Of a DNA stretch of 64,000 nt, positions 1 through 64,000 are shown piece by piece. A model generated the notes under the pieces. The model saw only the letters and a list, made by a program, of their open reading frames with translations, searched no databases and was not told the origin of the DNA. Both the position numbers and the translations under genes were made by a program. Position 1 is the stretch's first letter; each line of letters opens with the position of its first letter. Where the stretch lies: positions 62,001-126,000 of the forward strand of contig JAUQWO010000022.1 in assembly GCA_030835135.1 (NCBI GenBank), read 5' to 3'. This stretch comes from Bacteroidota bacterium (lineage in GTDB: Bacteria; Bacteroidota; Ignavibacteria; UBA10030; UBA6906).

Positions 1-2
1 AG

Positions 3-854
3 GTCCGCGTTGTTTCCACCGATCGCCTTCCCCTTCCTGTGGATCACGTTTGGAGCGCCCCCCGGTTCTCACCTGATGGAACATCGGTCTTTGTGACCAC
101 CGCCGGTTACCGGGGTATCTGGCGGTTCACACCTGCGACCGGGTCACTCCTCCAGGTGTGCGATGATGCCGGAGCGGGATTCGGATTCACGGTCTCCCCC
201 GACGGCAACCGCATCGCCTACCGGCGCACCCTGGAAGGGGTGCCGATGAACCGTCGCGTGCAGGAGGTGGTCGAGGTGGACCTCTCCTCCGGCGAGCAGG
301 TGGTGATGGCCTCCGGCCGTGACCTGCCGGTGCCGGTCTACGCCGGCGACCGCGTCCTGTTCGATCCCTCCGGAACACAGAAGACCATGGTGCCCGCGTT
401 GGTACCGGGGAATGCCGTGCTCGGGATCGAAGAGACGAAGATCGCGGCCGTGGTGGACGGGGTGCCGGTGCACCTCGACCCGTACACGAGTGGCAGTTAC
501 ATCTGGCCCTCGCTCTCGCCCGACGGCACACGCGTGGTTGCCTATGAAATGTCGCGCGGGATGTTCGTTGCGGATCTCACCGGCCGGGTGCTGGCGGAGT
601 TCGGACGCTGTGACGCGCCGTCGTGGATGCGGAGCGGCCGATGGGTCGTGTACATGCGCGAGAAGAATGACGGACATCAGATCACCGGGGCGGACCTGTA
701 CTGTGTGCGGCCCGACGGTGGTGCACCCGTCCGTCTCACCGACACCCCGGCGATCGAACTCATGCCGGTCTGTTCGCCCGTGGATGACCGGATCCTTGTT
801 GCCACCCCTTCCGGTGAGATACTGGTACTGACGTACCGGGAGGAGGGGCGATGA
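3..854 (+). CDS. WD40-like/TolB-type beta-propeller protein, 5'-truncated by the window edge
   Basis: The reading frame is open from base 3, so the gene very probably starts left of the window; a GTG at 39 is the first possible start but falls inside the propeller sequence. About 283 residues are visible. Three copies of the PD40 signature 'SPDG' (FSPDGTSVF, VSPDGNRIA, LSPDGTRVV) mark blades of a WD40-like beta-propeller of the TolB/DPP-IV type. No catalytic motif is seen. Such proteins bind partners or act in the periplasm, but the N-terminus that would show a signal peptide is missing. The stop overlaps the next start by four bases (ATGA at 851-854), so the amidase gene is translationally coupled to it and the two probably share an envelope-related transcript. 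Confidence 0.75.
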   Translation, partial: VRVVSTDRLPLPVDHVWSAPRFSPDGTSVFVTTAGYRGIWRFTPATGSLLQVCDDAGAGFGFTVSPDGNRIAYRRTLEGVPMNRRVQEVVEVDLSSGEQVVMASGRDLPVPVYAGDRVLFDPSGTQKTMVPALVPGNAVLGIEETKIAAVVDGVPVHLDPYTSGSYIWPSLSPDGTRVVAYEMSRGMFVADLTGRVLAEFGRCDAPSWMRSGRWVVYMREKNDGHQITGADLYCVRPDGGAPVRLTDTPAIELMPVCSPVDDRILVATPSGEILVLTYREEGR

Positions 855-3496
855 GACCCAACGCAGAGGGACTTCGGAGAACGGAACGCATCGGAAGACG
901 TGACGAGCGAGACGTGAAGAGCGCAGTGAGCACTGTGGGTGGTAGCGGGGTCCGGGGCGCGCTCCTGCTGACCGTTGCGCTTTTCGCCATGGTGTTCGTG
1001 ACTGGTGGACGGGCGGCGGCGCAGACGGGCGATCTGTCGGGCCTGAAGTTCTGCATCGATCCCGGGCATGGTGGGCACAATGCGGCCAATGACCGGCACG
1101 TGATCCCGGATCCCGGAACGGACTTCTGGGAATCCGAAAGCAACTTCCAGAAGGCGAAGCGGCTGGATACGCTGCTCACGGCGCGGGGTGCGACGGTCAT
1201 CCTGACCCGCTACACCAACGATTACCCGGCGGATGATGAGCCGTCGCTGTCGGCTCGCTGGGGCCTCGCGAATGCCAATAATGTGAACTGGTTCCATTCC
1301 ATCCATAGCAACGCCACCGGTGGTACGAATTCATCGGTGAACTACACACTGATCCTCGTTAAAGAGGATATCACTACCCGCCAGGCCGTGTGGCCGCAGG
1401 CGGTGACGATGTCCAATATCATCGGACCGTCGATCCAGGCGAAGCTGCGCAACACGATGCGCTCGACGTGGACCTATCTGGATTATACCTTCTACGGAGG
1501 GGCCAATGGTGGATTCAATCTCGGCGTATTGAATGGTCTGGCGATGCCGGGCGAACTCTCGGAAGGATCGTTCCACGACTTCTATCCGGAGACGCGACGG
1601 CTGATGAACAACCTCTATCTCAAGATGGAGGCCTATGCGCTGCGGAATGCGTTCATGCAATATCACGGTGCGGCGCCCGACTCACTCGGGATCATCGCCG
1701 GTGTGCAGGGCGACGTCGCTTCGGGCAAACCGATCAATCTGAGCCGGGTACGCCTTATCCCCGGCGACCGCGTGGTGAACGGCGATGTCTATAATAATGG
1801 GTTCTACATGTTCGACAACGTACCGGAGGGCACGTATACGGTCCGGTTCGAAACGCCCGGGTACACGGTCGACTCCGCCCAGATCACCGTTGGCCGCGGT
1901 GCCACCGTCTTCCTTGACCGCAGTCTGACGTCCTTTGCCGCGCCTGCTCCGGTGACCACATCTCCGGTGAACGGCGATACGGCGTATTCCGCGGCAAACC
2001 TGGTCACCATTGGATTCTCGAAACCGATGGACACCGCGTCTGTCCGGTCGGCGTTCTCGATCACCCCGTCCATCGCCGGTACGCTGACGTGGAGCGCCAA
2101 CAACTCCGTTGTCACGTTCGACCCCAATGGCGTGTTCGGGTTCTACGTGGACTACACCGTGCGCATCGATACGAATGCACGTTCTGTTTCGGGACAGCCG
2201 ATCGATGGCAATGGTGACGGCACGGGCGGAGACCCGTTCGTGCTCTCGTTCCGCACGAAGTACGTGGATGTGTTCATTCCGGTGATCACTTCGGCCATGC
2301 CCGGATCGTCGGAGCGGCTCACGTCGCCGACCACCGTGTTGAACATCACCTACGACGAGCGGCTGAACCCGGCGTCGGTGCTTACTTCGAACTATCTCAT
2401 CCAGCAGATCCCGGGCTCCATTCAGTTTCGTGCCCTCGAATATGCCGAGGCCAATGGCCACGGGGGTGTCACGGTGTACGTCCCCAACGGGCTGATTCCC
2501 GGGAATTTCTACCGGATGCGCGTGACCAAGGTGGCGGATCTCGTCGGGAATACCATGCCGGGCACCTCCTCGTACCTCTGGGATTTCACGGTCGGGTCGG
2601 GGGCATTCACTACCAGCATGCTGGATTCGTTGAACCCCGGGACCGCCGGACTCCGGCAGCCAACCGTGCCGGCGGACATGCAGGGGGCAGACAGTATCAT
2701 TGTTGCGACCACGGCAGCGAGGGTCCTCGGGTACGTCACCCCGAACACGGGGTCCACGGGCATCCGTGTCGTGTGGGACACCACGGCCGGCTCATGGCAT
2801 GTCCGGATCCCCGCGGATACGCTTGCTCCGCTCGGGCAGACGGGATTCGTCAAGGATGGGACGCTTCTGCGGGCCCATGTGTTCGGGGATGCCAGCGGTA
2901 CCCGCATGCGCTTCGCCGTGCGCGATGCGTTGGGGGACCGTGAAGTATCGCGCTGGATCACATGCGATTGGGTCGGCTGGAGGGCGCTGACGTGGGACCT
3001 CGGACTCGATACTCTGGGGACAGGTACAGGCAATGGTATTCTGGATGGTTCGCTCCGGTTCGATGGATTCGATCTCGCCTTTGCAGCAGGGAATCCGACG
3101 ATGGTCACCGCGCTGAACGTCGACCAGATGCAGTTGATCGGCCGCACGGTTACGGGTGTCGCCGCGGAGCGGTCCGGAATTCCTGACCGGTTCGTGTTGT
3201 ACCAGAACGCGCCCAACCCCTTCAATCCGTCGACGACGGTCTCCTATGCGATGCCGGTGGAGGGCATGGTCCGTCTCACCGTTCACGATGTGCTGGGGCG
3301 TGAGGTCGCGCAGCTCGTGAACGGCCGCGAGGCCGCCGGCACGCATGTGGTCGCCTGGACGCCTGGTGCCTCCGTCGCGAGTGGTCTGTACTTCGCCCGC
3401 TTGCAGGTCCGCCCTTCGGACTCCGTCCTTGGGCGCGACTCCAGGGACGGAGCGGGAGGGTTCACGGGTGTCGTGAAGATGCTCCTGGTGAAATGA
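851..3496 (+). CDS. Secreted N-acetylmuramoyl-L-alanine amidase (Amidase_3) with type IX sorting domain
   Basis: The 881-residue protein has an unusually long basic N-region, a hydrophobic core at about 36-51 and an AAA/Q cleavage site near 57, so a signal peptide is likely, though an internal start is possible. The zinc amidase domain follows: DPGHGG (H73), the ESN motif (E96), HSIHSN (H152) and a late GELSEG glutamate, all expected for Amidase_3 enzymes that cut the MurNAc-L-Ala bond. A carboxypeptidase-regulatory-like domain comes next (about 281-350), then two Ig-like Big_5 modules, and a C-terminal Por/type IX sorting domain (YQNAPNPFNPSTT...LGREV...GLYFARL). The last domain predicts export across the outer membrane and surface attachment, so this enzyme may attack external rather than its own peptidoglycan. 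It is coupled to the upstream propeller gene by a four-base overlap. Confidence 0.88.
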   Translation: MRPNAEGLRRTERIGRRDERDVKSAVSTVGGSGVRGALLLTVALFAMVFVTGGRAAAQTGDLSGLKFCIDPGHGGHNAANDRHVIPDPGTDFWESESNFQKAKRLDTLLTARGATVILTRYTNDYPADDEPSLSARWGLANANNVNWFHSIHSNATGGTNSSVNYTLILVKEDITTRQAVWPQAVTMSNIIGPSIQAKLRNTMRSTWTYLDYTFYGGANGGFNLGVLNGLAMPGELSEGSFHDFYPETRRLMNNLYLKMEAYALRNAFMQYHGAAPDSLGIIAGVQGDVASGKPINLSRVRLIPGDRVVNGDVYNNGFYMFDNVPEGTYTVRFETPGYTVDSAQITVGRGATVFLDRSLTSFAAPAPVTTSPVNGDTAYSAANLVTIGFSKPMDTASVRSAFSITPSIAGTLTWSANNSVVTFDPNGVFGFYVDYTVRIDTNARSVSGQPIDGNGDGTGGDPFVLSFRTKYVDVFIPVITSAMPGSSERLTSPTTVLNITYDERLNPASVLTSNYLIQQIPGSIQFRALEYAEANGHGGVTVYVPNGLIPGNFYRMRVTKVADLVGNTMPGTSSYLWDFTVGSGAFTTSMLDSLNPGTAGLRQPTVPADMQGADSIIVATTAARVLGYVTPNTGSTGIRVVWDTTAGSWHVRIPADTLAPLGQTGFVKDGTLLRAHVFGDASGTRMRFAVRDALGDREVSRWITCDWVGWRALTWDLGLDTLGTGTGNGILDGSLRFDGFDLAFAAGNPTMVTALNVDQMQLIGRTVTGVAAERSGIPDRFVLYQNAPNPFNPSTTVSYAMPVEGMVRLTVHDVLGREVAQLVNGREAAGTHVVAWTPGASVASGLYFARLQVRPSDSVLGRDSRDGAGGFTGVVKMLLVK

Positions 3497-3502
3497 CGGC
3501 AC

Positions 3503-3522
3503 GGGCGGTGCATGCACCGCCC
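3503..3522. repeat. 20-bp perfect palindrome, first unit of a REP-like cluster
   Basis: GGGCGGTGCATGCACCGCCC is a perfect 20-base palindrome starting seven bases after the amidase stop. It shares the GGGCGGT/ACCGCCC arms with the two longer repeats downstream. It could act as a transcription terminator or an mRNA 3'-end stabiliser, but no T-tract follows it. Confidence 0.6.
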
Positions 3523-3539
3523 CTACAACGGATCGGGGT

Positions 3540-3584
3540 ACGGGCAGTCATCCCGCGTAGCCGGACGGGACCGCCCCTGCATGG
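3540..3584. repeat. REP-like 45-bp repeat, copy A
   Basis: This 45-base unit is nearly identical to 3593-3637, with two differences. Each unit folds into a nested hairpin: outer arms GGGCGGT/ACCGCCC (G to A in this copy weakens one pair) and inner arms TCCCG/CGGGA. It resembles repetitive extragenic palindromes that end transcripts or scatter through genomes via a RAYT transposase; no such transposase is in the window. Confidence 0.7.
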
Positions 3585-3592
3585 ATCGCGGC

Positions 3593-3637
3593 ACGGGCGG
3601 TCATCCCGCGTAGCCGGACGGGACCGCCCCTACATGG
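3593..3637. repeat. REP-like 45-bp repeat, copy B
   Basis: Second copy of the unit at 3540-3584, same orientation, 53 bases downstream start to start. Outer arms GGGCGGT/ACCGCCC are fully complementary here, with inner TCCCG/CGGGA. The cluster fills the space between the amidase stop and the acetyltransferase start and would separate their transcripts. Confidence 0.7.
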
Positions 3638-3698
3638 GTACCGCCGCCGTCGGGTTTCACCGCACAGTTCTGTGGATCAGCGTGATCGTGCCACCCCA

Positions 3699-4235
3699 AT
3701 GACGAACGATCTCAGTGTCCGCCCCTGGCGGATCGGCGACCTGGAAGACATCCGTCGCATCACCTGGGCCACCTGGCTCGCGGCGTATGCGCGGTTCATC
3801 CCTGAGACCGATCTGCGGTCGTACTTCGACACGGCGTATACCCTCGATGCGCTGGCAACGTTGCTGGCTTCGCCGGACTTTCGCGGGTTGATCGTCGAAG
3901 AGCGGGGCGCCCCGATCGCATACGCAAAGGTCAAGCATGCGCCGGACGAGCAGAAGTGCTACCTCTCGTCCCTGTATGTCCTCCCCGGGCACCAGGGGAA
4001 GGGGATCGGTTCGTTGTTGCTGGACCATGCCGAACGCCATGCGCTGGCGTTCGGCATGCAGGAGATATGGCTGGGCGTGATGGTGCAGAACGTGCGGACC
4101 CTGGAGTGGTACGAACGGATCGGGTTCGTGTTCGTGAAGGAAGAGCCATTCACCATGGGTGCAACGAGCGTCCCGCATCGTATCGGCTACCGGCCGATCG
4201 CACCCTCCACAGATGAACACAGGAAGATGCCATGA
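3699..4235 (+). CDS. GNAT family N-acetyltransferase
   Basis: The 178-residue protein is a single GNAT domain of typical length. The acetyl-CoA-binding signature is LYVLPGHQGKGIGSLLL (the Q/RxxGxG/A type), followed by the usual late helix segment NVRTLEWYERIGF. The layout recalls the RimI/PaiA subgroup, but the acyl acceptor (amino sugar, polyamine, peptide N-terminus or drug) cannot be read from sequence. An in-frame GTG at 3672 would add nine residues; the ATG at 3699 is preferred because it lies just before the first conserved strand. The stop overlaps the AmpG-like gene start by four bases (4232-4235), so the two are cotranscribed and coupled. Confidence 0.85.
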   Translation: MTNDLSVRPWRIGDLEDIRRITWATWLAAYARFIPETDLRSYFDTAYTLDALATLLASPDFRGLIVEERGAPIAYAKVKHAPDEQKCYLSSLYVLPGHQGKGIGSLLLDHAERHALAFGMQEIWLGVMVQNVRTLEWYERIGFVFVKEEPFTMGATSVPHRIGYRPIAPSTDEHRKMP

Positions 4236-5512
4236 GTGCTCCACAGGCGACACGTAATCCGTGGGTGTGGATCCCTTCGCTGTACTTTGCCCAGGGCATC
4301 CCGTATGTCGTCGTCATGACGGTGTCGGTGATCATGTACAAGCGTCTCGGGATCTCCAATACCGACATCGCGCTGTACACGAGCTGGCTGTACCTTCCCT
4401 GGGTCATCAAGCCGCTGTGGAGCCCATTGATCGAGCTGTTCCGGACGAAGCGCTTCTGGATCGTGACGATGCAGCTGATCATCGGTGCATCGCTGGCCGC
4501 GGTGGCGCTCACCATCCCCCTGCCATCGTTCTTCCAGTACACCATTGCCGTGTTCTGGCTCATGGCATTCAGCTCCTCCACGCACGACATTGCTGCCGAT
4601 GGCTTCTACATGCTCGGCCTGGCGCAGCATCAGCAGGCCGCGTTCGTCGGCGTGCGGAGCACGTTCTACCGCGTCGCGATGATCACGGGTCAGGGCATCC
4701 TGGTCGTGATCGCCGGACAGCTGGAGAGCGGCCTCGGCGGCGATCTTCATCTTGCCTGGGCGATCACCTTCGGGATCCTCGCCGGGCTCTTCCTTCTGTT
4801 CTTCATCTATCACCGGTTCATGCTTCCGTATCCGGCCACCGACGCCACGGCCGTGCTGGAGCCGGGCCGGAGTCCGCTGACGGAGTTCTTCCGGGTCTTT
4901 GCCCTCTTCTTCAGGAAAAAGGGGATCGTCCCGATCGTCGCGTTCCTGCTCTTCTACCGGTTCGCGGAAGCGCAGCTGGTCAAGATGGTGCAGCCGTTCC
5001 TCCTCGATCCGCGCTCTTCCGGTGGACTCGGCCTGACGACCAGCGAGGTGGGGATCGTGTACGGGACCGTCGGGATCATCGCCCTGACCATCGGCGGACT
5101 TCTCGGCGGGTACGCCGTGTCGCGTGGCGGATTGAAGGCCTGGCTCTGGCCCATGGTCCTGATCATCCACCTCCCGGACCTGGTCTTCGTCTATCTTTCG
5201 CAGGTGCAGCCGGAGAACTTCATCCTGATCAATGCCGCGGTAGCGGTCGAGCAGCTCGGGTATGGCTTCGGGTTCACGGCGTATATGCTCTTCATGATCC
5301 TCACGGCGGAGGGCGAACACAAGACCGCTCACTACGCGATCTGCACCGGATTCATGGCACTCGGGATGATGGTCCCGGGCATGTTCAGCGGATGGCTGCA
5401 GGAAGCGATCGGGTATCAGCATTTCTTCCTGTGGATCGTCCTCTCGACCATTCCCGGGTTCCTGGTGGCGGCGCTGGTGAAGGTGCCGGAAGGGTTCGGG
5501 AAGAAGCAATAA
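4232..5512 (+). CDS. AmpG-like MFS permease (putative muropeptide/anhydromuropeptide uptake)
   Basis: The 426-residue protein has about 11-12 hydrophobic helices, no signal peptide and the opening typical of the AmpG/PAT branch of the major facilitator superfamily (WIPSLYFAQGIPY, then SSTHDIAADGFY in the fourth to fifth helix). AmpG carries GlcNAc-anhydroMurNAc peptides across the inner membrane for wall recycling. That function is inferred from family and context: a secreted amidase lies upstream, and NamZ, NagZ-AmiE and a sugar kinase lie within 10 kb. Some PAT-family members carry other cargo, so the substrate is not certain. It is coupled to the GNAT gene by an ATGA overlap; no promoter of its own is visible. 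Confidence 0.8.
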   Translation: MSAPQATRNPWVWIPSLYFAQGIPYVVVMTVSVIMYKRLGISNTDIALYTSWLYLPWVIKPLWSPLIELFRTKRFWIVTMQLIIGASLAAVALTIPLPSFFQYTIAVFWLMAFSSSTHDIAADGFYMLGLAQHQQAAFVGVRSTFYRVAMITGQGILVVIAGQLESGLGGDLHLAWAITFGILAGLFLLFFIYHRFMLPYPATDATAVLEPGRSPLTEFFRVFALFFRKKGIVPIVAFLLFYRFAEAQLVKMVQPFLLDPRSSGGLGLTTSEVGIVYGTVGIIALTIGGLLGGYAVSRGGLKAWLWPMVLIIHLPDLVFVYLSQVQPENFILINAAVAVEQLGYGFGFTAYMLFMILTAEGEHKTAHYAICTGFMALGMMVPGMFSGWLQEAIGYQHFFLWIVLSTIPGFLVAALVKVPEGFGKKQ

Positions 5513-5641
5513 AGGGCGAAGAATGGAGAGAGAAGAGTGAGGTGGGGCGGGGGGCGCAGATGCGCGCGGGGAGTACTGGTAACGAGTGACCAGAGGGGGA
5601 GCTGAAACGAAGCAGAGAGGCATGAACAGAGACCATCAACA

Positions 5642-7279
5642 ATGCAGAGTACTGTCATGAAGCCCATCACAGCATTCATTCCGTATTCGGGCGAGGAAGG
5701 CACGAGGGGGACCGTGGAACAACTCCAGGCCTCGGGGTTCGTGGAGCGGATCGTGTTGCTGAGCACCGCCTCTGGCATCGCCCCGCTGCAAGGATGCGAG
5801 AGCATCACGATCCAGGCGTTGCAGAGCAGTGCGACCATGACCGCCATCGGCAAGGCCCTGCGTACGCCGTTCGCGCTGCTGGTGCTGCACGATACCCGCA
5901 TCGATTTCGGACAATTCGGCATCGAACGCATGGTGCGTGTCGCCGGCGAGACAGGGGCCGGTATGGTGTTTGCCGATTACTATGACGTCAGGGAAGGCAG
6001 GCGCACACCCCATCCGGTGATCGAGTATCAGTATGGCAGCCTGCGCGATGACTTCAATTTCGGCTCCGTCGTCCTGCTCGAACGTGAGGCTCTCCGTGCA
6101 GCACTCGCCGACCTGCGGGCACAGAAGCATGTGTATGCCGGATGGTACGCCCTCCGGCTCGGCATCACCCGCAAGGCACAGATCGTCCGGGTGGGCGAGT
6201 ATCTCTACAGCAAGGTCGAAGCCGATGTCCGCCGATCGGGGGAGAAGCTCTTCGACTACGTCGACCCGAAGAACCGGCAGGTGCAGATCGACATGGAAGC
6301 GGCGGCGACATGGCATCTGAAGGCGATCGGCGCGTGGCTGCCGCCGGTGTTCAAGACGCCGGCCTTCACCGCCGACACCTTTCCGGTGGAAGCGTCCGTG
6401 ATCATCCCCGTCCGGAACCGCGTGAAGACCGTCGGCGAGGCGGTCGAGTCGGTCCTGAAACAGGACACGTCGTTCAGCTTCAACGTGATCGTGGTGGACA
6501 ATCATTCCACCGACGGGACCACCGACGTGCTGCGCACCCTGGCACAGCGCGATGACCGCGTCCTGCACGTGATCCCCGGCCGGGAGGACCTCGGCATTGG
6601 CGGGTGCTGGAATGAAGCGGTGCATCATCCGCGGTGTGGACGGTTTGCGGTGCAGCTGGACAGCGACGATCTGTACAAGGATGGCAGCACCCTCCAGAAG
6701 ATCGTCGAGACCTTCCACCGCGAGCGGTGCGCGATGGTGATCGGCAGCTATCAAATGACCAACTTCCAGCTGGAGCCGATCCCGCCGGGTGTGATCGATC
6801 ACCGCGAATGGACTCCCGAGAACGGGCGGAACAACGCCCTTCGCATCAATGGTCTGGGAGCGCCGCGGGCATTCGCCACGCCCGTGGTGCGGTCGATCAA
6901 GATCCCCAATGTGAGCTACGGCGAGGATTACGCGCTGGGTCTGGCCATTGCGCGTGAGTACCAGATCGGCCGCATCTACGAGCCGGTGTATCTGTGCCGC
7001 CGGTGGGAAGGAAATTCGGACGCGGATCTGGACATCCCCAAACTCAATGCCTTCAACTTCTACAAGGACAAGATCCGGACGTTCGAGGTGCTTGCACGGA
7101 TCCGGATGCAGGAGGGGAAGGATAGCAGGGGGGGTGGACGGAAGAAGGCCACAGGTGGGAGAGTCCAACGCGCCAGGCGAGCGGGACAACTGAAGTCCCG
7201 GGGACGTACGGGTGGCGCACAGGGCTCGGGACGCAAGGCGGTGGCAAAGACCGCAGGGCGAAAAGGAAGGAAGAAGTGA
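5642..7279 (+). CDS. GT2-family glycosyltransferase with strongly basic C-terminal tail
   Basis: The 545-residue protein holds a clear GT-A glycosyltransferase domain from about 250: VIIPVRNR at 253, VDNHSTDGT, the metal-binding DSDD at 340-343, and a late GED motif in SYGEDYALG. The first 240 residues look like a second, degenerate GT-A-like half ([16 protein letters not shown]). The last 55 residues are a low-complexity tail rich in Lys, Arg and Gly, unlike the rest of the protein; it could bind nucleic acid, polyphosphate or anionic lipid. No membrane segment is seen. The donor and acceptor sugars are unknown. An alternative start is ATG 5657. The stop overlaps the DUF4922 start (TGATG), so the two are probably made together. 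Confidence 0.82.
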
Positions 7280-8286
7280 TGGGCACGGGGGACGACAGGG
7301 CACGGGTGAGCATCCCGGTGGAGACGCTGGGCGTGGCGGCGGATGCGCCGCTGGCGGAGGTCGCTGCCGGGTTGCTGCGTCAGCAGCAGGCGACATGGGA
7401 ATTGCTCAGGACGAATGTCGCGGGCCTTGCCAACATACGGACACGTCAGTTCCGTTTCGGCGGCTACCATGTGCGTGTTCAGTTCAACCCGGGCCGCCTC
7501 ACCTCGTCAGCCGCGCGGGTGGATGAACGATCGGTCCGCGAGCGGAAGTGTTTCCTCTGTCTTCCCCATCTTCCGTCAGAGCAACGCGGAGTGCTGTACG
7601 CCGGACGGTTCATGCTCCTGTGTAACCCGTACCCGATCTTTCCCGAGCATTTCACGATCCCGCATGTCGAGCATGTGCCGCAACGGATCGCGGGAGAACT
7701 CGGCGCGTTCATTGCCCTGGCCCGCGATCTTGCGCCGCGATACAGCGTGTTCTACAATGGGCCGCGGTGCGGGGCGTCCGCCCCCGACCATCTGCATTTT
7801 CAGGCGGGCACGCGGCAGTTCATGCCGATCGAGGGGCAGTATGCGCGATTGCGTGCCGCGGAGGGGAAGGTGGTCCGTACGGACGGAACGGCACAGGTCA
7901 TCGCCATCGAAGGCGGGGGAAGGCGGCTCGTTGCCTTCGAAGGAACGGATGCGGGGGATGTGGAGCGTGTGGTGGCGGAGTATTGCACCGTCCTGCAGGG
8001 CATCACGGAGGATGTCGAAGAGGCGATGATGAATCTCATCGCATGGTATGAAGGCGGGTCGTGGGTTGTGCTGCTCTTCCCGCGTGCGAAGCACCGCCCG
8101 TCATTCTATTTTGCGGAAGGTGACGAACGGCTCTTGATCAGCCCTGCGGCCGTCGACCTCGGCGGCGTCTCCATCACGCCGGTTGAAGCGGATTTCCGCA
8201 AGGTCACGCACGAGCACCTTGCGACAATGTATCAGGAGGTGCAGCTGTCGAGGGCGGAGTTCCATGAAAGCATCGAGAGACGCTGA
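7279..8286 (+). CDS. DUF4922 HIT-superfamily nucleotidyl transferase/phosphorylase-like protein
   Basis: The 335-residue protein belongs to the DUF4922 type of HIT-like proteins. The diagnostic motif is HLHFQ at 171-175 (HxHxQ), the arrangement seen in galactose-1-phosphate uridylyltransferase, Ap4A phosphorylase and plant GDP-galactose phosphorylase. A preceding CFLC segment (residues about 93-96) could help bind metal, and PRAKHRPSFYF follows later. Members handle nucleoside-diphosphate sugars or dinucleotides through a histidine intermediate; the substrate here is not known. The ATG at 7279 is chosen over GTG 7276 because a purine-rich AAGGAAGGAAG precedes it. The one-base overlap with the glycosyltransferase suggests that the two act on the same nucleotide sugar. 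Confidence 0.78.
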   Translation: MGTGDDRARVSIPVETLGVAADAPLAEVAAGLLRQQQATWELLRTNVAGLANIRTRQFRFGGYHVRVQFNPGRLTSSAARVDERSVRERKCFLCLPHLPSEQRGVLYAGRFMLLCNPYPIFPEHFTIPHVEHVPQRIAGELGAFIALARDLAPRYSVFYNGPRCGASAPDHLHFQAGTRQFMPIEGQYARLRAAEGKVVRTDGTAQVIAIEGGGRRLVAFEGTDAGDVERVVAEYCTVLQGITEDVEEAMMNLIAWYEGGSWVVLLFPRAKHRPSFYFAEGDERLLISPAAVDLGGVSITPVEADFRKVTHEHLATMYQEVQLSRAEFHESIERR

Positions 8287-8296
8287 AGGGCAGAGA

Positions 8297-8316
8297 GCGC
8301 ACGGCGAAGAGTGCGC
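8297..8316. terminator. Hairpin between convergent genes
   Basis: GCGCAC (8297-8302) pairs with GTGCGC (8311-8316) across an eight-base loop in the 84-base gap between the convergent DUF4922 and NamZ genes. No T-run follows on either strand, so it is only a candidate bidirectional terminator. Confidence 0.35.
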
Positions 8317-8370
8317 CTCCGGGCCCGTGGACGGCCGACTCTCCGCTCTGCACCCTTCCGGTTCTCTTCT

Positions 8371-9612
8371 TCACTGATACATCCAGTATGTTCTCGCTTT
8401 CCCCCTGAACCCCTCCCGACCCTGCTCCAGCAGGGGACGGACATCTTCGTAGACCATGCGCTTCACGAACGCCTCCCGGATGCGGTCCGAACCCATCACC
8501 TTGTCGAACATGGCGATGCGCGAAGCCTCCGCCATCGTGAACGGATTCTTCTCCGGATAGAGCCGGTGATGTGCTTCGAGGAATCGGAATTGCAGTGCCA
8601 TCAGGTCTGCACGCGCGGGGTCGGTGATATGGATCTGGATCCCCTTCAGGGCCTTTCCGGTGGCACGCCCATAGAACGGCTTGTAGACGATCGGGCGGAA
8701 TGTTACCCCGGGCAGACGGAAGGCGTTCATCGCGCCCGCCATCGCGCCCGGATCGATCCACTCCGCGGCGAGAAGCTGGAACGGCAGCGTGTACCCGACG
8801 CCTTCCGAGATCACGCCCAGCTCGCCGAGGATCCCTGTCGCGACATAGTAGAATGCGGAGATATCCCGGGGTTGATGCGGAGACGTCGGGACCCACTCCA
8901 GTCCGGTCTGCGGGAACGTCATACTGCGGCGCCATCCCTTCATCGGTACCACGCTGAGGTCGCACACGGCCCCTCCGGCGAGCAGGTGCTCGCCATTCAG
9001 GAATTTCGCGAGTTCACCGCACGTCAATCCGTAGACGTAGGGAATGGAGAACTGGCTGACGAACGATATGAAGGGTTGTTCGACGAGACCGCCTTCGACC
9101 CTGAGTCCCCCGAGCGGGTTCGGGCGATCGAGGACGACGAACGGGATCTTCGCCTCCGCCGCTGCCTCCATGGCGAGTCCCATGGTGCTGATGTAGGTGT
9201 AGGAGCGGCATCCGTTATCCTGGATGTCGTAGACGAGGATGTCGAGGCCCTGGAGCATCGCCGGGGTCGGCTTCCGTGTCTTTCCGTACAACGAATACAC
9301 AGGGAGTCCGGTGCGCGCATCCGTATAGGTGTCCACTTTATCTCCCGCCGCGAAATCGCCCCGCACGCCGTGTTCCGGACCGAAGAGGGCAACGAGCTTC
9401 ACGCCCGGGGCGGCAAACAGGATGTCGATCGTGGAGGTGAGTTGTCCATCCACGCCGGTGGGATTGGTGACGAGCCCGACCCGTTTTCCCTTCAGGATAT
9501 CGAAGCCCCGTTCCTTCAGCACATCGATCCCGGTACGGACGGCCGGTTGTTGGGCGAAGGATGCGGAAAGGCATATCGCGATGGCAAGGATGCAGATCAG
9601 AGAGGTACGCAT
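8371..9612 (-). CDS. namZ: NamZ-type exo-beta-N-acetylmuramidase (GH171, formerly DUF1343)
   Basis: The 413-residue protein begins with a clear signal peptide (MRTSLICILAIAICLSASFA) and then matches DUF1343 along its length: VGLVTNPTG, FGPEHGVRG, YDIQDNGCRSYTY, DRPNPLGG, then the C-terminal YKPFYG region. DUF1343 was renamed GH171 after Bacillus subtilis YbbC was shown to be NamZ, which removes terminal MurNAc from the non-reducing end of peptidoglycan chains. A start nine codons upstream exists, but ATG 9612 has a GGAG ribosome site and sits directly before the signal peptide. It is transcribed divergently from the kinase/NagZ-AmiE operon, a neighbourhood close to that of B. subtilis ybbC-nagZ-amiE. 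A perfect-spacing promoter lies at 9654-9683. Confidence 0.88.
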   Translation of the reverse strand: MRTSLICILAIAICLSASFAQQPAVRTGIDVLKERGFDILKGKRVGLVTNPTGVDGQLTSTIDILFAAPGVKLVALFGPEHGVRGDFAAGDKVDTYTDARTGLPVYSLYGKTRKPTPAMLQGLDILVYDIQDNGCRSYTYISTMGLAMEAAAEAKIPFVVLDRPNPLGGLRVEGGLVEQPFISFVSQFSIPYVYGLTCGELAKFLNGEHLLAGGAVCDLSVVPMKGWRRSMTFPQTGLEWVPTSPHQPRDISAFYYVATGILGELGVISEGVGYTLPFQLLAAEWIDPGAMAGAMNAFRLPGVTFRPIVYKPFYGRATGKALKGIQIHITDPARADLMALQFRFLEAHHRLYPEKNPFTMAEASRIAMFDKVMGSDRIREAFVKRMVYEDVRPLLEQGREGFRGKARTYWMYQ

Positions 9613-9653
9613 GGCCGGCTCCGGGATGTGGTAGGGCACCGCAGGAATACTCC

Positions 9654-9683
9654 CAAAGTAGCCATGCCTCCCATGATATGCAA
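9654..9683 (-). promoter_or_regulatory. FCB-type promoter for namZ
   Basis: On the minus strand TTG (9683-9681), 20 bases, then TACTTTG (9660-9654), matching TTG-N20-TAnnTTG. Transcription would start near 9647, leaving a leader of about 35 bases. Confidence 0.65.
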
Positions 9684-9688
9684 TATGG

Positions 9689-9706
9689 GCATTTTGTTGA
9701 AAATGC
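9689..9706. promoter_or_regulatory. 18-bp dyad between the divergent promoters (candidate operator)
   Basis: GCATTTT-GTTG-AAAATGC is a perfect 7+4+7 inverted repeat. It covers the -33 element of the rightward promoter (TTG at 9697-9699) and begins six bases beyond the -33 element of the leftward namZ promoter. A repressor bound here could control both directions. The regulator is unknown and not encoded nearby. Confidence 0.5.
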
Positions 9707-9726
9707 GCGGGTCATTCGGTACATTG
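9697..9726 (+). promoter_or_regulatory. FCB-type promoter for the kinase/NagZ-AmiE operon
   Basis: TTG (9697-9699), 20 bases, TACATTG (9720-9726). The predicted transcript starts near 9733, some 34 bases before the kinase start. It is back to back with the namZ promoter. Confidence 0.65.
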
Positions 9727-9766
9727 AGTCACGATCACTTCATCTTTTCTGATACCGTCAGGATGC

Positions 9767-10711
9767 ATGACCATGAGTGAAGCCACGCTGGTGTTCGGGG
9801 CGGATGGCGGCGGGACGAAGACGCTGGGGATACTTGCCGATCGCTCGGGAACGGAACTTGCGCGCATGCAGGTCGGCCCCGGCAATCCCAATGTTGCGGG
9901 CGTCGATGCCGCCGCGCGTAACCTGCTCGAACTCATCGGTGGTTGCTGTGAACTTGCGAAACGGTCGCCGCTCGAGATCGGCGCAGCGGTGTTCGGACTG
10001 GCCGGCGTGGGGAGTCAGGTGGTGCGTGCATCCCTGGACGAGGCTCTCCGCGTGCTCGCGGCGCCCCGCGGGTGGTCATCGCTTCGCATGTTCCTGGAGA
10101 CCGATGCGCGCATCGCGCTCGAAGGAGCATTCGGCGGGGGGGCGGGCATTGTGCTCATTGCCGGAACCGGGTCCAATGTGATCGGCAAACTCCCCTCTGG
10201 CGATGTGACCTCGGTCGGAGGGTGGGGCCGGGTGCTCGGCGATGAGGGGAGCGGGTATGCGATCGGACTCGAAGCGGCCCGGGCGGTTGCGCGCGAGATC
10301 GATGGACGGGGTGATGCACCGCGGCTGCGCGCCCTGCTTGCGGACAGGTTCGGCTGGACCTCCCGCGACCGGGTCATCGCAGCAGTGTATCAGGAGAAGT
10401 TCGACCTCGCCTCCGTTGCCCCCGTTGTGCTCGGTGCTGCTTCCGAGGGCGATGCCGCCGCGGTCCGCATCCTTGAATCTGCTGCGCACCAGCTTGCGGC
10501 GACGCTGCGTGCGCTGGTGATCCGTATGGAAGGCAGTACTCCGGTGGGGGTGGTATTCACAGGGGGGCTCATCGACCACGACACGCCGTACGCGGCGATC
10601 CTGCGGCATGCCATCGGCACACAGGTGCCCGGTGCCGAGGTGGTCCCCGCACTCTATCCGCCAGCACGGGGTGCGGTCATTCTTGCTCACCAACGTCTCC
10701 AAGGGAGGTAG
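9767..10711 (+). CDS. BadF/BadG/NagK-type amino-sugar kinase (GlcNAc/MurNAc kinase-like)
   Basis: The 314-residue protein is an ASKHA-fold kinase of the BadF/BadG/BcrA family. The phosphate-1 loop is DGGGTKT (from residue 13), GPGNPN follows, the phosphate-2 segment is IAGTGSN and the GWG..LGDEGSGY motif that is typical of GlcNAc kinases comes next. Relatives include human NAGK and Clostridium MurK, which phosphorylates both GlcNAc and MurNAc. Position in a wall-recycling operon supports an amino-sugar substrate, but specificity is inferred. ATG 9767 and ATG 9773 are both possible; AGGA lies before them. The stop abuts the next start with no gap (TAG at 10709-10711, ATG at 10712), and its last codons supply the ribosome site AGGGAGG for the NagZ-AmiE gene. 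Confidence 0.82.
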   Translation: MTMSEATLVFGADGGGTKTLGILADRSGTELARMQVGPGNPNVAGVDAAARNLLELIGGCCELAKRSPLEIGAAVFGLAGVGSQVVRASLDEALRVLAAPRGWSSLRMFLETDARIALEGAFGGGAGIVLIAGTGSNVIGKLPSGDVTSVGGWGRVLGDEGSGYAIGLEAARAVAREIDGRGDAPRLRALLADRFGWTSRDRVIAAVYQEKFDLASVAPVVLGAASEGDAAAVRILESAAHQLAATLRALVIRMEGSTPVGVVFTGGLIDHDTPYAAILRHAIGTQVPGAEVVPALYPPARGAVILAHQRLQGR

Positions 10712-13639
10712 ATGTTCCGCCTTACCGCTCGTTCTCATCATGCTCTCGCTGCAGTGTCCACCGTCCTGCTGCTCTCGTGTTCCTCGCAACCTCCGGTCCG
10801 GAAAGCCGAACCTCCCGCCCCCCCTCCACCGGTCAGCGTTGTTGTCTCCCGCGACCGGTCGCACTGGGTGGACAGCGTTCTGGCATCGCTGACCGTCGAG
10901 CAGAAGATCGGTCAGATGATGATGGTCGGCGTCCCGGGTCACTATTTCAGCGCAACGACCGATCAGTATGCGCGCCTGGTGCGTCTTGTCCGCGAACGGC
11001 AGATCGGTGGTGCCATCCTCTGGCGCGGTGATGTCTATGAGTCGGCCCTGCGTCTCAATAATCTGCAGACCCTGTCCACTATTCCCTTGCTCGTGAGCGC
11101 CGATCTTGAACGCGGCGTGCCGATGCGTGTGCGCCGCGGGACGCCCTTCCCGGATGCCATGGCGATCGGGGCCACCCGCAATCCCCAGTATGCCTACGAG
11201 GTCGGCCGTGCCATCGCACGTGAAGCCCGCGCCCTCGGGGTGCATCAGAACTACGCTCCCGTTGCCGATGTGAATACCAACCCGGTGAACCCGGTGATCA
11301 ATACGCGCGCATTCGGGAGCGACCCCGGACTCGTGGAGGGGATGGTAGATGCATTTATCCGGGGGACGCAGAGCGCTGGCGTGCTCGCGACCGCGAAGCA
11401 TTTCCCGGGCCATGGTGATACGGGGACGGATTCGCATCTGGACCTGCCGATGGTGGCGCAGAACCGGGAGCGTCTGGATTCCGTCGAACTTGGTCCGTTC
11501 CGTGCGGCGGTCAGTGCCGGCGTCCGGTCGGTGATGATCGGCCACCTGCTCGTCCCCGGCCTCGACCCCACCCGTTCCGTTCCTTCCTCATTGTCGCCTG
11601 CCATCGTGACCGGCGTTCTCCAGCGGGAGTTCGGATTCAACGGACTGATCGTCACCGATGCGATGGACATGCGCGGCGTGACACGCGATTATTCCCCGGG
11701 CATGTCGAGTGTGATGGCGGTGAAAGCCGGTGTGGATATCGTGCTGATGCCGCCCGATGAGGAATCCGCCTTTGCGGCAATGACCGCAGCTGCCCGGACG
11801 GGCGAGATCACGCAGGAGAGGCTGAACCAGTCCGTGCGCAAGATCCTGCAGGCAAAATGGGACCTCGGCCTGGATACACTGCGGGCCACCGACCCCGATG
11901 AGATCGCGCGCGTCGTCGGGAATCGGGAGCACTGGAACCTCGCGCGCACCGTCGCCCGCGCCTCCATGACCCTCGTCAAGAATGAACGGAATACGGTCCC
12001 GTTTGAAGCACGGCAGGCCCGGCGCATCACGTCGATCGTTCTCACCGACACCGACAACGGCCTCATGGAGGTGTCACGTCCGGGGACCATGTCGATCGTG
12101 GAACAGCCCGGCGCGTACTTCAACGCTCTGGTGCGTCAGCGCAGCGTGCGGCTCGAGACCCACCGGCTTTCGCCGGGGAGCAATGCCATCGATGTCGATG
12201 CAGCGCTGGCACGGATCCGCAAGGCCGACCTCCTCGTGCTGCCGGTGTTCGTCAAAGTGCGCACTTCGAGCGGGACGGTGGAAATGCCGCCGGGCCTGCA
12301 GCCATTCCTGAAGAAAGCCGCGGACCTTTCCGTGCCGACCATCGTGGTCCTGTTCGGCAATCCGTATCTCGCGGGTCCGTTGTCGTGGGCGGATGCGGTG
12401 CTCTGTGCGTATGGTGATGCCGAGCCGCAGATCGAGGCTGCTGCGGAAGCACTCTTCGGGGAGATCGATCTCTGTGGCAAGCTCCCGGTGACCGTCAGCG
12501 ACCGGTTTGCGCTCGGCGCGGGTGCGATGTGCTCCCGCGACCGGCTGCGGTACGACGATCCTGCGACCGCCGGGTTCGATACGGACAGCCTGCGGCACCT
12601 GGACCGGATCATCGAGCGTGCGATCGCGGATTCGGCATTTCCCGCGGCGCAACTTGCCGTGGTCCGTGATGGCATGCTGATCTACAACAAGTCCTTCGGC
12701 ACATTCACCTACGACCGTGCGAGCAGGCCGATCGACAACACGACCATGTTCGACCTCGCGTCCGTCACCAAGGTGATCGGCACAACCTCGGCCGTGATGA
12801 AGCTCGTCGACAACGGTCGGCTCGACCTGGATGACCGGGTTGGCATGTATCTCCCCCAGTTCGCCACAGGACCGAAGTCGGCGATCACCATCCGTCAGCT
12901 CATCACCCACCGCGCGGGTTTTCCGCCGTTCCGCAGGTTCTTCCTGATGTGTTCCACTGCCACCGCCGGCCTCGATTCGGTGTTCGCGACCGCCCTGGTG
13001 ACGACGCCGGGGGATACAACGGTCTACAGCGACATCGGGATGATCACCATGGGGAAAGTGGTGGAGACGATCACCGGGATGCCGCTGGACGCGTTCGTAC
13101 GCAAGGAGTTCTTCGAACCGCTCGGCATGACCCGTACGATGTATGCCCCGCCCGAGAGTCTGGCCGCGCAATGTGCCCCGACGGAGATCGACACGCTCTG
13201 GCGGAAGCGGCTGGTGCAGGGACAGGTGCACGATGAGAATGCTGCATTTCTCGATGGCGTTGCCGGCCATGCCGGACTCTTTTCCACTGCCTCCGACCTT
13301 GCCGTCTATATGCAGATGCTGCTGAACAAGGGAGCGTACGGCGGGATACGGTATCTGAAAGAAAGCACCGTCGTCGAGTTCACACGGAAATATGTTCCGG
13401 GACAGGAGCGGTACCTCGGGTGGGATATGAAGTCGCCCACCGGGTCATCCGCCGGCTCCCTGTTCTCGCCGTCATCGTTCGGCCATCTCGGATTCACGGG
13501 CACCTCCGTATGGACCGATCCCGACAGGAAGATCAGCGTGATCCTTCTGACCAATCGGGTCCATCCGACACGCGCGAACCAGAAGGTCCAGCGTGTCCGT
13601 CCGGCAGTGCACGATATGGTGATACGAGCACTGAAGTAG
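10712..13639 (+). CDS. NagZ-type GH3 beta-N-acetylglucosaminidase fused to AmiE-like serine hydrolase, lipoprotein
   Basis: The 975-residue protein starts with a lipoprotein signal (VLLLSC; cysteine near 24). The first half is a GH3 enzyme of the NagZ group: K229-H230-FPGHGDTGTDSH (D240, H242 form the acid/base dyad special to NagZ) and the nucleophile D316 in VTDAMDM. A GH3 C-terminal domain follows to about 620. The last 350 residues are a beta-lactamase-fold serine hydrolase with SVTK (S684, K687), Y772-S-D and an HLGFTG third motif. In Bacillus subtilis the separate enzymes NagZ and AmiE act in turn on muropeptides, and AmiE is also of beta-lactamase fold, so this single lipoprotein may do both steps. 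It is probably not a drug-resistance enzyme. It lies between the kinase and the outer-membrane gene with no real gaps. Confidence 0.88.
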   Translation: MFRLTARSHHALAAVSTVLLLSCSSQPPVRKAEPPAPPPPVSVVVSRDRSHWVDSVLASLTVEQKIGQMMMVGVPGHYFSATTDQYARLVRLVRERQIGGAILWRGDVYESALRLNNLQTLSTIPLLVSADLERGVPMRVRRGTPFPDAMAIGATRNPQYAYEVGRAIAREARALGVHQNYAPVADVNTNPVNPVINTRAFGSDPGLVEGMVDAFIRGTQSAGVLATAKHFPGHGDTGTDSHLDLPMVAQNRERLDSVELGPFRAAVSAGVRSVMIGHLLVPGLDPTRSVPSSLSPAIVTGVLQREFGFNGLIVTDAMDMRGVTRDYSPGMSSVMAVKAGVDIVLMPPDEESAFAAMTAAARTGEITQERLNQSVRKILQAKWDLGLDTLRATDPDEIARVVGNREHWNLARTVARASMTLVKNERNTVPFEARQARRITSIVLTDTDNGLMEVSRPGTMSIVEQPGAYFNALVRQRSVRLETHRLSPGSNAIDVDAALARIRKADLLVLPVFVKVRTSSGTVEMPPGLQPFLKKAADLSVPTIVVLFGNPYLAGPLSWADAVLCAYGDAEPQIEAAAEALFGEIDLCGKLPVTVSDRFALGAGAMCSRDRLRYDDPATAGFDTDSLRHLDRIIERAIADSAFPAAQLAVVRDGMLIYNKSFGTFTYDRASRPIDNTTMFDLASVTKVIGTTSAVMKLVDNGRLDLDDRVGMYLPQFATGPKSAITIRQLITHRAGFPPFRRFFLMCSTATAGLDSVFATALVTTPGDTTVYSDIGMITMGKVVETITGMPLDAFVRKEFFEPLGMTRTMYAPPESLAAQCAPTEIDTLWRKRLVQGQVHDENAAFLDGVAGHAGLFSTASDLAVYMQMLLNKGAYGGIRYLKESTVVEFTRKYVPGQERYLGWDMKSPTGSSAGSLFSPSSFGHLGFTGTSVWTDPDRKISVILLTNRVHPTRANQKVQRVRPAVHDMVIRALK

Positions 13640-13640
13640 C

Positions 13641-16235
13641 ATGACGGAAACCGGATGGCACAGGGGCATGGCACGGAGGAAGGATCGGGCGCTGCTGCTC
13701 GGGTTCTGTGTTCTCCCTTTCGTGTGGACCCTTGCTGTCGCCTCTCCACCTGATTCGTCGGGGACACGACCGGCGTTCATCCCCGACCCGACCGTTGCTG
13801 CCGGGGGCATGCACCGGTTGCTCTTCGGCGGGCTCTGGCGTGATGCGTGGACGCAGCCCGTGACCGTGCCGGTGGTCAAGGCAGTGCCGTTCCACCGATC
13901 CCCACACGATGATGCCACTCCGTTCGCCGCCGGGATGAGGGAATACTGGTTGTCCGATCGGTCGCTGATCGGATTCGTGCCGATGATGTATCCGGTGGAG
14001 GTCGCCTTCAATGCGGAGTTCAGGCAGCTCTACGCCCCGGGTGTGTTGGCCGATCTCCGGGCAATGGCCCATCCGTATGCCCGGGTTCTTGCGGGTCCGC
14101 TGCTCGAAGCCGCCGGAGTGTCGCATCTGCGTCAGCGCTTCGTCCTTCTGCAGGTAGACGGGCATGGAACGCCGGAAGGTGCGCCCGGGGAAGGTGGCTT
14201 CGTGGCGGAAGCGCCGTCCGCACCGCTCATCGATTCCTATGAGATGTTGCGGCGGATGGAACAGGGGGGCGCAGGACGGGCGGACCCTGCGGCATTCCTT
14301 GCGGCACGACTGCTGGGTTTGTATCTTGGCGACTGGGAGGAAGGCATGGATGCCTGGGGATGGGCCGTCACGGGTGGTGAATCGTACGTGCCGGTGCTCC
14401 GCGATCCCTGGCATGCCTTCACTTGGTTTGATGGCATCATCCCCTGGGCAGGGACGTTCTTCCTCCCGTCGGTGGAGTCGTGGGATGGTGGCCTGCCGTC
14501 TGTCGACCGGGTGCTCTGGACCGGGAGACATCTGGACCGCTGGCTGCTCTCCCCATTGGACAAGCGATCGTGGGATTCTGTGACGGCCGTCACAGCCTCG
14601 CGGCTGACGGATTCAGTCATTGAATCATCCATCCGGGAGCTACCAGAGGGCGTCAGGAAACAGTGGGGGGGAGCCCTCGCGGCAGCGATGAGGTCGCGGC
14701 GGGAGCTGCTCTCACGGATGGCTGATGACTTCTACCGTACGATGACGCGGGTCGTCGACCTTCATGGATCCGACACGCCCGAGGCCGTGGAGGTCACCCG
14801 GATCGAAGATGGCCGGGTCCGCGTTGCGATCCGTGCAACCGATCCCCGCGACGGCAACCGTTCCGTGACCCTCGCGGACCGTGTCTTCACTCCGGCGGAG
14901 ACCGATGAGATCCGCCTCCTTCTGAAAGGGGGAGATGACCGCGTTGTTCTCCGCGGGCATGCCGCCTCTTCCATACTGGTGCGTGTGGCCGGCGGACCCG
15001 GGAATGATGAGATCATCGATTCGTCGTCCGTGAGCGGCTACCTTCTGGGCTTTGTGCCGTTCATCGGCGATGCCGAGAATAGTACGTACGTGTATGACGC
15101 CCCGGGGACGCGGGTGCACGAGGGAGATGGGACGGTCGTTCGTGAAGTCGATCCCGCGCCCGCCGCGAACGACACGCTCCGGTTCGCTCCGGCGCGTGAG
15201 GACCGCGGACATGCGCAAACATGGACCGGGATGTTCGATTGGAATTCGGAATTCGGTCCGATGGTGGGCGTGGGCCCCACATTCACATACTTTGATCACG
15301 ATACGCGTCCATTCGTTGCGCGGATGTCGTTCCTCTGTGGGATCGCCCCGTTCGCCGGGGTCGGCCGTGTCGTCATGAACGCGGAGTGGCGCGGCCTGGC
15401 ACGCAACACGGCGCTGATGGTGGATGCATCCGCGACAGGGTTCGATGTGCTGACGTATTTCGGGCGAGGGAATGAGACGACCACCAGGCTGAATCCCAAC
15501 GACCCATATTATCGCGTCCGGCAGACGCAGGTGCGTGTGGAGCCGGCCATTCGCTGGCCGGCGGACGGTCCGTTCACGCTCACCGTCCGGAGCGGCGTCC
15601 GGATCGTCGTTACGGGGAATGACGGCAACAAATACGTCAGCGACGAAAAGCCGTACGGGAGCGCGGATATGGCCCTCGCGTTCGTTGGCGGCAGCATACG
15701 GTGGGATTCACGGGACGATGACGTTCATCCGTTCAGCGGGCTGTATTGCGATCTCAGCGGGATGTTCGTCCCCAAAGCGTTCAGTGTCGGTGCACCATAT
15801 GGACGCCTGAACGCTGACGCCCGGTTCTTTGCCACGACCGGCGGACCGGCACCCGTGACGTTCTCGCTGCGCGTGCTCGGGACCCGGACCTGGGGTGCGG
15901 TACCATACTTCGACGCAGCGACGATCGGGAGCAGCACCGCGATGCGTGGCTATCAGCAGGGGAGGTTCACCGGTGCTTCATCGCTGGCGGGTATCGTGGA
16001 GACCCGGGTGCGGCTCGGACACGTCGATCTCATCACACCCGTGATGTACGGGGTGTTCGGGTTTGCGGAGACCGGGCGCGTGTTCGAACCGGGTGAGGAG
16101 TCCAGACTGTGGCATCCGTCGTTCGGGGGAGGTGTGTGGGCAGCGCCATGGCGCCGCGATGCGACGCTCACCGCGAGCATCGGCATTTCGAAGGAAAACG
16201 TGATGCTCTATGGTGCGGTAGGGTTCGGGTTTTGA
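13641..16235 (+). CDS. BamA/TamA-type beta-barrel outer-membrane protein with unusual N-terminal domain
   Basis: The 864-residue protein has a basic N-terminus and a signal peptide (ALLLGFCVLPFVWTLAVA). From about 530 to the end it is rich in alternating beta strands and ends in GAVGFGF, a terminal aromatic as in BamA-type bacterial surface antigen barrels. A middle segment (about 370-460) is beta-rich (ETDEIRLLLKGGDDRVVLRG, then GGPGND). Residues about 80-330 resemble, from memory, the kinase-like part of Bacteroidota proteins with the motif DWDRH..QWRW, here changed to DWEEGMDAWGW, which suggests a non-catalytic form; this point is uncertain. The gene follows the NagZ-AmiE stop by one base, so it belongs to the same operon. 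A role in export, insertion or muropeptide passage is a guess. Confidence 0.72.
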   Translation: MTETGWHRGMARRKDRALLLGFCVLPFVWTLAVASPPDSSGTRPAFIPDPTVAAGGMHRLLFGGLWRDAWTQPVTVPVVKAVPFHRSPHDDATPFAAGMREYWLSDRSLIGFVPMMYPVEVAFNAEFRQLYAPGVLADLRAMAHPYARVLAGPLLEAAGVSHLRQRFVLLQVDGHGTPEGAPGEGGFVAEAPSAPLIDSYEMLRRMEQGGAGRADPAAFLAARLLGLYLGDWEEGMDAWGWAVTGGESYVPVLRDPWHAFTWFDGIIPWAGTFFLPSVESWDGGLPSVDRVLWTGRHLDRWLLSPLDKRSWDSVTAVTASRLTDSVIESSIRELPEGVRKQWGGALAAAMRSRRELLSRMADDFYRTMTRVVDLHGSDTPEAVEVTRIEDGRVRVAIRATDPRDGNRSVTLADRVFTPAETDEIRLLLKGGDDRVVLRGHAASSILVRVAGGPGNDEIIDSSSVSGYLLGFVPFIGDAENSTYVYDAPGTRVHEGDGTVVREVDPAPAANDTLRFAPAREDRGHAQTWTGMFDWNSEFGPMVGVGPTFTYFDHDTRPFVARMSFLCGIAPFAGVGRVVMNAEWRGLARNTALMVDASATGFDVLTYFGRGNETTTRLNPNDPYYRVRQTQVRVEPAIRWPADGPFTLTVRSGVRIVVTGNDGNKYVSDEKPYGSADMALAFVGGSIRWDSRDDDVHPFSGLYCDLSGMFVPKAFSVGAPYGRLNADARFFATTGGPAPVTFSLRVLGTRTWGAVPYFDAATIGSSTAMRGYQQGRFTGASSLAGIVETRVRLGHVDLITPVMYGVFGFAETGRVFEPGEESRLWHPSFGGGVWAAPWRRDATLTASIGISKENVMLYGAVGFGF

Positions 16236-16397
16236 ATGAAGCACAGAGTGCGGCGAGAACAAGGCACCGGGGATCGCGAAGCGCGAAGCGCAACGGAAGT
16301 GCGGAATGGGCGGCGTGATCACGCGGTTGAAGAGCAGTCCGCAGGATGAGAACCGGAACGGAAATGATTCGGGGCGGGGCCGGAGGCCCGTGCAAGC

Positions 16398-17012
16398 ATG
16401 ATACGATCGGCGATCATAGAAAAGGCTGAGGGTGTGGTGACCACGCTCTATCAGGAGAAACTCCCCTCCTGGGCCCGCTATCATACTCTCGAGCATACCC
16501 GTGAGGTGGTGGCGGCGTGCGTGGAGATCGGTACGGGGATGCTGCTGACGGATGAGGAGATGGAGATCATCATGCTCGCGGCATGGTTCCACGATACCGG
16601 GTATCTCGATGGGGCGGATGAGCATGAGGCGCGGAGCGCCGTGATCGCGGAGGACTTCCTGAAGAGACAGGGCTATCCGGCCGCGCGGATCCCGCTTGTG
16701 AAAGGGTGCATTGCGGCGACCCGGATCCCCCAGCGGCCGACCACGGCGCTGGAGCGGATCGTGTGTGACGCCGACCTCATGTACATCGGGGGGCCGCGCT
16801 TCAAGGAGCACAGCGACGCTCTGCGTGACGAGTGGCAGACCCGCTTGGGGGTCGCGTACGGGGAAGTCGAGTGGCTCCAGAAAAATATCGAATTTGTCGG
16901 GAGTTGTGAGTTCCACACGGGGTTCGTGCGCCGGACCTACGGGGCGATGCGCACCCGCAATCTGTCGCGGTTATACGAGCTCCTGGATCATGCCGGGGCC
17001 GGAAAGCACTAA
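16398..17012 (+). CDS. HD-domain phosphohydrolase
   Basis: The 204-residue soluble protein is a single HD domain. The metal ligands are visible in order: H29/H33 in YHTLEH, H65-D66 in WFHDTGY, and an aspartate in VCDAD (124/126). The spacing matches small predicted HD phosphohydrolases common in Bacteroidota, which cleave nucleotides or cyclic nucleotides; the substrate is unknown. ATG 16398 has GGAGG at 16381-16385, a long spacing of 12. The 160 bases upstream contain a low-complexity GCGAAGCGC duplication and no promoter I can defend. Downstream lies the independently promoted tRNA-Phe. Confidence 0.8.
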   Translation: MIRSAIIEKAEGVVTTLYQEKLPSWARYHTLEHTREVVAACVEIGTGMLLTDEEMEIIMLAAWFHDTGYLDGADEHEARSAVIAEDFLKRQGYPAARIPLVKGCIAATRIPQRPTTALERIVCDADLMYIGGPRFKEHSDALRDEWQTRLGVAYGEVEWLQKNIEFVGSCEFHTGFVRRTYGAMRTRNLSRLYELLDHAGAGKH

Positions 17013-17026
17013 AAACGCGCGGGGGA

Positions 17027-17057
17027 TTGCCTTTTTCCGCGGGGATCATTATATTTA
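17027..17057 (+). promoter_or_regulatory. FCB-type promoter for tRNA-Phe
   Basis: TTG (17027-17029), 20 bases, TATATTTA (17050-17057). This is one of the best matches in the window and points at a tRNA starting 25 bases after the -7 box. Confidence 0.7.
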
Positions 17058-17081
17058 TGACTCAGGTTGTTGTGTAACCCC

Positions 17082-17154
17082 GGTCAGGTAGCTCAGTTGG
17101 TAGAGCAGCAGACTGAAAATCTGCGTGTCGGCGGTTCGATTCCGTCCCTGACCA
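17082..17154 (+). tRNA. tRNA-Phe (anticodon GAA)
   Basis: A complete 73-base cloverleaf is visible: acceptor GGTCAGG/CCTGACC with A discriminator, D arm GCTC/GAGC, anticodon stem GCAGA/TCTGC around loop CTGAAAA (anticodon GAA), five-base variable loop GTGTC and T arm GGCGG/CCGTC with TTCGATT loop. CCA is not encoded. It has its own promoter and terminator, so it is a single-gene unit. Confidence 0.96.
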
Positions 17155-17156
17155 CA

Positions 17157-17226
17157 GCGATCCCGCTTCGCGGGATCGCAATTCAGAGTTCAGATCTCCG
17201 ATATCTGAACTCTGAATTGTTTTTTT
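17157..17226 (+). terminator. Double-hairpin intrinsic terminator after tRNA-Phe
   Basis: The first hairpin pairs GCGATCCCG (17157-17165) with CGGGATCGC (17171-17179). The second has a perfect 17-bp stem (17179-17195 with 17203-17219, seven-base loop) followed by seven T (17220-17226). This is the strongest Rho-independent terminator in the window. Confidence 0.88.
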
Positions 17227-17307
17227 GCACCTCCCTCTGCTACCTCTTTACACGCAAATCCTCTATCTTGCCTCAATCGCCATCGATCCATCTCCCGAGG
17301 CCGTATC

Positions 17308-20300
17308 ATGAAACACCCCATCGTCTGCATCGTCTGCGTGCTCCTGTTCATGTCTTCCCTTGCCACCGCACAGACCGGCAACCCGAATCTTGCCGATCCG
17401 GGCAGCGGGTGCAGCGTGGAACAGGCGTCATCGAATCAACCGTTCGCCTATAAGGCCATCACCGGCAATACCGAGGAGGGATGGAATTCCGCGGGAGAGA
17501 CCGCGGGGGCAACGATCACGCTGACCTATGCCCCGGAGATCGCCGTGAGAGAGGTCTGGATCCTCGCCCGGCCCATCTTCAGTCACGTGATCACGCCGTA
17601 TAATCTGCAGTACCGCTATTCCTACGCCCCACCCCGCACGATCACGATCACCTTCTCCGATGGCACGTCCCGGGATGTCACGCTCCAGCGTGCGGATGAC
17701 TTTCAGATCATCCCCCTTGCCGAGACGAAGCGCACATCATCTGTGACGATCACCGTCCGTGACGTATGGCAGGAGGAAGGCACCACAGGAACGGGGATCG
17801 GCAAGGTGCGGGTGTTCGCGCAGCCCAACAGCGTGACGTTCACGATGCGTTCGATGGAGAACTACAACGCCGTCGACGGCAAGCCGGTGAAGCGGGCGAT
17901 GCTGACCGTCGTGAATCCGGGCGCCACGATCGAGGACGCACATATTTCCATCGCACAACGCGGAAAGGTGCTGGATGATGTCGCCCTCGGAACGATCGGG
18001 CCACGGGCGGTGATGGGGAAGGAGATCTGGACGTTCGTGCCGCCTGCCGATGGCGACTATGATATCGCATTGATGTCCGGGGAGAAGGCCGTTGCGGCGC
18101 CGCTGACGCTCCCCATGACCGCCTTCCGGAAGACCTACTTCGACGGGGGCGAGGTCCTGGTCCACTCGACGAACCACAACGATCTCGGATGGCTGGGAAC
18201 GCAGTTCGAGACGGCGGACTACCGTTCGAAGGAGATCATCCTTCCCGCGTTGAAGATCATGGAGTCGGCTCCGGAGTTCAACTATACGATGGAGGCGGTC
18301 GCGTACCTCCGGGAGTTCCTCGAGCGTCATCCGGAGAAGAAGGAGGAGATCTTCCGGCGGACAGCGGAGCGCCGTTTCTCATGGGGTGCCGTGTATACGC
18401 TGTCGCTGCAGGAACAGGTCGGCGCGGAAAAGCTCGTCCGGCAATTCTACTTCGGCCGCCGCTGGATCAAGGAGAACATCCCGGGAGCCGACACGCGCAT
18501 CTACATCAACGCCGATCCCCCGATGCTCACCTGGCAGCTTCCGCAGATCCTGAAGCATGCCGGCGTGGACTACCTCATCCAGGCCCGGATCCCGCTGGGC
18601 TTCTATTACTGGCAGGGATTGGATGGGACCACGGTGCCGGTCTACGGGTTGCGGTATGGCAACTCGCCGCGCATATCGCCCGGGGCAAATGAGGAATGGT
18701 TGAACCTCGTGTATGGCAGGGAAGAGTATGCGCGGTCGCGCAACCTGCCCAGGACGATGATCTACGATTACAATGAGGACTATCTCCCACCCAACGGGGA
18801 CTTCGTCCCGTTCGTGAAGAAACAGAATGCAATGATGAGTGCCTTCGCGGCGGCGTGGAACACACAGCATGCAGCGGATCCCTCTGCCCGCGTCCGTCCA
18901 CCGGTGCTGTCGTTCACGAACCCGGAGGATATGCTCAAGGGGATCTTCAGCGCACCCGGCGCACATCTCCAGACCCTGCGGGGTCAATGGCCGAATGCCT
19001 GGGCATTCTATGATGAGCCCGGCAATCGCGAGGCCCTTCTCCAGGGACGGAAGGCACATAACCTGTTGCTGTCGGCCGAGCAACTCTTCTCGTTCCTGAA
19101 GGCCACGGATCCGGCCATCGCATATCCGAAGTCATCGCTCGACACGGCATGGCAGGCGAATCTCTGGCCTGATCACGGCTGGGGTGGCGGAAAAGGATCG
19201 ATCACCGATAGCATCTATCATGCTTCGTACCGCCGGTCCTACGCAGGCGCACGATCGCTGATGGAACAGGGGATGCGCCTTCTCGGCGATCGTATCGCCC
19301 GGCAGGACAGCAGAGGGATGCAGGTCGTTGTGTACAATCCCATGAACTGGGACCGGCGGGAGCCTGCACGCGCATCGTTCCCGCTTCCGAAGGACTGGCG
19401 CGGGTTCGCCGTCAAGGATGTGCGCGGGGCTGCGGTCCCGTTCGAGGTCATCGGACGGACAGCAGATACGGCGACCGTCCTGCTCCTCGCCGATGTGCCT
19501 GCCCTGGGGTATGCAACGTATCGCATCGAACGGGCGGCAAAGACCGCGTCAGCGGTGACGACCCTGAGCGGCGATTCGATCGACACGCCGGACTTCAAGG
19601 TGGTTTTTGGATCCGCAGGCATCACGGAGTACACGGACAAGGTGAAGCGGCGGAGTTACTTCAGGACCGACAAATTCCAGGCCGGCGAGATCCTGCAGTT
19701 CACCGCCCCGGGAAATGCCTGGGAGGAAGAGGCGCTGCTGAAGGGGATCCCGCTGGACCTCGAACGGTCGGGTACGCGCCCGAGCACGACCGTCCGCTTT
19801 GTGGAAACGCCACTCCGTTGGATCCGTGAGACCGAGACACCGCTCGGCAACTGCGTCGCACGCTACCGGTATGCGGTCTCCAAGCTGACCCACGACGTTG
19901 ACCTCGAACTGGATCTGCGGGGATGGAACGGCACCCGGGCCAAGGAGGTGCGGATCGCCTTCCCCATGAACATCGAACGCAAGGTCACCGCAGGACTGAT
20001 CACCGTCCCGGCGTCGTGCGTGTCGACACCCGATGGCACACAGCGCGGGCTGCTCGGCGAGTACTTCCGCAACCCGCATCTGGACGGCGAACCCGCGTTC
20101 ACGCGTGTGGATACCGTGATGGCGCCGTACTGGGACAAGGCATCCCCGGGTGAAGGGGTACCGAAGGACTTCTTCTCCGTGCGGTGGACGGGGACGCTTC
20201 ATGTGCCGGAGACCGGCGACTATACACTGGGCATCATCACCGACGACAAAGGGAGACTGTTCTTCGAGAATGAGCTCGTCATCGACAACTGGAACCCGTA

Positions 20301-21192
20301 TGAGCTGAACATGATGAAGACGTTCTCCAGGAGATTGGAGAAGGGCAAGGACTACCGCATCCGCATCGACTTTGCGGACATCGTGGAGTATGCCGGGATC
20401 CGGTTCCAGTGGCGGAAAGATGAGGATGCGGCTGACGTGAAGCAGACGGCATCGATAAGCTACGAGATCCCCTTCGGCGCGGTCGAGTTCAACAAGGATG
20501 AGGCCGATTTCTCCGTCCTCCCGGATAACAAGGAGTCGCAGTACTACCCCAATCTGTATGGCGGCTACGAACAGCTCGCGTTCCGGGAGGCACTCAACTG
20601 GGTGAATGTCTCCACGGGATCCTACAAGGGGTACGGCTGTCTGTTCGCATCGGATATGACCGTGCACATGTTCGACGATCACACATCGCAGCCCGTCGAG
20701 TACCCGGTGGTCCAGCACGTCCTGCTTTCCACGCGCAAGAGTCTGGCGTGGGATCCGGAGTACTGGTTCGAGCAGAAGGGCGACCACACATTCCGGATGG
20801 CGTTGATGTTCCATGACGGGAACTGGCGGATGCGGTACCGCGACGGCATCGCCTTCAACAATCCCCTGGTAGCGGCGGTCTCGTCCGGCCGGGGTGATGC
20901 TTCCCGGCCCGCCCTGCCGGCCTCCGGGAAGGGTTTCCTCCGTGTGGAGCCATCGAACATCATCATTACCTCGGTGAAGGAGAGCGAGGATGGAACGGGG
21001 ACCGTGGTCCGGTTCTATGAGGCCGAAGGTGACCGGTGTACGATGCGGCTGACAGGCGCAGCGCCGATCCGTGAGGCCATCCGCACGGATCTCCTCGAGT
21101 ATCCCGCCGGACAGCTGCCCGTGGAACCGGACGGCTCACTGGTGCTCCAGCTGAAGCCATGGGAGATCGTCACACTCGTCATCAAGCGGTAG
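17308..21192 (+). CDS. Secreted GH38 family alpha-mannosidase-like protein with PA14 domain
   Basis: The 1294-residue protein has a signal peptide (MKHPIVCIVCVLLFMSSLATA). Residues about 25-190 form a beta-sandwich region of discoidin-like character. The GH38 catalytic part follows: NHNDLGWLG (H290, D292, zinc ligands) and NADPPMLTWQLPQIL with D403 at the nucleophile position. The GH38 beta-sandwich part contains an inserted PA14 domain at about 914-1050 (GLLGEYF...VRWTGTL...GDYTLGI...DDKGRLFF), a carbohydrate-binding module. The motifs around the metal site are divergent (NHND, ADPP), so activity on alpha-mannosides is likely but unproven. A TATCTTG -7-like box lies at 17264-17270 without a clear -33 element. 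No SusC/SusD partner is nearby. Confidence 0.82.
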   Translation: MKHPIVCIVCVLLFMSSLATAQTGNPNLADPGSGCSVEQASSNQPFAYKAITGNTEEGWNSAGETAGATITLTYAPEIAVREVWILARPIFSHVITPYNLQYRYSYAPPRTITITFSDGTSRDVTLQRADDFQIIPLAETKRTSSVTITVRDVWQEEGTTGTGIGKVRVFAQPNSVTFTMRSMENYNAVDGKPVKRAMLTVVNPGATIEDAHISIAQRGKVLDDVALGTIGPRAVMGKEIWTFVPPADGDYDIALMSGEKAVAAPLTLPMTAFRKTYFDGGEVLVHSTNHNDLGWLGTQFETADYRSKEIILPALKIMESAPEFNYTMEAVAYLREFLERHPEKKEEIFRRTAERRFSWGAVYTLSLQEQVGAEKLVRQFYFGRRWIKENIPGADTRIYINADPPMLTWQLPQILKHAGVDYLIQARIPLGFYYWQGLDGTTVPVYGLRYGNSPRISPGANEEWLNLVYGREEYARSRNLPRTMIYDYNEDYLPPNGDFVPFVKKQNAMMSAFAAAWNTQHAADPSARVRPPVLSFTNPEDMLKGIFSAPGAHLQTLRGQWPNAWAFYDEPGNREALLQGRKAHNLLLSAEQLFSFLKATDPAIAYPKSSLDTAWQANLWPDHGWGGGKGSITDSIYHASYRRSYAGARSLMEQGMRLLGDRIARQDSRGMQVVVYNPMNWDRREPARASFPLPKDWRGFAVKDVRGAAVPFEVIGRTADTATVLLLADVPALGYATYRIERAAKTASAVTTLSGDSIDTPDFKVVFGSAGITEYTDKVKRRSYFRTDKFQAGEILQFTAPGNAWEEEALLKGIPLDLERSGTRPSTTVRFVETPLRWIRETETPLGNCVARYRYAVSKLTHDVDLELDLRGWNGTRAKEVRIAFPMNIERKVTAGLITVPASCVSTPDGTQRGLLGEYFRNPHLDGEPAFTRVDTVMAPYWDKASPGEGVPKDFFSVRWTGTLHVPETGDYTLGIITDDKGRLFFENELVIDNWNPYELNMMKTFSRRLEKGKDYRIRIDFADIVEYAGIRFQWRKDEDAADVKQTASISYEIPFGAVEFNKDEADFSVLPDNKESQYYPNLYGGYEQLAFREALNWVNVSTGSYKGYGCLFASDMTVHMFDDHTSQPVEYPVVQHVLLSTRKSLAWDPEYWFEQKGDHTFRMALMFHDGNWRMRYRDGIAFNNPLVAAVSSGRGDASRPALPASGKGFLRVEPSNIIITSVKESEDGTGTVVRFYEAEGDRCTMRLTGAAPIREAIRTDLLEYPAGQLPVEPDGSLVLQLKPWEIVTLVIKR

Positions 21193-21195
21193 GAA

Positions 21196-21226
21196 TTGAC
21201 ATTCCTTGCGGCCTTGTGTACCATTG
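21196..21226 (+). promoter_or_regulatory. FCB-type promoter
   Basis: TTGAC (TTG 21196-21198), 20 bases, TACCATTG (21219-21226), just after the GH38 stop. It predicts a leader of about 120 bases before the small secreted protein gene at 21354. Confidence 0.65.
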
Positions 21227-21232
21227 AACATC

Positions 21233-21353
21233 GCGTTTCTTTCCGGTGGGCAACCGTTGGCATCCCGCCACGGGCGGACCGGAGTGAGTCCGGTACCGGC
21301 CCTGTCAGGATGCGCGCGGTGCCCGAACATGAACAGACATCGGAGTATCTACT
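21233..21353 (+). promoter_or_regulatory. Long structured 5' leader
   Basis: The roughly 120-base leader contains a firm hairpin: GGGC (21272-21275) and ACCGGA (21278-21283) pair with TCCGGT (21289-21294) and GCCC (21299-21302) around GTGAG. CGGT/ACCG before it could form a second small stem. The text after the hairpin (CCCTGTCAGGA) faintly recalls part of a cobalamin riboswitch, but the conserved box is incomplete. I assign no ligand. Confidence 0.35.
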
Positions 21354-21821
21354 ATGAAGACCTTCATCACCTGGTTGACCGTTGCGCTCATCACCATCAC
21401 CGGCATGGCTCTCGCCGCCGGTGACTATACGATCCAGTTACCCGCGGGCTGGACAAAGAATGCCGGGTCGGCTGCCAAAGAGCATTACATGAAGAACGGG
21501 GTGAGTTTCATCCTGACGGTGGACACCGCCCCCGCCTCTGCCCAGACGCCCGACGCATTCGTCGAGTATGTGAAAAAGCAACTTGCCGGCACGTTCAAGA
21601 ACACGAAGTTCGAGGCGGTGAAGAAGGTGACCATCAATGGTCGCGAGGGACGTGAACTGGTGTATACCGGGGAGATGAGCGGGATGAAGATGAAGTACGA
21701 CGTGGTCTATCTCCCGAAGGGAAATCAGTACTACACCCTGACGTTCGGCGGGCTCGCGGACACGTTCGGCGCGGTGAAGGCCGACATAGGCGCGATCGTG
21801 AATTCATTCAAACTGAAGTGA
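21354..21821 (+). CDS. Small secreted protein, PsbP/DcrB-like fold
   Basis: The 155-residue protein has a signal peptide (MKTFITWLTVALITITGMALAA) and a mature part of about 133 residues. The pattern (YTIQLPAGWTK..., SFILTVDTA, then GREGRELVYTGE, YYTLTFGGLADTF, IVNSFKLK) is that of PsbP/DcrB/DUF1795-like proteins, a mixed alpha-beta fold found in periplasmic and lipoprotein settings. No enzymatic residue is recognised. It has its own promoter at 21196-21226 and a long leader. The exonuclease gene follows 22 bases after the stop and is probably on the same transcript, although no functional link is evident. Confidence 0.75.
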   Translation: MKTFITWLTVALITITGMALAAGDYTIQLPAGWTKNAGSAAKEHYMKNGVSFILTVDTAPASAQTPDAFVEYVKKQLAGTFKNTKFEAVKKVTINGREGRELVYTGEMSGMKMKYDVVYLPKGNQYYTLTFGGLADTFGAVKADIGAIVNSFKLK

Positions 21822-21842
21822 CCACGAAGGGACGCCGACCGC

Positions 21843-22619
21843 ATGTTCACCCTCACACGCCCCCTGGTCTTCTTCGATATTGAATCGACCGGGCTCGATA
21901 CCGTGAACGACCGCATCGTGGAGATCGCGTTCGTCAAGTGCGGTCTGGATCTACGGCCGATCGAACAGCTCCATTACCTCCTCGATCCCGGGATGCCGAT
22001 CCCCGCTGCGGCGACGGCGGTGCACCATATCACGGACGCGGATGTCACGGGGAAGCCGAAGTTCAAGGACGTTGCTGACACCATGCGCACGTTCCTCACC
22101 GGGTGCGATCTGGGCGGATACAACCTCCTCCGGTTCGACGTGCCGATGCTCGGACTGGAATTCGAACGCGCCGGGATCGTCTTCCCCGATGAGGATACGA
22201 AGATCGTGGATGCGCATACGATCTTCATCAAGCAGGAGCCGCGGAACCTGACCGCCGCGTACGCGTTGTACTGCAATAAGGTCCTGGAGGGTGCACATTC
22301 GGCCCTCGCAGACACGCTCGCGACCGCGGAGGTGTTCATCGGACAGGTCCAGCGGTACCAGGATCTGCCATCGACGGTGGAGGAGCTGCACACGTTCTGT
22401 GGGGCAGACGAGATCGTCGATCCGGCGGGATATCTCAAGCGACTGCCGCAGGGGGTCGTGTATAACTTCGGAAAGCATAAAGGCGTGCCGGTGGGTGATG
22501 AACCGGGGTATGCAGACTGGATCCTCTCGAAGGATTTCCCGGTGTCCACGAAGATGCATCTTTCGAAAACTCTGGGCCGGCCATGGCCACCCGCGAAGGG
22601 TGGCGGAGGGAAGTGGTGA
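21843..22619 (+). CDS. DnaQ-like DEDDh 3'-5' exonuclease with ExoX-like C-terminus
   Basis: The 258-residue protein carries the DEDDh exonuclease set: D12 and E14 in FFDIESTG, the ExoII aspartate in NLLRFDVPML, and the ExoIII histidine and aspartate in GAHSALADT. The C-terminal 60 residues contain YNFGKHKGVPV...YADWILSKDFP, the short module seen at the end of exodeoxyribonuclease X and related proteins. It likely degrades single-stranded DNA ends or acts in repair and proofreading; it lacks a polymerase partner nearby. The start is supported by GAAGGGA upstream. Length fits stand-alone exonucleases of this group. Confidence 0.88.
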   Translation: MFTLTRPLVFFDIESTGLDTVNDRIVEIAFVKCGLDLRPIEQLHYLLDPGMPIPAAATAVHHITDADVTGKPKFKDVADTMRTFLTGCDLGGYNLLRFDVPMLGLEFERAGIVFPDEDTKIVDAHTIFIKQEPRNLTAAYALYCNKVLEGAHSALADTLATAEVFIGQVQRYQDLPSTVEELHTFCGADEIVDPAGYLKRLPQGVVYNFGKHKGVPVGDEPGYADWILSKDFPVSTKMHLSKTLGRPWPPAKGGGGKW

Positions 22620-22672
22620 GCCACCATGCACCGCCCGGATCTCATCGTGCGGACCCGGGCGGCGCATGGGTG

Positions 22673-23101
22673 TCATGGGCGTTCGCGGGGATAGAGCCTG
22701 GTGAGGTGACGGACCGTAGACTTGATCATCTTCCGGAGCGTCGATCCATGGATGTCGTCCATGGACTTCACATAGAGGCACCCCTTTCCCGCTTTGCATT
22801 TCCCAAGTTTCTTGATGAGCGCATCGCGTCCCTCATAGGCGCCCATCAGATAGAGGACCAGTGCGTCCTTCCGCGGTGAGAATCCGACAAGGCATGAATC
22901 CCCTTCATGTCCTGACGCATACACGTAGTGGTACGAGCCAAAGCCAACGATGCTGCTCCCCCACATGGCGGGCTCTTCTCCGGTCGCAGCTCGCATCACC
23001 TCCAGCACAGTGAATGCATCCTTCTTCCGCCGCGGATCCTTGACCCCCCGCAGGAACTTCCCGACGTCCGACGCGGTGCGTTTGGTCTTCAACTCAGCCA
23101 T
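22673..23101 (-). CDS. DUF1801 domain protein
   Basis: The 142-residue protein matches DUF1801 along its length: the FLRGVKDPRRKKDAFTVLEVM opening, then the PAMWGSSIVGFGSY segment and the terminal YVKSMDDIHGSTLRKMI portion. Family members are small cytosolic proteins of the YdhG/YdeI type with no settled biochemical role. The start is well fixed: AGGAGGAGG lies eight bases upstream of ATG 23101, and a longer reading frame to 23137 would place that ribosome site inside the gene. A promoter of the FCB type lies at 23128-23157. Confidence 0.85.
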   Translation of the reverse strand: MAELKTKRTASDVGKFLRGVKDPRRKKDAFTVLEVMRAATGEEPAMWGSSIVGFGSYHYVYASGHEGDSCLVGFSPRKDALVLYLMGAYEGRDALIKKLGKCKAGKGCLYVKSMDDIHGSTLRKMIKSTVRHLTRLYPRERP

Positions 23102-23127
23102 GCATTTCCTCCTCCTGCGTATGGGCA

Positions 23128-23157
23128 GAAGGTACACACATGGGGGACAGAATGCAA
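23128..23157 (-). promoter_or_regulatory. FCB-type promoter for the DUF1801 gene
   Basis: Minus strand TTG (23157-23155), 20 bases, TACCTTC (23134-23128). Transcription would begin about 20 bases before the start codon and include the strong ribosome site. Confidence 0.6.
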
Positions 23158-23328
23158 CCTGTCACCCATCTCCGGACATGCCAAACTGTACATTGTTTCC
23201 CTGCCGGGCGGTCATAATGTACCCCCCGATGTGTCTCCTACGCCCGGCACGGCCTCGATTGAAGGGGTCATCCGCTGGCATCGGGTTTGCACTACCTGCG
23301 TCATCTGGATCAGGGCAGGGAGACCACC

Positions 23329-24507
23329 ATGAAGATGAGGAAGTGCGAACTCGTGCAGCCGCTGTTGCGGTCACCGTTGCGTCCGGAGGGGCTCGATGTG
23401 GTCCATCACGTCGGGTTCTACCATCCGTCCCGGAATGGCCGTCAGGATCCGGTGTCGTTCGCCATGGACGAGTTCCGCAAAGGGCACGGCAGGGCCATAG
23501 AGCGCTGGCTGACCCTGGTGCCGCATATGCTCACGGGGCTCCCCGGGCATGACATCATCATCCGTGCGTTGTACTCCGACGAGACCGAGGTGTGCGATGC
23601 ATCGCCACTCGACCGGCTGTGTGATGCGCTCGCTGAACGCTCCGGTGCCTCCTATAGCCCGATGCGGTTGAAGAAATCCCATGTCACCCACCCGCTCCAG
23701 GGCCTGGGCGGACACGCTGCGCACCTTCGTGAGCTGGACAGTGTCTTTCAGTTCGACGGTGCGGGACTCGCGACCGGTGCGCGCGTCCTGATCGTTGACG
23801 ATGTGATGATGACCGGTGCGACGCTCGAGGCGATCGCTGGTGCCATTCGTGCCGCGCTTCCCGGGGCGCATATCTCCGCGATCGTGCTGGGATGTGCAGG
23901 TGGAGGACAGAATGACCATCTGAATTCAGACTTCTTCGAATCTGGTTCCGGCGTGGAGCCGTCGGTGGCATCAGCGTTTGCCACAACGAAGGGGAGAACG
24001 CGGCGCGCGTCACGTCCTGTGGCCCCGCCACTGTCAGCGCCTGCGCCCGATCCCCGGGCGATCTCCGCGGGCCGGTCATCGGTCCGCACGTTCCTGTTGT
24101 ATGGTGCCGCTGTGTGCATCGTGGCGCTATTGATGGCGACGCTCGATCCGCTCCATGCCGACAAGCAGGTCGCCATGCCGGCACTGGCACGATTGGATGA
24201 GCCATTGGCGGCCCCCGCGTTGCGTCCCTCGGAACCCATGTCCGTTCCCGGTCCGGCACAGAGCGCGGAGCAAGTGCACCGTGTGGTCAACCCCGCCCGC
24301 GTGGTCGTGCCCCAGGTGGGATTGCGGGAAGGCCATTCCTTCGATGCGCGGCTGATCGGGCGTGCTGTTGCGAAGGCGGGGGAGACTGTCGAGATCGTGC
24401 GCCGGCATGCGGCCGAGCATGGGCCCGATTGGTATCTCATCCGGCTGCGGTCGGGGAGGACGGGATGGGTGATGGCATCGGTCGTCACCCGGGGCACCAC
24501 GCATTGA
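23329..24507 (+). CDS. Phosphoribosyltransferase - transmembrane - SH3b fusion protein
   Basis: The 392-residue protein combines parts that are not usually joined. Residues about 60-205 are a type I phosphoribosyltransferase-like domain with the PRPP loop VLIVDDVMMTGAT (D157-D158), most like the ComF group but without its zinc finger. A Pro/Ala/Ser-rich linker leads to one hydrophobic helix (about 252-272: FLLYGAAVCIVALLMATL). The last 70 residues form a bacterial SH3-like domain (GLREGHSFDARLIGRAV...GRTGWVMASVV). Topology predicts the PRTase inside and the SH3 domain in the periplasm, where such domains often touch the wall. ATG 23329 is chosen because GGGAG precedes it; a longer frame starts at 23287. 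It faces away from DUF1801 and no operon partner is seen. Confidence 0.75.
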   Translation: MKMRKCELVQPLLRSPLRPEGLDVVHHVGFYHPSRNGRQDPVSFAMDEFRKGHGRAIERWLTLVPHMLTGLPGHDIIIRALYSDETEVCDASPLDRLCDALAERSGASYSPMRLKKSHVTHPLQGLGGHAAHLRELDSVFQFDGAGLATGARVLIVDDVMMTGATLEAIAGAIRAALPGAHISAIVLGCAGGGQNDHLNSDFFESGSGVEPSVASAFATTKGRTRRASRPVAPPLSAPAPDPRAISAGRSSVRTFLLYGAAVCIVALLMATLDPLHADKQVAMPALARLDEPLAAPALRPSEPMSVPGPAQSAEQVHRVVNPARVVVPQVGLREGHSFDARLIGRAVAKAGETVEIVRRHAAEHGPDWYLIRLRSGRTGWVMASVVTRGTTH

Positions 24508-24673
24508 CGGTAGACGAAAGGGGCTTATGGATCGGTCGCGCGATGTACTCCGGATCGCAACGTTTCAGCCACGGATACTCACGAAAAGAGAAGGAGGTTC
24601 AGCGCCTGCTCTGTCTGCAGGGGGGGCACCGCCAGGGTCACCGCACGTAGTTCCCCTTGTCGCCGGTCCACTG

Positions 24674-25792
24674 TTACCGTGGTCCGGCCTCACTGTCCCG
24701 CGGACCGATCCTCTCGCCGAAGGAGCGGGCCCCGGTGAGCACGGCGTTGAGGGACGCCCCGGCCTCCGGGTCGGCCGCCACAACGGTCCGGATCAAAGCC
24801 TCGCATTCGGCCTCCACAAGGATGCGCATACCGAAGCGAACCATCTCGGCATGCACCAACACGAGGCGGAAGGCGGTCGCGATCGCGACGTCCCGCTCCC
24901 GCGCTCCGAGCCCTTCTCGCAGCCGACCGATCACCGAGGAAATTTCTTCCGTCTCCCGCATCATGGCGCGATAGACAAGCGCGATCCCGAGTCCACCCAG
25001 CGCCTCGACATGACCGGGGGCGAGGGCGAGGGCAGCACGAAACATATCAGCGGCCTCGATCGGCGCCAGACGAATGCCATCGGCATCCCGTTGCTCAAGG
25101 AAAAGATTTCCGAGCGCCACGAGTCGGTGAACGTCAGCTTTCGCATTCTCGCAGACCCAGACATCACTCCAGGCCTTGCTGGTCGGCTCCGTCAGGATCG
25201 ACGCATACGGATTCTTTCCCAGACCGAGTTCGGCGGTGGGCCAGAATCGGTTCCCCAACAGGAACTCCCGGAAATTGTCGCGAAGAAAGACCCTCCGGTA
25301 GAATAGCCGCGGCCAGTGGTGTGTGTAGATCGAGGGGGTGCTGGCGACGAACGTGCCTCCCGGTGTGAGGACGCGACGGATCTCGTCGAGCGCGAATTGC
25401 GGGTTGGCAAGGTGCTCGAGGACATCGAACGCGAAGACAATGTCAAAGTGATCGTCGGCGAACGGGATCACCTCGCGGTCCGCATCCAAGAGCACCGCGG
25501 GGACCCCCAGACGGCCGCACCCTTCCACACCGCTCGCGGATGCGTCCAGGCCCTGCACCTCGTTGAAGTCCTTGAGGCCGTACAGCAACCCACCTTCTCC
25601 CCCCACACCGATCTCGAGGATCTTCCGTCCCCGTGGCAGCACGGGGAATATCGATGCAAGGACCGCCGCATTCCGCTGGAGGGTCGTCTCCGAGATCGAC
25701 GTGCCGAGGTCCCAGTAGCCCTGATAGAACCTCTTTGCATCCGTGTGAAGTTCGCTCGTGCTTGACCATCGTGTGTGAGTCCTGTCGGCCAT
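24674..25792 (-). CDS. SAM-dependent methyltransferase with C-terminal helical (TPR-like) extension
   Basis: The 372-residue protein starts with a class I methyltransferase domain (about 20-190): motif I ILEIGVGGEGG, the acidic loop VQGLDAS, DIVFAFDVLEHL and the post-motif RRVLTPGGTFVAS. The arrangement is Methyltransf_11. From about 220 on the protein is helical with A/L-rich repeats (AADMFRAALALAPGHVEALGGLGIALVYRAMM) like one or two TPR units, possibly for partner binding. The methylated substrate is unknown; surface glycan or lipid headgroups are common for such architectures. It follows the GH97 gene on the same strand after 96 bases and may be cotranscribed. The space between its end and 24507 contains no gene that I can defend. 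Confidence 0.78.
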   Translation of the reverse strand: MADRTHTRWSSTSELHTDAKRFYQGYWDLGTSISETTLQRNAAVLASIFPVLPRGRKILEIGVGGEGGLLYGLKDFNEVQGLDASASGVEGCGRLGVPAVLLDADREVIPFADDHFDIVFAFDVLEHLANPQFALDEIRRVLTPGGTFVASTPSIYTHHWPRLFYRRVFLRDNFREFLLGNRFWPTAELGLGKNPYASILTEPTSKAWSDVWVCENAKADVHRLVALGNLFLEQRDADGIRLAPIEAADMFRAALALAPGHVEALGGLGIALVYRAMMRETEEISSVIGRLREGLGARERDVAIATAFRLVLVHAEMVRFGMRILVEAECEALIRTVVAADPEAGASLNAVLTGARSFGERIGPRDSEAGPR

Positions 25793-25888
25793 GGTGTCCC
25801 TGGGTCGTCCGGTCGTGATCGATCACATCGCCCTGTGTCGCGTTACGATAGACGGGCACGGGCTGAAACACAAGCATCCACCCCGGTG

Positions 25889-27877
25889 CTATGGCCGGGC
25901 CCGTCCCTCACGATCCTCCAGAGGGGCTGCCATGCGAAGTTCCGCCGGCGTCGCCGGACGGATCTCCATGGCAATGCCTCCTGATGCGCGCAGGGGTGCG
26001 GTTATCCGGCTCCCTGCCGTGACCAGTCCCCGGGCGATCGCGACGTGTGTGCGTGTTGGCACCGTGTCGCCGCCGTCCGTGTAGATGGTCGCATGATAGG
26101 TCGTGGCCGGCTGCAGGAACGACAACGGGATCGTCAGCGTCCGGGCGTCATTGTTCGTGATCGCGCCCACGAACCAGGTGCTGTCCCGACGGCGCGCCAC
26201 TGCGGCATACCGGCCGATCTCCCCGAGCACGACCTTCGTGGTATCCCACTCGGTGGGGAGATGCTCGAAGAATGCCACCTCCGGCTCTCCCTGATAGTCC
26301 GATGGTTTGTCGTACCAGAAGATGAACTGCAGGGGGCTGTAGTAGATCACCGCGAGGGCAAGCTGATGTGCCGACGTGGTCTTGATCCCCGCAACATTCC
26401 TGATGCCTGCCTGGTGGTAGTAACAGATGGTGTAGTCCGCCGCACCCGCAAGGAAGCGCGTGAACGGCAACGTCGCGTTCAGCGTCGCCTCCGGCATGCA
26501 TTCATTCCCATACACACCTTCCTGGGTGAGCAGGTTCGGGTATGTCCTGCTGTAGCCCGTGGGCCGGTATTCATCATGGACATCGACCATCAGGTGATGG
26601 CGTGCGGCCTTGCGGACCGCTTCATGCAGCCAGTGTGTCCACCGGTCGGACCCGACGTGCACGAACCCGAACTTGAGCCCCGCGATCCCCCATCGCTCAT
26701 AGATCGGCAGGATCTCATCGATCTGGTTCTCCAACGCCCGGTGGTTCACGTACAGAAAGACCCCCACGTTCTTCTGTCGCGCGTACGCCATGATCCGCTG
26801 CAGATCTAGGTCCTTTGCGGGGTTTCTCCGCGGGTCGACATCCACCCGCGACGCGTCCGAGGTGTGGGAATATTCATATCCGTACCATCCCGCATCGAAC
26901 TCGACGTACTCGATGCCGTGTGCGGCGCAGAAGTCAATACAGGCCTCAGCACCGGTGGTGGACAGCGTGATCTCCCGCATGACCTTCCCGGGCTTGATCC
27001 AGCGGGTATCGCTGATCTGACATGGTTCATTCAGGTTCAACACGAGGTCGTTCCGTTCGAGCAGCTCCCCGGGCGAATCCGCGACCATGATGAAGCGCCA
27101 GGGCGTGGCATACGGAGATGTCGCCGTCACGGGGCCGAACAGCCGGACCCCGATGGTGTTCGGCTCCTCCGGGACGTGAATGAATTTCATGCGTGCATGA
27201 TCGACCAATCCGGCCTCCCCGATGGCAAGGTAAGTCCCCCCGGGGAGCTCCACGGTGAGCGGCCGCTCGCTTTCGTAGTCCCGTGTCCGCGGACTCCAGC
27301 GCGGGAGTGGAAGCGCGCCATACGTCCAGTCCTTCACCGGCACCCGCTGGTAAAGTTCCTGGGCGAACGGGGTGACCCAGGCCATGCTGCCTTCGGGCAG
27401 AGTGAACGACGTGCGTTCGCCGGTGATGTTCAGCACCGAGGTCAGGAGTCTTTCCGGGAACACGTAACGGAAGGCCGCACCTTCATCGTAGACGCGGACG
27501 TCCAGTGCCATCACCGCGTTCGTGTCGTTGTTCCGGATGAACCTGAACGTAGCTGCGTTGTGCCTGTCCCGCACGACGCTTCGTTCACCGTACACCGGTC
27601 GCCATGCGGTATCTCTGGTCGATCCCGTCCACGCCCTGAGAGCAAGCCCCGAAGTCCAGTCAGGCAGATCGCTGGTGCAGATGCCCAGCCGCGAACGGCG
27701 CACGATCTCCTTCCCATGCCGGACGATCGAGTATGCGATCTCTCCCGCTGCCTGCCGGTCCTTGTCTGTGTGTAGAATGAATGCCAGGGTACCATCAGGC
27801 GATGTGACCCTGTGCGTGTCCTGTGAGGCAGAGAGCGTGGAGGTCAGGATGATCAGGCCTGCAAGCAGGGTCTTCAT
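25889..27877 (-). CDS. Secreted GH97 family glycoside hydrolase
   Basis: The 662-residue protein has a signal peptide (MKTLLAGLIILTSTLSAS) and a full GH97 layout: an N-terminal beta-super-sandwich (VTSPDGTLAFIL...), a TIM-barrel (YVEFDAGWYG, GVFLYVNHRA, GLKFGFVHVGSD, VDVHDEYRPTGYSRTYPN, then EGVYGNEC) and a C-terminal sheet. GH97 enzymes are calcium-dependent alpha-glucosidases (SusB) or alpha-galactosidases. The position that carries the aspartate nucleophile in the retaining group seems to be glycine here (LKFGF), which would favour the inverting, SusB-like group, but I aligned this by eye. The open frame runs on to 28702, overlapping recC; ATG 27877 is the right start because the signal peptide begins there. 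Confidence 0.87.
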   Translation of the reverse strand: MKTLLAGLIILTSTLSASQDTHRVTSPDGTLAFILHTDKDRQAAGEIAYSIVRHGKEIVRRSRLGICTSDLPDWTSGLALRAWTGSTRDTAWRPVYGERSVVRDRHNAATFRFIRNNDTNAVMALDVRVYDEGAAFRYVFPERLLTSVLNITGERTSFTLPEGSMAWVTPFAQELYQRVPVKDWTYGALPLPRWSPRTRDYESERPLTVELPGGTYLAIGEAGLVDHARMKFIHVPEEPNTIGVRLFGPVTATSPYATPWRFIMVADSPGELLERNDLVLNLNEPCQISDTRWIKPGKVMREITLSTTGAEACIDFCAAHGIEYVEFDAGWYGYEYSHTSDASRVDVDPRRNPAKDLDLQRIMAYARQKNVGVFLYVNHRALENQIDEILPIYERWGIAGLKFGFVHVGSDRWTHWLHEAVRKAARHHLMVDVHDEYRPTGYSRTYPNLLTQEGVYGNECMPEATLNATLPFTRFLAGAADYTICYYHQAGIRNVAGIKTTSAHQLALAVIYYSPLQFIFWYDKPSDYQGEPEVAFFEHLPTEWDTTKVVLGEIGRYAAVARRRDSTWFVGAITNNDARTLTIPLSFLQPATTYHATIYTDGGDTVPTRTHVAIARGLVTAGSRITAPLRASGGIAMEIRPATPAELRMAAPLEDREGRARP

Positions 27878-28156
27878 GGCGTTGCCTGGCACGTGTGAGA
27901 ATCGGGTCCGCGGGGAGGACCAGGAATGGCGCAATATACGGAGGAAATCCGGGAGATGCCCGACCGGACGCCGAGCCCGGCCCCGATGCCCGGCCCCGGC
28001 ATCGTCCACCGGATGGAGACGCCACGCGTGGATTTGGATCATTCCCTGAGACCGTGGCATGGATACGGTTGCGTATCTTGTCCGTGTTGACGTTCTTATG
28101 AAGTCTTGCCCATTGAACGATCGTATACCACGTGTACAGGCCCCCGTCTTGCCGTA

Positions 28157-31100
28157 ATGAAAGACATAGGACTCCATATCGTCCAATCGAACCGGCTGGA
28201 GAACCTCGCAGAACGGTTCGCGGCGATGCTCGTCCGGGAGCCGTTGCCGGACCCGCTCCAACCCGAACGGGTTGTCGTGCACGACCGGACCGTCGGTGAA
28301 TGGCTGGATCTGATGCTGGCCCGCACGCGCGGCGTCTCTGCGAATGTCATGTACCGGAGTCCGGGACAACTCATCTGGGACCTGTACCGGTCGGCTAACC
28401 TCACCTCGTCCTCCCGCTCCGTGTATGATGTAGAAGTGCTCCAGTGGCACATCCTCCGGTGTCTCGAGGATGCGTCGTTCACGGATGGTTTTGCACCGTT
28501 GCGGGGATACCTGACGGGTGGCGGGACCGAGCGCCGGTTCGATCTGGCCGGGCGGCTGGCGGAACTCTACAACCGGTATCTCGTCTACCGGATGGACTGG
28601 CTGCGTTCGTGGGAGCTGGGTGAAACACGCAACCTCGGACCGGACGAGCCGTGGCAGGCGCAACTCTGGCGGCGACTGACGCAGGAATTGAACGAGCCCC
28701 ACCGCGCATCACTGTTCACGACATTCCTTGAGGGGATCGCGTCCGGCACGCTGCGCGGTTTGCCGGACCGGTTGAGTGTTTTCGGGATCAGTTCGCTGTC
28801 GCCGGCGTATGTGAAGATCCTGCAGGCCCTCGGCGAGCGTATGCCTGTGCATGTCTATCTGCTCAATCCTTCGCAGGAAAAGTGGGACGACATTGCCGAT
28901 GAGCGGTATCGGTCCCAGGTGGACCTGCAGTACTCCGCGGAATTGATGCACATCGATGTACCGCATGCGCTTCTCGGCTCGCTCGGGAAGCAGGGACGTG
29001 ATTTCATCCGGTTCGCGGTGGATGCCGAAGGGGAAGGGAGCGGTGTGGACGGGTGCTTCGAAGACCCCGGTACCGGCACGCTTCTCCATGCGCTGCAATC
29101 CGGCATTCTCCGTCTCTCGGAAGAACCGGTCGCCTTCTCTGCCCGCGATGGGTCTTTCACGATCCATGCGTGCCACTCGCGCATGCGTGAGGTCGAAGTC
29201 CTTCGCGATCAGTTGCTGGCGATGCTGGATGCGGACCACACGCTCCGGCCTTCGGATATCCTGGTGCTCGCGCCGGACATCGACGTCTATGCCCCGTACT
29301 GCGAAGCGGTCTTCGGACGAAAAGGCGATATGGACGCCGCACGGGCCGCCATACTGCTGCCGGTGGATATCGCGGAACGGAAGACCGGCCAGGTCGATAT
29401 CATTGTCGACCTCTGGTCGCGATTCCTTGCGCTTCCGCTGTCCAGGTTCGATGCCGATCTGATCCTCGATCTGCTGCGTCTCGAGCCCGTGAGCGAGGCC
29501 TTTGGGATCAGTGGCGGTGATGCCGGAACGATCAGTGGCTGGGTCGAGGACGCGGGTATACGATGGGGGCTGGACGGCGAACAGAAGAAGCAATGGGGAC
29601 TCCCACCCTCGGATCAGTTTACCTGGGAGTGGGGCCTCCGGCGCATGGTGCTTGGTGTCGCGTTCCCGCGCGACCTTGCAGGTCCGGCGATACCGTTGTA
29701 CGGCGGGCTGCTCCCTTTCGATCATATCGAAGGTCAGCAGGTTGAACTGCTCGACAGATTCCTTGCATACCTTGACGCCCTGCGTGGATGGGTGGACGAA
29801 CTCCGCATCCCCCGCACGATGTCCGACTGGGAACCGGTGTTGAATGCCTGGCTCGACCGCTTCACAGGTACCGCGCGGGAATATACCGAGAGCCGGGAGA
29901 TGGTCCGCGAAGTTCTCAACCATGCTGTTACCGCCGCCGCCGATGCCGGGTATCACGGCCTGGTGGACCAGGGGACGTTGCGGCTCATTTTTGGAGGGAT
30001 CGATGCGGACGCGCAGCCCGGTGCACGCTTTCTCAGCGGCGGCATTACCCTGGCTTCGATGAAACCGATGCGCCCTCTTCCGTATCGCGTCATCGCCCTC
30101 CTGGGCATGGGCGATGGGGAGTTCCCGAGGACGGTGAAACCCCCGAGTTTCGATCTGATGCAGATCTGGTACCGGTACGGCGACAGGTCGGGCCGGCTGG
30201 ATGACCGGTATCTCTTCCTGGAGTTGCTGCTCTCCGCGCGTGACCGGTTCCTGGCGACCTATATTGGGGAGGATATCCGCTCGGGGAAGCCCAGGGCGAT
30301 GTCGCCGGTGCTCTCCGAGGTACTCGAGTTCATCGGGAGGGTCGCGTTCGACCGGCCCGGGGTCCCGGGACACGACCGGGTTGCCGAGGCGATGCGGTCG
30401 GTCGTTGTGCCGCATCCGCTGCAGGCGTTTTCCCGACGATACTTCGACGGGTCCGATCCGCGCCTGTTCAGCTACGCCTCCGATGCAGCCACGATCGCTG
30501 GTGAAGCCGGTAACGGCAGGGAAGCGGGTCATGGCATCTTTCCGGTCCTGCTGGATCCACCCGGCGAGGAATTCTACCGTGTACGGTTGGAAGACCTGTG
30601 CCGGTTCTTTGCCAATCCGGCGTCGTTCCTCATTCGAAAACGTCTCGGCGCATACTACCGGGAGGCCGAGGATGGTATCGAGACGGTTGAGCCGCTCACG
30701 ATGGGGAACATTGAAACGCGCGCCGTCTACCGGGCCCTGTACGAACAGATGCCGAAGCGTGTGCTGGATGAAGCGGAGATCTTCGCATTGCTGCAGGCGG
30801 GCGGTGCCCTGCCCGTCGGAGTTGCGGCGGAGTACGGGTTTGCGCATGTGATGGAGACCGTCCGTCCATTCATCGATGCGTACCGGTCACTCCTCGCGCA
30901 ACCGCGTCTCCCCGGCGTTGCGGCGGTCAGGAGCTTCGGCCCCTGGACCCTCGAGATCGATCATGCCTGGGTGACGCACGATGGCATGTTCGCCGTGAAG
31001 CCCGGGAACATCCATGAGAAGGACCTGGTGTCCTTCTGGATACGTTTTCTTGCCGTCTCGCTGGTCCATCCGTCCGGTGCGCCCGCTGCCGTGAAGGGCA

Positions 31101-31540
31101 GCTACCTCGGCATCAATGCGCACTGCGCGTTCGCGCCCCAGATGGATGCCGGAACGCTGCTCGGCCGTTTGCTGGAGGCGTATGGCGAGGGGCTGCGACG
31201 TCCGTTGCCGTTCTTCCCGAAGAAGGCATGGGAGTTCGTGACGGCAACGCGGGAGGAGGAGGAACCGCCGGGGAGCACCACGAAGAAGGATCCCGGGAAG
31301 AAAAAGAAGAAGGTCCGTAAGGACCCGGATGAAAAACTCGAAGAGATGAGGCACGGGTGGGATGAGCCCGATTCCTTCGCGCGGTTCGATGAGTCGGACG
31401 ATCCGTACATTTCCCGCTCGTTCCTCTCCGGGAAGGAGGCGATGACGGACGAGTTCCGTGATCTGGCCGGGCTGATCATGGGCCGGATCGCCGCGGGTAT
31501 GGAGAGGACCGAGCTGGTGAAGAAGAAGAGGGGGAAGTGA
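28157..31540 (+). CDS. recC: RecBCD nuclease/helicase subunit RecC
   Basis: The 1127-residue protein matches RecC in length (Escherichia coli about 1122) and in its opening (IGLHIVQSNRLENLAERF, compare HSNRLDVL in E. coli). RecC lacks working helicase and nuclease motifs, splits the DNA strands and scans for Chi. A Lys-rich, Glu-rich insert (about 1040-1075) is probably disordered. A TTG at 28106 would extend the protein without similarity, so ATG 28157 is used. A TATCTTG -7-like box lies at 28074-28080 with no good -33 element. The stop is six bases before recB, and recB overlaps recD, so this is a classic recC-recB-recD operon for double-strand break repair and foreign DNA degradation. Confidence 0.92.
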   Translation: MKDIGLHIVQSNRLENLAERFAAMLVREPLPDPLQPERVVVHDRTVGEWLDLMLARTRGVSANVMYRSPGQLIWDLYRSANLTSSSRSVYDVEVLQWHILRCLEDASFTDGFAPLRGYLTGGGTERRFDLAGRLAELYNRYLVYRMDWLRSWELGETRNLGPDEPWQAQLWRRLTQELNEPHRASLFTTFLEGIASGTLRGLPDRLSVFGISSLSPAYVKILQALGERMPVHVYLLNPSQEKWDDIADERYRSQVDLQYSAELMHIDVPHALLGSLGKQGRDFIRFAVDAEGEGSGVDGCFEDPGTGTLLHALQSGILRLSEEPVAFSARDGSFTIHACHSRMREVEVLRDQLLAMLDADHTLRPSDILVLAPDIDVYAPYCEAVFGRKGDMDAARAAILLPVDIAERKTGQVDIIVDLWSRFLALPLSRFDADLILDLLRLEPVSEAFGISGGDAGTISGWVEDAGIRWGLDGEQKKQWGLPPSDQFTWEWGLRRMVLGVAFPRDLAGPAIPLYGGLLPFDHIEGQQVELLDRFLAYLDALRGWVDELRIPRTMSDWEPVLNAWLDRFTGTAREYTESREMVREVLNHAVTAAADAGYHGLVDQGTLRLIFGGIDADAQPGARFLSGGITLASMKPMRPLPYRVIALLGMGDGEFPRTVKPPSFDLMQIWYRYGDRSGRLDDRYLFLELLLSARDRFLATYIGEDIRSGKPRAMSPVLSEVLEFIGRVAFDRPGVPGHDRVAEAMRSVVVPHPLQAFSRRYFDGSDPRLFSYASDAATIAGEAGNGREAGHGIFPVLLDPPGEEFYRVRLEDLCRFFANPASFLIRKRLGAYYREAEDGIETVEPLTMGNIETRAVYRALYEQMPKRVLDEAEIFALLQAGGALPVGVAAEYGFAHVMETVRPFIDAYRSLLAQPRLPGVAAVRSFGPWTLEIDHAWVTHDGMFAVKPGNIHEKDLVSFWIRFLAVSLVHPSGAPAAVKGSYLGINAHCAFAPQMDAGTLLGRLLEAYGEGLRRPLPFFPKKAWEFVTATREEEEPPGSTTKKDPGKKKKKVRKDPDEKLEEMRHGWDEPDSFARFDESDDPYISRSFLSGKEAMTDEFRDLAGLIMGRIAAGMERTELVKKKRGK

Positions 31541-31546
31541 CCGGCC

Positions 31547-34500
31547 ATGGCCTTTGAACTCATTGAAGCGAGCGCCGGGACCGGCAAGACCTACTCGATC
31601 ACGAGCAGGTACCTGGTGCTGCTGCTCGACCGCGGCCTTGCCGTGGACCAGATCCTCGTGGTGACGTTCACCGAAGCAGCGACGGCGGAACTCCGCGACC
31701 GGATCCGGGTACGCATCCGGGAGGTCCGCGATCTGCTCGAGGGCGGACGTCTGACATCGCTCGAGGACGCGACCCTTCGCGCGGATCTCACACCACTGGT
31801 GAGCCCGCCGGGGGCAAGCGAGAAGGCGGTGAAACGTCTGACCAACGCGATCATCTCCTTTGATGAGGCGGCGATCTTCACCATCCACGGATTCTGCACC
31901 CGGGTCCTGCGGGAACAGGCGTTCGCGACGGGGATGGATTTCAATGCAGAGGTGCTCACCGACGACATGCCGCTCCTGGAATCGGTGGTCGCTGACTTCG
32001 CGCGATCGTATCTGGCTATGCTGACCGCCGAGGAGTTCGGCTGGTGCGTGGAACACGGACCGATGTTCGGCGGTGCGAAGGAGAACGACTGGCGGGTCAC
32101 CGGACGTTTGCTCACACCCAAAGACCTTGGCGTCCTGCGTACCATCATCGGCAATCCGCTGCTGGAGATCGTGCCGGATGCCGTCTCCCTTGCGCAGGCC
32201 CGTGAGCAGCGCGATCCGGTCGCGGTGGCCCTCGCGGTGGCACACGACCTGATCGCGTTCGTGCGTGCCGGACTCGCGCAGCGGAAGCGTGAGTTGCGTG
32301 TCATGTCGTTTGGCGATATGCTGGTGCATGTGCATCGTGCGCTCATCGCACCCGGGGGAGATCGGCTCGCGGAGACGCTGCGCACTGCCTACCCCGCGGC
32401 ACTCATCGATGAATTCCAGGATACCGACCCCCTGCAGTTCGAGATCATCAAACGCATCTATGAGAAGAGCGCGTGCCCGGTTGTCTTCGTGGGCGACCCG
32501 AAGCAGGCCATCTATTCGTTCCGGGGCGGCGACATCCATACGTATTTCCACGCGACGTCTTCGATCACCCGGGGGAACACGACATCGCTCGCCGTGAACT
32601 ACCGATCGGCGAAACCCCTCGTTGCGGCGGTGTCGCAGGTCTTCCTGGCGACCGGCGATCCGAAACCGTTCGCCGACCATGGAATGACCACATTCCCGGC
32701 GGTCGAAGCGCATTTCGCGGAGGGGAAAAATCCCCGGGCGATCCATGACGCGGACCCCCGGGGTGCGCTCCACTGGCTCCTCCTCCCGGAGCAGCCGGAC
32801 AAGAAGGAAGGCGGGTGGATGTGGGGAAAAGGCGAGGCGCAGATCGCCGCGGTGGGTGCCGTCGTCCGGGAGATCAGTGGCTTGATCGCGCGCAGCGGTG
32901 ATGATCCGGCGGAGCTCCGGCCGAGCGACATCGCCGTCCTCGTCCGCTCCAATCTGCAGGCGAAGATCGTTCAGGCGGCGCTGCAGGATGCCGGCGTCCC
33001 GTGCATCGTCAAGACGCTCGACAGTGTCTACCGGTCCGTCGCCGCCGATGAGCTGCTCACGCTCCTGCGTGCTGTCGCGAACCCGGGCAACGATGCGGAC
33101 GTGACGGCTGCCCTTCTGACGCCTTCGCTCGGCTATACCGGCGTCGATGTGGCGGCCCTGAAGCAGGACGCAGCGGCCTATGCGGCGATCGCCGGCCGGC
33201 TGATCGCGTTGCGCACCATCTGGGAGGGTTCTCAGAACGGGTTCATGCGGATGGCCACGGCGCTGATCCATGAACCCGGACTCGCGCAGGGTGGACGCTC
33301 CGTGGCAACCCGGCTCCTGATCTATACCGATGCGGAACGCCGCATCACCGACCTCCTCCATCTCGTGGAACTCCTGCATCAGGAGAGCATCCTGCATCCG
33401 GGGCACGACCACATCGTCCACTGGCTGGAGCAGCAGATCGCCGAGACCGTGGAAGAACATGAAGAGTCGAGCATACGACTCGAAAGCGATGCGGACCGTG
33501 TCCAGATCGTCACCGTGCATCTGAGCAAAGGTCTCGAATACCCGGTCGTGTTCTGTCCGTTCACCTACGATGGAAAGGCATTCAAGGAGTCGGAGGAGAG
33601 AGTGGTCTTCTTCCACCGGGATCTGCCGGGGAAAGGAAAGGGGGGGGCTGGCACGTCGGTCCTGACCGCCGATATCGGTTCACCACGGAGAAGCGAACAT
33701 TTTGAGCGGAAGGTCGAAGAAGCGAGGTCCGAGAGTATCCGCCATCTGTACGTGGCGATGACCCGCGCACGGCAGAGGTGCTATGTTGTCTGGGGTCACG
33801 TCAATAATATGGAGGATGCCGCACTCTCGTACCTGCTCTTCAAAGAGCAGGATCGTGAACGCGATGCCTTGAAGGCCGCCGGTCATCGCGGGGTGCTCGC
33901 CCCCGTTGAACGCCTGATCAAGGCTTCGAAGGGGGCCATGGGCAGTTCGATCATTGAGTTGTTGTCTGCGCCAGGGGGAGGAGACCTTCCATCCGCCGGT
34001 GCATCCCGGACACTCCTGCCGCGCCAATTCCGGCGTCCACCCGTGCGGCCGGCCTGGTCGTATGCGAGCTACACCTCACTAACGAGTGACTGGGTGCGAT
34101 CGGGAAAGGATACGGACGCGGTCGTGACCGGGCCCGCGGTGGAGCCGGAAGGCGACTCGATCTTCGCGTTTCCCTCGGGGGCGCGAACGGGGAAGGCCTG
34201 GCATACCTTCTTCGAGCATCTGAATTTCCAGTCCGGCGAAGGCGCAGTCCGGGATGCCGTCGGGCATATGCTCGCACGGTACGGGTTCGACGCGGCCTTC
34301 GGGGAAGCCATGACCGCGATGGTGCAGACCGTTCTCCACACGCCGTTGGGGCCCGCCGGCATCCGCCTTGCCGCTCTTGATGCCGCATCGTGTGTGCGGG
34401 AACTGGATTTCGTCTTCGGGTGCAACCGGTTCCAGACCGCGGCATTCCGTGCGATGCTCGCGCAACCGGAGTCAGGCCTCCCTCCGGAATTCGCCCGGGC

Positions 34501-34888
34501 ATCGGCGTCGCTGCGCGATCGTGACATGGCGGGGTTCATGATCGGCACGATCGACCTTCTCCTCCGTCACGACGGTCGTTATTACATCATCGATTACAAA
34601 TCGAACAACCTCGGAGCGGCGCCGGACCGGTATGATCCCCCGGTGTTGCCGGGTGTGCTGGCCCGGGAACATTACTACCTGCAGTTCCTCCTGTACACCA
34701 TTGCCGTGCACCGGTACCTTCGCACGCGGATCACCGGATACACGTACGATACCCATATGGGTGGCGTGCTGTATCTGTTCCTTCGCGGCATGCAGGCGGC
34801 CACACAGAACGGAGTGTTCTTCTGTCGACCCCCGGCGGCACTGGTCGATGCCCTGGAGTCGCGGTTGTTCGGGAAGGAGGTCGCCTGA
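31547..34888 (+). CDS. recB: RecBCD subunit RecB, UvrD-type helicase and nuclease
   Basis: The 1113-residue protein begins with the RecB Walker A site (EASAGTGKT, K14) and motif Ia (VVTFTEAATAELRDRI), and carries the DEFQDTD Walker B and the later GDPKQAIYSFRGGD and TVHLSKGLEYPVVF motifs of superfamily 1 helicases. The C-terminal nuclease domain is intact: GTIDL (D1003) and DYKSN (D1016, K1018), matching the E. coli catalytic aspartates and lysine. RecB moves 3'-5' and supplies the only nuclease of the complex. It sits between recC and recD with six bases before and a one-base overlap after, consistent with equal-ratio synthesis. Confidence 0.95.
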   Translation: MAFELIEASAGTGKTYSITSRYLVLLLDRGLAVDQILVVTFTEAATAELRDRIRVRIREVRDLLEGGRLTSLEDATLRADLTPLVSPPGASEKAVKRLTNAIISFDEAAIFTIHGFCTRVLREQAFATGMDFNAEVLTDDMPLLESVVADFARSYLAMLTAEEFGWCVEHGPMFGGAKENDWRVTGRLLTPKDLGVLRTIIGNPLLEIVPDAVSLAQAREQRDPVAVALAVAHDLIAFVRAGLAQRKRELRVMSFGDMLVHVHRALIAPGGDRLAETLRTAYPAALIDEFQDTDPLQFEIIKRIYEKSACPVVFVGDPKQAIYSFRGGDIHTYFHATSSITRGNTTSLAVNYRSAKPLVAAVSQVFLATGDPKPFADHGMTTFPAVEAHFAEGKNPRAIHDADPRGALHWLLLPEQPDKKEGGWMWGKGEAQIAAVGAVVREISGLIARSGDDPAELRPSDIAVLVRSNLQAKIVQAALQDAGVPCIVKTLDSVYRSVAADELLTLLRAVANPGNDADVTAALLTPSLGYTGVDVAALKQDAAAYAAIAGRLIALRTIWEGSQNGFMRMATALIHEPGLAQGGRSVATRLLIYTDAERRITDLLHLVELLHQESILHPGHDHIVHWLEQQIAETVEEHEESSIRLESDADRVQIVTVHLSKGLEYPVVFCPFTYDGKAFKESEERVVFFHRDLPGKGKGGAGTSVLTADIGSPRRSEHFERKVEEARSESIRHLYVAMTRARQRCYVVWGHVNNMEDAALSYLLFKEQDRERDALKAAGHRGVLAPVERLIKASKGAMGSSIIELLSAPGGGDLPSAGASRTLLPRQFRRPPVRPAWSYASYTSLTSDWVRSGKDTDAVVTGPAVEPEGDSIFAFPSGARTGKAWHTFFEHLNFQSGEGAVRDAVGHMLARYGFDAAFGEAMTAMVQTVLHTPLGPAGIRLAALDAASCVRELDFVFGCNRFQTAAFRAMLAQPESGLPPEFARASASLRDRDMAGFMIGTIDLLLRHDGRYYIIDYKSNNLGAAPDRYDPPVLPGVLAREHYYLQFLLYTIAVHRYLRTRITGYTYDTHMGGVLYLFLRGMQAATQNGVFFCRPPAALVDALESRLFGKEVA

Positions 34889-36630
34889 TGGAGCACGTGG
34901 GAAAGATGCTGGGCGGCCTTCTTGCTGCGCGCGCCGGCCGCGGCAATGCCGAACTCGAGGCAGCAGTGTGCGCGGTCCTGTCCGGGCTGGCCGAAGGACA
35001 CGTCTGCGTGGATGTGCACGCCGATGAACGCCTCCATGCCTCGCTGCCTCTCCTTCAGAGTCTCCCCGGTATCGTTGGTACATCCGGTGAACCGGCACCC
35101 CTGATGCTCGACGAGGGTCGTTTGTATCTCGGCCGCTACTGGCACTACGAGCAGACGGTTGCCGCGTCGTTGCGACGGCTGACGGCACCTGTTGCTCCCA
35201 TGCCGGAGACGGGGCTGCTTGCGATGCATCTCCGTACGCTGTTCCCGGGAGATGCCGTGACGGGCGAACATGCCTTTGCCGCACTCGGGTCCGCTGTGCG
35301 GAACCTGACCGTGATCTCCGGCGGCCCCGGTACCGGGAAGACCACCACAGTGTCACGCATACTCGCGCTCAAGCTCTTGCTGCAACCGGAGGGAGCGCCG
35401 TTCACGATACGCCTTGCGGCGCCGACCGGCAAGGCCGCCGACCGGCTCCGTGAATCGATCGCGTCGGCGAAGTCCCGTTTGACGCTCCCGTCGGCGGTCC
35501 TCGACAGGATCCCGGAGGAAGCTTCCACGATCCACCGCCTTCTTGGCATCCGGGATGCGTCGGGAAGGCCACAACGGTCCGCGGAGGACCCGATCCCGGC
35601 GGACCTGATCGTGCTGGATGAAGCGTCGATGATCGACCTCTCGCTTATGGCGAAGGTGTTGGCCGCGCTCAGGCCGGGTGCCGGGCTCATCCTGTTGGGC
35701 GACAAGGATCAGTTGGATGCCGTCCAGCCGGGAAGCGTTTTCGGGGAATTGTGCTCAGAACCCTTGTATTCATTGGCGTTTCTGAACCTTGCTGAAGCTG
35801 TGCAGGGGGTCCGCCGCCGCGGCCCCGATAGTCCCGCAGGGGCGCTGCAGGATGCGCTGTTCCGCTTGACGAAGAGTTACCGGTTCCGGGAGGACGCCGG
35901 GATCGGTTCCTTTGCGCGCGCGGTGAATGGGGGCGATGAAGCGGGGGCGGTGCGGATCCTGGAGAACGACACGAGTGGTGAACTGCAGTGGACCGGTGCC
36001 GATGGGACAGAGGGGACGAGTTTTCCCGCCGATGCGGTGGGACGCTGGTTGCGGCCGTACTTCGAGAGCATCCTTCATGGCGGAACGGAGGAGGAATGTC
36101 TGCGCAGGTTCGGGCTCTTCCGTCTTCTCACACCGCTGCGCGAAGGGCCCGGGAGCGTGGATGACCTCAACGACCGTGTGGAGCAGTGGTTGAAGCGGGA
36201 AGGACTGATCGCCGACACCGGGGGCTGGTATCCGGGGAAGCCGGTGATGATCACGGCCAACAATCATACGCTGGGCCTGTACAATGGGGATGTAGGCGTG
36301 ACGATGCCGGATGCCGGTGGCAATCTGCGGATCGTCTTCGCGGGGACGGCGGGAGCGTTCCGCGCGTACGCGCCGTCGCGCATCCCCGCGCATGACCGGG
36401 CATATGCCACGACGGTGCATAAGAGTCAGGGTTCGGAATTTGATGAAGTGCTCTTGCTGCTGCCGGCGAGCGAGAGCCCGGTGGTGACGCGCAACCTCCT
36501 CTACACGGCGGTGACGCGCGCGCGCCACCGGTGCATCGTGCAGGGGAGTGAGGACGCTGTGCGTGCCGGGACGAGAAGCTGTCCGCAGAAATTGTCGGGC
36601 CTGGCCCGTGCCCTCGAACGGGCCGGGTGA
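34888..36630 (+). CDS. recD: RecBCD subunit RecD, 5'-3' helicase
   Basis: The 580-residue protein has an N-terminal alpha-helical region and then a superfamily 1B helicase: GGPGTGKTTT (K151), APTGKAADRL, the LDEASMIDL Walker B, GDKDQLDAVQPG, and the closing TTVHKSQGSEFDEV and YTAVTRARHRC motifs. Length and order are those of RecD. The motor runs 5'-3' and gives RecBCD its speed and processivity. The start codon shares one base with the recB stop (TGATG at 34886-34890). Confidence 0.93.
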   Translation: MEHVGKMLGGLLAARAGRGNAELEAAVCAVLSGLAEGHVCVDVHADERLHASLPLLQSLPGIVGTSGEPAPLMLDEGRLYLGRYWHYEQTVAASLRRLTAPVAPMPETGLLAMHLRTLFPGDAVTGEHAFAALGSAVRNLTVISGGPGTGKTTTVSRILALKLLLQPEGAPFTIRLAAPTGKAADRLRESIASAKSRLTLPSAVLDRIPEEASTIHRLLGIRDASGRPQRSAEDPIPADLIVLDEASMIDLSLMAKVLAALRPGAGLILLGDKDQLDAVQPGSVFGELCSEPLYSLAFLNLAEAVQGVRRRGPDSPAGALQDALFRLTKSYRFREDAGIGSFARAVNGGDEAGAVRILENDTSGELQWTGADGTEGTSFPADAVGRWLRPYFESILHGGTEEECLRRFGLFRLLTPLREGPGSVDDLNDRVEQWLKREGLIADTGGWYPGKPVMITANNHTLGLYNGDVGVTMPDAGGNLRIVFAGTAGAFRAYAPSRIPAHDRAYATTVHKSQGSEFDEVLLLLPASESPVVTRNLLYTAVTRARHRCIVQGSEDAVRAGTRSCPQKLSGLARALERAG

Positions 36631-36783
36631 TCGGCGGACGAGGACGTGTGGGTTACGATGGACGCGAGGGCCCCGGGAGTCAGTGCCGGGGCTTCTGCAT
36701 GATGCAGGGTGCAGGGAGCTTCGCGAATGGAGAATTTTCTCAGTACATTGCACAGAACAGATCTGAACTGCGGAGGAGAGAAT

Positions 36784-37458
36784 ATGGATCGTGTGCGGTT
36801 GCCACGAGTGAAGATTTGCTGCATCATGGATCACGATGAAGCGGCTCTCGCCATCGCAGCGGGTGCCGATGCCCTCGGGCTGGTCAGTGCCATGCCGAGC
36901 GGGCCGGGTCCGATCGCGGATGAGCTCATCGCCGCGATCGCGCGGCGCGTGCCGCCTCCGGTCGCGACGTTCGTTCTCACCAGCCGCCAGTCCGTGCGTG
37001 GCATCGTGGAACAATGGCAAACGGTACGGACGAGCACGATCCAGCTCGTGGACACGCTGACCGAAGGCACGTACGAGGAGTTGCGTGCGCAGCTGCCGGG
37101 GGTGAAGTTGGTACAGGTCATACATGTCACCGGGCCCGACTCGGTGGGTGAGGCGGTCCGGGTAGCGCCGCATGTGGATGCCGTGCTTCTGGATTCGGGG
37201 CGGCCGTTGGCGGCGGTGAAAGAGCTTGGCGGCACGGGGCGGCAACACGACTGGTCGGTCAGCCGGACGATACGGGAGAGGGTGCTGGTGCCGGTCTTCC
37301 TTGCCGGGGGGCTGCATGCAGGGAACGTCAGGGAAGCCATATCCCAGGTTGGCCCATTCGGGGTCGACATCTGCAGTGGGGTTCGTTCAGGCGGGAAGCT
37401 TGACGGGACGAAGCTGGCGGCATTTATGGAAGAGGTTCAGCGAGGCTCTTCCAACTGA
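36784..37458 (+). CDS. TrpF-like phosphoribosylanthranilate isomerase
   Basis: The 224-residue TIM-barrel protein matches TrpF: VKICCIMDHDEA at the start (TrpF has KICG; the catalytic cysteine of KxC is kept and the following glycine is cysteine here), ADALGLVS, LLDSG, GGTGRQHDWS, VFLAGGL and GVDICSGVRSGGKLD at the phosphate site. TrpF isomerises phosphoribosylanthranilate in tryptophan synthesis. No other trp gene is in the window. Changes in the first loop (MPSGPGPI where FxxxSPR is usual) leave room for a paralogue with a different substrate. The start ATG has GGAGGAG six bases upstream; a longer frame starts at 36709. A TACATTG -7 box is at 36744-36750. Confidence 0.75.
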   Translation: MDRVRLPRVKICCIMDHDEAALAIAAGADALGLVSAMPSGPGPIADELIAAIARRVPPPVATFVLTSRQSVRGIVEQWQTVRTSTIQLVDTLTEGTYEELRAQLPGVKLVQVIHVTGPDSVGEAVRVAPHVDAVLLDSGRPLAAVKELGGTGRQHDWSVSRTIRERVLVPVFLAGGLHAGNVREAISQVGPFGVDICSGVRSGGKLDGTKLAAFMEEVQRGSSN

Positions 37459-37491
37459 ATGGCACAGCTAGCACACCATGTTTGATTAGGT

Positions 37492-37513
37492 ATATGTATT
37501 ACATAATACATAT
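37492..37513. repeat. AT-rich palindrome between convergent genes
   Basis: ATATGTATT-ACAT-AATACATAT is a perfect inverted repeat (9+4+9) in a strikingly AT-rich patch of about 80 bases (37480-37560), while flanks exceed 60% GC. It lies between the convergent TrpF-like and GT-C genes. Further small stems follow: TGACC/GGTCA (37561-37577) and GGGTGC/GCACCC (37580-37609). Termination or a scar of lost DNA are both possible. Confidence 0.5.
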
Positions 37514-37648
37514 GATTGTATTCTTGTCATTCTGATGTTGTCTTGGATCAGAATACCTATTGACCGGCTCAAGGTCAATGGGTGCTCTACCATCGGTTCA
37601 CCGGCACCCGCACATTTGTCCCGGAGATCACGAAACACGTCGAAAAGT

Positions 37649-38872
37649 TCAGATCTTTGCCAATTCTGGTCTGTTTTTGATCAATTCCAGGGCGAAAACG
37701 ATCAAAACGGGGACATATTCGAGCGCCATCAGCCACGGACTTATTCCCCATGTTCCGTTCGTGATGTAATCGACCATTGTACAAGAAGTCAGGCTTGCCA
37801 GGGCGAGGAAAGAGATCCCGGACCAGGCGGGTGTCAGGGGGACAAGAACCGCCAGCCAGGTGATATACCATGGATGCACCACGGGGGAGAGCAGCAGCAG
37901 GAGGAGGACGCTCCGGTAGGTGCTGGTAGGGAGGGAAATGCGGTGCCGGGCGACGATCAGGATCGCAATCGCCAGGGCCGCACCGCAGAGCGATCGGGCA
38001 GTGAGATTGTTGTTGACGAACGACATGACGATCTCGAAAGCCACTCCATTATAGTACCAGTTCCTCCCGAATGCGGCTATCCCGGCAAATGGGTTCGAGG
38101 TCCAGAGATAGGGGACGAACTGGATGGCTACCACGGTCAACGGCACGAGAGCGACCATCAGCCGTTGGCGCCACGGGCGGACGGCGAAGAAGAGTGCGGG
38201 CAGCATCACCAGGGCGACCGGTTTGATGGCGAGTGACAGGCCGAGCACGGCCAGGGCAGGCAGCCACCGATCCCGGGTCCAGAGGACGAGGGCAAGGAGA
38301 AGGAGCGGCAGACCGAGTCCATCGATGTGCGCGTCCAACGCGAACATGACGATGGGCAATGGGCAGAGTGCGTACAGCAGGATGTTCTGGCGCGGGAATC
38401 CGTACGTGCGCAACATGCGGTCCAGGAGGAGGATCGTCAGACACTCCGCAAGGAACAGCACCAGTTTGAGTCCGAGGAAGTTCTCCCCCGCGACCCACCA
38501 CACCAGCACGAACACCCATTGGGTGAGCGGAAAGTAGGGCGTGTGAACCGACGGGTTGTTGACGCGCGCCGGGAGGTCCGCGGTGTGGAGGTGTGCAAGG
38601 GTACTATCGGCCGGTGCGTACGCGTATGGATCGAAGCCGGCGGATTGTACGCGGCCGTCCCACAGATACCGGTACACATCGTCCGACCCGATCGGGTGCA
38701 CCGGCAGCAGGGCGGCACGAACAGCGATACCCAAACCGATGAGCGCGAGGACCACCGGCCGTGGAAGGGCTCGCCTGCGCACGACGGCCGCGGCGATGAG
38801 GTACAGCGCTGACGCGGTGATGAACGTGACGCTGTATGCCGAGATGGCACTGCCGGGGAAGAGGATCTGCAT
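37649..38872 (-). CDS. GT-C type membrane glycosyltransferase (GT87/DUF2029-like)
   Basis: The 407-residue protein is an integral membrane protein with about 10-11 hydrophobic helices. The first periplasmic loop carries the acidic motif GSDDVYRYLWDGRV and PYAYAPAD, as in GT-C polyprenyl-phosphate-sugar-dependent transferases such as the DUF2029/MptB group. Such enzymes add mannose or other hexoses to lipids or glycans on the outer face of the inner membrane. The donor is unknown. A much longer open frame runs to 39319, but the first membrane helix begins right after ATG 38872. No good ribosome site is seen, which is common in this phylum. It is divergent from the mannanase-like gene at 38996. 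Confidence 0.8.
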   Translation of the reverse strand: MQILFPGSAISAYSVTFITASALYLIAAAVVRRRALPRPVVLALIGLGIAVRAALLPVHPIGSDDVYRYLWDGRVQSAGFDPYAYAPADSTLAHLHTADLPARVNNPSVHTPYFPLTQWVFVLVWWVAGENFLGLKLVLFLAECLTILLLDRMLRTYGFPRQNILLYALCPLPIVMFALDAHIDGLGLPLLLLALVLWTRDRWLPALAVLGLSLAIKPVALVMLPALFFAVRPWRQRLMVALVPLTVVAIQFVPYLWTSNPFAGIAAFGRNWYYNGVAFEIVMSFVNNNLTARSLCGAALAIAILIVARHRISLPTSTYRSVLLLLLLSPVVHPWYITWLAVLVPLTPAWSGISFLALASLTSCTMVDYITNGTWGISPWLMALEYVPVLIVFALELIKNRPELAKI

Positions 38873-38995
38873 GGAGGGAAGTATACAGCTTCCGCGGAAC
38901 AGAATCCAGACCGGGGGCGCGCGGCGAACGGTTACCCCGAACCTGCGCGGCGGAGTACAGCAATGACCATGGAACCATGAGCAGGAGGTGGATGC

Positions 38996-40267
38996 GTGTC
39001 GATAGATGATTTCATACGGGTCGAAGGGACACGCCTTGTGCTGCGCGACCGTCCGTATCTGTATGCCGGCACCAACATGTGGTTCGGTGCCTATCTCGGT
39101 GCGGCGGGGGCCGCCGGGCAGCGAGCCCGCCTTGTGCGCGAACTGGATCTCCTCCGTGCGCACGGCATCACGAACATCCGCATCATGGCATCGAGTGAAG
39201 CGTCCGTCCTTCCCGCCGCCGTGCGTCCACCCATCCAGCGTGCACCCGGTGATGTGGATGAGGACCTGATGTGCGGACTCGACTTCCTCCTCGCGTCCAT
39301 GGGTGAGCGTGGGATGCATGCCGTGTTGTACCTCACGAACTTCTGGGACTGGTCGGGAGGGATGTCATCGTACAACGCATGGACCGATGGCGGCGCCGTC
39401 CCCGTGTCCCAGGATCCGGCCACCGGCTCTGAGGCGCTGGTCGCCTACACCGCGCGCTTCTATGCCAACGGCGCGGCGAACGATCTGTACCGTGCGCAGG
39501 TCCGGCGTATCGTGACGCGCACCAACACGTGTACGGGACGTGCGTACCGCGACGATCCCGTCATCATGGCGTGGCAGCTGGCGAACGAGCCGCGGCCAGG
39601 TCTGCACGGCGTGCGCGGTGAGAAGAACCTCCCGGCGTTCTTCCGCTGGCTTGCTGAGACAGCGGCATTCCTCCACGCGATCGATCCGCATCATCTGGTC
39701 TCGACGGGCAGCGAAGGGACGGAAGGATGTCTCGGGTCGGACGCGCACTATCTGACGGCCCACGCGAGCGCGCACATCGACTATCTCACGTTCCATCTCT
39801 GGCCATTCAACTGGCGGTGGTTCGATCCTGCCCGGCCCGAGGCTACATTGCCGGTCACACGCGACCGGTGCCACGCGTACGTGGAACGGCATAGTGCGCT
39901 TGCCCATCGCCTTGGCAAACCTCTCGTGCTGGAGGAATTCGGACTCACGCGGGACGGTGGCGCAGTGGAGGCGGGGACGCCGACCGTTGCCCGTGATGGG
40001 TTCTTCACATTTCTGTCCGATGTGCTGACGGGAGAGATGCGTGCTGGGTCACCGATCGCGGGCTCGAATTTCTGGACCTGGGGTGGAGAGGGTCATGCAC
40101 CGCCGGTGGACGAACCCGCGGCCCTGGTTGCCAGTGCGCCCGGCGACCCGCCGCATGAACCGCAGGGGTTGAATTCCGTCTACGATACGGATGCGTCCAC
40201 GCTTGCCGTTGTACAGGAACATGCGCGGATCCTCGATGGCCTGCTACGCTCGCGGATGATCGCATAG
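38996..40267 (+). CDS. GH5 family glycoside hydrolase, endo-beta-mannanase-like
   Basis: The 423-residue protein is a GH5 TIM-barrel enzyme. The acid/base is E198 in WQLANEPR and the nucleophile lies in LVLEEFGL (E313/E314). The opening (LYAGTNMWFGAYLG, then LRAHGITNIRIMAS) and a long loop after strand 2 fit subfamily GH5_7, the beta-mannanases. There is no signal peptide or lipobox, so as written the enzyme is cytoplasmic, which is unusual for a polymer-degrading mannanase; short manno-oligosaccharides could be the substrate. The GTG start at 38996 is supported by AGGAGG at 38983-38988. It stands alone between a divergent GT-C gene and a separately promoted peptidase gene. Confidence 0.85.
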   Translation: MSIDDFIRVEGTRLVLRDRPYLYAGTNMWFGAYLGAAGAAGQRARLVRELDLLRAHGITNIRIMASSEASVLPAAVRPPIQRAPGDVDEDLMCGLDFLLASMGERGMHAVLYLTNFWDWSGGMSSYNAWTDGGAVPVSQDPATGSEALVAYTARFYANGAANDLYRAQVRRIVTRTNTCTGRAYRDDPVIMAWQLANEPRPGLHGVRGEKNLPAFFRWLAETAAFLHAIDPHHLVSTGSEGTEGCLGSDAHYLTAHASAHIDYLTFHLWPFNWRWFDPARPEATLPVTRDRCHAYVERHSALAHRLGKPLVLEEFGLTRDGGAVEAGTPTVARDGFFTFLSDVLTGEMRAGSPIAGSNFWTWGGEGHAPPVDEPAALVASAPGDPPHEPQGLNSVYDTDASTLAVVQEHARILDGLLRSRMIA

Positions 40268-40329
40268 ACCCACATATGGCCAAATTCGACCGAATTCCGC
40301 CTTTCCTGATGCATTTCGTCGCAATACCC

Positions 40330-40359
40330 TTGCAGATAGGAAGGGGTATCCGGATATTG
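40330..40359 (+). promoter_or_regulatory. FCB-type promoter for the oligoendopeptidase gene
   Basis: TTG (40330-40332), 20 bases, GATATTG (40353-40359), one mismatch from TAnnTTG. It predicts a start near 40366, about 32 bases before the gene. Confidence 0.55.
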
Positions 40360-40397
40360 TAAAAACGTACCGTGATCCAACTTTGATGGGAGTTCCT

Positions 40398-42323
40398 ATG
40401 TCGATCCGTTCTACTGCCTGGCCGTCAACGCTCCTGGTCGTTGTGCTGACGGCGGGCGCTCTGTCCGCTACCGCGGGTGAAAAGAAGGTCCCCGATTTTT
40501 CGATGAAGTCGCGCTCCGAGGTCCCGGTGGAGTACACCTGGCGGATCGAGGATCTGTACCCGACCATGGACGCATGGAACGCGGACCGTACGGTCGTGCG
40601 CGGGTTGATGGCGCAGCTGGATGAACGCGCGCGCGACTGGACCGCCACCTCGCAGCGTTTCCGCTCCGTGTATCAGCTCGCCGATTCGATCAATCTCATC
40701 GGGGGGCGGCTGTATTCGTACGCGAGCCACCAGAGCAACGTGGACATGTCGAACCCCACCTACCGCAGCATGCAGGGCGAACTGCAGACCATGTTCGCCG
40801 AGTTCGGTGCACGCATGGCGTTCCGGAATGACGACATCCTCCGGATGGACGAGAAGAAACTCCGCGGGTTCTTCACCGACGATCCGGCGATGGCGAAGTA
40901 CCGGTTCCGGGTGGAGGAGGTCCTCCGGGCGCGCAAGCATGTCCTTCCCAGGGATCAACAGAGCATCGTCACGATGACCGGGTTGTTCTCCGGCGCAACG
41001 CAGGAAGCGGCGGATGTGTTGAACAACGTCGAGCTGCCGCCGGCCAGCATCACCCTTGCCGACGGGACGCCCCTCACGCTGAACGTTTCCGCGTACATGC
41101 GGCACCGGGGATCGGCGAACCGTGCCGACCGTTCCCTGGTGATGCACACGTTCTGGGAGAACCACAAGAAGTTCGAGAACACACTGGCGTCGATGCTGGA
41201 TGGCGGGATCAAGACGCATCTCTTCGCTGCGCGGACCGGGCACTACCAGAGCTGCCTGCATGCCCGGCTCTTCGATGACAACATCGACACCACGGTGTAC
41301 ACCCAGCTGATCGCCGCCGTGCGCGCCAACCTGGGGCCGCTCCACCGTCTGCTCCGTTTGCGGCAGCAGATGCTCGGGCTGGACACCCTGACGTACGATG
41401 ACATCTATGCCTCCGCGGTGAGATCGGTGGAGAAGGAATACTCCTACGATGAGGCCCGGTCCATCATCACCGCGTGCACGTCGCCTCTCGGACCGGCATA
41501 CGCGGCGGGATTGAAGCATGCGTTCGCCGACCGCTGGATCGACATCTATCCGAACAAGGGGAAGCAGCTCGGTGCCTACTCCGGCGGGGTGTACGGCAAC
41601 CATCCCTTCGTCAAGATGAACTTCAACGGCGACTATGATGACGTGTCGACCCTGGCACATGAACTCGGCCATGCGATGCATTCGTATTTCTCCAACGCAT
41701 CCCAGGACTTCGGCAATGCGGGGTATCCGACGTTCCTCGCCGAGATCGCATCGACGTTCAATGAGCATCTGCTGATCGAGCATATGCTGAAGACGGAGAA
41801 GGATGATCTGGTCAAGTTGTCGATCCTGGATGCGTACCTCGATCAGGTCCGCGGCACGATCTTCCGTCAGACCCTGTTCGCGGAATTCGAGCTGGCCATG
41901 CACCGCCATGTGGAAGAAGGGAAGACACTGACCGCGGACTGGCTGACCGAGCAGTACCTCGCGCTTACGCGCGCGTACTACGGTCATGATGCGGGCGTGA
42001 TGCGGGTCGATGACTACATCGGGAACGAGTGGAGCTACGTGCCCCACTTCTACCTGAACTTCTATGTGTTCCAGTACAGCACGGGCATGATCGCATCGCT
42101 CGCACTGAGTGACAAGGTGTTGCACGGCGGCACGCAGGACCTCGACCGCTATCTGACGATGCTGAGATCGGGCGGCAGCGATTCACCGCTCGTCCTGCTA
42201 AGGAACGCCGGCGTGGATATGACCAGTCCGGCCCCGGGGCAGGCGGCGCTCAAGCGCTTCGATACGCTCGTCGGTGAGATGGAGAAGATCGTCACACGGC
42301 TCAAGGCCCAGGGCCGCATCTGA
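40398..42323 (+). CDS. Secreted M3 family oligoendopeptidase F-like metallopeptidase
   Basis: The 641-residue protein matches oligoendopeptidase F (M3B): a helical N-terminal half with YTWRIEDLYPTMDAW, the zinc site H421-ELGH in LAHELGHAMHSYF, and the PepF-type ending (SYVPHFYLNFYVFQYSTG). PepF enzymes cut short peptides. Here a signal peptide is present (STLLVVVLTAGALSATAG), so the enzyme is probably periplasmic, unlike the cytosolic Gram-positive forms. Upstream in-frame TTG 40383 and ATG 40386 exist; ATG 40398 is favoured by GGGAG five bases ahead and by the signal peptide. A 12-bp stem hairpin follows the stop. Confidence 0.9.
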   Translation: MSIRSTAWPSTLLVVVLTAGALSATAGEKKVPDFSMKSRSEVPVEYTWRIEDLYPTMDAWNADRTVVRGLMAQLDERARDWTATSQRFRSVYQLADSINLIGGRLYSYASHQSNVDMSNPTYRSMQGELQTMFAEFGARMAFRNDDILRMDEKKLRGFFTDDPAMAKYRFRVEEVLRARKHVLPRDQQSIVTMTGLFSGATQEAADVLNNVELPPASITLADGTPLTLNVSAYMRHRGSANRADRSLVMHTFWENHKKFENTLASMLDGGIKTHLFAARTGHYQSCLHARLFDDNIDTTVYTQLIAAVRANLGPLHRLLRLRQQMLGLDTLTYDDIYASAVRSVEKEYSYDEARSIITACTSPLGPAYAAGLKHAFADRWIDIYPNKGKQLGAYSGGVYGNHPFVKMNFNGDYDDVSTLAHELGHAMHSYFSNASQDFGNAGYPTFLAEIASTFNEHLLIEHMLKTEKDDLVKLSILDAYLDQVRGTIFRQTLFAEFELAMHRHVEEGKTLTADWLTEQYLALTRAYYGHDAGVMRVDDYIGNEWSYVPHFYLNFYVFQYSTGMIASLALSDKVLHGGTQDLDRYLTMLRSGGSDSPLVLLRNAGVDMTSPAPGQAALKRFDTLVGEMEKIVTRLKAQGRI

Positions 42324-42369
42324 TCCCGCCGCGCGGGACGGCGGTGCACGCAGAGCACTGAGAATACCG

Positions 42370-42402
42370 GATCCCTCCGGCGCGATCGCGGCCGGAGGGA
42401 TC
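42370..42402 (+). terminator. Hairpin after the oligoendopeptidase gene
   Basis: GATCCCTCCGGC (42370-42381) pairs perfectly with GCCGGAGGGATC (42391-42402) around GCGATCGCG. The following TGTGTGTTTC is only mildly T-rich, so termination is likely but not certain. Confidence 0.6.
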
Positions 42403-42446
42403 GGTGTGTGTTTCACAGGTTGACCATTCCTCTTTCGTGTTTCCTG

Positions 42447-42478
42447 TTGACTCTTCGCCTCTTCTCCCCGTATCATAG
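42447..42478 (+). promoter_or_regulatory. Possible FCB-type promoter
   Basis: TTGAC (TTG 42447-42449), 21 bases, TATCATAG (42471-42478). Spacing is one base longer than the other promoters here and the second box is weaker. It would drive the type IX-sorted protein gene at 42531. Confidence 0.4.
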
Positions 42479-42530
42479 AGAGTGTTCCGCCGGAGCACCT
42501 TGAGAGATCCCCTGTACCGATCTGTTCGCT

Positions 42531-44450
42531 ATGAACCTTTGTCGTTTCCTGCTATTGAGCTGGTGTGTGCTATGGTGGTGTGCCCCGGGTGCCATGGGCC
42601 AGGCGCAGCTGCCGTCCGTTGATCCGGCGCAGGCCGTGCGGCCGCGGTTGCTCGCGCCGCTGTCCGGTGCGGGTCCCACCCGCATCACGCCCGCGTTCCT
42701 GTGGTCCTCTGTTCCCGGCGCTGCCACCTACCTCTTCCAGGTCAGTCCGGATACGACATTCACCACCGTGCTCGTCAGCGACACTCTCGGCGCCGATACC
42801 ACCACCGTGTCCCGCCGGCCCTTCGGCCCCCACGAGTCGTTCGCCTGGCGTGTCGGTGCCGCGGATGCAGCCGGCGGGTACGTATTCTCGGACACCGCCT
42901 GGTGCATCACGGGGAACGTCCCGTCCGTCCGGCATGTCACGCTGGCCGATTCGCGGCGCGACGAGCAGAATACGGCAGTGACCGTCATCCGGAACGACAA
43001 TCCGTATCCTCTCACGATCGATTCTGCACTCGCCCATCCGCGCATGTCCGTGCTGATGCGCACGCCGTTCGTCATCGGCGCGGGCGACAGCATCGTTGTG
43101 CCCCTGATCTACCGGCCGCGCAGATTCGGGCAGGAATCGGACACACTCTGGATGGCGGGTGAATCGGGACTGACGGGTGTCCCCTTCCGCGCGACGTGCT
43201 CGCCGCCCGTTCTCGCCGCGCGGTTCTCCCAGATGACGCTCGGGCCGTGTTCGGTCACGGATTCCGCGGCGGCGACACTCGAGTTCGCCAATGCCGGACC
43301 ATTCAACAAGCTCACCGTCCGGCGGGTGCGGACGCGCACACAGTTCTTCAGTGCATCGTTCCTTCCGGTGCGTACACTGGAACCCGGGGAGGTCCTCAGG
43401 GTCCCCGTGAAGTTCCATGTGCGGGCCTATAAAGCGGATGCGTTCGGGACATACACCGACACGTGTCTGGTGGAGAGCGATGGAGGTGATGGCCGGGTGG
43501 TGCTGCGTGGTGAGTCGCCGTCGCCCCGCGCGTGGGTCGAACCGCAGGTGCTGAGTTTCGGCGATGTGGCCGCGGGGGACACGGCCGTGGCCGTGCTCCG
43601 TCTCATGAATCGTTCCGTGAACGATCTGCGGGTCGATTCGATCGGGACGCGGACCCGTGCGGTCCGGCCCCTCGTGACGAAGGGGCGTATCGCCAGGACC
43701 GACACGCTCCTGGTACCGTTCCGTTTCGTTGCCGGGAAGTACGGGACATTCGTGGACACCGTGTCTCTTGCGAACAATTCGTGGTGGGGGGCTGTCCGAG
43801 TTCCGGTGATCGCCAGGATCCCGCTGCCCATGCTCGAGACCGGCATGGACCGCGTGGATTTCGGCGCGGTGCGCAAAAGCGATACGGCGGGCGTGGTGAT
43901 CAGGATCGCGAACAGTTCCATCAGTCCGTTGAGGGTGGACTCCATCCGGACGCGGACACGGGCATTTCGCTTTTCGCGTCCGCCACTGCCGGCGACCGTC
44001 CGGAAGGGCGACACGCTCGCGTTCACAGTGTATTTCTTCCCGGACAGCGTCAGGTTCTTCAGCGACACCCTGATCATCGGCAGTAGCGCGGCAGGGAGTC
44101 CGCGAAAGATCATCCTGACCGGCAACGGTTCTCCGCCCGGCGAGAACGCCGGTACCGCAGCGACACCGGGACAGTTCGAGTTGTATCAGAACTTCCCGAA
44201 TCCGTTCCGGGGGACGACCACGTTTCGTTATGTGCTGCCGGAGCCGGGGCATGTGCGGCTGGAGATATTCACCACGCTCGGTCAGGTCGTTGCGGTGCTC
44301 GTGGATGGCGAGCAGGACGCCGGCTTCCATAACGTCACATGGACCGCGACGGTCACCTCCGGCGTGTATTATTACCGGCTGGTGGCGACGCCGAGGAGTG
44401 ATCAGAGCAGGCAGTTCAAGGGCACGCGCAAGATGGTGGTGATGCGATAG
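42531..44450 (+). CDS. Surface protein with repeated Ig-like (choice-of-anchor) domains and type IX sorting domain
   Basis: The 639-residue protein has a signal peptide (FLLLSWCVLWWCAPGAMG). A fibronectin-like segment (about 55-125: PAFLWSSVPGAATYLFQVS) is followed by about four related beta-sandwich repeats, each opening like VDFGAVRKSDTAGVVIRIANSS and carrying the shared phrase RVDSIRTRTRAF. These resemble the ASH/HYDIN-type or 'choice-of-anchor' modules common in this phylum. The end is a Por/type IX sorting domain (YQNFPNPFRGTTTFRY...GVYYYRLV...KMVVMR). No enzyme motif is seen; a structural or adhesive surface role is likely. The arginine-rich repeat phrase is unusual for a secreted protein. 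Confidence 0.82.
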   Translation: MNLCRFLLLSWCVLWWCAPGAMGQAQLPSVDPAQAVRPRLLAPLSGAGPTRITPAFLWSSVPGAATYLFQVSPDTTFTTVLVSDTLGADTTTVSRRPFGPHESFAWRVGAADAAGGYVFSDTAWCITGNVPSVRHVTLADSRRDEQNTAVTVIRNDNPYPLTIDSALAHPRMSVLMRTPFVIGAGDSIVVPLIYRPRRFGQESDTLWMAGESGLTGVPFRATCSPPVLAARFSQMTLGPCSVTDSAAATLEFANAGPFNKLTVRRVRTRTQFFSASFLPVRTLEPGEVLRVPVKFHVRAYKADAFGTYTDTCLVESDGGDGRVVLRGESPSPRAWVEPQVLSFGDVAAGDTAVAVLRLMNRSVNDLRVDSIGTRTRAVRPLVTKGRIARTDTLLVPFRFVAGKYGTFVDTVSLANNSWWGAVRVPVIARIPLPMLETGMDRVDFGAVRKSDTAGVVIRIANSSISPLRVDSIRTRTRAFRFSRPPLPATVRKGDTLAFTVYFFPDSVRFFSDTLIIGSSAAGSPRKIILTGNGSPPGENAGTAATPGQFELYQNFPNPFRGTTTFRYVLPEPGHVRLEIFTTLGQVVAVLVDGEQDAGFHNVTWTATVTSGVYYYRLVATPRSDQSRQFKGTRKMVVMR

Positions 44451-44496
44451 TGCGGCGGAGATCTGTCGCTGCACCCGCCTCGCCCGCATCCGTCAG

Positions 44497-44526
44497 TTGC
44501 TTTTGAGCGGTTGCCTCTCTACATTC
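44497..44526 (+). promoter_or_regulatory. FCB-type promoter for the epimerase gene
   Basis: TTG (44497-44499), 20 bases, TACATTC (44520-44526). It predicts a transcript with a leader of about 150 bases before the GTG start at 44681. Confidence 0.6.
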
Positions 44527-44680
44527 TCAGGCCGTCAGGCACCCGGGGGAGGGGATCGATAGCGGACGTGCTCCCGGGGGAACTGGTGTTGCCATCAGAA
44601 GTGTCAGCTCCCGCTCCCGGCCGGTGCGCGGTGTCCGGGTGCCTTCAATTCCGCACGTGTCATCATCTGGGAGATCCACA

Positions 44681-45652
44681 GTGTCCACCTATCTCGTCAC
44701 GGGTGCGGCGGGGTTCATTGCATCCGTCGTCTGCGAAAAGCTCATCGAAGCCGGCCATACGATCATCGGGCTGGACATCCTGAACGATGCCTATGATGTC
44801 CGCCTGAAAGAGTGGCGGTTGCAGCGTCTGCGCGGACTGGACCGGTTCACGTTCATCCAGGCCGACATCAACGATCGTGCTGCCGTTCGTCCGGTCTTTG
44901 CCCGGGGCGTGGATGGCGTGTATAATCTGGCGGCCCGGGCAGGGGTCCGGCAGTCCGTGGAGAATCCCTGGGTCTATGTTGAGACGAACATGGCGGGGAC
45001 GGTCACGCTGCTGGAATTCTGCCGTGAATTCGGTGTCAGGAATTTCCTGATGGCGTCCACGTCGAGCCTGTACGGTGCCCATAACCCCCAGCCGTTCCGG
45101 GAAGATGCGGACACGAACAAACCGCTGTCGCCCTATGCTGCTTCGAAGAAGGGTGCCGAGGCCGCGTGCTTCACCTATCATCATCTGTATGGCATCAATG
45201 TGACCATCCCGCGCTACTTCACGGTCTATGGACCGGCGGGGAGGCCGGACATGAGTCTGTTCCGCTTTGTCCAGTGGATCGTGGAGGGGCGGCCGGTCAC
45301 GATCAATGGTGATGGATCGCAGTCGCGGGACTTCACATTCGTGGAGGACATCGCGCGCGGGACCATTGCCGGATTCGGCAAGCCCGGGTATACGATCGTG
45401 AATCTGGGATCCGATACCCCGATCGTCCTGAAGGATACGGTGTCGTTGATCGAGCGCCTGACCGGCAAGAAGGCGATCATCAAGTATCAGCCGTTGCATG
45501 CGGCCGATGTTATGGCGACGTGGGCGGACATCGGTCGGGCGCGATCGGTGCTCGGGTGGGAACCCCGTGTCACGTTCGAGGAAGGTGTTACCCGTCTGGT
45601 TGACTGGTACATGCAGAACCGGCAGTGGGCGTCGCAGGTGGTCACGGACTGA
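44681..45652 (+). CDS. NAD-dependent nucleotide-sugar epimerase (UDP-glucuronate/UDP-glucose 4-epimerase-like)
   Basis: The 323-residue protein is an extended short-chain dehydrogenase: NAD-binding GAAGFIAS, DILND, then TSSLYG, the catalytic pair in SPYAASKKGAE (Tyr and Lys of YxxxK), PRYFTVYGP and the GDGSQSRDFTFVEDIA substrate loop. This is the signature of 4-epimerases close to UDP-glucuronate 4-epimerase and GalE. Typical glycine-rich motif is GxxGFIG; here the last residue is alanine. The GTG at 44681 has GGGAG upstream and fits the family start; a longer frame begins at 44624. It lies before a FlaA1-type dehydratase and, 2.5 kb on, the gal genes, so it could serve either envelope polysaccharide or galactose metabolism. 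Confidence 0.85.
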   Translation: MSTYLVTGAAGFIASVVCEKLIEAGHTIIGLDILNDAYDVRLKEWRLQRLRGLDRFTFIQADINDRAAVRPVFARGVDGVYNLAARAGVRQSVENPWVYVETNMAGTVTLLEFCREFGVRNFLMASTSSLYGAHNPQPFREDADTNKPLSPYAASKKGAEAACFTYHHLYGINVTIPRYFTVYGPAGRPDMSLFRFVQWIVEGRPVTINGDGSQSRDFTFVEDIARGTIAGFGKPGYTIVNLGSDTPIVLKDTVSLIERLTGKKAIIKYQPLHAADVMATWADIGRARSVLGWEPRVTFEEGVTRLVDWYMQNRQWASQVVTD

Positions 45653-45700
45653 TCCTGTCCATGGCCGGCGGCCTGCAAAATGGTCGGGGTATTCTTCTGT

Positions 45701-45729
45701 ACAGGGGTTTTCGCTGCGAGAACCCCTGT
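45701..45729 (+). terminator. Hairpin after the epimerase gene
   Basis: ACAGGGGTT (45701-45709) pairs with AACCCCTGT (45721-45729); TCG/CGA extends the stem across a T-G pair to about 13 bp with a CTG loop. TTCATTTCC follows, so it is a fair intrinsic terminator. Confidence 0.6.
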
Positions 45730-45961
45730 TTCATTTCCCATCACTTCCTGCCCGGAAAACATCGAATCCGGCCTCTTTCTGCTGCTTTTGGGGTATTTCT
45801 TCGTGGCACGCTTTTCGCGTAAACCTCCAACACAAGTGTAAGCACACTTTCATCCCAGCGGCACGGTCGGGCGATCGGCCTGGTCGGTCGTGCCCTGGCA
45901 TGTTCAGGCATGGTGGGTGGGGCACGGCGCCGGGGGGCGCACATTCTGGAGGTTGAACGCG
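45730..45961 (+). other. Non-coding stretch before the dehydratase gene
   Basis: No coding sequence is recognised between the terminator and the dehydratase start. It contains a small inverted repeat AAGTGT-AAGC-ACACTT (45834-45849), which could be an operator, and a purine-rich GGAGG (45948-45952) that fixes the following start. I see no promoter with the spacing found elsewhere in the window. Confidence 0.4.
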
Positions 45962-48007
45962 ATGGAGCACACAATGCGAGGAGCAACGCCTGAAGTGCCG
46001 ATGGAGGGCCTGAAGCGGACGTTGCACGGCCTGACCCATTTGCGCAACCGGTATCTCATCGGCATCGACACGATCGGCCTCGTGCTCATCCCTGCGCTTG
46101 CGTTCTTATTGCGGACGGAATCGACGGACCAATTGATCGGGCGCTGGCAGGTGATCGCGGGCTACACGGTGCTGATGGTGATCATGAAGTGGGCGGTGTT
46201 CTATCGGGTCGGCCTGTACAACGCCCTCTGGGCATATGCGAGTGTCCAGGAGCTTCTGCTTGTCGTCCGTGCGGTGGCCCTGACCGGACTGCTCGAGATC
46301 TCGGTCTTCTTTGTGTTGATGGGCATGCTTGGTGCGACCGGTGAAGGACTTCCGCGGTCGCTCCCCCTCATCAGCGCGATGCTGACGGCATTCCATGTGA
46401 CGGGAGTGCGATTCTCCATTCGTGTCATCTTTGCGCTCGTGTCGCGCAGGGAGTTTCAATCGGTCCGGTCCAAGCCTGTCCTGATCGCGGGGGCCGGGAC
46501 GGGTGGGATCGCTGTTGCCCGGGAGCTTCAGCGGAATCTGCAGCTCGGGCTCGTCCCGATCGGATTCGTGGACGACGACCCGAAGAAGAGTGCGATGATG
46601 ATCTGTGGCGTGCCGGTCTTTGGTCTCATCAGTGATATTCCGTGGTTGGTGGAGCGGCACGACATCAGGGAGGTGATCATTGCCATGCCGGCGGCATCCG
46701 GACAGGTGATCCGCCGGGTGGTGCAGGTGTGCAAGGGGGCTGGTGTGCCGAGCAAGATCACTCCGGGACTCTTCGATATCCTCCGCGGAGCGGCGCGTGT
46801 GGTGAATGTGCGGGAGATCCAGCTCGAGGACCTTCTGCGGCGCGAGAGCATGGAATCGAATCCGGACACGGTGCGGGCAGCCATCGGCGGTGCGCGGGTG
46901 CTGGTGACCGGAGCGGGAGGATCGATCGGGAGTGAGATCGTCCGGCAGTTGAAGATCTTCCGGCCCGCTGAGATCATCCTGCTCGGGCATGGCGAGACGT
47001 CCATCTTCCACATGATGAAGGAACTGGAGGAGCATCCGGTACCCGGCATGACGGTCACGCCGGTGATCGCGGATGTGCGGGACCTGGAACGCATGCAGCA
47101 GGTCTTCTTCAAGCACCGCCCACAGATCATCTTCCATGCCGCGGCCCACAAGCATGTGTGGCTCATGGAGCAGAACCTCCCCGATGCCGTCACGAACAAC
47201 GTGCAGGGGACGCGAGTGCTGGTGACGCTGGCCGAGAAGTTCGGCGTTCGTCGGTTCGTGATGATCTCGAGTGACAAGGCGGTGAACCCCACCAGCGTCA
47301 TGGGGGTGACGAAGCGCATTGCGGAGCTGATCGTGCAGGATGCCGCGAACAGGACCGGACGGGGGTTCGTGACGGTGCGGTTCGGGAACGTCCTGGGGAG
47401 CCGGGGAAGCGTGGTCCCGATCTTCAAGCATCAGATCGACATGGGGGGGCCGGTGACGGTGACGCATCCGGACGTCACGCGGTACTTCATGACGATACCG
47501 GAGGCGGTCCATCTGGTGCTGCAGGCGGGGTCCATGGGCTCCGGTGGTGAGGTCTTCGTGCTGGATATGGGTGAGCAATTGAAGGTCGTGGACATCGCCC
47601 GGGACGTGATACGGCTGAGCGGATACACGGAATCGGAGATCGGGATCGAGTACACCGGCTTGAAGCCCGGCGAGAAGATGTATGAGGAGTTGTTCTACGG
47701 GGCGGACGATATCGAGGTCACGTCGCACTCCATGATCAGGGTCTCGCGGCACAACTTCGCATCGGAGTACAGGCGGCATGCGCGGACAGGCTCATTGGCC
47801 CCGGCTGAGACCGCTCTGGGCATGGATGTCGATCTGCTGATCGAGGCGGCGGCGGAAGGTGATCTTGCCTCGGCGCATGCGCTCATCCGACGGATCGTGC
47901 CGCACTACACCCCGGCGGCCGACTATGTGGCAGAGCCTGCGGAGCCGCGGGCGGTTCATCCGGTGCTCCGGCAGGTGCACGCTGAGGGCATCGCGGTGAA
48001 CGGGTGA
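45962..48007 (+). CDS. FlaA1/CapD-type membrane nucleoside-diphosphate-sugar 4,6-dehydratase
   Basis: The 681-residue protein starts with four membrane helices (about 28-140), then a first Rossmann-like domain (VLIAGAGTGGIAVARELQ, CoA_binding_3) and a second SDR catalytic domain with VLVTGAGGSIGSEI and the family signature S437-D438-K439-AVNPTSVMG. Relatives such as PglF, WbpM and CapD convert UDP-GlcNAc to a 4-keto-6-deoxy sugar at the membrane, the first step to bacillosamine or QuiNAc in O-antigen, capsule and glycoprotein glycans. Which nucleotide sugar is used here is not known. ATG 45962 has GGAGG nine bases ahead and gives the family's usual length; an open frame runs back to 45890. 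Confidence 0.9.
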   Translation: MEHTMRGATPEVPMEGLKRTLHGLTHLRNRYLIGIDTIGLVLIPALAFLLRTESTDQLIGRWQVIAGYTVLMVIMKWAVFYRVGLYNALWAYASVQELLLVVRAVALTGLLEISVFFVLMGMLGATGEGLPRSLPLISAMLTAFHVTGVRFSIRVIFALVSRREFQSVRSKPVLIAGAGTGGIAVARELQRNLQLGLVPIGFVDDDPKKSAMMICGVPVFGLISDIPWLVERHDIREVIIAMPAASGQVIRRVVQVCKGAGVPSKITPGLFDILRGAARVVNVREIQLEDLLRRESMESNPDTVRAAIGGARVLVTGAGGSIGSEIVRQLKIFRPAEIILLGHGETSIFHMMKELEEHPVPGMTVTPVIADVRDLERMQQVFFKHRPQIIFHAAAHKHVWLMEQNLPDAVTNNVQGTRVLVTLAEKFGVRRFVMISSDKAVNPTSVMGVTKRIAELIVQDAANRTGRGFVTVRFGNVLGSRGSVVPIFKHQIDMGGPVTVTHPDVTRYFMTIPEAVHLVLQAGSMGSGGEVFVLDMGEQLKVVDIARDVIRLSGYTESEIGIEYTGLKPGEKMYEELFYGADDIEVTSHSMIRVSRHNFASEYRRHARTGSLAPAETALGMDVDLLIEAAAEGDLASAHALIRRIVPHYTPAADYVAEPAEPRAVHPVLRQVHAEGIAVNG

Positions 48008-48065
48008 GGCCCGGCGGGTGCGGCGGACCGCGTTGCCTCACATGCGTTTCTATGCGAAGCTGACC

Positions 48066-48095
48066 TTGACATTTGCGGTTTCCCTCCGTACGTTA
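48066..48095 (+). promoter_or_regulatory. FCB-type promoter for the gal operon
   Basis: TTGAC (TTG 48066-48068), 20 bases, TACGTTA (48089-48095). It lies 53 bases upstream of a LacI-type operator, so repression would block elongation rather than initial binding. Confidence 0.65.
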
Positions 48096-48147
48096 TCACC
48101 ACTGCTCCCTGATGAACCCGGCCTGGCCGGGTTTCATTGGGTCCGTT

Positions 48148-48163
48148 ATGTTAGCGCTAACAT
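48148..48163. promoter_or_regulatory. LacI-family operator upstream of galT
   Basis: ATGTTAGCGCTAACAT is a perfect 16-bp palindrome with the central CG typical of LacI/GalR-family sites. It sits between the promoter at 48066-48095 and the galT start. The LacI-type regulator at 54674-55741 ends the same gene group and is the natural candidate to bind it. I noticed no second copy in the window. Confidence 0.75.
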
Positions 48164-48185
48164 CCCCACCAACGTCCGGGGTCCC

Positions 48186-49214
48186 ATGCTCCATCCGCAT
48201 CGCAGACGCAACCCGCTCACGGGCGAGTGGGTCTTGATCTCCCCCCAGCGCACCCAGCGCCCATGGCAGGGGAAACAGGAAGCCCTCCCCCCGGCATCCC
48301 TCCCGCACCACGACCCCGCGTGCTACCTCTGTCCGGGCAACACGCGGGCCGGCGGCGCACAGAATCCGGACTATTCGTCGACCTTCGTGTTCACCAATGA
48401 CTATCCCGCGCTGCTCCCGGACGCCCCGGCGGATGCGTCGGCGGAGGAGCAGCAGGACTCCTTTCTCCTCACCGGGGAGAACGTCACCGGAACATCGCGC
48501 GTCGTCTGCTTCTCCCCCCGGCACGACCAGACGTTCGCAGACCTTCCCGTGGAAGGCATCCGCGCGGTGATCGATACGTGGGCGACGGAGACCGCCACGC
48601 TCGGCGAACGCTATCGCTGGGTCCAGGTCTTCGAGAACAAGGGGGCGCTGATGGGGTGCTCCAATGCGCATCCTCACGGACAGATCTGGGCGGGGTCGTT
48701 CCTCCCGAACGAGCCCGCCAAGGAGGACCGTGAACAGGGCGCGTATCTCCGGGAGCATGGATCCGTGCTTCTGCTGGACTATGTGGCGCTCGAAGCCGGG
48801 CGGGGCGAACGCATCGTCGCCATGAACGACCGCTGGGCAGCCCTGGTCCCGTTCTGGGCCGTGTGGCCATACGAACTCCTGATCCTCCCGCGCACGCACA
48901 TCCAGCGCATGCCCGGGTGCAGCACCGCCGACCGCGATGCTCTTGCCGCGCTCCTCTCTGTGGTCCTCCGCGCGTATGACCGAGTCTTCTCCGTCACCTT
49001 CCCGTATACCATGGGGTGGCATGGTGCGCCGTTCATGACCGGCGCAACGGACCACTGGCAGCTGCATGCTCATATCTATCCGCCCTTGCTGCGCTCCGCC
49101 TCCGTGAAGAAATTCATGGTGGGCTATGAAATGCTCGCCGAACCGCAGCGCGACCTCACGGCTGAATCCGCTGCCGGCGTGCTCCGCGCGCTGTGCACAA
49201 CCACTGACCACTGA
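48186..49214 (+). CDS. galT: Galactose-1-phosphate uridylyltransferase
   Basis: The 342-residue protein is GalT by length and motifs: the start HPHRRRNPLTGEWVLISP, zinc-type CYLCPGN, FENKGALMGCSNAHPHGQ with the uridylylated histidine (H162/H164 in HPHGQ), and the C-terminal HAHIYPPLLRSAS. It swaps UMP between UDP-glucose and galactose-1-phosphate in the Leloir pathway. An open frame continues upstream to 48018, but it would run over the promoter and operator; ATG 48186 fits the family. galK follows after 19 bases. Confidence 0.94.
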   Translation: MLHPHRRRNPLTGEWVLISPQRTQRPWQGKQEALPPASLPHHDPACYLCPGNTRAGGAQNPDYSSTFVFTNDYPALLPDAPADASAEEQQDSFLLTGENVTGTSRVVCFSPRHDQTFADLPVEGIRAVIDTWATETATLGERYRWVQVFENKGALMGCSNAHPHGQIWAGSFLPNEPAKEDREQGAYLREHGSVLLLDYVALEAGRGERIVAMNDRWAALVPFWAVWPYELLILPRTHIQRMPGCSTADRDALAALLSVVLRAYDRVFSVTFPYTMGWHGAPFMTGATDHWQLHAHIYPPLLRSASVKKFMVGYEMLAEPQRDLTAESAAGVLRALCTTTDH

Positions 49215-49233
49215 CGCAACCGGGACCGTTCAC

Positions 49234-50532
49234 ATGCCGACACCAGGAAAGCCACAGCCGGGTGGAACCGCTCACCACGGCGCCTCATTCGCACAGTATC
49301 TCGAGAGCGTGTATCCGGGACAGGGCGATGCCGCCCGCACACGATATAGCGCGCTGGAGAACGCGTTCCGCGCAAGGTACCATGGTGCCCCCGTACTGTA
49401 TGCGAGCGCACCGGGCCGGGTCGAGGTCGGCGGCAACCATACCGACCACAACCATGGCAGCGTGCTTGCCGCCGCGATCGACCTCGATGCGGTCGCTGCC
49501 GCGGCCCCCACATCGGATCGTCTCATCACCGTGACATCGGAAGGATATCGGGACCCCGTTTCGCTCCGGTGCGACGACCTGGCGGTGAAGAAGGGGGAAC
49601 ACAGCACGACGCTGGCGTTGGTCCGCGGGATCGTGGCGCGCTTCGCGGAGAAGGGATACCGCACCGGCGGATTCTGCGCGCATATCACGAGTCAGGTCGC
49701 AGCCGGATCGGGCTTGAGTTCCTCGGCAGCCGTCGAAGTACTGATCGGTACCATTCTCAACGGGTTGTTCAATGACGGCGCGATCAGACCTGAAGAGATC
49801 GCGGCCATCGGGCAGTATGCCGAGAATGTGTACTTCGGGAAGCCCTGCGGATTGATGGACCAGACCGCGTCGGCCGTGGGCGGGATCGTGACCATCGATT
49901 TCCGCGACCCCGCGCATCCCGACATCCGTCAGCTCCGCCGGTCGTTCGGTGAGTTCGGCCTCCAGGTGCTGGTGATCCATACCGGCGGCAGTCACGCGGA
50001 CCTCACGCCTGAATACGCCGCGGTCCCGGCAGAGATGAAGGCCATCGCGCAGGCCCTCGGTGGGAGGGTCTGCCGCGATATCGACGGCGAACAGGCGCTG
50101 GTGGCGGCGCTGCCGGGGCTCCGGTCCGTGGCAGGTGACCGGGCCGTGCTGCGTGCGATCCATTTCCTGCGGGAGACCGCGCGGGTCGGGGAGCAGGTGC
50201 GTGCCCTCGAGGCAGGCGACATCGCCGGGTTCCTTGCCGGCGTCACGGCTTCGGGCAGGTCGTCCGCACTCTGGCTGCAGAACTGCTACCCGTCATCCGC
50301 TCCCTCCGAACAGGGGATCATGCTTGCACTTGCACTCACGGAGCAGTATCCTGGAGTGGCGCAACGTGGTGCATGGCGGGTCCATGGGGGAGGGTTCGCC
50401 GGGACCATGCTTGCCATCCTCCCCGGCGATCTCGTGCAGGGGTACCGTGCAGCGATGGAAGCGGTGTTCGGAACGGGGAGTGTTGCGGTGCTGACGGTCC
50501 GGCAGGCCGGTGCCGTGTCCTGGAGAGCATGA
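49234..50532 (+). CDS. galK: Galactokinase family protein
   Basis: The 432-residue GHMP kinase follows galT in the same operon. The sugar motif reads GRVEVGGNHTDHNHG (N68-H69-T70-D71); classical galactokinases have GEHTDY, whose glutamate contacts galactose. The phosphate loop GSGLSSSAAVEV and the third motif HGGGFAGT are normal. Galactokinases of this GGNHTDH type are common in Firmicutes and Bacteroidota, and context with galT and galM supports galactose. The altered residue leaves some doubt about the preferred sugar. The start at 49234 is chosen because the galT gene ends at 49214; the frame is open back into galT. Confidence 0.87.
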   Translation: MPTPGKPQPGGTAHHGASFAQYLESVYPGQGDAARTRYSALENAFRARYHGAPVLYASAPGRVEVGGNHTDHNHGSVLAAAIDLDAVAAAAPTSDRLITVTSEGYRDPVSLRCDDLAVKKGEHSTTLALVRGIVARFAEKGYRTGGFCAHITSQVAAGSGLSSSAAVEVLIGTILNGLFNDGAIRPEEIAAIGQYAENVYFGKPCGLMDQTASAVGGIVTIDFRDPAHPDIRQLRRSFGEFGLQVLVIHTGGSHADLTPEYAAVPAEMKAIAQALGGRVCRDIDGEQALVAALPGLRSVAGDRAVLRAIHFLRETARVGEQVRALEAGDIAGFLAGVTASGRSSALWLQNCYPSSAPSEQGIMLALALTEQYPGVAQRGAWRVHGGGFAGTMLAILPGDLVQGYRAAMEAVFGTGSVAVLTVRQAGAVSWRA

Positions 50533-50576
50533 AACAACGTAGTTGAGACCAACGATCACATCACTCGAGGTGACCC

Positions 50577-51725
50577 ATGCGTATCTTCCGTGCTGGTATC
50601 GTCGTGGCGCTGATAACGGCGGGATCGATGATGGGATGTTCACGTTCTACGGAGAAGACAATGAGTACTGACCCTGTGGTTTTCGGCACGACGCCCGATG
50701 GGAAGAGCGTCATGCTGTACACCCTTCGCAATGCCACAGGCATGGAAGCGAAGATCACCAATTACGGCGGCATCATCGTGAGTCTCACCGCTCCCGACAA
50801 GAATGGCACCTACGCTGACGTCGTGCTCGGATACGATTCACTCGCCGGATACATCCGCGCAACGCCCTACTTCGGCGCGCTCATCGGACGTTATGGCAAC
50901 CGGATCGGGAAAGGACAGTTCACGCTGGATGGCAAAGCGTATCAGTTGACCGTCAACGACGGCGCGAATCATCTGCATGGCGGCAAGGTCGGATTCGACA
51001 AGGTCGTGTGGGATGCGCAGCAGGTCACGACCGCCGACGGCCCGGGTCTCGTGCTGACCTATGTGAGCAAGGATGGGGAAGAGGGATATCCCGGCACGCT
51101 CACATCGACGGTGACGTACACGCTGAAGGCGAACAATGAACTCGTGATGGATTTCACGGCGACAACAGATGCGCCGACGATCGTGAACCTGACGGCGCAT
51201 TCCTACTTCAATCTGGCCGGGGCGACCTCGGGCAAGAGCATTCTGGATCATCTCATGATGATCGACGCGGACCGGTACACGCCGGTGGACAATGGTCTGA
51301 TCACCACGGGTGAGTTGAAGGATGTGACCGGCTCACCGATGGACTTCCGCACACCCACGGCGATCGGCGCGCGGATCGGTGCGGATGATCCGCAGCTGCA
51401 CCTCGGCCCGGGCGGGTATGATCACAATTGGGTGCTGAACTCAGGCGGGAGATCGCTCGCCGTCAATGCCCGTGTCGTGGAACCGGTTTCGGGCCGCGTG
51501 CTCGAGGTGCTGTCGGATCAGCCGGGCGTGCAGTTCTATTCCGGCAACTTCCTGGACGGGACGATCGTCGGGAAGGGTGGCGTGAAGTATGAATTCCGCC
51601 ACGGCTTCTGTCTGGAGCCACAACATTTCCCCGATTCACCGAACAAGCCCGCGTGGCCGACGGTCCGTCTCGATCCGGGCCAGACGTATGTGGCGAAGAT
51701 CGCCTACCGCTTCAGCACGAAGTAA
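50577..51725 (+). CDS. galM: Aldose 1-epimerase (galactose mutarotase), lipoprotein form
   Basis: The 382-residue protein starts with a lipoprotein signal (VVALITAGSMMGC, cysteine at 21), so it is placed on the periplasmic side rather than in the cytosol as in E. coli. The mutarotase domain is complete: NHLHGG, the catalytic HSYFNL histidine, GYDHNW and the base in CLEPQHFPDSPN. It interconverts alpha and beta anomers of galactose and related sugars before or at uptake. CGAGGTG is a fair ribosome site before ATG 50577. It forms the third gene of the gal operon, 44 bases after galK. Confidence 0.92.
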   Translation: MRIFRAGIVVALITAGSMMGCSRSTEKTMSTDPVVFGTTPDGKSVMLYTLRNATGMEAKITNYGGIIVSLTAPDKNGTYADVVLGYDSLAGYIRATPYFGALIGRYGNRIGKGQFTLDGKAYQLTVNDGANHLHGGKVGFDKVVWDAQQVTTADGPGLVLTYVSKDGEEGYPGTLTSTVTYTLKANNELVMDFTATTDAPTIVNLTAHSYFNLAGATSGKSILDHLMMIDADRYTPVDNGLITTGELKDVTGSPMDFRTPTAIGARIGADDPQLHLGPGGYDHNWVLNSGGRSLAVNARVVEPVSGRVLEVLSDQPGVQFYSGNFLDGTIVGKGGVKYEFRHGFCLEPQHFPDSPNKPAWPTVRLDPGQTYVAKIAYRFSTK

Positions 51726-51749
51726 GTTCGGTACGGTTGAGCCATTCTG

Positions 51750-51793
51750 ACGGGTGGCATTCCATGGGTGTGCCCCCATGGCGTGCTGCCCGT
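51750..51793 (+). terminator. Large hairpin between galM and the FGE-fusion gene
   Basis: ACGGGTGGC (51750-51758) pairs with GCTGCCCGT (51785-51793) through two G-T pairs, enclosing CCATGGG (51762-51768) paired with CCCATGG (51775-51781). No T-run follows, so it may pause or trim the transcript rather than end it. Confidence 0.45.
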
Positions 51794-51878
51794 TGTGATT
51801 TCCTGCGCCGATGATCGTGCCCGGAGGAACTCGCCGGACGTGATCGCACCGTCGAAGAACAACAAGGGGACCCAACAC

Positions 51879-54677
51879 ATGCATGGCGCGCGATCGTGGC
51901 TCCTTCTCCTGATCGGGATCCTGCTGTCAGGTCCTGTACCGGCACAGGATATCCGGGGTGTGAATCTCGGGGTCGGCACCGGACTGATCGTGAGGGGGTT
52001 CACCGGGGCGGGCGGGCAGACGGTCACATTCCAACGCCCCCTGCCTCTGTTCAGCGTCTGGTGCAACGACACCCTGATGTCCTCCGCCTCGTTCAAGAGT
52101 CGGGCAACGGGTGACAGCATCCTCTGGTCATCCCGACGAAAGCTCCATGGTGTGGTGAGGACGCGATCACTGTCGCGCCGCGGTGTGGAGATCGATGTGA
52201 CCTTCCGGAATGCCTCGCAGGAGACACTGGCCGTCGCGAATGTCGTTCCGCTGGGCGAGGACGCATCACGGGTCTTCATCCGGGCCAACGGCCCCGCCAC
52301 GCCGGAGCTGCGTCTGAGCCGGTCCGCGTTGTTCCGCCCGGGCTGCGGACCCATCGGGGTGGTGCTTCCTGACAATGCATGGGAGATGGGCTTCTGTGAT
52401 GTTCCCCTCGGCGCCGGCCGTGGACTCGTCGCCATCGCCCGCAGGCAGGATCCAGCATCGGCCGACCTCCGGCGGTTCCGCGCGCTCCTCCCTCCCGGTG
52501 GATGGGTCACCTACCGGTTCCATATCGATGATCATCCCGGCGATTGGCGCGACGGGCTGCGCATGATGTTCCGCGACCGGTGGCTGTATGACCTCGATGC
52601 ATTCGACAACTCCCTCTACGAGCGGAATGATCTCTCCTGGATCAGGAACAGCTATCTGCTTCTGCTGCAATTCGCGTGGGACCGGGACTACTACGATGCC
52701 CAGGCAGGACAGTACCGGTTCGACGCATTCCTGACGCAGTGGCAGCATCTCCTTGGAGGATTCGAAGCGTTCATGCTCTGGCCCACCTGGCCGCGGCTGG
52801 GCGTGGACCAGCGGAACCAGTGGGACATGTACCGCGACCTTCCCGGTGGTCTGACGGAGATCCGACGACAGGTGCGTGTGGCGCGGCGGTCCGGCACGCG
52901 GTATTTCATCGCATACAATCCGTGGGATGAGAGCACCCGCCGTGAGGATCACCTCGCAGGGCTTGCGGATATGGTAAGGACCATCGAAGCGGACGGCGTG
53001 GTCCTGGATACCTGGGGCCAGTCGAGCAGGGAGTTCCAGGCCGCGGTAGACGGTGTGCGGCCGGGGGTGGTGCTCTTCAGCGAAGGGATGGCGGTGCCGC
53101 GGGACATGCCTGGCATCGTCGCCGGACGCGTGCACGATGCCATCGTGATGCCACCGCCTCTCAATCTGAACAAACTCATCAAGCCTGATCTGGCTATCTT
53201 CCGCGTCATCCAGCTGGCGGAAGGACGCATCCATCGCGAGGCGGCGGTTGCGTTCTTCAACGGCTATGGGAGCGAACTGAATATCATGCGCCCCGGCCGG
53301 CCGGACTGGATCGGGGAGGACCTCGCGTACCTCGGCCGGACAACGAAGATCCTGCGCGAGAACAGTACTGCGTTCCTCAGTCCGGCGTGGGTCCCGCTGG
53401 TCAGTACGATGGCGGACAGCATCTGGGTGCATGCCTGGCCGGCACAAGGGAAGACCCTTTTTACGGTCTATAACCTGCGTCCGGAAGGCTGGAGCGGTCC
53501 GTTGTTCACCGTGAGCGCGGACACGTCGATGCATGCCGTGGATATCTGGAACCATGAGGAGCTGCCGTGGCGGAGTGCAGGAGACAGTGTGACGCTCACG
53601 GTGACTGCCGATGGGTTCAGCCGCGCGTGGCTCGGTACGCGGAGAGAGGGAAGCGTGGATTGCATCGCGCTCTTCACGAAGCGACTGGGTGTCCGGCGGG
53701 ATGGCGATTCGCTTGCGATCACGACGCGTGGCGGTTCCCGCGTTGTTGTCTGGGCTGGCGAGCCATCGTACCACACCCCATCCGTCACGTTCTCGACGGG
53801 AGCGCGGACGATCTCGCTGTACCAGGCGCTGGGCCGGCATGAGGAAAAGGTGGTGGTGCAGCTGTTTGATGGGTCCGAACTGCTGGATGAGCGTGTGGTG
53901 TCGATCCCGCTCGCGACGCCACGTCCTCTCACGCGCCGCGTCACGACCCCTCCGTCACTGAATCCGCCGGCAGGCATGGTCCGGATCCCTCCGGGATCGT
54001 TCACCTACCGCACCACCAGGAGCTTCTTGTCACCGAACGAGGTGATCCCGTATCCGGGTTCAGCGGAACCACGCACCTGTCTCATGCCCGAATTCTTCAT
54101 GGATGTCACGCCGGTCACCAACGCGCAGTTCCGGACGTTCATGAGCGCCACGCACTATATGCCTGCCGACCGGACGAATTTTCTGAAGCACTGGGTGGAC
54201 GGCGCGCCGGTGCCCGGGATGGAGAACCACCCGGTGGTGTATGTTGACCGGCATGATGCTGCCGCATATGCCGTGTGGGCAGGGAAGCGTCTCCCCACGG
54301 AGGTGGAGTGGCAGTATGCCGCGCAGGGAGCCGATGGCCGGAAGTATCCCTGGGGAGCGGCATTCGATTCGACACGGTGCAACTGTGGCCGGCAGATGAC
54401 CACGCCGGTGGATGCCTTCCCGTCCGGAGCGAGTCCGTTCGGCGTGCAGGATCTTGTCGGAAACGTCTGGCAACTTACGGCCGATCTGTACACCAACGGC
54501 ACCTTCTATTATGCCATGCTCCGCGGCGGGAGCTACTATGATCCGTCGTCCAGTTGGTGGTACGTGCGCGGGGGGCCGCAACCGGTGGACAATCCGCAGA
54601 TCCTCCTGCTGGTTGCTCCGGGTTTCGACCGTTGCGCAACGGTGGGATTCCGTTGTGTGAAGGATGGTGGACGATGA
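51879..54677 (+). CDS. Secreted glycosidase-like protein fused to a formylglycine-generating-enzyme (FGE/SUMF1) domain
   Basis: The 932-residue protein has a signal peptide (SWLLLLIGILLSGPVPAQ). Residues about 40-230 form a beta-rich domain, and about 235-560 look like a TIM-barrel glycoside hydrolase (FEAFMLWPTWPRLG, RYFIAYNPWDES, VVLDTWGQSS, LFSEGMAVP), with a beta domain after it. I do not recognise the GH family. The C-terminal 240 residues are a clear FGE-sulfatase domain (MVRIPPGSF, FFMDVTPVTNAQF, KRLPTEVEWQYAAQG, VGNVWQLTADLY, MLRGGSYY). In FGE proteins this fold oxidises a cysteine or binds sugars; whether copper-binding cysteines are kept is unclear. A longer frame starts at 51768, but AAGGGGA precedes ATG 51879. 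The stop overlaps the LacI gene start by four bases. Confidence 0.72.
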   Translation: MHGARSWLLLLIGILLSGPVPAQDIRGVNLGVGTGLIVRGFTGAGGQTVTFQRPLPLFSVWCNDTLMSSASFKSRATGDSILWSSRRKLHGVVRTRSLSRRGVEIDVTFRNASQETLAVANVVPLGEDASRVFIRANGPATPELRLSRSALFRPGCGPIGVVLPDNAWEMGFCDVPLGAGRGLVAIARRQDPASADLRRFRALLPPGGWVTYRFHIDDHPGDWRDGLRMMFRDRWLYDLDAFDNSLYERNDLSWIRNSYLLLLQFAWDRDYYDAQAGQYRFDAFLTQWQHLLGGFEAFMLWPTWPRLGVDQRNQWDMYRDLPGGLTEIRRQVRVARRSGTRYFIAYNPWDESTRREDHLAGLADMVRTIEADGVVLDTWGQSSREFQAAVDGVRPGVVLFSEGMAVPRDMPGIVAGRVHDAIVMPPPLNLNKLIKPDLAIFRVIQLAEGRIHREAAVAFFNGYGSELNIMRPGRPDWIGEDLAYLGRTTKILRENSTAFLSPAWVPLVSTMADSIWVHAWPAQGKTLFTVYNLRPEGWSGPLFTVSADTSMHAVDIWNHEELPWRSAGDSVTLTVTADGFSRAWLGTRREGSVDCIALFTKRLGVRRDGDSLAITTRGGSRVVVWAGEPSYHTPSVTFSTGARTISLYQALGRHEEKVVVQLFDGSELLDERVVSIPLATPRPLTRRVTTPPSLNPPAGMVRIPPGSFTYRTTRSFLSPNEVIPYPGSAEPRTCLMPEFFMDVTPVTNAQFRTFMSATHYMPADRTNFLKHWVDGAPVPGMENHPVVYVDRHDAAAYAVWAGKRLPTEVEWQYAAQGADGRKYPWGAAFDSTRCNCGRQMTTPVDAFPSGASPFGVQDLVGNVWQLTADLYTNGTFYYAMLRGGSYYDPSSSWWYVRGGPQPVDNPQILLLVAPGFDRCATVGFRCVKDGGR

Positions 54678-55741
54678 AGCGCCGGACGGTACGCCATGTC
54701 ACCGCCAGCGACGTGGCCCGGGCAAGCGGCGTCTCGGCGATGACCGTCTCGCGTGTGTTCAGCGGTCGCGCCCCGGTGGGCGATCGGACGCAGCGGAAGG
54801 TCCTTGCCGCGGCCCGGACGCTGGGCTACCGGCCCAACCAGATCGCACAGAGTCTGGCACTGAGCAGGACGCAGACGATCGGGGTGGTGGTGCCGGAGAT
54901 CTCGCATTCCTTCTTTCCGGAAGCGATCCGGGGGATCGAGGAGGTGACGTACCGCGCGGGGTATCATCTGTTGCTGATGCACAGTGCGGAAACGGCGGAA
55001 CGCGAACGCGATGCATTGCTCACGCTGGAATCCAAACGGGTGGATGGGATACTCCTTTCGGTTGCGCAGGATGCGGGACCCACTCATCCGTACCGGAGGG
55101 TGGTGCAGCTGGGGATCCCGCTGGTCTTCTTCGACCGGTGTGTGTCCGGCATCGGGGCAACATGCGTCAGTATCGATGACGAGGAGAGCGCACGCGTCAT
55201 CACCGCGCATCTCATCGGGCATGGCTATACGCGTATCGCACACCTTGCCGGGCCGCGTTCGCTTGCTATCAGCCGGGCGCGGCGTGCGGGCTATCGGGCG
55301 GCACTGCTGGGTGCAGGGCTGGCGTGTGACGATGCCCTCATCGTGAGTGCCGGACTGCACGAGCAGGCCGGCTACGCGGCGATGGTGTCACTGCTCGCGC
55401 TTCCGGTTTCGAAGCGACCGCGGGCGGTCGTTGCCATCAACGATCCCGCGGCCTATGGGGCCATGCTGGCGGTCATGCACAGCGGGCTGCGCGTACCGGA
55501 GGATGTCGCCGTCGTCGGTTTCTCCGATGATCTTCGTGCGGAGCTGATGCCGGTGCCGCTGACCACGATCCGGCAGCCTGCGTATGAACTCGGCCGGACG
55601 GCCGCGGCGGAACTCATCGCGCAGATCCAAGGTGCGACGGCGGGGAAGAAACAGAAGACCGTTGGAACGGAACTGGTGACACGGCGATCGTGCGGATGTG
55701 TGACGCCAGCGGACACCGAGTCCCCGGCACGGCCCCGCTGA
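54674..55741 (+). CDS. LacI/GalR-family transcriptional regulator
   Basis: The 355-residue protein has the N-terminal LacI helix-turn-helix (TASDVARASGVSAMTVSRVF, residues about 9-28) and hinge (YRPNQIAQSLAL), then the periplasmic-binding-like effector domain (TIGVVVPEIS, ILLSVAQ, VFFDRCVSGIG, VAVVGFSDD, LTTIRQPAYELG). It starts inside the stop of the FGE fusion gene (ATGA) and so shares its transcript. The perfect LacI-type palindrome at 48148-48163 in front of galT is its likely target, making the galT-to-regulator block self-regulated. The effector sugar is not readable from sequence. Confidence 0.9.
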   Translation: MKRRTVRHVTASDVARASGVSAMTVSRVFSGRAPVGDRTQRKVLAAARTLGYRPNQIAQSLALSRTQTIGVVVPEISHSFFPEAIRGIEEVTYRAGYHLLLMHSAETAERERDALLTLESKRVDGILLSVAQDAGPTHPYRRVVQLGIPLVFFDRCVSGIGATCVSIDDEESARVITAHLIGHGYTRIAHLAGPRSLAISRARRAGYRAALLGAGLACDDALIVSAGLHEQAGYAAMVSLLALPVSKRPRAVVAINDPAAYGAMLAVMHSGLRVPEDVAVVGFSDDLRAELMPVPLTTIRQPAYELGRTAAAELIAQIQGATAGKKQKTVGTELVTRRSCGCVTPADTESPARPR

Positions 55742-55756
55742 CACGAGCGGTGGCGG

Positions 55757-56776
55757 TCACTGCTTCCGTGCCTCTTCCGCCATCGCCTGGACGTTGTCCG
55801 GCGGAACGTTGGGCAGGATGGCCTCGTGACTCGGACTGATGATCACATGAGGTCCGAGCAGCTGCTTCACCCTGCGCACGTCGATGCGGATATCGTCCGG
55901 AGAGCCATGGACGAGCAGTTCCTGCGTATCGATCCCGCCGAGGAATGCGATCGACCCTTTGAAGTCGCGGGCCAGCGCCGCGGCGTTCATCCCTTCGGCG
56001 CGTGCCTGCAGTGGGTGGAGACATTGAATGCCGGCATCCACGAATGTCCCGATGATCTGGTGCACCGAGCCGCAGGAATGGAGGATCACCTGATAGCCCC
56101 GTCCGTGGGCCTGCGCGGAGAGCCGGCGGATCCACGGCATCACGAAGCGTTCCAGGTCCGCCGGACCGATCATCAAGCCGCGTTGCGTCCCCAGGTCGTT
56201 CCCGAAGAAGTACGCTTCCATGCCATCCTGTACCGCATCAAACAGCCGGTCGTTCGCCTCGAGATAGAAGGTGCACACGCGTTCGAAGGCGGCCTCGACG
56301 ATCTCCGGCTGCGTATGCATGCGCACGAGCATCTCTTCGAATCCGAACAGATCGGCCACATCGTGGAAGAACGGCGCCCAGTACCCCCCGGCCCTGTAGT
56401 ATCCTTCGGAGGCACCAAGCGCGGCGATGGTCTCGTCCAGATGGATGTGGGCGGTCGATGGCCAGTGATACGCCCGCTCGAGATCATCGACGCTCTCACA
56501 CTGCGCAAGCGGTCCCGGGTCGCCCAGGGCGGTTTTGTGGCGCCATGCATCGAACAGACCGTGGCCTGCCGGATCGCGGTAGGAAGATTCCGTGAGCTGC
56601 GGCGAGATCCATCGGAAGTCGCTGCCGACCGCACGGTGGAGGTCTTCAAGAGTGCTCACACCGAAGTGCCGGAAATAGCCCGGGAGCGTGTCGGGGTGCG
56701 GATTGCCGAGCCAGAATCCACAGCGGTCCGCAGGCCGCCGGGCAATGATGTTCGTGATCCGTTGTCGGGGTGTCAT
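55757..56776 (-). CDS. Uroporphyrinogen decarboxylase-like (URO-D superfamily) protein
   Basis: The 339-residue TIM-barrel protein belongs to the URO-D superfamily, in the branch of MtaA/CmuA-type corrinoid methyltransferases rather than true HemE: the opening (MTPRQRITNIIARRPADRCGFW), HSCGSVHQII, the LGGIDTQELL loop and a late SPSHEAILPNVPPDNV. The HSCGS segment could supply zinc ligands. Proteins of this branch also occur in carbohydrate clusters with unknown roles. It lies 50 bases downstream of hrpB on the same strand and is convergent with the LacI gene, 15 bases apart. No corrinoid protein is nearby. Confidence 0.75.
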   Translation of the reverse strand: MTPRQRITNIIARRPADRCGFWLGNPHPDTLPGYFRHFGVSTLEDLHRAVGSDFRWISPQLTESSYRDPAGHGLFDAWRHKTALGDPGPLAQCESVDDLERAYHWPSTAHIHLDETIAALGASEGYYRAGGYWAPFFHDVADLFGFEEMLVRMHTQPEIVEAAFERVCTFYLEANDRLFDAVQDGMEAYFFGNDLGTQRGLMIGPADLERFVMPWIRRLSAQAHGRGYQVILHSCGSVHQIIGTFVDAGIQCLHPLQARAEGMNAAALARDFKGSIAFLGGIDTQELLVHGSPDDIRIDVRRVKQLLGPHVIISPSHEAILPNVPPDNVQAMAEEARKQ

Positions 56777-56826
56777 GATGGTCTTCCGGAGTTGCGATCA
56801 GTGATCTTGTACCGCAGCCGCATGGC

Positions 56827-59283
56827 CTATCGGGGATCCTCCGGCCATTTGTGCTTCGGGTAACGTGCGCGCATCTGCTTACGGACATCCGCATAGGCAT
56901 TGGCCCAGAAGCTCGCGAGGTCCGATGTGACCGCCAGTGGTCGTCCGGCGGGTGAGAGGAGGTGCAACAGCACCTTCACCTTCCCCCCGGCAATGGTCGG
57001 GTTCTGCTTCTGTCCGAACATGTCCTGTAACTTCACCGCCATCACCGGTTGCTCCCCGGCCGTGTAGTCCAGATGCACCTTGCGGCCGACCGGCGATGTG
57101 AGAACGGCCGGGGCGAGGGTCTCCACCAGGCGGCGGTTCTTTTCGCCGAGGATCTGGCGGAGGATCCCGCCGGGGTCGAGACGCTCCAGATGAGAGATCC
57201 GGCTGAGGCCGTGCAGGTGGGGGAGCAGCCACTCGGGTGCGGTCGCGTCCAGGTGCTCATCGCTGAGATCCGGCCACTCTTCTCCTACGAGTCCGCGACG
57301 GCGGAGCCACTCGCTCCGTGCGCGCACGTTCTCCGTTTCCCTGTGCCAGGGGAGGCAGCCGATCCCGCGGGTGATGATCTCCTTGAGCAGGAGTTCTGCC
57401 GCGGCTGCGGCATCCGGTGTGACCATCTGTTCCGCGATCGTGACCGCACCCAAACGGCGGAAGCGGCGGGCCAGCACGGCTTCGGTCCGTGTGTCCCAGA
57501 AGAGTTCGTCCGTCGTTACGATCGAGCCGGCACAATGGATGTCGATCTCGTCTTTCGTGACCGGGGCGGCGAGGAAGATCTTCGCTTCGAGTCCGGCGCC
57601 GTCCACATCGCCGACGGCAAGGAATTCGTGCCGCGCGAGCTGGCTCCACTCGGGAAGCAGCGCACCGGTGGTGTTGGCGAGGAGGTACCGCCGTCCGCCG
57701 TCCTCGCGCCTGCGCGCGATGCGGTCCGGAAAGGCGAGTGCGAGCAGCACGCCGGGCTTCTCCTCACCGGCATCATCCTGTGTCGCGCCGATGATCATGC
57801 GGAGTCTCCTGGCGTCCGCCTGAAGACGTGAACGCGCCGCGGAATCGCCGCGGCCTTCTCCGCGCATCGCCGCCAGTTGCCCGCCCAGATCGATGTCCGC
57901 CTTCGAGGTCCCGCGAGAGATCTCCGGTCCTTCCAGCAGCGCGGCGATATCGCACGCGAGTGCCGCCATACCCAGTTCCTTCCCGCGGAGGATCATATGC
58001 GCAAGCCGGGGGTGCACGGGGAGGTCGCTCATCGCCCTGCCGTGCGGGGTCATACGTCCCGCAGCATCGAGAGCACGGAGTTGCGTGAGGAGCGTACGGG
58101 CCTGCGCAAGGTGATGCGCCGGCGGTTGATCCAGGAAACGGAGCGTGGCGGTGTCCGTGACCCCCCATCGTGCGAGGTCGAGTGCGAGCGGTGCAAGGTC
58201 GGCGGCGAGGATCTCCGGTGTCGGGTACCTGTCGCGCCGCTCTTCTTCGGAAGCCGTCCAGAGGCGGTAGCACACTCCCGGAGCCTGGCGACCGGCGCGA
58301 CCGCGGCGCTGATCGGCGGTGGCAATGGATGCCGGCACGGTGATCAGCCCGGACATCCCGCGGCGTGGATCGAAGTGCGGGACGCGGGCCAGACCGCTGT
58401 CCACCACCACACGCACGCCATCGATGGTAAGGCTCGTTTCGGCCACGCTCGTGGCGAGAATGATCTTGCGTGAACCGCGTGGAGCCGGGGCGAGTGCGGC
58501 GTCCTGGTCGGCGCGCGACGCTTCGCCGTGGAGGAGATGGACGTGCATCTCGGATGTCATGCGCGCATCGGCCAGCAGGTCCCGGCAGCGATGGAGTTCC
58601 CGGCGGCCGGGGAGGAAGACGAGGATGTCGCCCTCGGTCTCCTTGAGTGCGCGTCCGACGGTTTCGACCACGGCCTGTTCGATGAACCCCTCGACGGGAT
58701 GATTTCTGTGGACCGTCTCGACCGGGAACATCCTCCCGTCGCTCCGCACGACCGGTGCATCGCCGAGGATCGTGCCGACGGCGGCGCCGTCGAGCGTGGC
58801 GGACATGACGAGGATGCGGAGGTCGGGGCGGAGATGTGTGCGCGCGTCCAGTGCGAGCGCGAGTCCGAGGTCCGCGTGGATGCTCCGTTCATGGAATTCA
58901 TCGAAAATAACAAGGGCGACGCCCGGGAGGTCCGGTGCATCCTGGAGCATGCGTGTGAGGACGCCTTCGGTCACGATCTCGATGCGGGTACGCGGCGAGG
59001 TGCGCGATTCGCCGCGGATGCGGTAACCGATCGTCGCGCCGACGTGCTCTCCGGCGAGCGACGCCATGTATTCTGCGGCGCGGCGGGCTGCCAGGCGGCG
59101 GGGTTCGAGCATCAGGATCTTCCCATCCGGGACTCCTGATGGTACGAGGAGGCCAGGCGGGACGCGCGTCGTTTTGCCGGCGCCGGGCGGGGCGATGAGG
59201 ACCGCCGTGCCTGCGCGTTCGAGCGCGGCAGCAAGTTCCGGGAGAGCGGAATCGACGGGGAATGAGAGAGTCTGGGCGGCCAT
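56827..59283 (-). CDS. hrpB: ATP-dependent helicase HrpB
   Basis: The 818-residue protein matches HrpB: Walker A APPGAGKTT, motif Ia LEPRRLAARRAA, the DEFHERS DExH box, SATLDG, then the ILATSVAETSLTIDGV and QRRGRAGR motifs, followed by an HA2 region and the HrpB-specific C-terminal domain with LDYTAGEQPV. The family is a DExH-box RNA helicase with an unclear role in RNA metabolism. The minus-strand promoter at 59295-59324 would start transcription only about five bases before the start codon, so translation may be leaderless. It is divergent from the DPD-like gene. Confidence 0.92.
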   Translation of the reverse strand: MAAQTLSFPVDSALPELAAALERAGTAVLIAPPGAGKTTRVPPGLLVPSGVPDGKILMLEPRRLAARRAAEYMASLAGEHVGATIGYRIRGESRTSPRTRIEIVTEGVLTRMLQDAPDLPGVALVIFDEFHERSIHADLGLALALDARTHLRPDLRILVMSATLDGAAVGTILGDAPVVRSDGRMFPVETVHRNHPVEGFIEQAVVETVGRALKETEGDILVFLPGRRELHRCRDLLADARMTSEMHVHLLHGEASRADQDAALAPAPRGSRKIILATSVAETSLTIDGVRVVVDSGLARVPHFDPRRGMSGLITVPASIATADQRRGRAGRQAPGVCYRLWTASEEERRDRYPTPEILAADLAPLALDLARWGVTDTATLRFLDQPPAHHLAQARTLLTQLRALDAAGRMTPHGRAMSDLPVHPRLAHMILRGKELGMAALACDIAALLEGPEISRGTSKADIDLGGQLAAMRGEGRGDSAARSRLQADARRLRMIIGATQDDAGEEKPGVLLALAFPDRIARRREDGGRRYLLANTTGALLPEWSQLARHEFLAVGDVDGAGLEAKIFLAAPVTKDEIDIHCAGSIVTTDELFWDTRTEAVLARRFRRLGAVTIAEQMVTPDAAAAAELLLKEIITRGIGCLPWHRETENVRARSEWLRRRGLVGEEWPDLSDEHLDATAPEWLLPHLHGLSRISHLERLDPGGILRQILGEKNRRLVETLAPAVLTSPVGRKVHLDYTAGEQPVMAVKLQDMFGQKQNPTIAGGKVKVLLHLLSPAGRPLAVTSDLASFWANAYADVRKQMRARYPKHKWPEDPR

Positions 59284-59294
59284 ACGGATGGAGT

Positions 59295-59324
59295 CAATCT
59301 ACGATGGCCTTGTGAGAGAGTCAA
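59295..59324 (-). promoter_or_regulatory. FCB-type promoter for hrpB
   Basis: Minus strand TTG (59324-59322), 20 bases, TAGATTG (59301-59295). The predicted start near 59288 leaves almost no leader before the start codon at 59283. Confidence 0.65.
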
Positions 59325-59350
59325 TTGAGAGAGGCGTTCTTGCATCACCG

Positions 59351-59381
59351 TTGATAATCCCGAGTATATGTTGTAACTTTA
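59351..59381 (+). promoter_or_regulatory. FCB-type promoter for the DPD-like/ssnA genes
   Basis: TTG (59351-59353), 20 bases, TAACTTTA (59374-59381). The transcript would start near 59388 and include the ribosome site GAGAGG before the GTG at 59403. Confidence 0.65.
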
Positions 59382-59402
59382 TACACTAGAGAGGAATCCC
59401 AC

Positions 59403-61898
59403 GTGACAGTGAGAAGGACCGGGGAGCTGTCTGAAGCCCAGCTTCGGCAGGAACTCTCCCGATGCGAGTCGTGCGAGGAGAAGCCGTGCAAAGAACATTG
59501 CCCGGCCGATTGTTCCCCCGCCGATTTCATCATGGCGGCCCGCGCCGGCGGGCCATCGGACTACCGGCGCGCCGCGGCCATCATCATGGGCAGCAACCCG
59601 CTGGGTGGCATCTGCGGCGCCCTCTGTCCCGACACTCTCTGCATGCAGGGGTGCGTCCACCGCCTCTTCGATCACCCCATCAACATCCCCGCCGTCCAGT
59701 CGTCCATCATCCGCAAGGCCTATGACGTTGGCATGCCACCGTTCCCGGCCGCGCCCTCCAACGGAAAACGTATCGCGGTCGTGGGCGCAGGTCCTGCCGG
59801 ACTCGCCGGCGCCGCGGTGCTCGCGCAGAAGGGGTACACGGTCGACATCTACGAGCAGTCGGACCGCGCCGGTGGCATGTGCAACCTGATCCCGGCATCG
59901 CGCCTTGCGCGTGAGGAGCTGCAACGCGACATCGACTTCACGCTCGCCCTCGGCGATACGATCCTGTTCACCGAAGCAGCGATCCTCGATCCGGCGAAGC
60001 TGCTTGCAGGCGGGACGTACGATGCGGTGCTCGTCACCACCGGCCTCGACACACCGATGTCCGCCCGCATACCGGGCGAACAGTACGCGCTGACCTGGGA
60101 AGAGTTCCTCGATCAGCATCCGTCCGTCCCGCTGAAGAACAAACGCGTGCTCATCATCGGCGGCGGCGCCATCGCCGTGGATTGCGCCACGACCGCCGTG
60201 AACGGCGGAGCCGCGCATTGTGAACTGGTCTATCGCCGCAAGATGGAGCACATGCCTCTCACCGCGTACGAACGCGACCTGCTCCTTGCGCATGGCGTGG
60301 AGATCACCTCCGGCACACGCGTGACGAAGGTGCATCACCGCAAGGGCGCTGTCACGGGAGTGACCACGATGAAGCAGTACGTGCGCCGCGGCAGGAAACC
60401 CACGCCGGACAACTTCGCGCCGCTCGCAGCGGAGAAGCCTGCATTCCGTGCGTGCGATATCGTCATCGTCGCGATCGGCAGTACCTCACGGTTCACTGCG
60501 AAGAAACTGCGCCGCGTGTTCACCGCGGGCGACCTGGTGCACGGCGCGGCCACCGTGGTGGAAGCCGTTGCGTCCGGCAAGAATGCCGCCGCCGCGATCG
60601 ATGCGGAGCTCTCGGGATCGAAAGCGCTGCGCATGCCGCGCACGCCGAAAAGCCGACTGGCGCTGGCCGGACGCACGATGCGCCCGGTGTCGCTGGCCAC
60701 GTCCTTCTTCGGCCGGCAGATCCTCTCGCCACTCCTCCTCTCCGCAGCGCCGCATACGGACGGCTACGAGCAGATGGTGAAGGCCTACAAGGCCGGCTGG
60801 GCGGGCGGCGTGATGAAGACCGCCTTCAACGATGTGCCCGTGCACATCCCCGGCGGCTATATGGTGGTGTTCGGCGATTCCACATACGGCAACTTCGACA
60901 ATGTGTCCGGCCATCCGCTGAAGCGCGTGGCCGAAGAGGTGCGCACGCTCGTGCGCGAATTCCCCGACCGCCTCACGCTCGCGTCCACCGGCGGACCGGT
61001 CTCCGGCAACGACACTCTGGACCGCGCCGCCTGGCAGACGAACACGAAGATCCTCGAAGATGCCGGCGCGATGGGGGTCGAGTACAGCCTGTCGTGTCCG
61101 CAGGGGGGCGATGGCATGGACGGCGATGTGGTATCGCAGAACGCCGAGCTCTCCGCGAAGATCATCGACTGGGTGATGGAGGCTGGCGATCCGGAGGTAC
61201 CGAAGATCTTCAAACTCACCGGTGCCGTGACTTCCATCCGTGCGATCGCCGTGCGTATCAAAGAGGTGTTCGCACAGTACCCCGACAAACAGGCAGGGAT
61301 CACGCTGGCGAACAGCTTCCCCGCGCTTGCCTGGCAACAGCTCCCGGAGAACCGCGGGAACCGCGGCGTCATCGTCGGGATGTCCGGCGAGGGCGTGTTG
61401 CCGCTCACGTATCTCACCCTTGCCCGTGTGGCTGACCTCGGCCTGTACATCTCGGGGAACGGTGGGGCAATGGATCACCGCGCGGCCGCGGGCTTCCTCG
61501 CACTCGGCGCGTCGTCCGTGCAGTTCTGCACGGCCGTCATGAAGTACGGCCTGGGCGTTGTGGACGAACTGGAATCCGGGTTGAGCTACTTTCTCGCCGG
61601 CCGCGGGATGAAGAGCGTTCAGGAGCTGATCGGTTCATCCGTGCATATGCCCATCGTGCCGTTCGAGCAGCTCACGGCCACGAAGCAGGTGCCGTCGCTC
61701 ACCGCGGCGCTCTGCGAACATTGCGGCAACTGCGTGCGTTGTCCGTACATGGCGATCAGCATGGATGCCCGGACGGTGCCGGTGATCGACGCCACGCGCT
61801 GCATCGGCTGCTCGCTCTGCGTCCAGAAGTGCTTCGCAGGGGCTCTGCACATGCGCGACCGGTCCGCCGCCGAGCTCGCCGGGATGCTGGAGCACTGA
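59403..61898 (+). CDS. Single-chain dihydropyrimidine dehydrogenase-like reductase (PreT-PreA fusion)
   Basis: The 831-residue protein has the layout of animal DPD: an N-terminal iron-sulfur domain (C21, C24, C29, C33, C37, then GGICGALCPDTLCMQGC), an NAD(P)H/FAD oxidoreductase (VVGAGPAGLAG, IIGGGAIAVDCA, FTAGDLVHGAATVVEAVASGK), an FMN-binding dihydroorotate dehydrogenase-like barrel (SCPQGGDG, C565) and two [4Fe-4S] sites at the end (CEHCGNCVRC and CIGCSLCVQKC). DPD reduces uracil and thymine. The active-site loop does not show the GLACGQ-type cysteine segment of mammalian DPD, so the substrate may differ. It is followed two bases later by ssnA and then ygeY, genes of anaerobic purine breakdown, in which YgfK is the usual ring reductase. 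The domain order rules out YgfK itself. Confidence 0.85.
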   Translation: MTVRRTGELSEAQLRQELSRCESCEEKPCKEHCPADCSPADFIMAARAGGPSDYRRAAAIIMGSNPLGGICGALCPDTLCMQGCVHRLFDHPINIPAVQSSIIRKAYDVGMPPFPAAPSNGKRIAVVGAGPAGLAGAAVLAQKGYTVDIYEQSDRAGGMCNLIPASRLAREELQRDIDFTLALGDTILFTEAAILDPAKLLAGGTYDAVLVTTGLDTPMSARIPGEQYALTWEEFLDQHPSVPLKNKRVLIIGGGAIAVDCATTAVNGGAAHCELVYRRKMEHMPLTAYERDLLLAHGVEITSGTRVTKVHHRKGAVTGVTTMKQYVRRGRKPTPDNFAPLAAEKPAFRACDIVIVAIGSTSRFTAKKLRRVFTAGDLVHGAATVVEAVASGKNAAAAIDAELSGSKALRMPRTPKSRLALAGRTMRPVSLATSFFGRQILSPLLLSAAPHTDGYEQMVKAYKAGWAGGVMKTAFNDVPVHIPGGYMVVFGDSTYGNFDNVSGHPLKRVAEEVRTLVREFPDRLTLASTGGPVSGNDTLDRAAWQTNTKILEDAGAMGVEYSLSCPQGGDGMDGDVVSQNAELSAKIIDWVMEAGDPEVPKIFKLTGAVTSIRAIAVRIKEVFAQYPDKQAGITLANSFPALAWQQLPENRGNRGVIVGMSGEGVLPLTYLTLARVADLGLYISGNGGAMDHRAAAGFLALGASSVQFCTAVMKYGLGVVDELESGLSYFLAGRGMKSVQELIGSSVHMPIVPFEQLTATKQVPSLTAALCEHCGNCVRCPYMAISMDARTVPVIDATRCIGCSLCVQKCFAGALHMRDRSAAELAGMLEH

Positions 61899-61899
61899 C

Positions 61900-63243
61900 A
61901 TGGCCTCCCGCCTCCTCCTCGTGAACGGCGTCATCGCCGATCCATCACCCGTCTCCCCGCGTGTGCTCTATGATCACGCGCTCATGATCGAGGGCGGGAG
62001 GATCGCGCGCATCGCGCCGACGACGGAGTTCACCGACCTGGACGTGGACTATCTTGACCTTTCCGGACGGTTGATCCTGCCCGGCTTCATCAACCTCCAT
62101 ACGCATCTCTACAGCACCTTCGCGCGAGGCCTCCCTGCGGTGCAGCCCGCGGCGGACTTCGCCGGTGTCCTGAAGAACCTCTGGTGGAAGCTGGACCGCT
62201 CGCTGACGTTGGATGCCGTCTATTATAGTGCTGTCCCGGTGCTCCTGGAGGCCATCCGCTCCGGCACAACCACGATCATCGACCATCATGCCAGTCCGCA
62301 CGCGGTGCGCGGGTCGCTCGCAGCGTTGAAGCGCGCCCTCGCCGATACCGGCCTGCGGGGGTGTCTCTGCTATGAAGTGTCGGACCGCGACGGCGAGGCG
62401 GTCGCGGCTGAAGGGATCGCGGAAAATGCCGACTTCCTCGCCTCATGCCGGCACCAACAGGATGGTCTGATCGCCGGGCTCTTCGGGCTGCATGCGTCCT
62501 TCACCCTCTCTGAACGGTCCCTGGAACAGGCCGTTGCCGCGGCACAGGCCACGAATGCAGGATTCCATATCCACGTCGCGGAAGCGGCCACGGATCAGGA
62601 GGTGACCTTCAACCTCACGGGCGAGCGTGTCGTTGGCCGCCTCCACCGTCTGGGTATTCTGGGTGGGCGGACCATCGCTGCTCATGCCGTGCACGTGAAT
62701 GATGCCGACATGGACCTGCTGGCATCGACCGGTACCGTTGTCGCGCATAACCCGCAATCGAACATGAACAACGCCGTCGGCATCGCCGATGTGGAGCGGC
62801 TGCGCTCACGCGGTGTAGCCGTGGGGTTGGGCACGGATGCCATGACGCACGATATGCGCCAGGAACTCCGTGCCGGACTCTGGGCACAGCGATTGAAGCA
62901 GCAGAACCCGTCGGCCGGGTGGGACGCACTCTGCGCAGCGCAGTGGGATGTGAACCCGGCGATGGCATCACGGGTTTTCGGCCGTCCGGTGGGCACCATG
63001 GCTGAAGGGGCGATGGCGGATCTGATCGCCATCGCATACGATCCCCCGACGCCGTTGACGAACGATTCACTCCATGGGCACCTGGTGTTCGGCATCGGAT
63101 CTGCGCCGGTGGATACCACGATCGTCGACGGAAGGGTGCTGATGTACCGTGGGAAGCTGGAGTTGGAGTTGGATGAAGAGGAGGTGATGGCGAAAGCCCG
63201 CGAGGTGGCGAGTGGTGTGTGGGGGTCGCTGCGCGAATTCTGA
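61900..63243 (+). CDS. ssnA: SsnA-type aminohydrolase
   Basis: The 447-residue amidohydrolase matches E. coli SsnA through the whole length: FINLHTHLYS (metal histidines), VLKNLWWKLDRSL, the SGTTTIIDHHASPHAVRGSL block, GFHIHVAEA, VHNPQSNMNN-type AHNPQSNMNNAVG, GLGTDAM (metal aspartate) and the PTPLTNDSLHGHLVFG ending. SsnA belongs to the selenium-linked purine catabolic cluster of E. coli (with ygfK, ygeY, ygeW, hyuA, xdhD) and acts in hydrolytic ring opening in the anaerobic urate pathway. It starts two bases after the DPD-like stop, so the two enzymes are almost surely cotranscribed and probably work in sequence. Confidence 0.92.
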   Translation: MASRLLLVNGVIADPSPVSPRVLYDHALMIEGGRIARIAPTTEFTDLDVDYLDLSGRLILPGFINLHTHLYSTFARGLPAVQPAADFAGVLKNLWWKLDRSLTLDAVYYSAVPVLLEAIRSGTTTIIDHHASPHAVRGSLAALKRALADTGLRGCLCYEVSDRDGEAVAAEGIAENADFLASCRHQQDGLIAGLFGLHASFTLSERSLEQAVAAAQATNAGFHIHVAEAATDQEVTFNLTGERVVGRLHRLGILGGRTIAAHAVHVNDADMDLLASTGTVVAHNPQSNMNNAVGIADVERLRSRGVAVGLGTDAMTHDMRQELRAGLWAQRLKQQNPSAGWDALCAAQWDVNPAMASRVFGRPVGTMAEGAMADLIAIAYDPPTPLTNDSLHGHLVFGIGSAPVDTTIVDGRVLMYRGKLELELDEEEVMAKAREVASGVWGSLREF

Positions 63244-63260
63244 ATTCAGATATCTGAATT
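63243..63260. terminator. 18-bp palindrome after ssnA
   Basis: AATTCAGATATCTGAATT is a perfect palindrome beginning at the last base of the ssnA stop codon. The arms resemble those of the tRNA-Phe terminator (17179-17219, also ATCTGAA and TTCAGAT). There is no T-run on the plus strand, so it may be an mRNA end or a pause site. Confidence 0.4.
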
Positions 63261-63287
63261 GTCTGAAAAAGCAACATGACGACGTTA
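63259..63287 (+). promoter_or_regulatory. Weak promoter candidate before ygeY
   Basis: TTG (63259-63261), 19 bases, GACGTTA (63281-63287). The second box resembles TACGTTA before galT with one change. It could give ygeY a separate start near 63294; read-through from ssnA is equally possible. Confidence 0.3.
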
Positions 63288-63311
63288 TCACGAACAGATG
63301 AGTACCTTACA

Positions 63312-64000
63312 ATGTCAGACAAACACCTTACCCGTGCAGCGGCTCTGGAACAGGACACCGTCCGCATCCTGTGCGACCTCATCAAGACACCATCGTTCTC
63401 CTCCAAAGAGAAGGATGTCATCGAGGTCATCCGCAAAGAGATGACCGCCATCGGCTTCGACGAGGTGCGCATCGACGGACTCGGCAGTGTGATCGGGCGG
63501 ATCGGCCACGGGCCGCGCGTGATCTGCTTCGACGCGCACATCGACACCGTGTACGCCGGCGATCTGCAGCAGTGGAAGACCGATCCGTTCGTCCCCGTGG
63601 TCGCCGACGGTAAGGTCCATGGCCGCGGCACCGTGGACCAGAAGGGCGGCATGGCGAGCATGCTCACCGCCGGACGCATGATCAAGGAACTCGGCCTGCA
63701 GGACAAGGTGACCGTGCTCTTCACGGGCACGGTCATGGAAGAGGATTGCGATGGCCTCTGCTGGCTCCACCTCATCCGCGAGGAGAATGTGCGGCCGGAA
63801 CTGGTGGTCATCACCGAGCCGACCAACATGAACATCTACCGCGGCCACCGCGGGAGGATGGAGATCCACGTTTCGGTGAAAGGCGTGAGCTGTCACGGCT
63901 CCGCGCCCGAACGCGGCGTGAATGCCATCTACAAAGCGTCGAAGATCGCTCTGGAGATCGAGAAACTGAACGACCGCCTGCGGAACGATCCGTTCCTCGG
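63312..64000 (+). CDS. ygeY: YgeY-type M20 metallohydrolase, 3'-truncated by the window edge
   Basis: The frame is open from ATG 63312 to the window end, giving about 229 residues. They match E. coli YgeY, the selenium metabolism-linked M20 hydrolase: DAHIDTV (first metal ligands), GRGTVDQKGGMASM, TGTVMEEDCDGLCW (metal-bridging acids), ITEPTNMNIYRGHRGRMEI and SCHGSAPERGVNAI. YgeY acts on a late open-chain intermediate of anaerobic purine breakdown. It follows ssnA after 68 bases and a palindrome. More genes of the set (hyuA, ygeW, ygeX, xdh-like) may lie to the right. Confidence 0.92.
   Translation, partial: MSDKHLTRAAALEQDTVRILCDLIKTPSFSSKEKDVIEVIRKEMTAIGFDEVRIDGLGSVIGRIGHGPRVICFDAHIDTVYAGDLQQWKTDPFVPVVADGKVHGRGTVDQKGGMASMLTAGRMIKELGLQDKVTVLFTGTVMEEDCDGLCWLHLIREENVRPELVVITEPTNMNIYRGHRGRMEIHVSVKGVSCHGSAPERGVNAIYKASKIALEIEKLNDRLRNDPFL

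Follow-up and report, generated by a model that had tools for sequence, protein, structure and literature searches.

A predicted yanthine reductase with dihydropyrimidine dehydrogenase architecture, encoded beside ssnA and ygeY in environmental bacteria

In the reductive uric acid pathway, XdhD reduces urate to yanthine, and YgfK or CdUacX together with SsnA converts yanthine to ureidomethyl-hydantoin as the major product and 5-ureido-dihydrouracil as the minor product (Li et al., PMC12507026). The later steps, down to pyruvate, were worked out in the same study (PMC12507026). The window analyzed here, the whole stretch of 64,000 nucleotides corresponding to positions 62001 to 126000 of contig C74 in a 4.9-Mb genome, carries ssnA and ygeY directly behind a gene whose product resembles animal dihydropyrimidine dehydrogenase (DPD). 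This raises the question of which ring the enzyme reduces and whether it stands in for YgfK. We consider it likely that the product of this gene is a yanthine (2,8-dioxopurine) reductase that depends on NAD(P)H, the DPD-architecture counterpart of YgfK and UacX in this pathway.

Architecture of the reductase and its gene cluster

The open reading frame of the reductase occupies positions 59403 to 61898 of the window on the forward strand, which also carries the other window features given below. It starts with GTG and encodes an 831-residue protein, identified as a DPD-architecture flavoprotein by profile, structure, and tree evidence. An N-terminal Fe-S domain (Fer4_20, residues 9–106, positions 59427 to 59720; Pfam and alignment) is followed by a GltD/PreT-like FAD/NAD(P)-binding module (residues 123–362, positions 59769 to 60488; domain search and structure alignment), a DHODH-like, DHO_dh-type FMN-binding barrel with the proposed substrate site (residues about 425–750, positions 60675 to 61652), and a C-terminal 2x[4Fe-4S] domain (positions 61704 to 61847; domain search and alignment). 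The Pfam order is that of animal DPD, and these four modules in this succession are what we took to define the DPD architecture. The cluster cysteines C21, C24, C29, C33, C71, C75, C80, and C84, together with Q99, are invariant in all 75 family members. The first [4Fe-4S] cluster of the C-terminal domain has the unusual spacing CxxCxxCxxC.

By sequence, the best relatives of the reductase in the PDB were the pig DPD entries (E 1.5e-48). An AlphaFold2 model built from 31 relatives (mean pLDDT 84.5) matched pig DPD over its full length (predicted structure; Z 37.0, 777 residues, rmsd 3.3 Å), and pig DPD also topped the list when the model was searched with Foldseek. The preliminary description of this DNA, made from the letters alone, had noticed the DPD domain order, and the DPD shape of the reductase is confirmed by these results. 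Residues 566–575, part of the active-site loop, had a pLDDT below 50, and the pocket geometry was therefore not taken from the model. The reductase scored 195.6 bits against the PreA uracil dehydrogenase model NF006183 (cut-off 335) and 145 bits against the YgfK model TIGR03315 (cut-off 835). No other PreA-type barrel and no YgfK above the cut-off were found in the window genome.

A single base separates the stop codon of the reductase from the ATG of ssnA (positions 61900 to 63243), which encodes the 447-residue aminohydrolase of the reductive uric acid pathway. SsnA exceeded both NCBIfam cut-offs (490.5 bits against 444 and 469.6 bits against 455.5). The M20 hydrolase gene ygeY begins at position 63276 and runs on past the window end at 64000; its full-length product of 413 residues scored 515–538 bits against cut-offs near 321. 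The identities proposed earlier for SsnA and YgeY thus hold against curated thresholds. Contig C74 extends 4.75 kb to the right of the window. The genes there encode a PLP enzyme similar to threonine synthase, a D-hydantoinase-like (HyuA) protein, and the Mo subunit of an enzyme of the xanthine dehydrogenase (XDH) family, inside which the contig ends. The HyuA-like protein (449 residues, 274.8 bits, below the cut-off of 393.25) scored best, also below the cut-off, against the dihydropyrimidinase model. Another contig, C63, opens with an XDH C terminus and continues with xdhC, YgeW (626–660 bits, exceeding its cut-off), a CysK-like PLP enzyme, and maturation proteins resembling MocA and YqeB.

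The order in the genome is reductase-ssnA-ygeY-PLP-hyuA-xdh at the end of C74 and xdhC-ygeW-PLP2-mocA-yqeB at the start of C63. The two contigs very probably adjoin, because in a related locus (L093) the genes through ygeW follow in this order on a single contig. All open reading frames are intact. The Mo and 2Fe-2S subunits of XDH are present, and no FAD subunit was seen in the window-type cluster. In sequence, the cluster XDH resembles XdhA/PucD-type proteins more than E. coli XdhD and does not qualify as an orthologue of XdhD; the site of XdhD Glu606 falls in an XdhD-specific segment that the cluster XDH lacks and could not be aligned. Two fold-type-II PLP enzymes lie within the cluster, and canonical YgeX (diaminopropionate ammonia-lyase) had no match over the cut-off in the window genome. 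The gene set is that of the E. coli ygeW-xdhD region with ygfK replaced and without canonical ygeX. Further pathway genes had been expected to the right of position 64000: the PLP enzyme, the HyuA-like protein, and XDH were found there, with XdhC and YgeW on C63, but canonical ygeX was not.

Distribution, gene order, and alternative architectures

One scan yielded 80 loci with relatives of 47–73% identity, spanning some 13 phyla. The record names gave Bacteroidota, Ignavibacteriota, Verrucomicrobiota, Acidobacteriota, Elusimicrobiota, Chloroflexota, Cloacimonadota, Myxococcota, Pseudomonadota, Lentisphaerota, Kiritimatiellota, Auribacterota, and Bacillota. The carriers include bacteria of peat, lakes, soil, and groundwater, mostly from uncultured environmental lineages, and many of the genomes are metagenome-assembled. 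The order reductase-ssnA-ygeY-PLP-(hyuA)-xdh-xdhC-ygeW recurs in many of the 80 relatives and in many phyla, and it is complete in L093.

An SsnA homologue was encoded on the fetched DNA at 59 of the 80 loci and lay within 600 bp of the reductase in 41 of the 61 loci flanked on each side by 1.5 kb or more. Of 23 genomes, nearly all lacking an adjacent ssnA, 13 had SsnA above the cut-off. In a set of 120 relatives of the window genome, SsnA was present in all 14 carriers of the reductase and in 35 of the 106 that lack it (Fisher p 1e-6, with shared ancestry among the 120 genomes uncorrected). YgfK above the cut-off was found in none of 50 host genomes; YgeW exceeded its cut-off in 28 of the same 50. 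In one subclade (L081–L091), the neighbors are unrelated and only divergent SsnA-like proteins near 250–280 bits were found; this solitary subclade may have another role.

An F420-type variant of the pathway has been described for Chloroflexota (PMC12507026). In several Chloroflexi loci the fusion lies beside SsnA, and the published claim that these enzymes are absent from Chloroflexota is therefore to be qualified.

Among the relatives that have SsnA and no fusion, about 15 had a PreT+PreA pair in the ssnA neighborhood, about 9 had a short YgfK lacking the FAD module, and 1 had canonical YgfK; in the remaining ones, this neighborhood was unresolved or truncated. Thus, several flavoprotein architectures appear to serve one step within one bacterial class.

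Active-site residues and the proposed reaction

The general acid of DPD is Cys671, within the motif LNLSCP (PMC3674756, PMC8097209). Its equivalent in the reductase is C565 in YSLSCP, part of the catalytic loop EYSLSCPQGGDGMDGDVVSQ (positions 61080 to 61139), and this cysteine is invariant in 75 of 75 members. A missing catalytic cysteine is therefore ruled out. The GLACGQ segment reported as lacking is indeed absent (GDVVSQ in the reductase), but it is not the catalytic feature of DPD. The cofactor cysteines, the FMN lysines, the equivalents of Asn609 and Asn736, and the loop SLSCPQGG are likewise invariant in all 75 members. Of the uracil-contact set Asn609, Asn668, Asn736, and Thr737, the reductase retains Asn609 and Asn736 and lacks the full complement: Asn668 is replaced by Ser in every fusion member (S562 in the window protein), and the Thr737 position is Ser or Thr. 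In the substrate loop N497-x-D499-N500-V501-S502-x-H504 (positions 60891 to 60914), D499 takes the place of Glu611 of DPD and PreA.

We compared the columns of the FMN domain in 33 fusions and 13 SsnA-linked PreAs with those of 15 uracil types. Only columns 448, 499, and 562 were fixed alike in both SsnA-linked groups while differing in each of the 15 uracil types, changing from Ser to Ala, Glu to Asp, and Asn to Ser, respectively. Columns 499 and 562 correspond to DPD Glu611 and Asn668, which are both among the contacts of 5-fluorouracil, with Asn668 ND2 lying 3.1 Å from O4 (PMC10970046). In DPD, this ND2 hydrogen-bonds the O4 of uracil (PMC10970046). As judged from sequence, the signature residues fit a purine ring better than uracil.

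In the tree, the fused reductases formed one clade (100/100) on a long stem, outside the uracil-linked PreA and DPD proteins, in line with the separate grouping of ssnA-linked members that the preliminary description had proposed to look for. The SsnA-linked PreAs also formed one clade (100/99), and the uracil-linked PreAs stood apart (97/84). AU tests on the deep order of the fusion, SsnA-linked PreA, and uracil PreA gave p values of 0.32 and 0.09; the Ser/Asp pair may accordingly reflect shared ancestry or convergence.

We propose the following course of the reaction. A Mo-dependent XDH-family enzyme would strip the 6-oxo group from urate to give yanthine. NAD(P)H would reduce the FAD of the reductase, and electrons would pass via four [4Fe-4S] clusters to FMN. 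The FMN hydride and a proton from C565 would then saturate the C6-C5 bond of yanthine, in the manner of DPD acting on C6-C5 of uracil, with the enzyme running in the reductive direction. Hydrogen would be added at purine C6 and C5, because both published products have CH2 at C6 and CH at C5. SsnA would next open the C4 amidine. The HyuA-like protein, YgeW, YgeY, and a PLP lyase, presumably one of the two PLP enzymes of the cluster, would carry the product on to diaminopropionate and pyruvate, releasing carbamoyl phosphate. SsnA and YgeY had both been proposed to follow ring reduction by opening and hydrolyzing the ring; this placement suits SsnA, but YgeY acts late in the published pathway, on ureido groups and not on the ring (PMC12507026).

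Purine C6 and C5 would overlay uracil C6 and C5, which bear the same numbers, and the place of uracil O4 would be taken by N9-H of the fused imidazolone. The Asn that donates to O4 would be mismatched to N9-H of yanthine, and Ser, being smaller, could act as an acceptor. The overlay also suggests a reason for the prior removal of the 6-oxo group, after which C6 would be like uracil C6.

Might the enzyme instead be an ordinary DPD that reduces uracil or thymine, placed beside ssnA by chance, with the HyuA-like protein as its dihydropyrimidinase? The full-length DPD fold, the retained equivalents of Cys671, Asn609, and Asn736, and the best, if subthreshold, score of the HyuA-like protein to the dihydropyrimidinase model would agree with this. 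However, both Asn668→Ser and Glu611→Asp occur in every fusion member and in 0 of the 15 uracil types, and the neighbors are SsnA, YgeY, XDH, and YgeW, whereas several uracil-type preA genes that were checked adjoin hydA and/or a Zn-dependent hydrolase gene. With the low score against the PreA equivalog model and the clade outside PreA/DPD, this makes such an enzyme quite unlikely, and an ordinary PreA/DPD identity was rejected on score, tree, and pocket residues.

It is also unlikely that the enzyme, working in the same cluster, reduces another purine-derived ring (such as that of xanthine, urate, or a purine deaminated earlier) in a pathway order different from that of E. coli. The affinity of the cluster XDH to XdhA/PucD-type proteins, its lack of the XdhD-specific segment, and the two XDH systems in some clusters point that way. 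Yet the cluster retains SsnA, the HyuA-like protein, YgeY, and YgeW, whose published substrates can all be traced back to dihydro-yanthine (PMC12507026); the loss of the O4-binding Asn would fit a substrate without an acceptor there. Moreover, C. difficile XdhD also matches E. coli XdhD poorly (25.6%), and in one locus (L045) the fusion is paired with an XdhD-like XDH (41% identical) having a Glu aligned to E606. Very improbable is a paralogue with another redox task in an organism whose cluster is decayed or dispensable. The solitary subclade is compatible with such a paralogue, but the reading frames are intact, the motif does not vary among the 75 sequences, the gene order is common to many phyla, and the window genome encodes no second PreA-type barrel for the step.

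Reduction of yanthine therefore remains our preferred reading. Gene context and pocket residues favor a purine over a pyrimidine, and the ring-reducing role suggested earlier for a DPD-architecture enzyme in a purine pathway is supported at the level of sequence. More tentatively, and with rather less confidence than we would need to assert it, the paired replacement of Asn668 by Ser and Glu611 by Asp may be a small active-site switch that converts a DPD/PreA barrel from reducing uracil to reducing yanthine. This switch may have recurred in the DPD-like fusion and in the PreT/PreA-type pair. At least four architectures (DPD-like fusion, PreT/PreA pair, YgfK, and short FAD-less YgfK) would then be interchangeable at this step in one bacterial class.

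These results carry a gout-relevant, newly described pathway beyond gut bacteria into some 13 phyla. The residue-level hypothesis offers a way to tell yanthine reductases from uracil reductases, as which they would otherwise likely be annotated (DPD/PreA). Percudani raised the question of whether the pathway is an ancient metabolic innovation or a recent gut adaptation (PMC12990295), and the environmental spread bears on this question. If the switch, the interchangeable architectures, and the environmental spread are all true, the reductive urate pathway would be an old environmental trait and not a gut invention. As an alternative to YgfK that consists of one polypeptide and is presumably driven by NAD(P)H, the enzyme could also matter for work on uricolytic probiotics.

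Comparison with known systems

Earlier publications describe the pathway and YgfK, the PydA-like replacement UacX, which has no FAD domain, and the X1 family near the cluster genes. Our literature search, whose scope did not include the 2023 and 2025 papers of Liu et al. and Kasahara et al., found no report of the DPD-architecture fusion, SsnA-linked PreT/PreA, short-YgfK variants, the residue signature, or the environmental spread.

E. coli YgfK is a yanthine reductase (PMC12507026). Like the reductase, it is encoded just upstream of ssnA, combines an FMN barrel with a GltD-like FAD module and Fe-S clusters, and acts at the step proposed here. However, the YgfK barrel is N-terminal, whereas that of the reductase comes after the FAD module, a permuted arrangement, and the two barrels showed weak similarity by hhalign (E 0.003, probability 10). 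The PydA homologue UacX of C. difficile carries FMN only, and yanthine was converted when UacX was coupled with SsnA (PMC12507026). The replacement of YgfK by a PydA-like protein is therefore not wholly unprecedented. Compared by description, UacX shares the PydA-kind PF01180 FMN barrel within an ssnA cluster; it has no FAD domain and is thought to be fed by ferredoxin, whereas the reductase has an FAD/NAD(P) module fused in front.

Dehydrogenase X1, a DHODH/PreA-related clade often near hyuA, ygeW, ygeY, ssnA, and xdh, was described with unknown function by Barba et al. in 2013 (PMC4016543); we liken it to the fusion by family description and gene context alone. PreT/PreA of E. coli and the SsnA-linked PreT/PreA pairs contain the same modules as the reductase but in two genes and separate subunits. 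Uracil-type PreA has Asn and Glu at the signature sites, whereas the SsnA-linked pairs have Ser and Asp like the fusion. Mammalian DPD (DPYD/PydA) shares the domain order, the full-length fold, and the equivalents of Cys671, Asn609, Asn736, Lys574, and Lys709. In contrast, the barrels are about 32% identical, the reductase has 831 residues against 1025 in DPD, Ser and Asp replace Asn668 and Glu611, and the gene stands in a purine rather than a pyrimidine context.

PLP enzymes of the fusion clusters

Two fold-type-II PLP enzymes, one threonine-synthase-like (L016:2527-3759) and the other CysK-like (483 aa; L223:2312-3760), were recurrent in clusters encoding the DPD-architecture fusion, from which canonical YgeX was absent. 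One of the two may be the diaminopropionate lyase.

Reductases and their gene neighbourhoods

The fusion was found next to SsnA in Chloroflexi/Anaerolineae (loci L054, L055, L057, L058, L060, L064, L067, and L097), and no YgeW was detected above the cut-off in those of these loci that were checked. For Chloroflexota, an F420-type reductase is given in published work (PMC12507026). In the Myxococcales/Proteobacteria reductase subclade (L081, L082, L083, L086, L089, and L091), the gene neighbourhoods were unrelated, and the genomes contained only divergent SsnA-like proteins.

A PreT+PreA pair replaced the fusion in ssnA clusters from the bacterial class of the window genome (L181, L182, L193, L195, L197, L204, and L205; also L208, L209, L211, L213, L214, and L218), and the Asp499/Ser562 pair (fusion numbering) was common to their PreAs. 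Elsewhere, ssnA was adjoined by short YgfK-like proteins of ~670-760 aa (L180, L185, L200, L202, L203, L206, L207, and L219), which lack the FAD module and are possibly ferredoxin-dependent. In the two that were aligned (L180 and L185), the Cys of the HGCPP loop was replaced by Thr (HGTPA).

Other genes of the host genome

Judged by eye, contig C45 of the host genome carries an apparent FeFe-hydrogenase operon (L017:8231-13856) in which the NuoF-like subunit is joined to a GltD-like module; such an operon would be consistent with a host that lives anaerobically. A 969-aa ORF in the window (51768-54677) has a C-terminal part resembling, also by eye, a formylglycine-generating-enzyme-type domain.

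C-terminal cluster motif of the reductase

The first C-terminal cluster motif of the reductase (window 61713-61742), CxxCxxCxxC, was invariant in 75 family members; it has one residue fewer than the common form, CxxCxxCxxxC.
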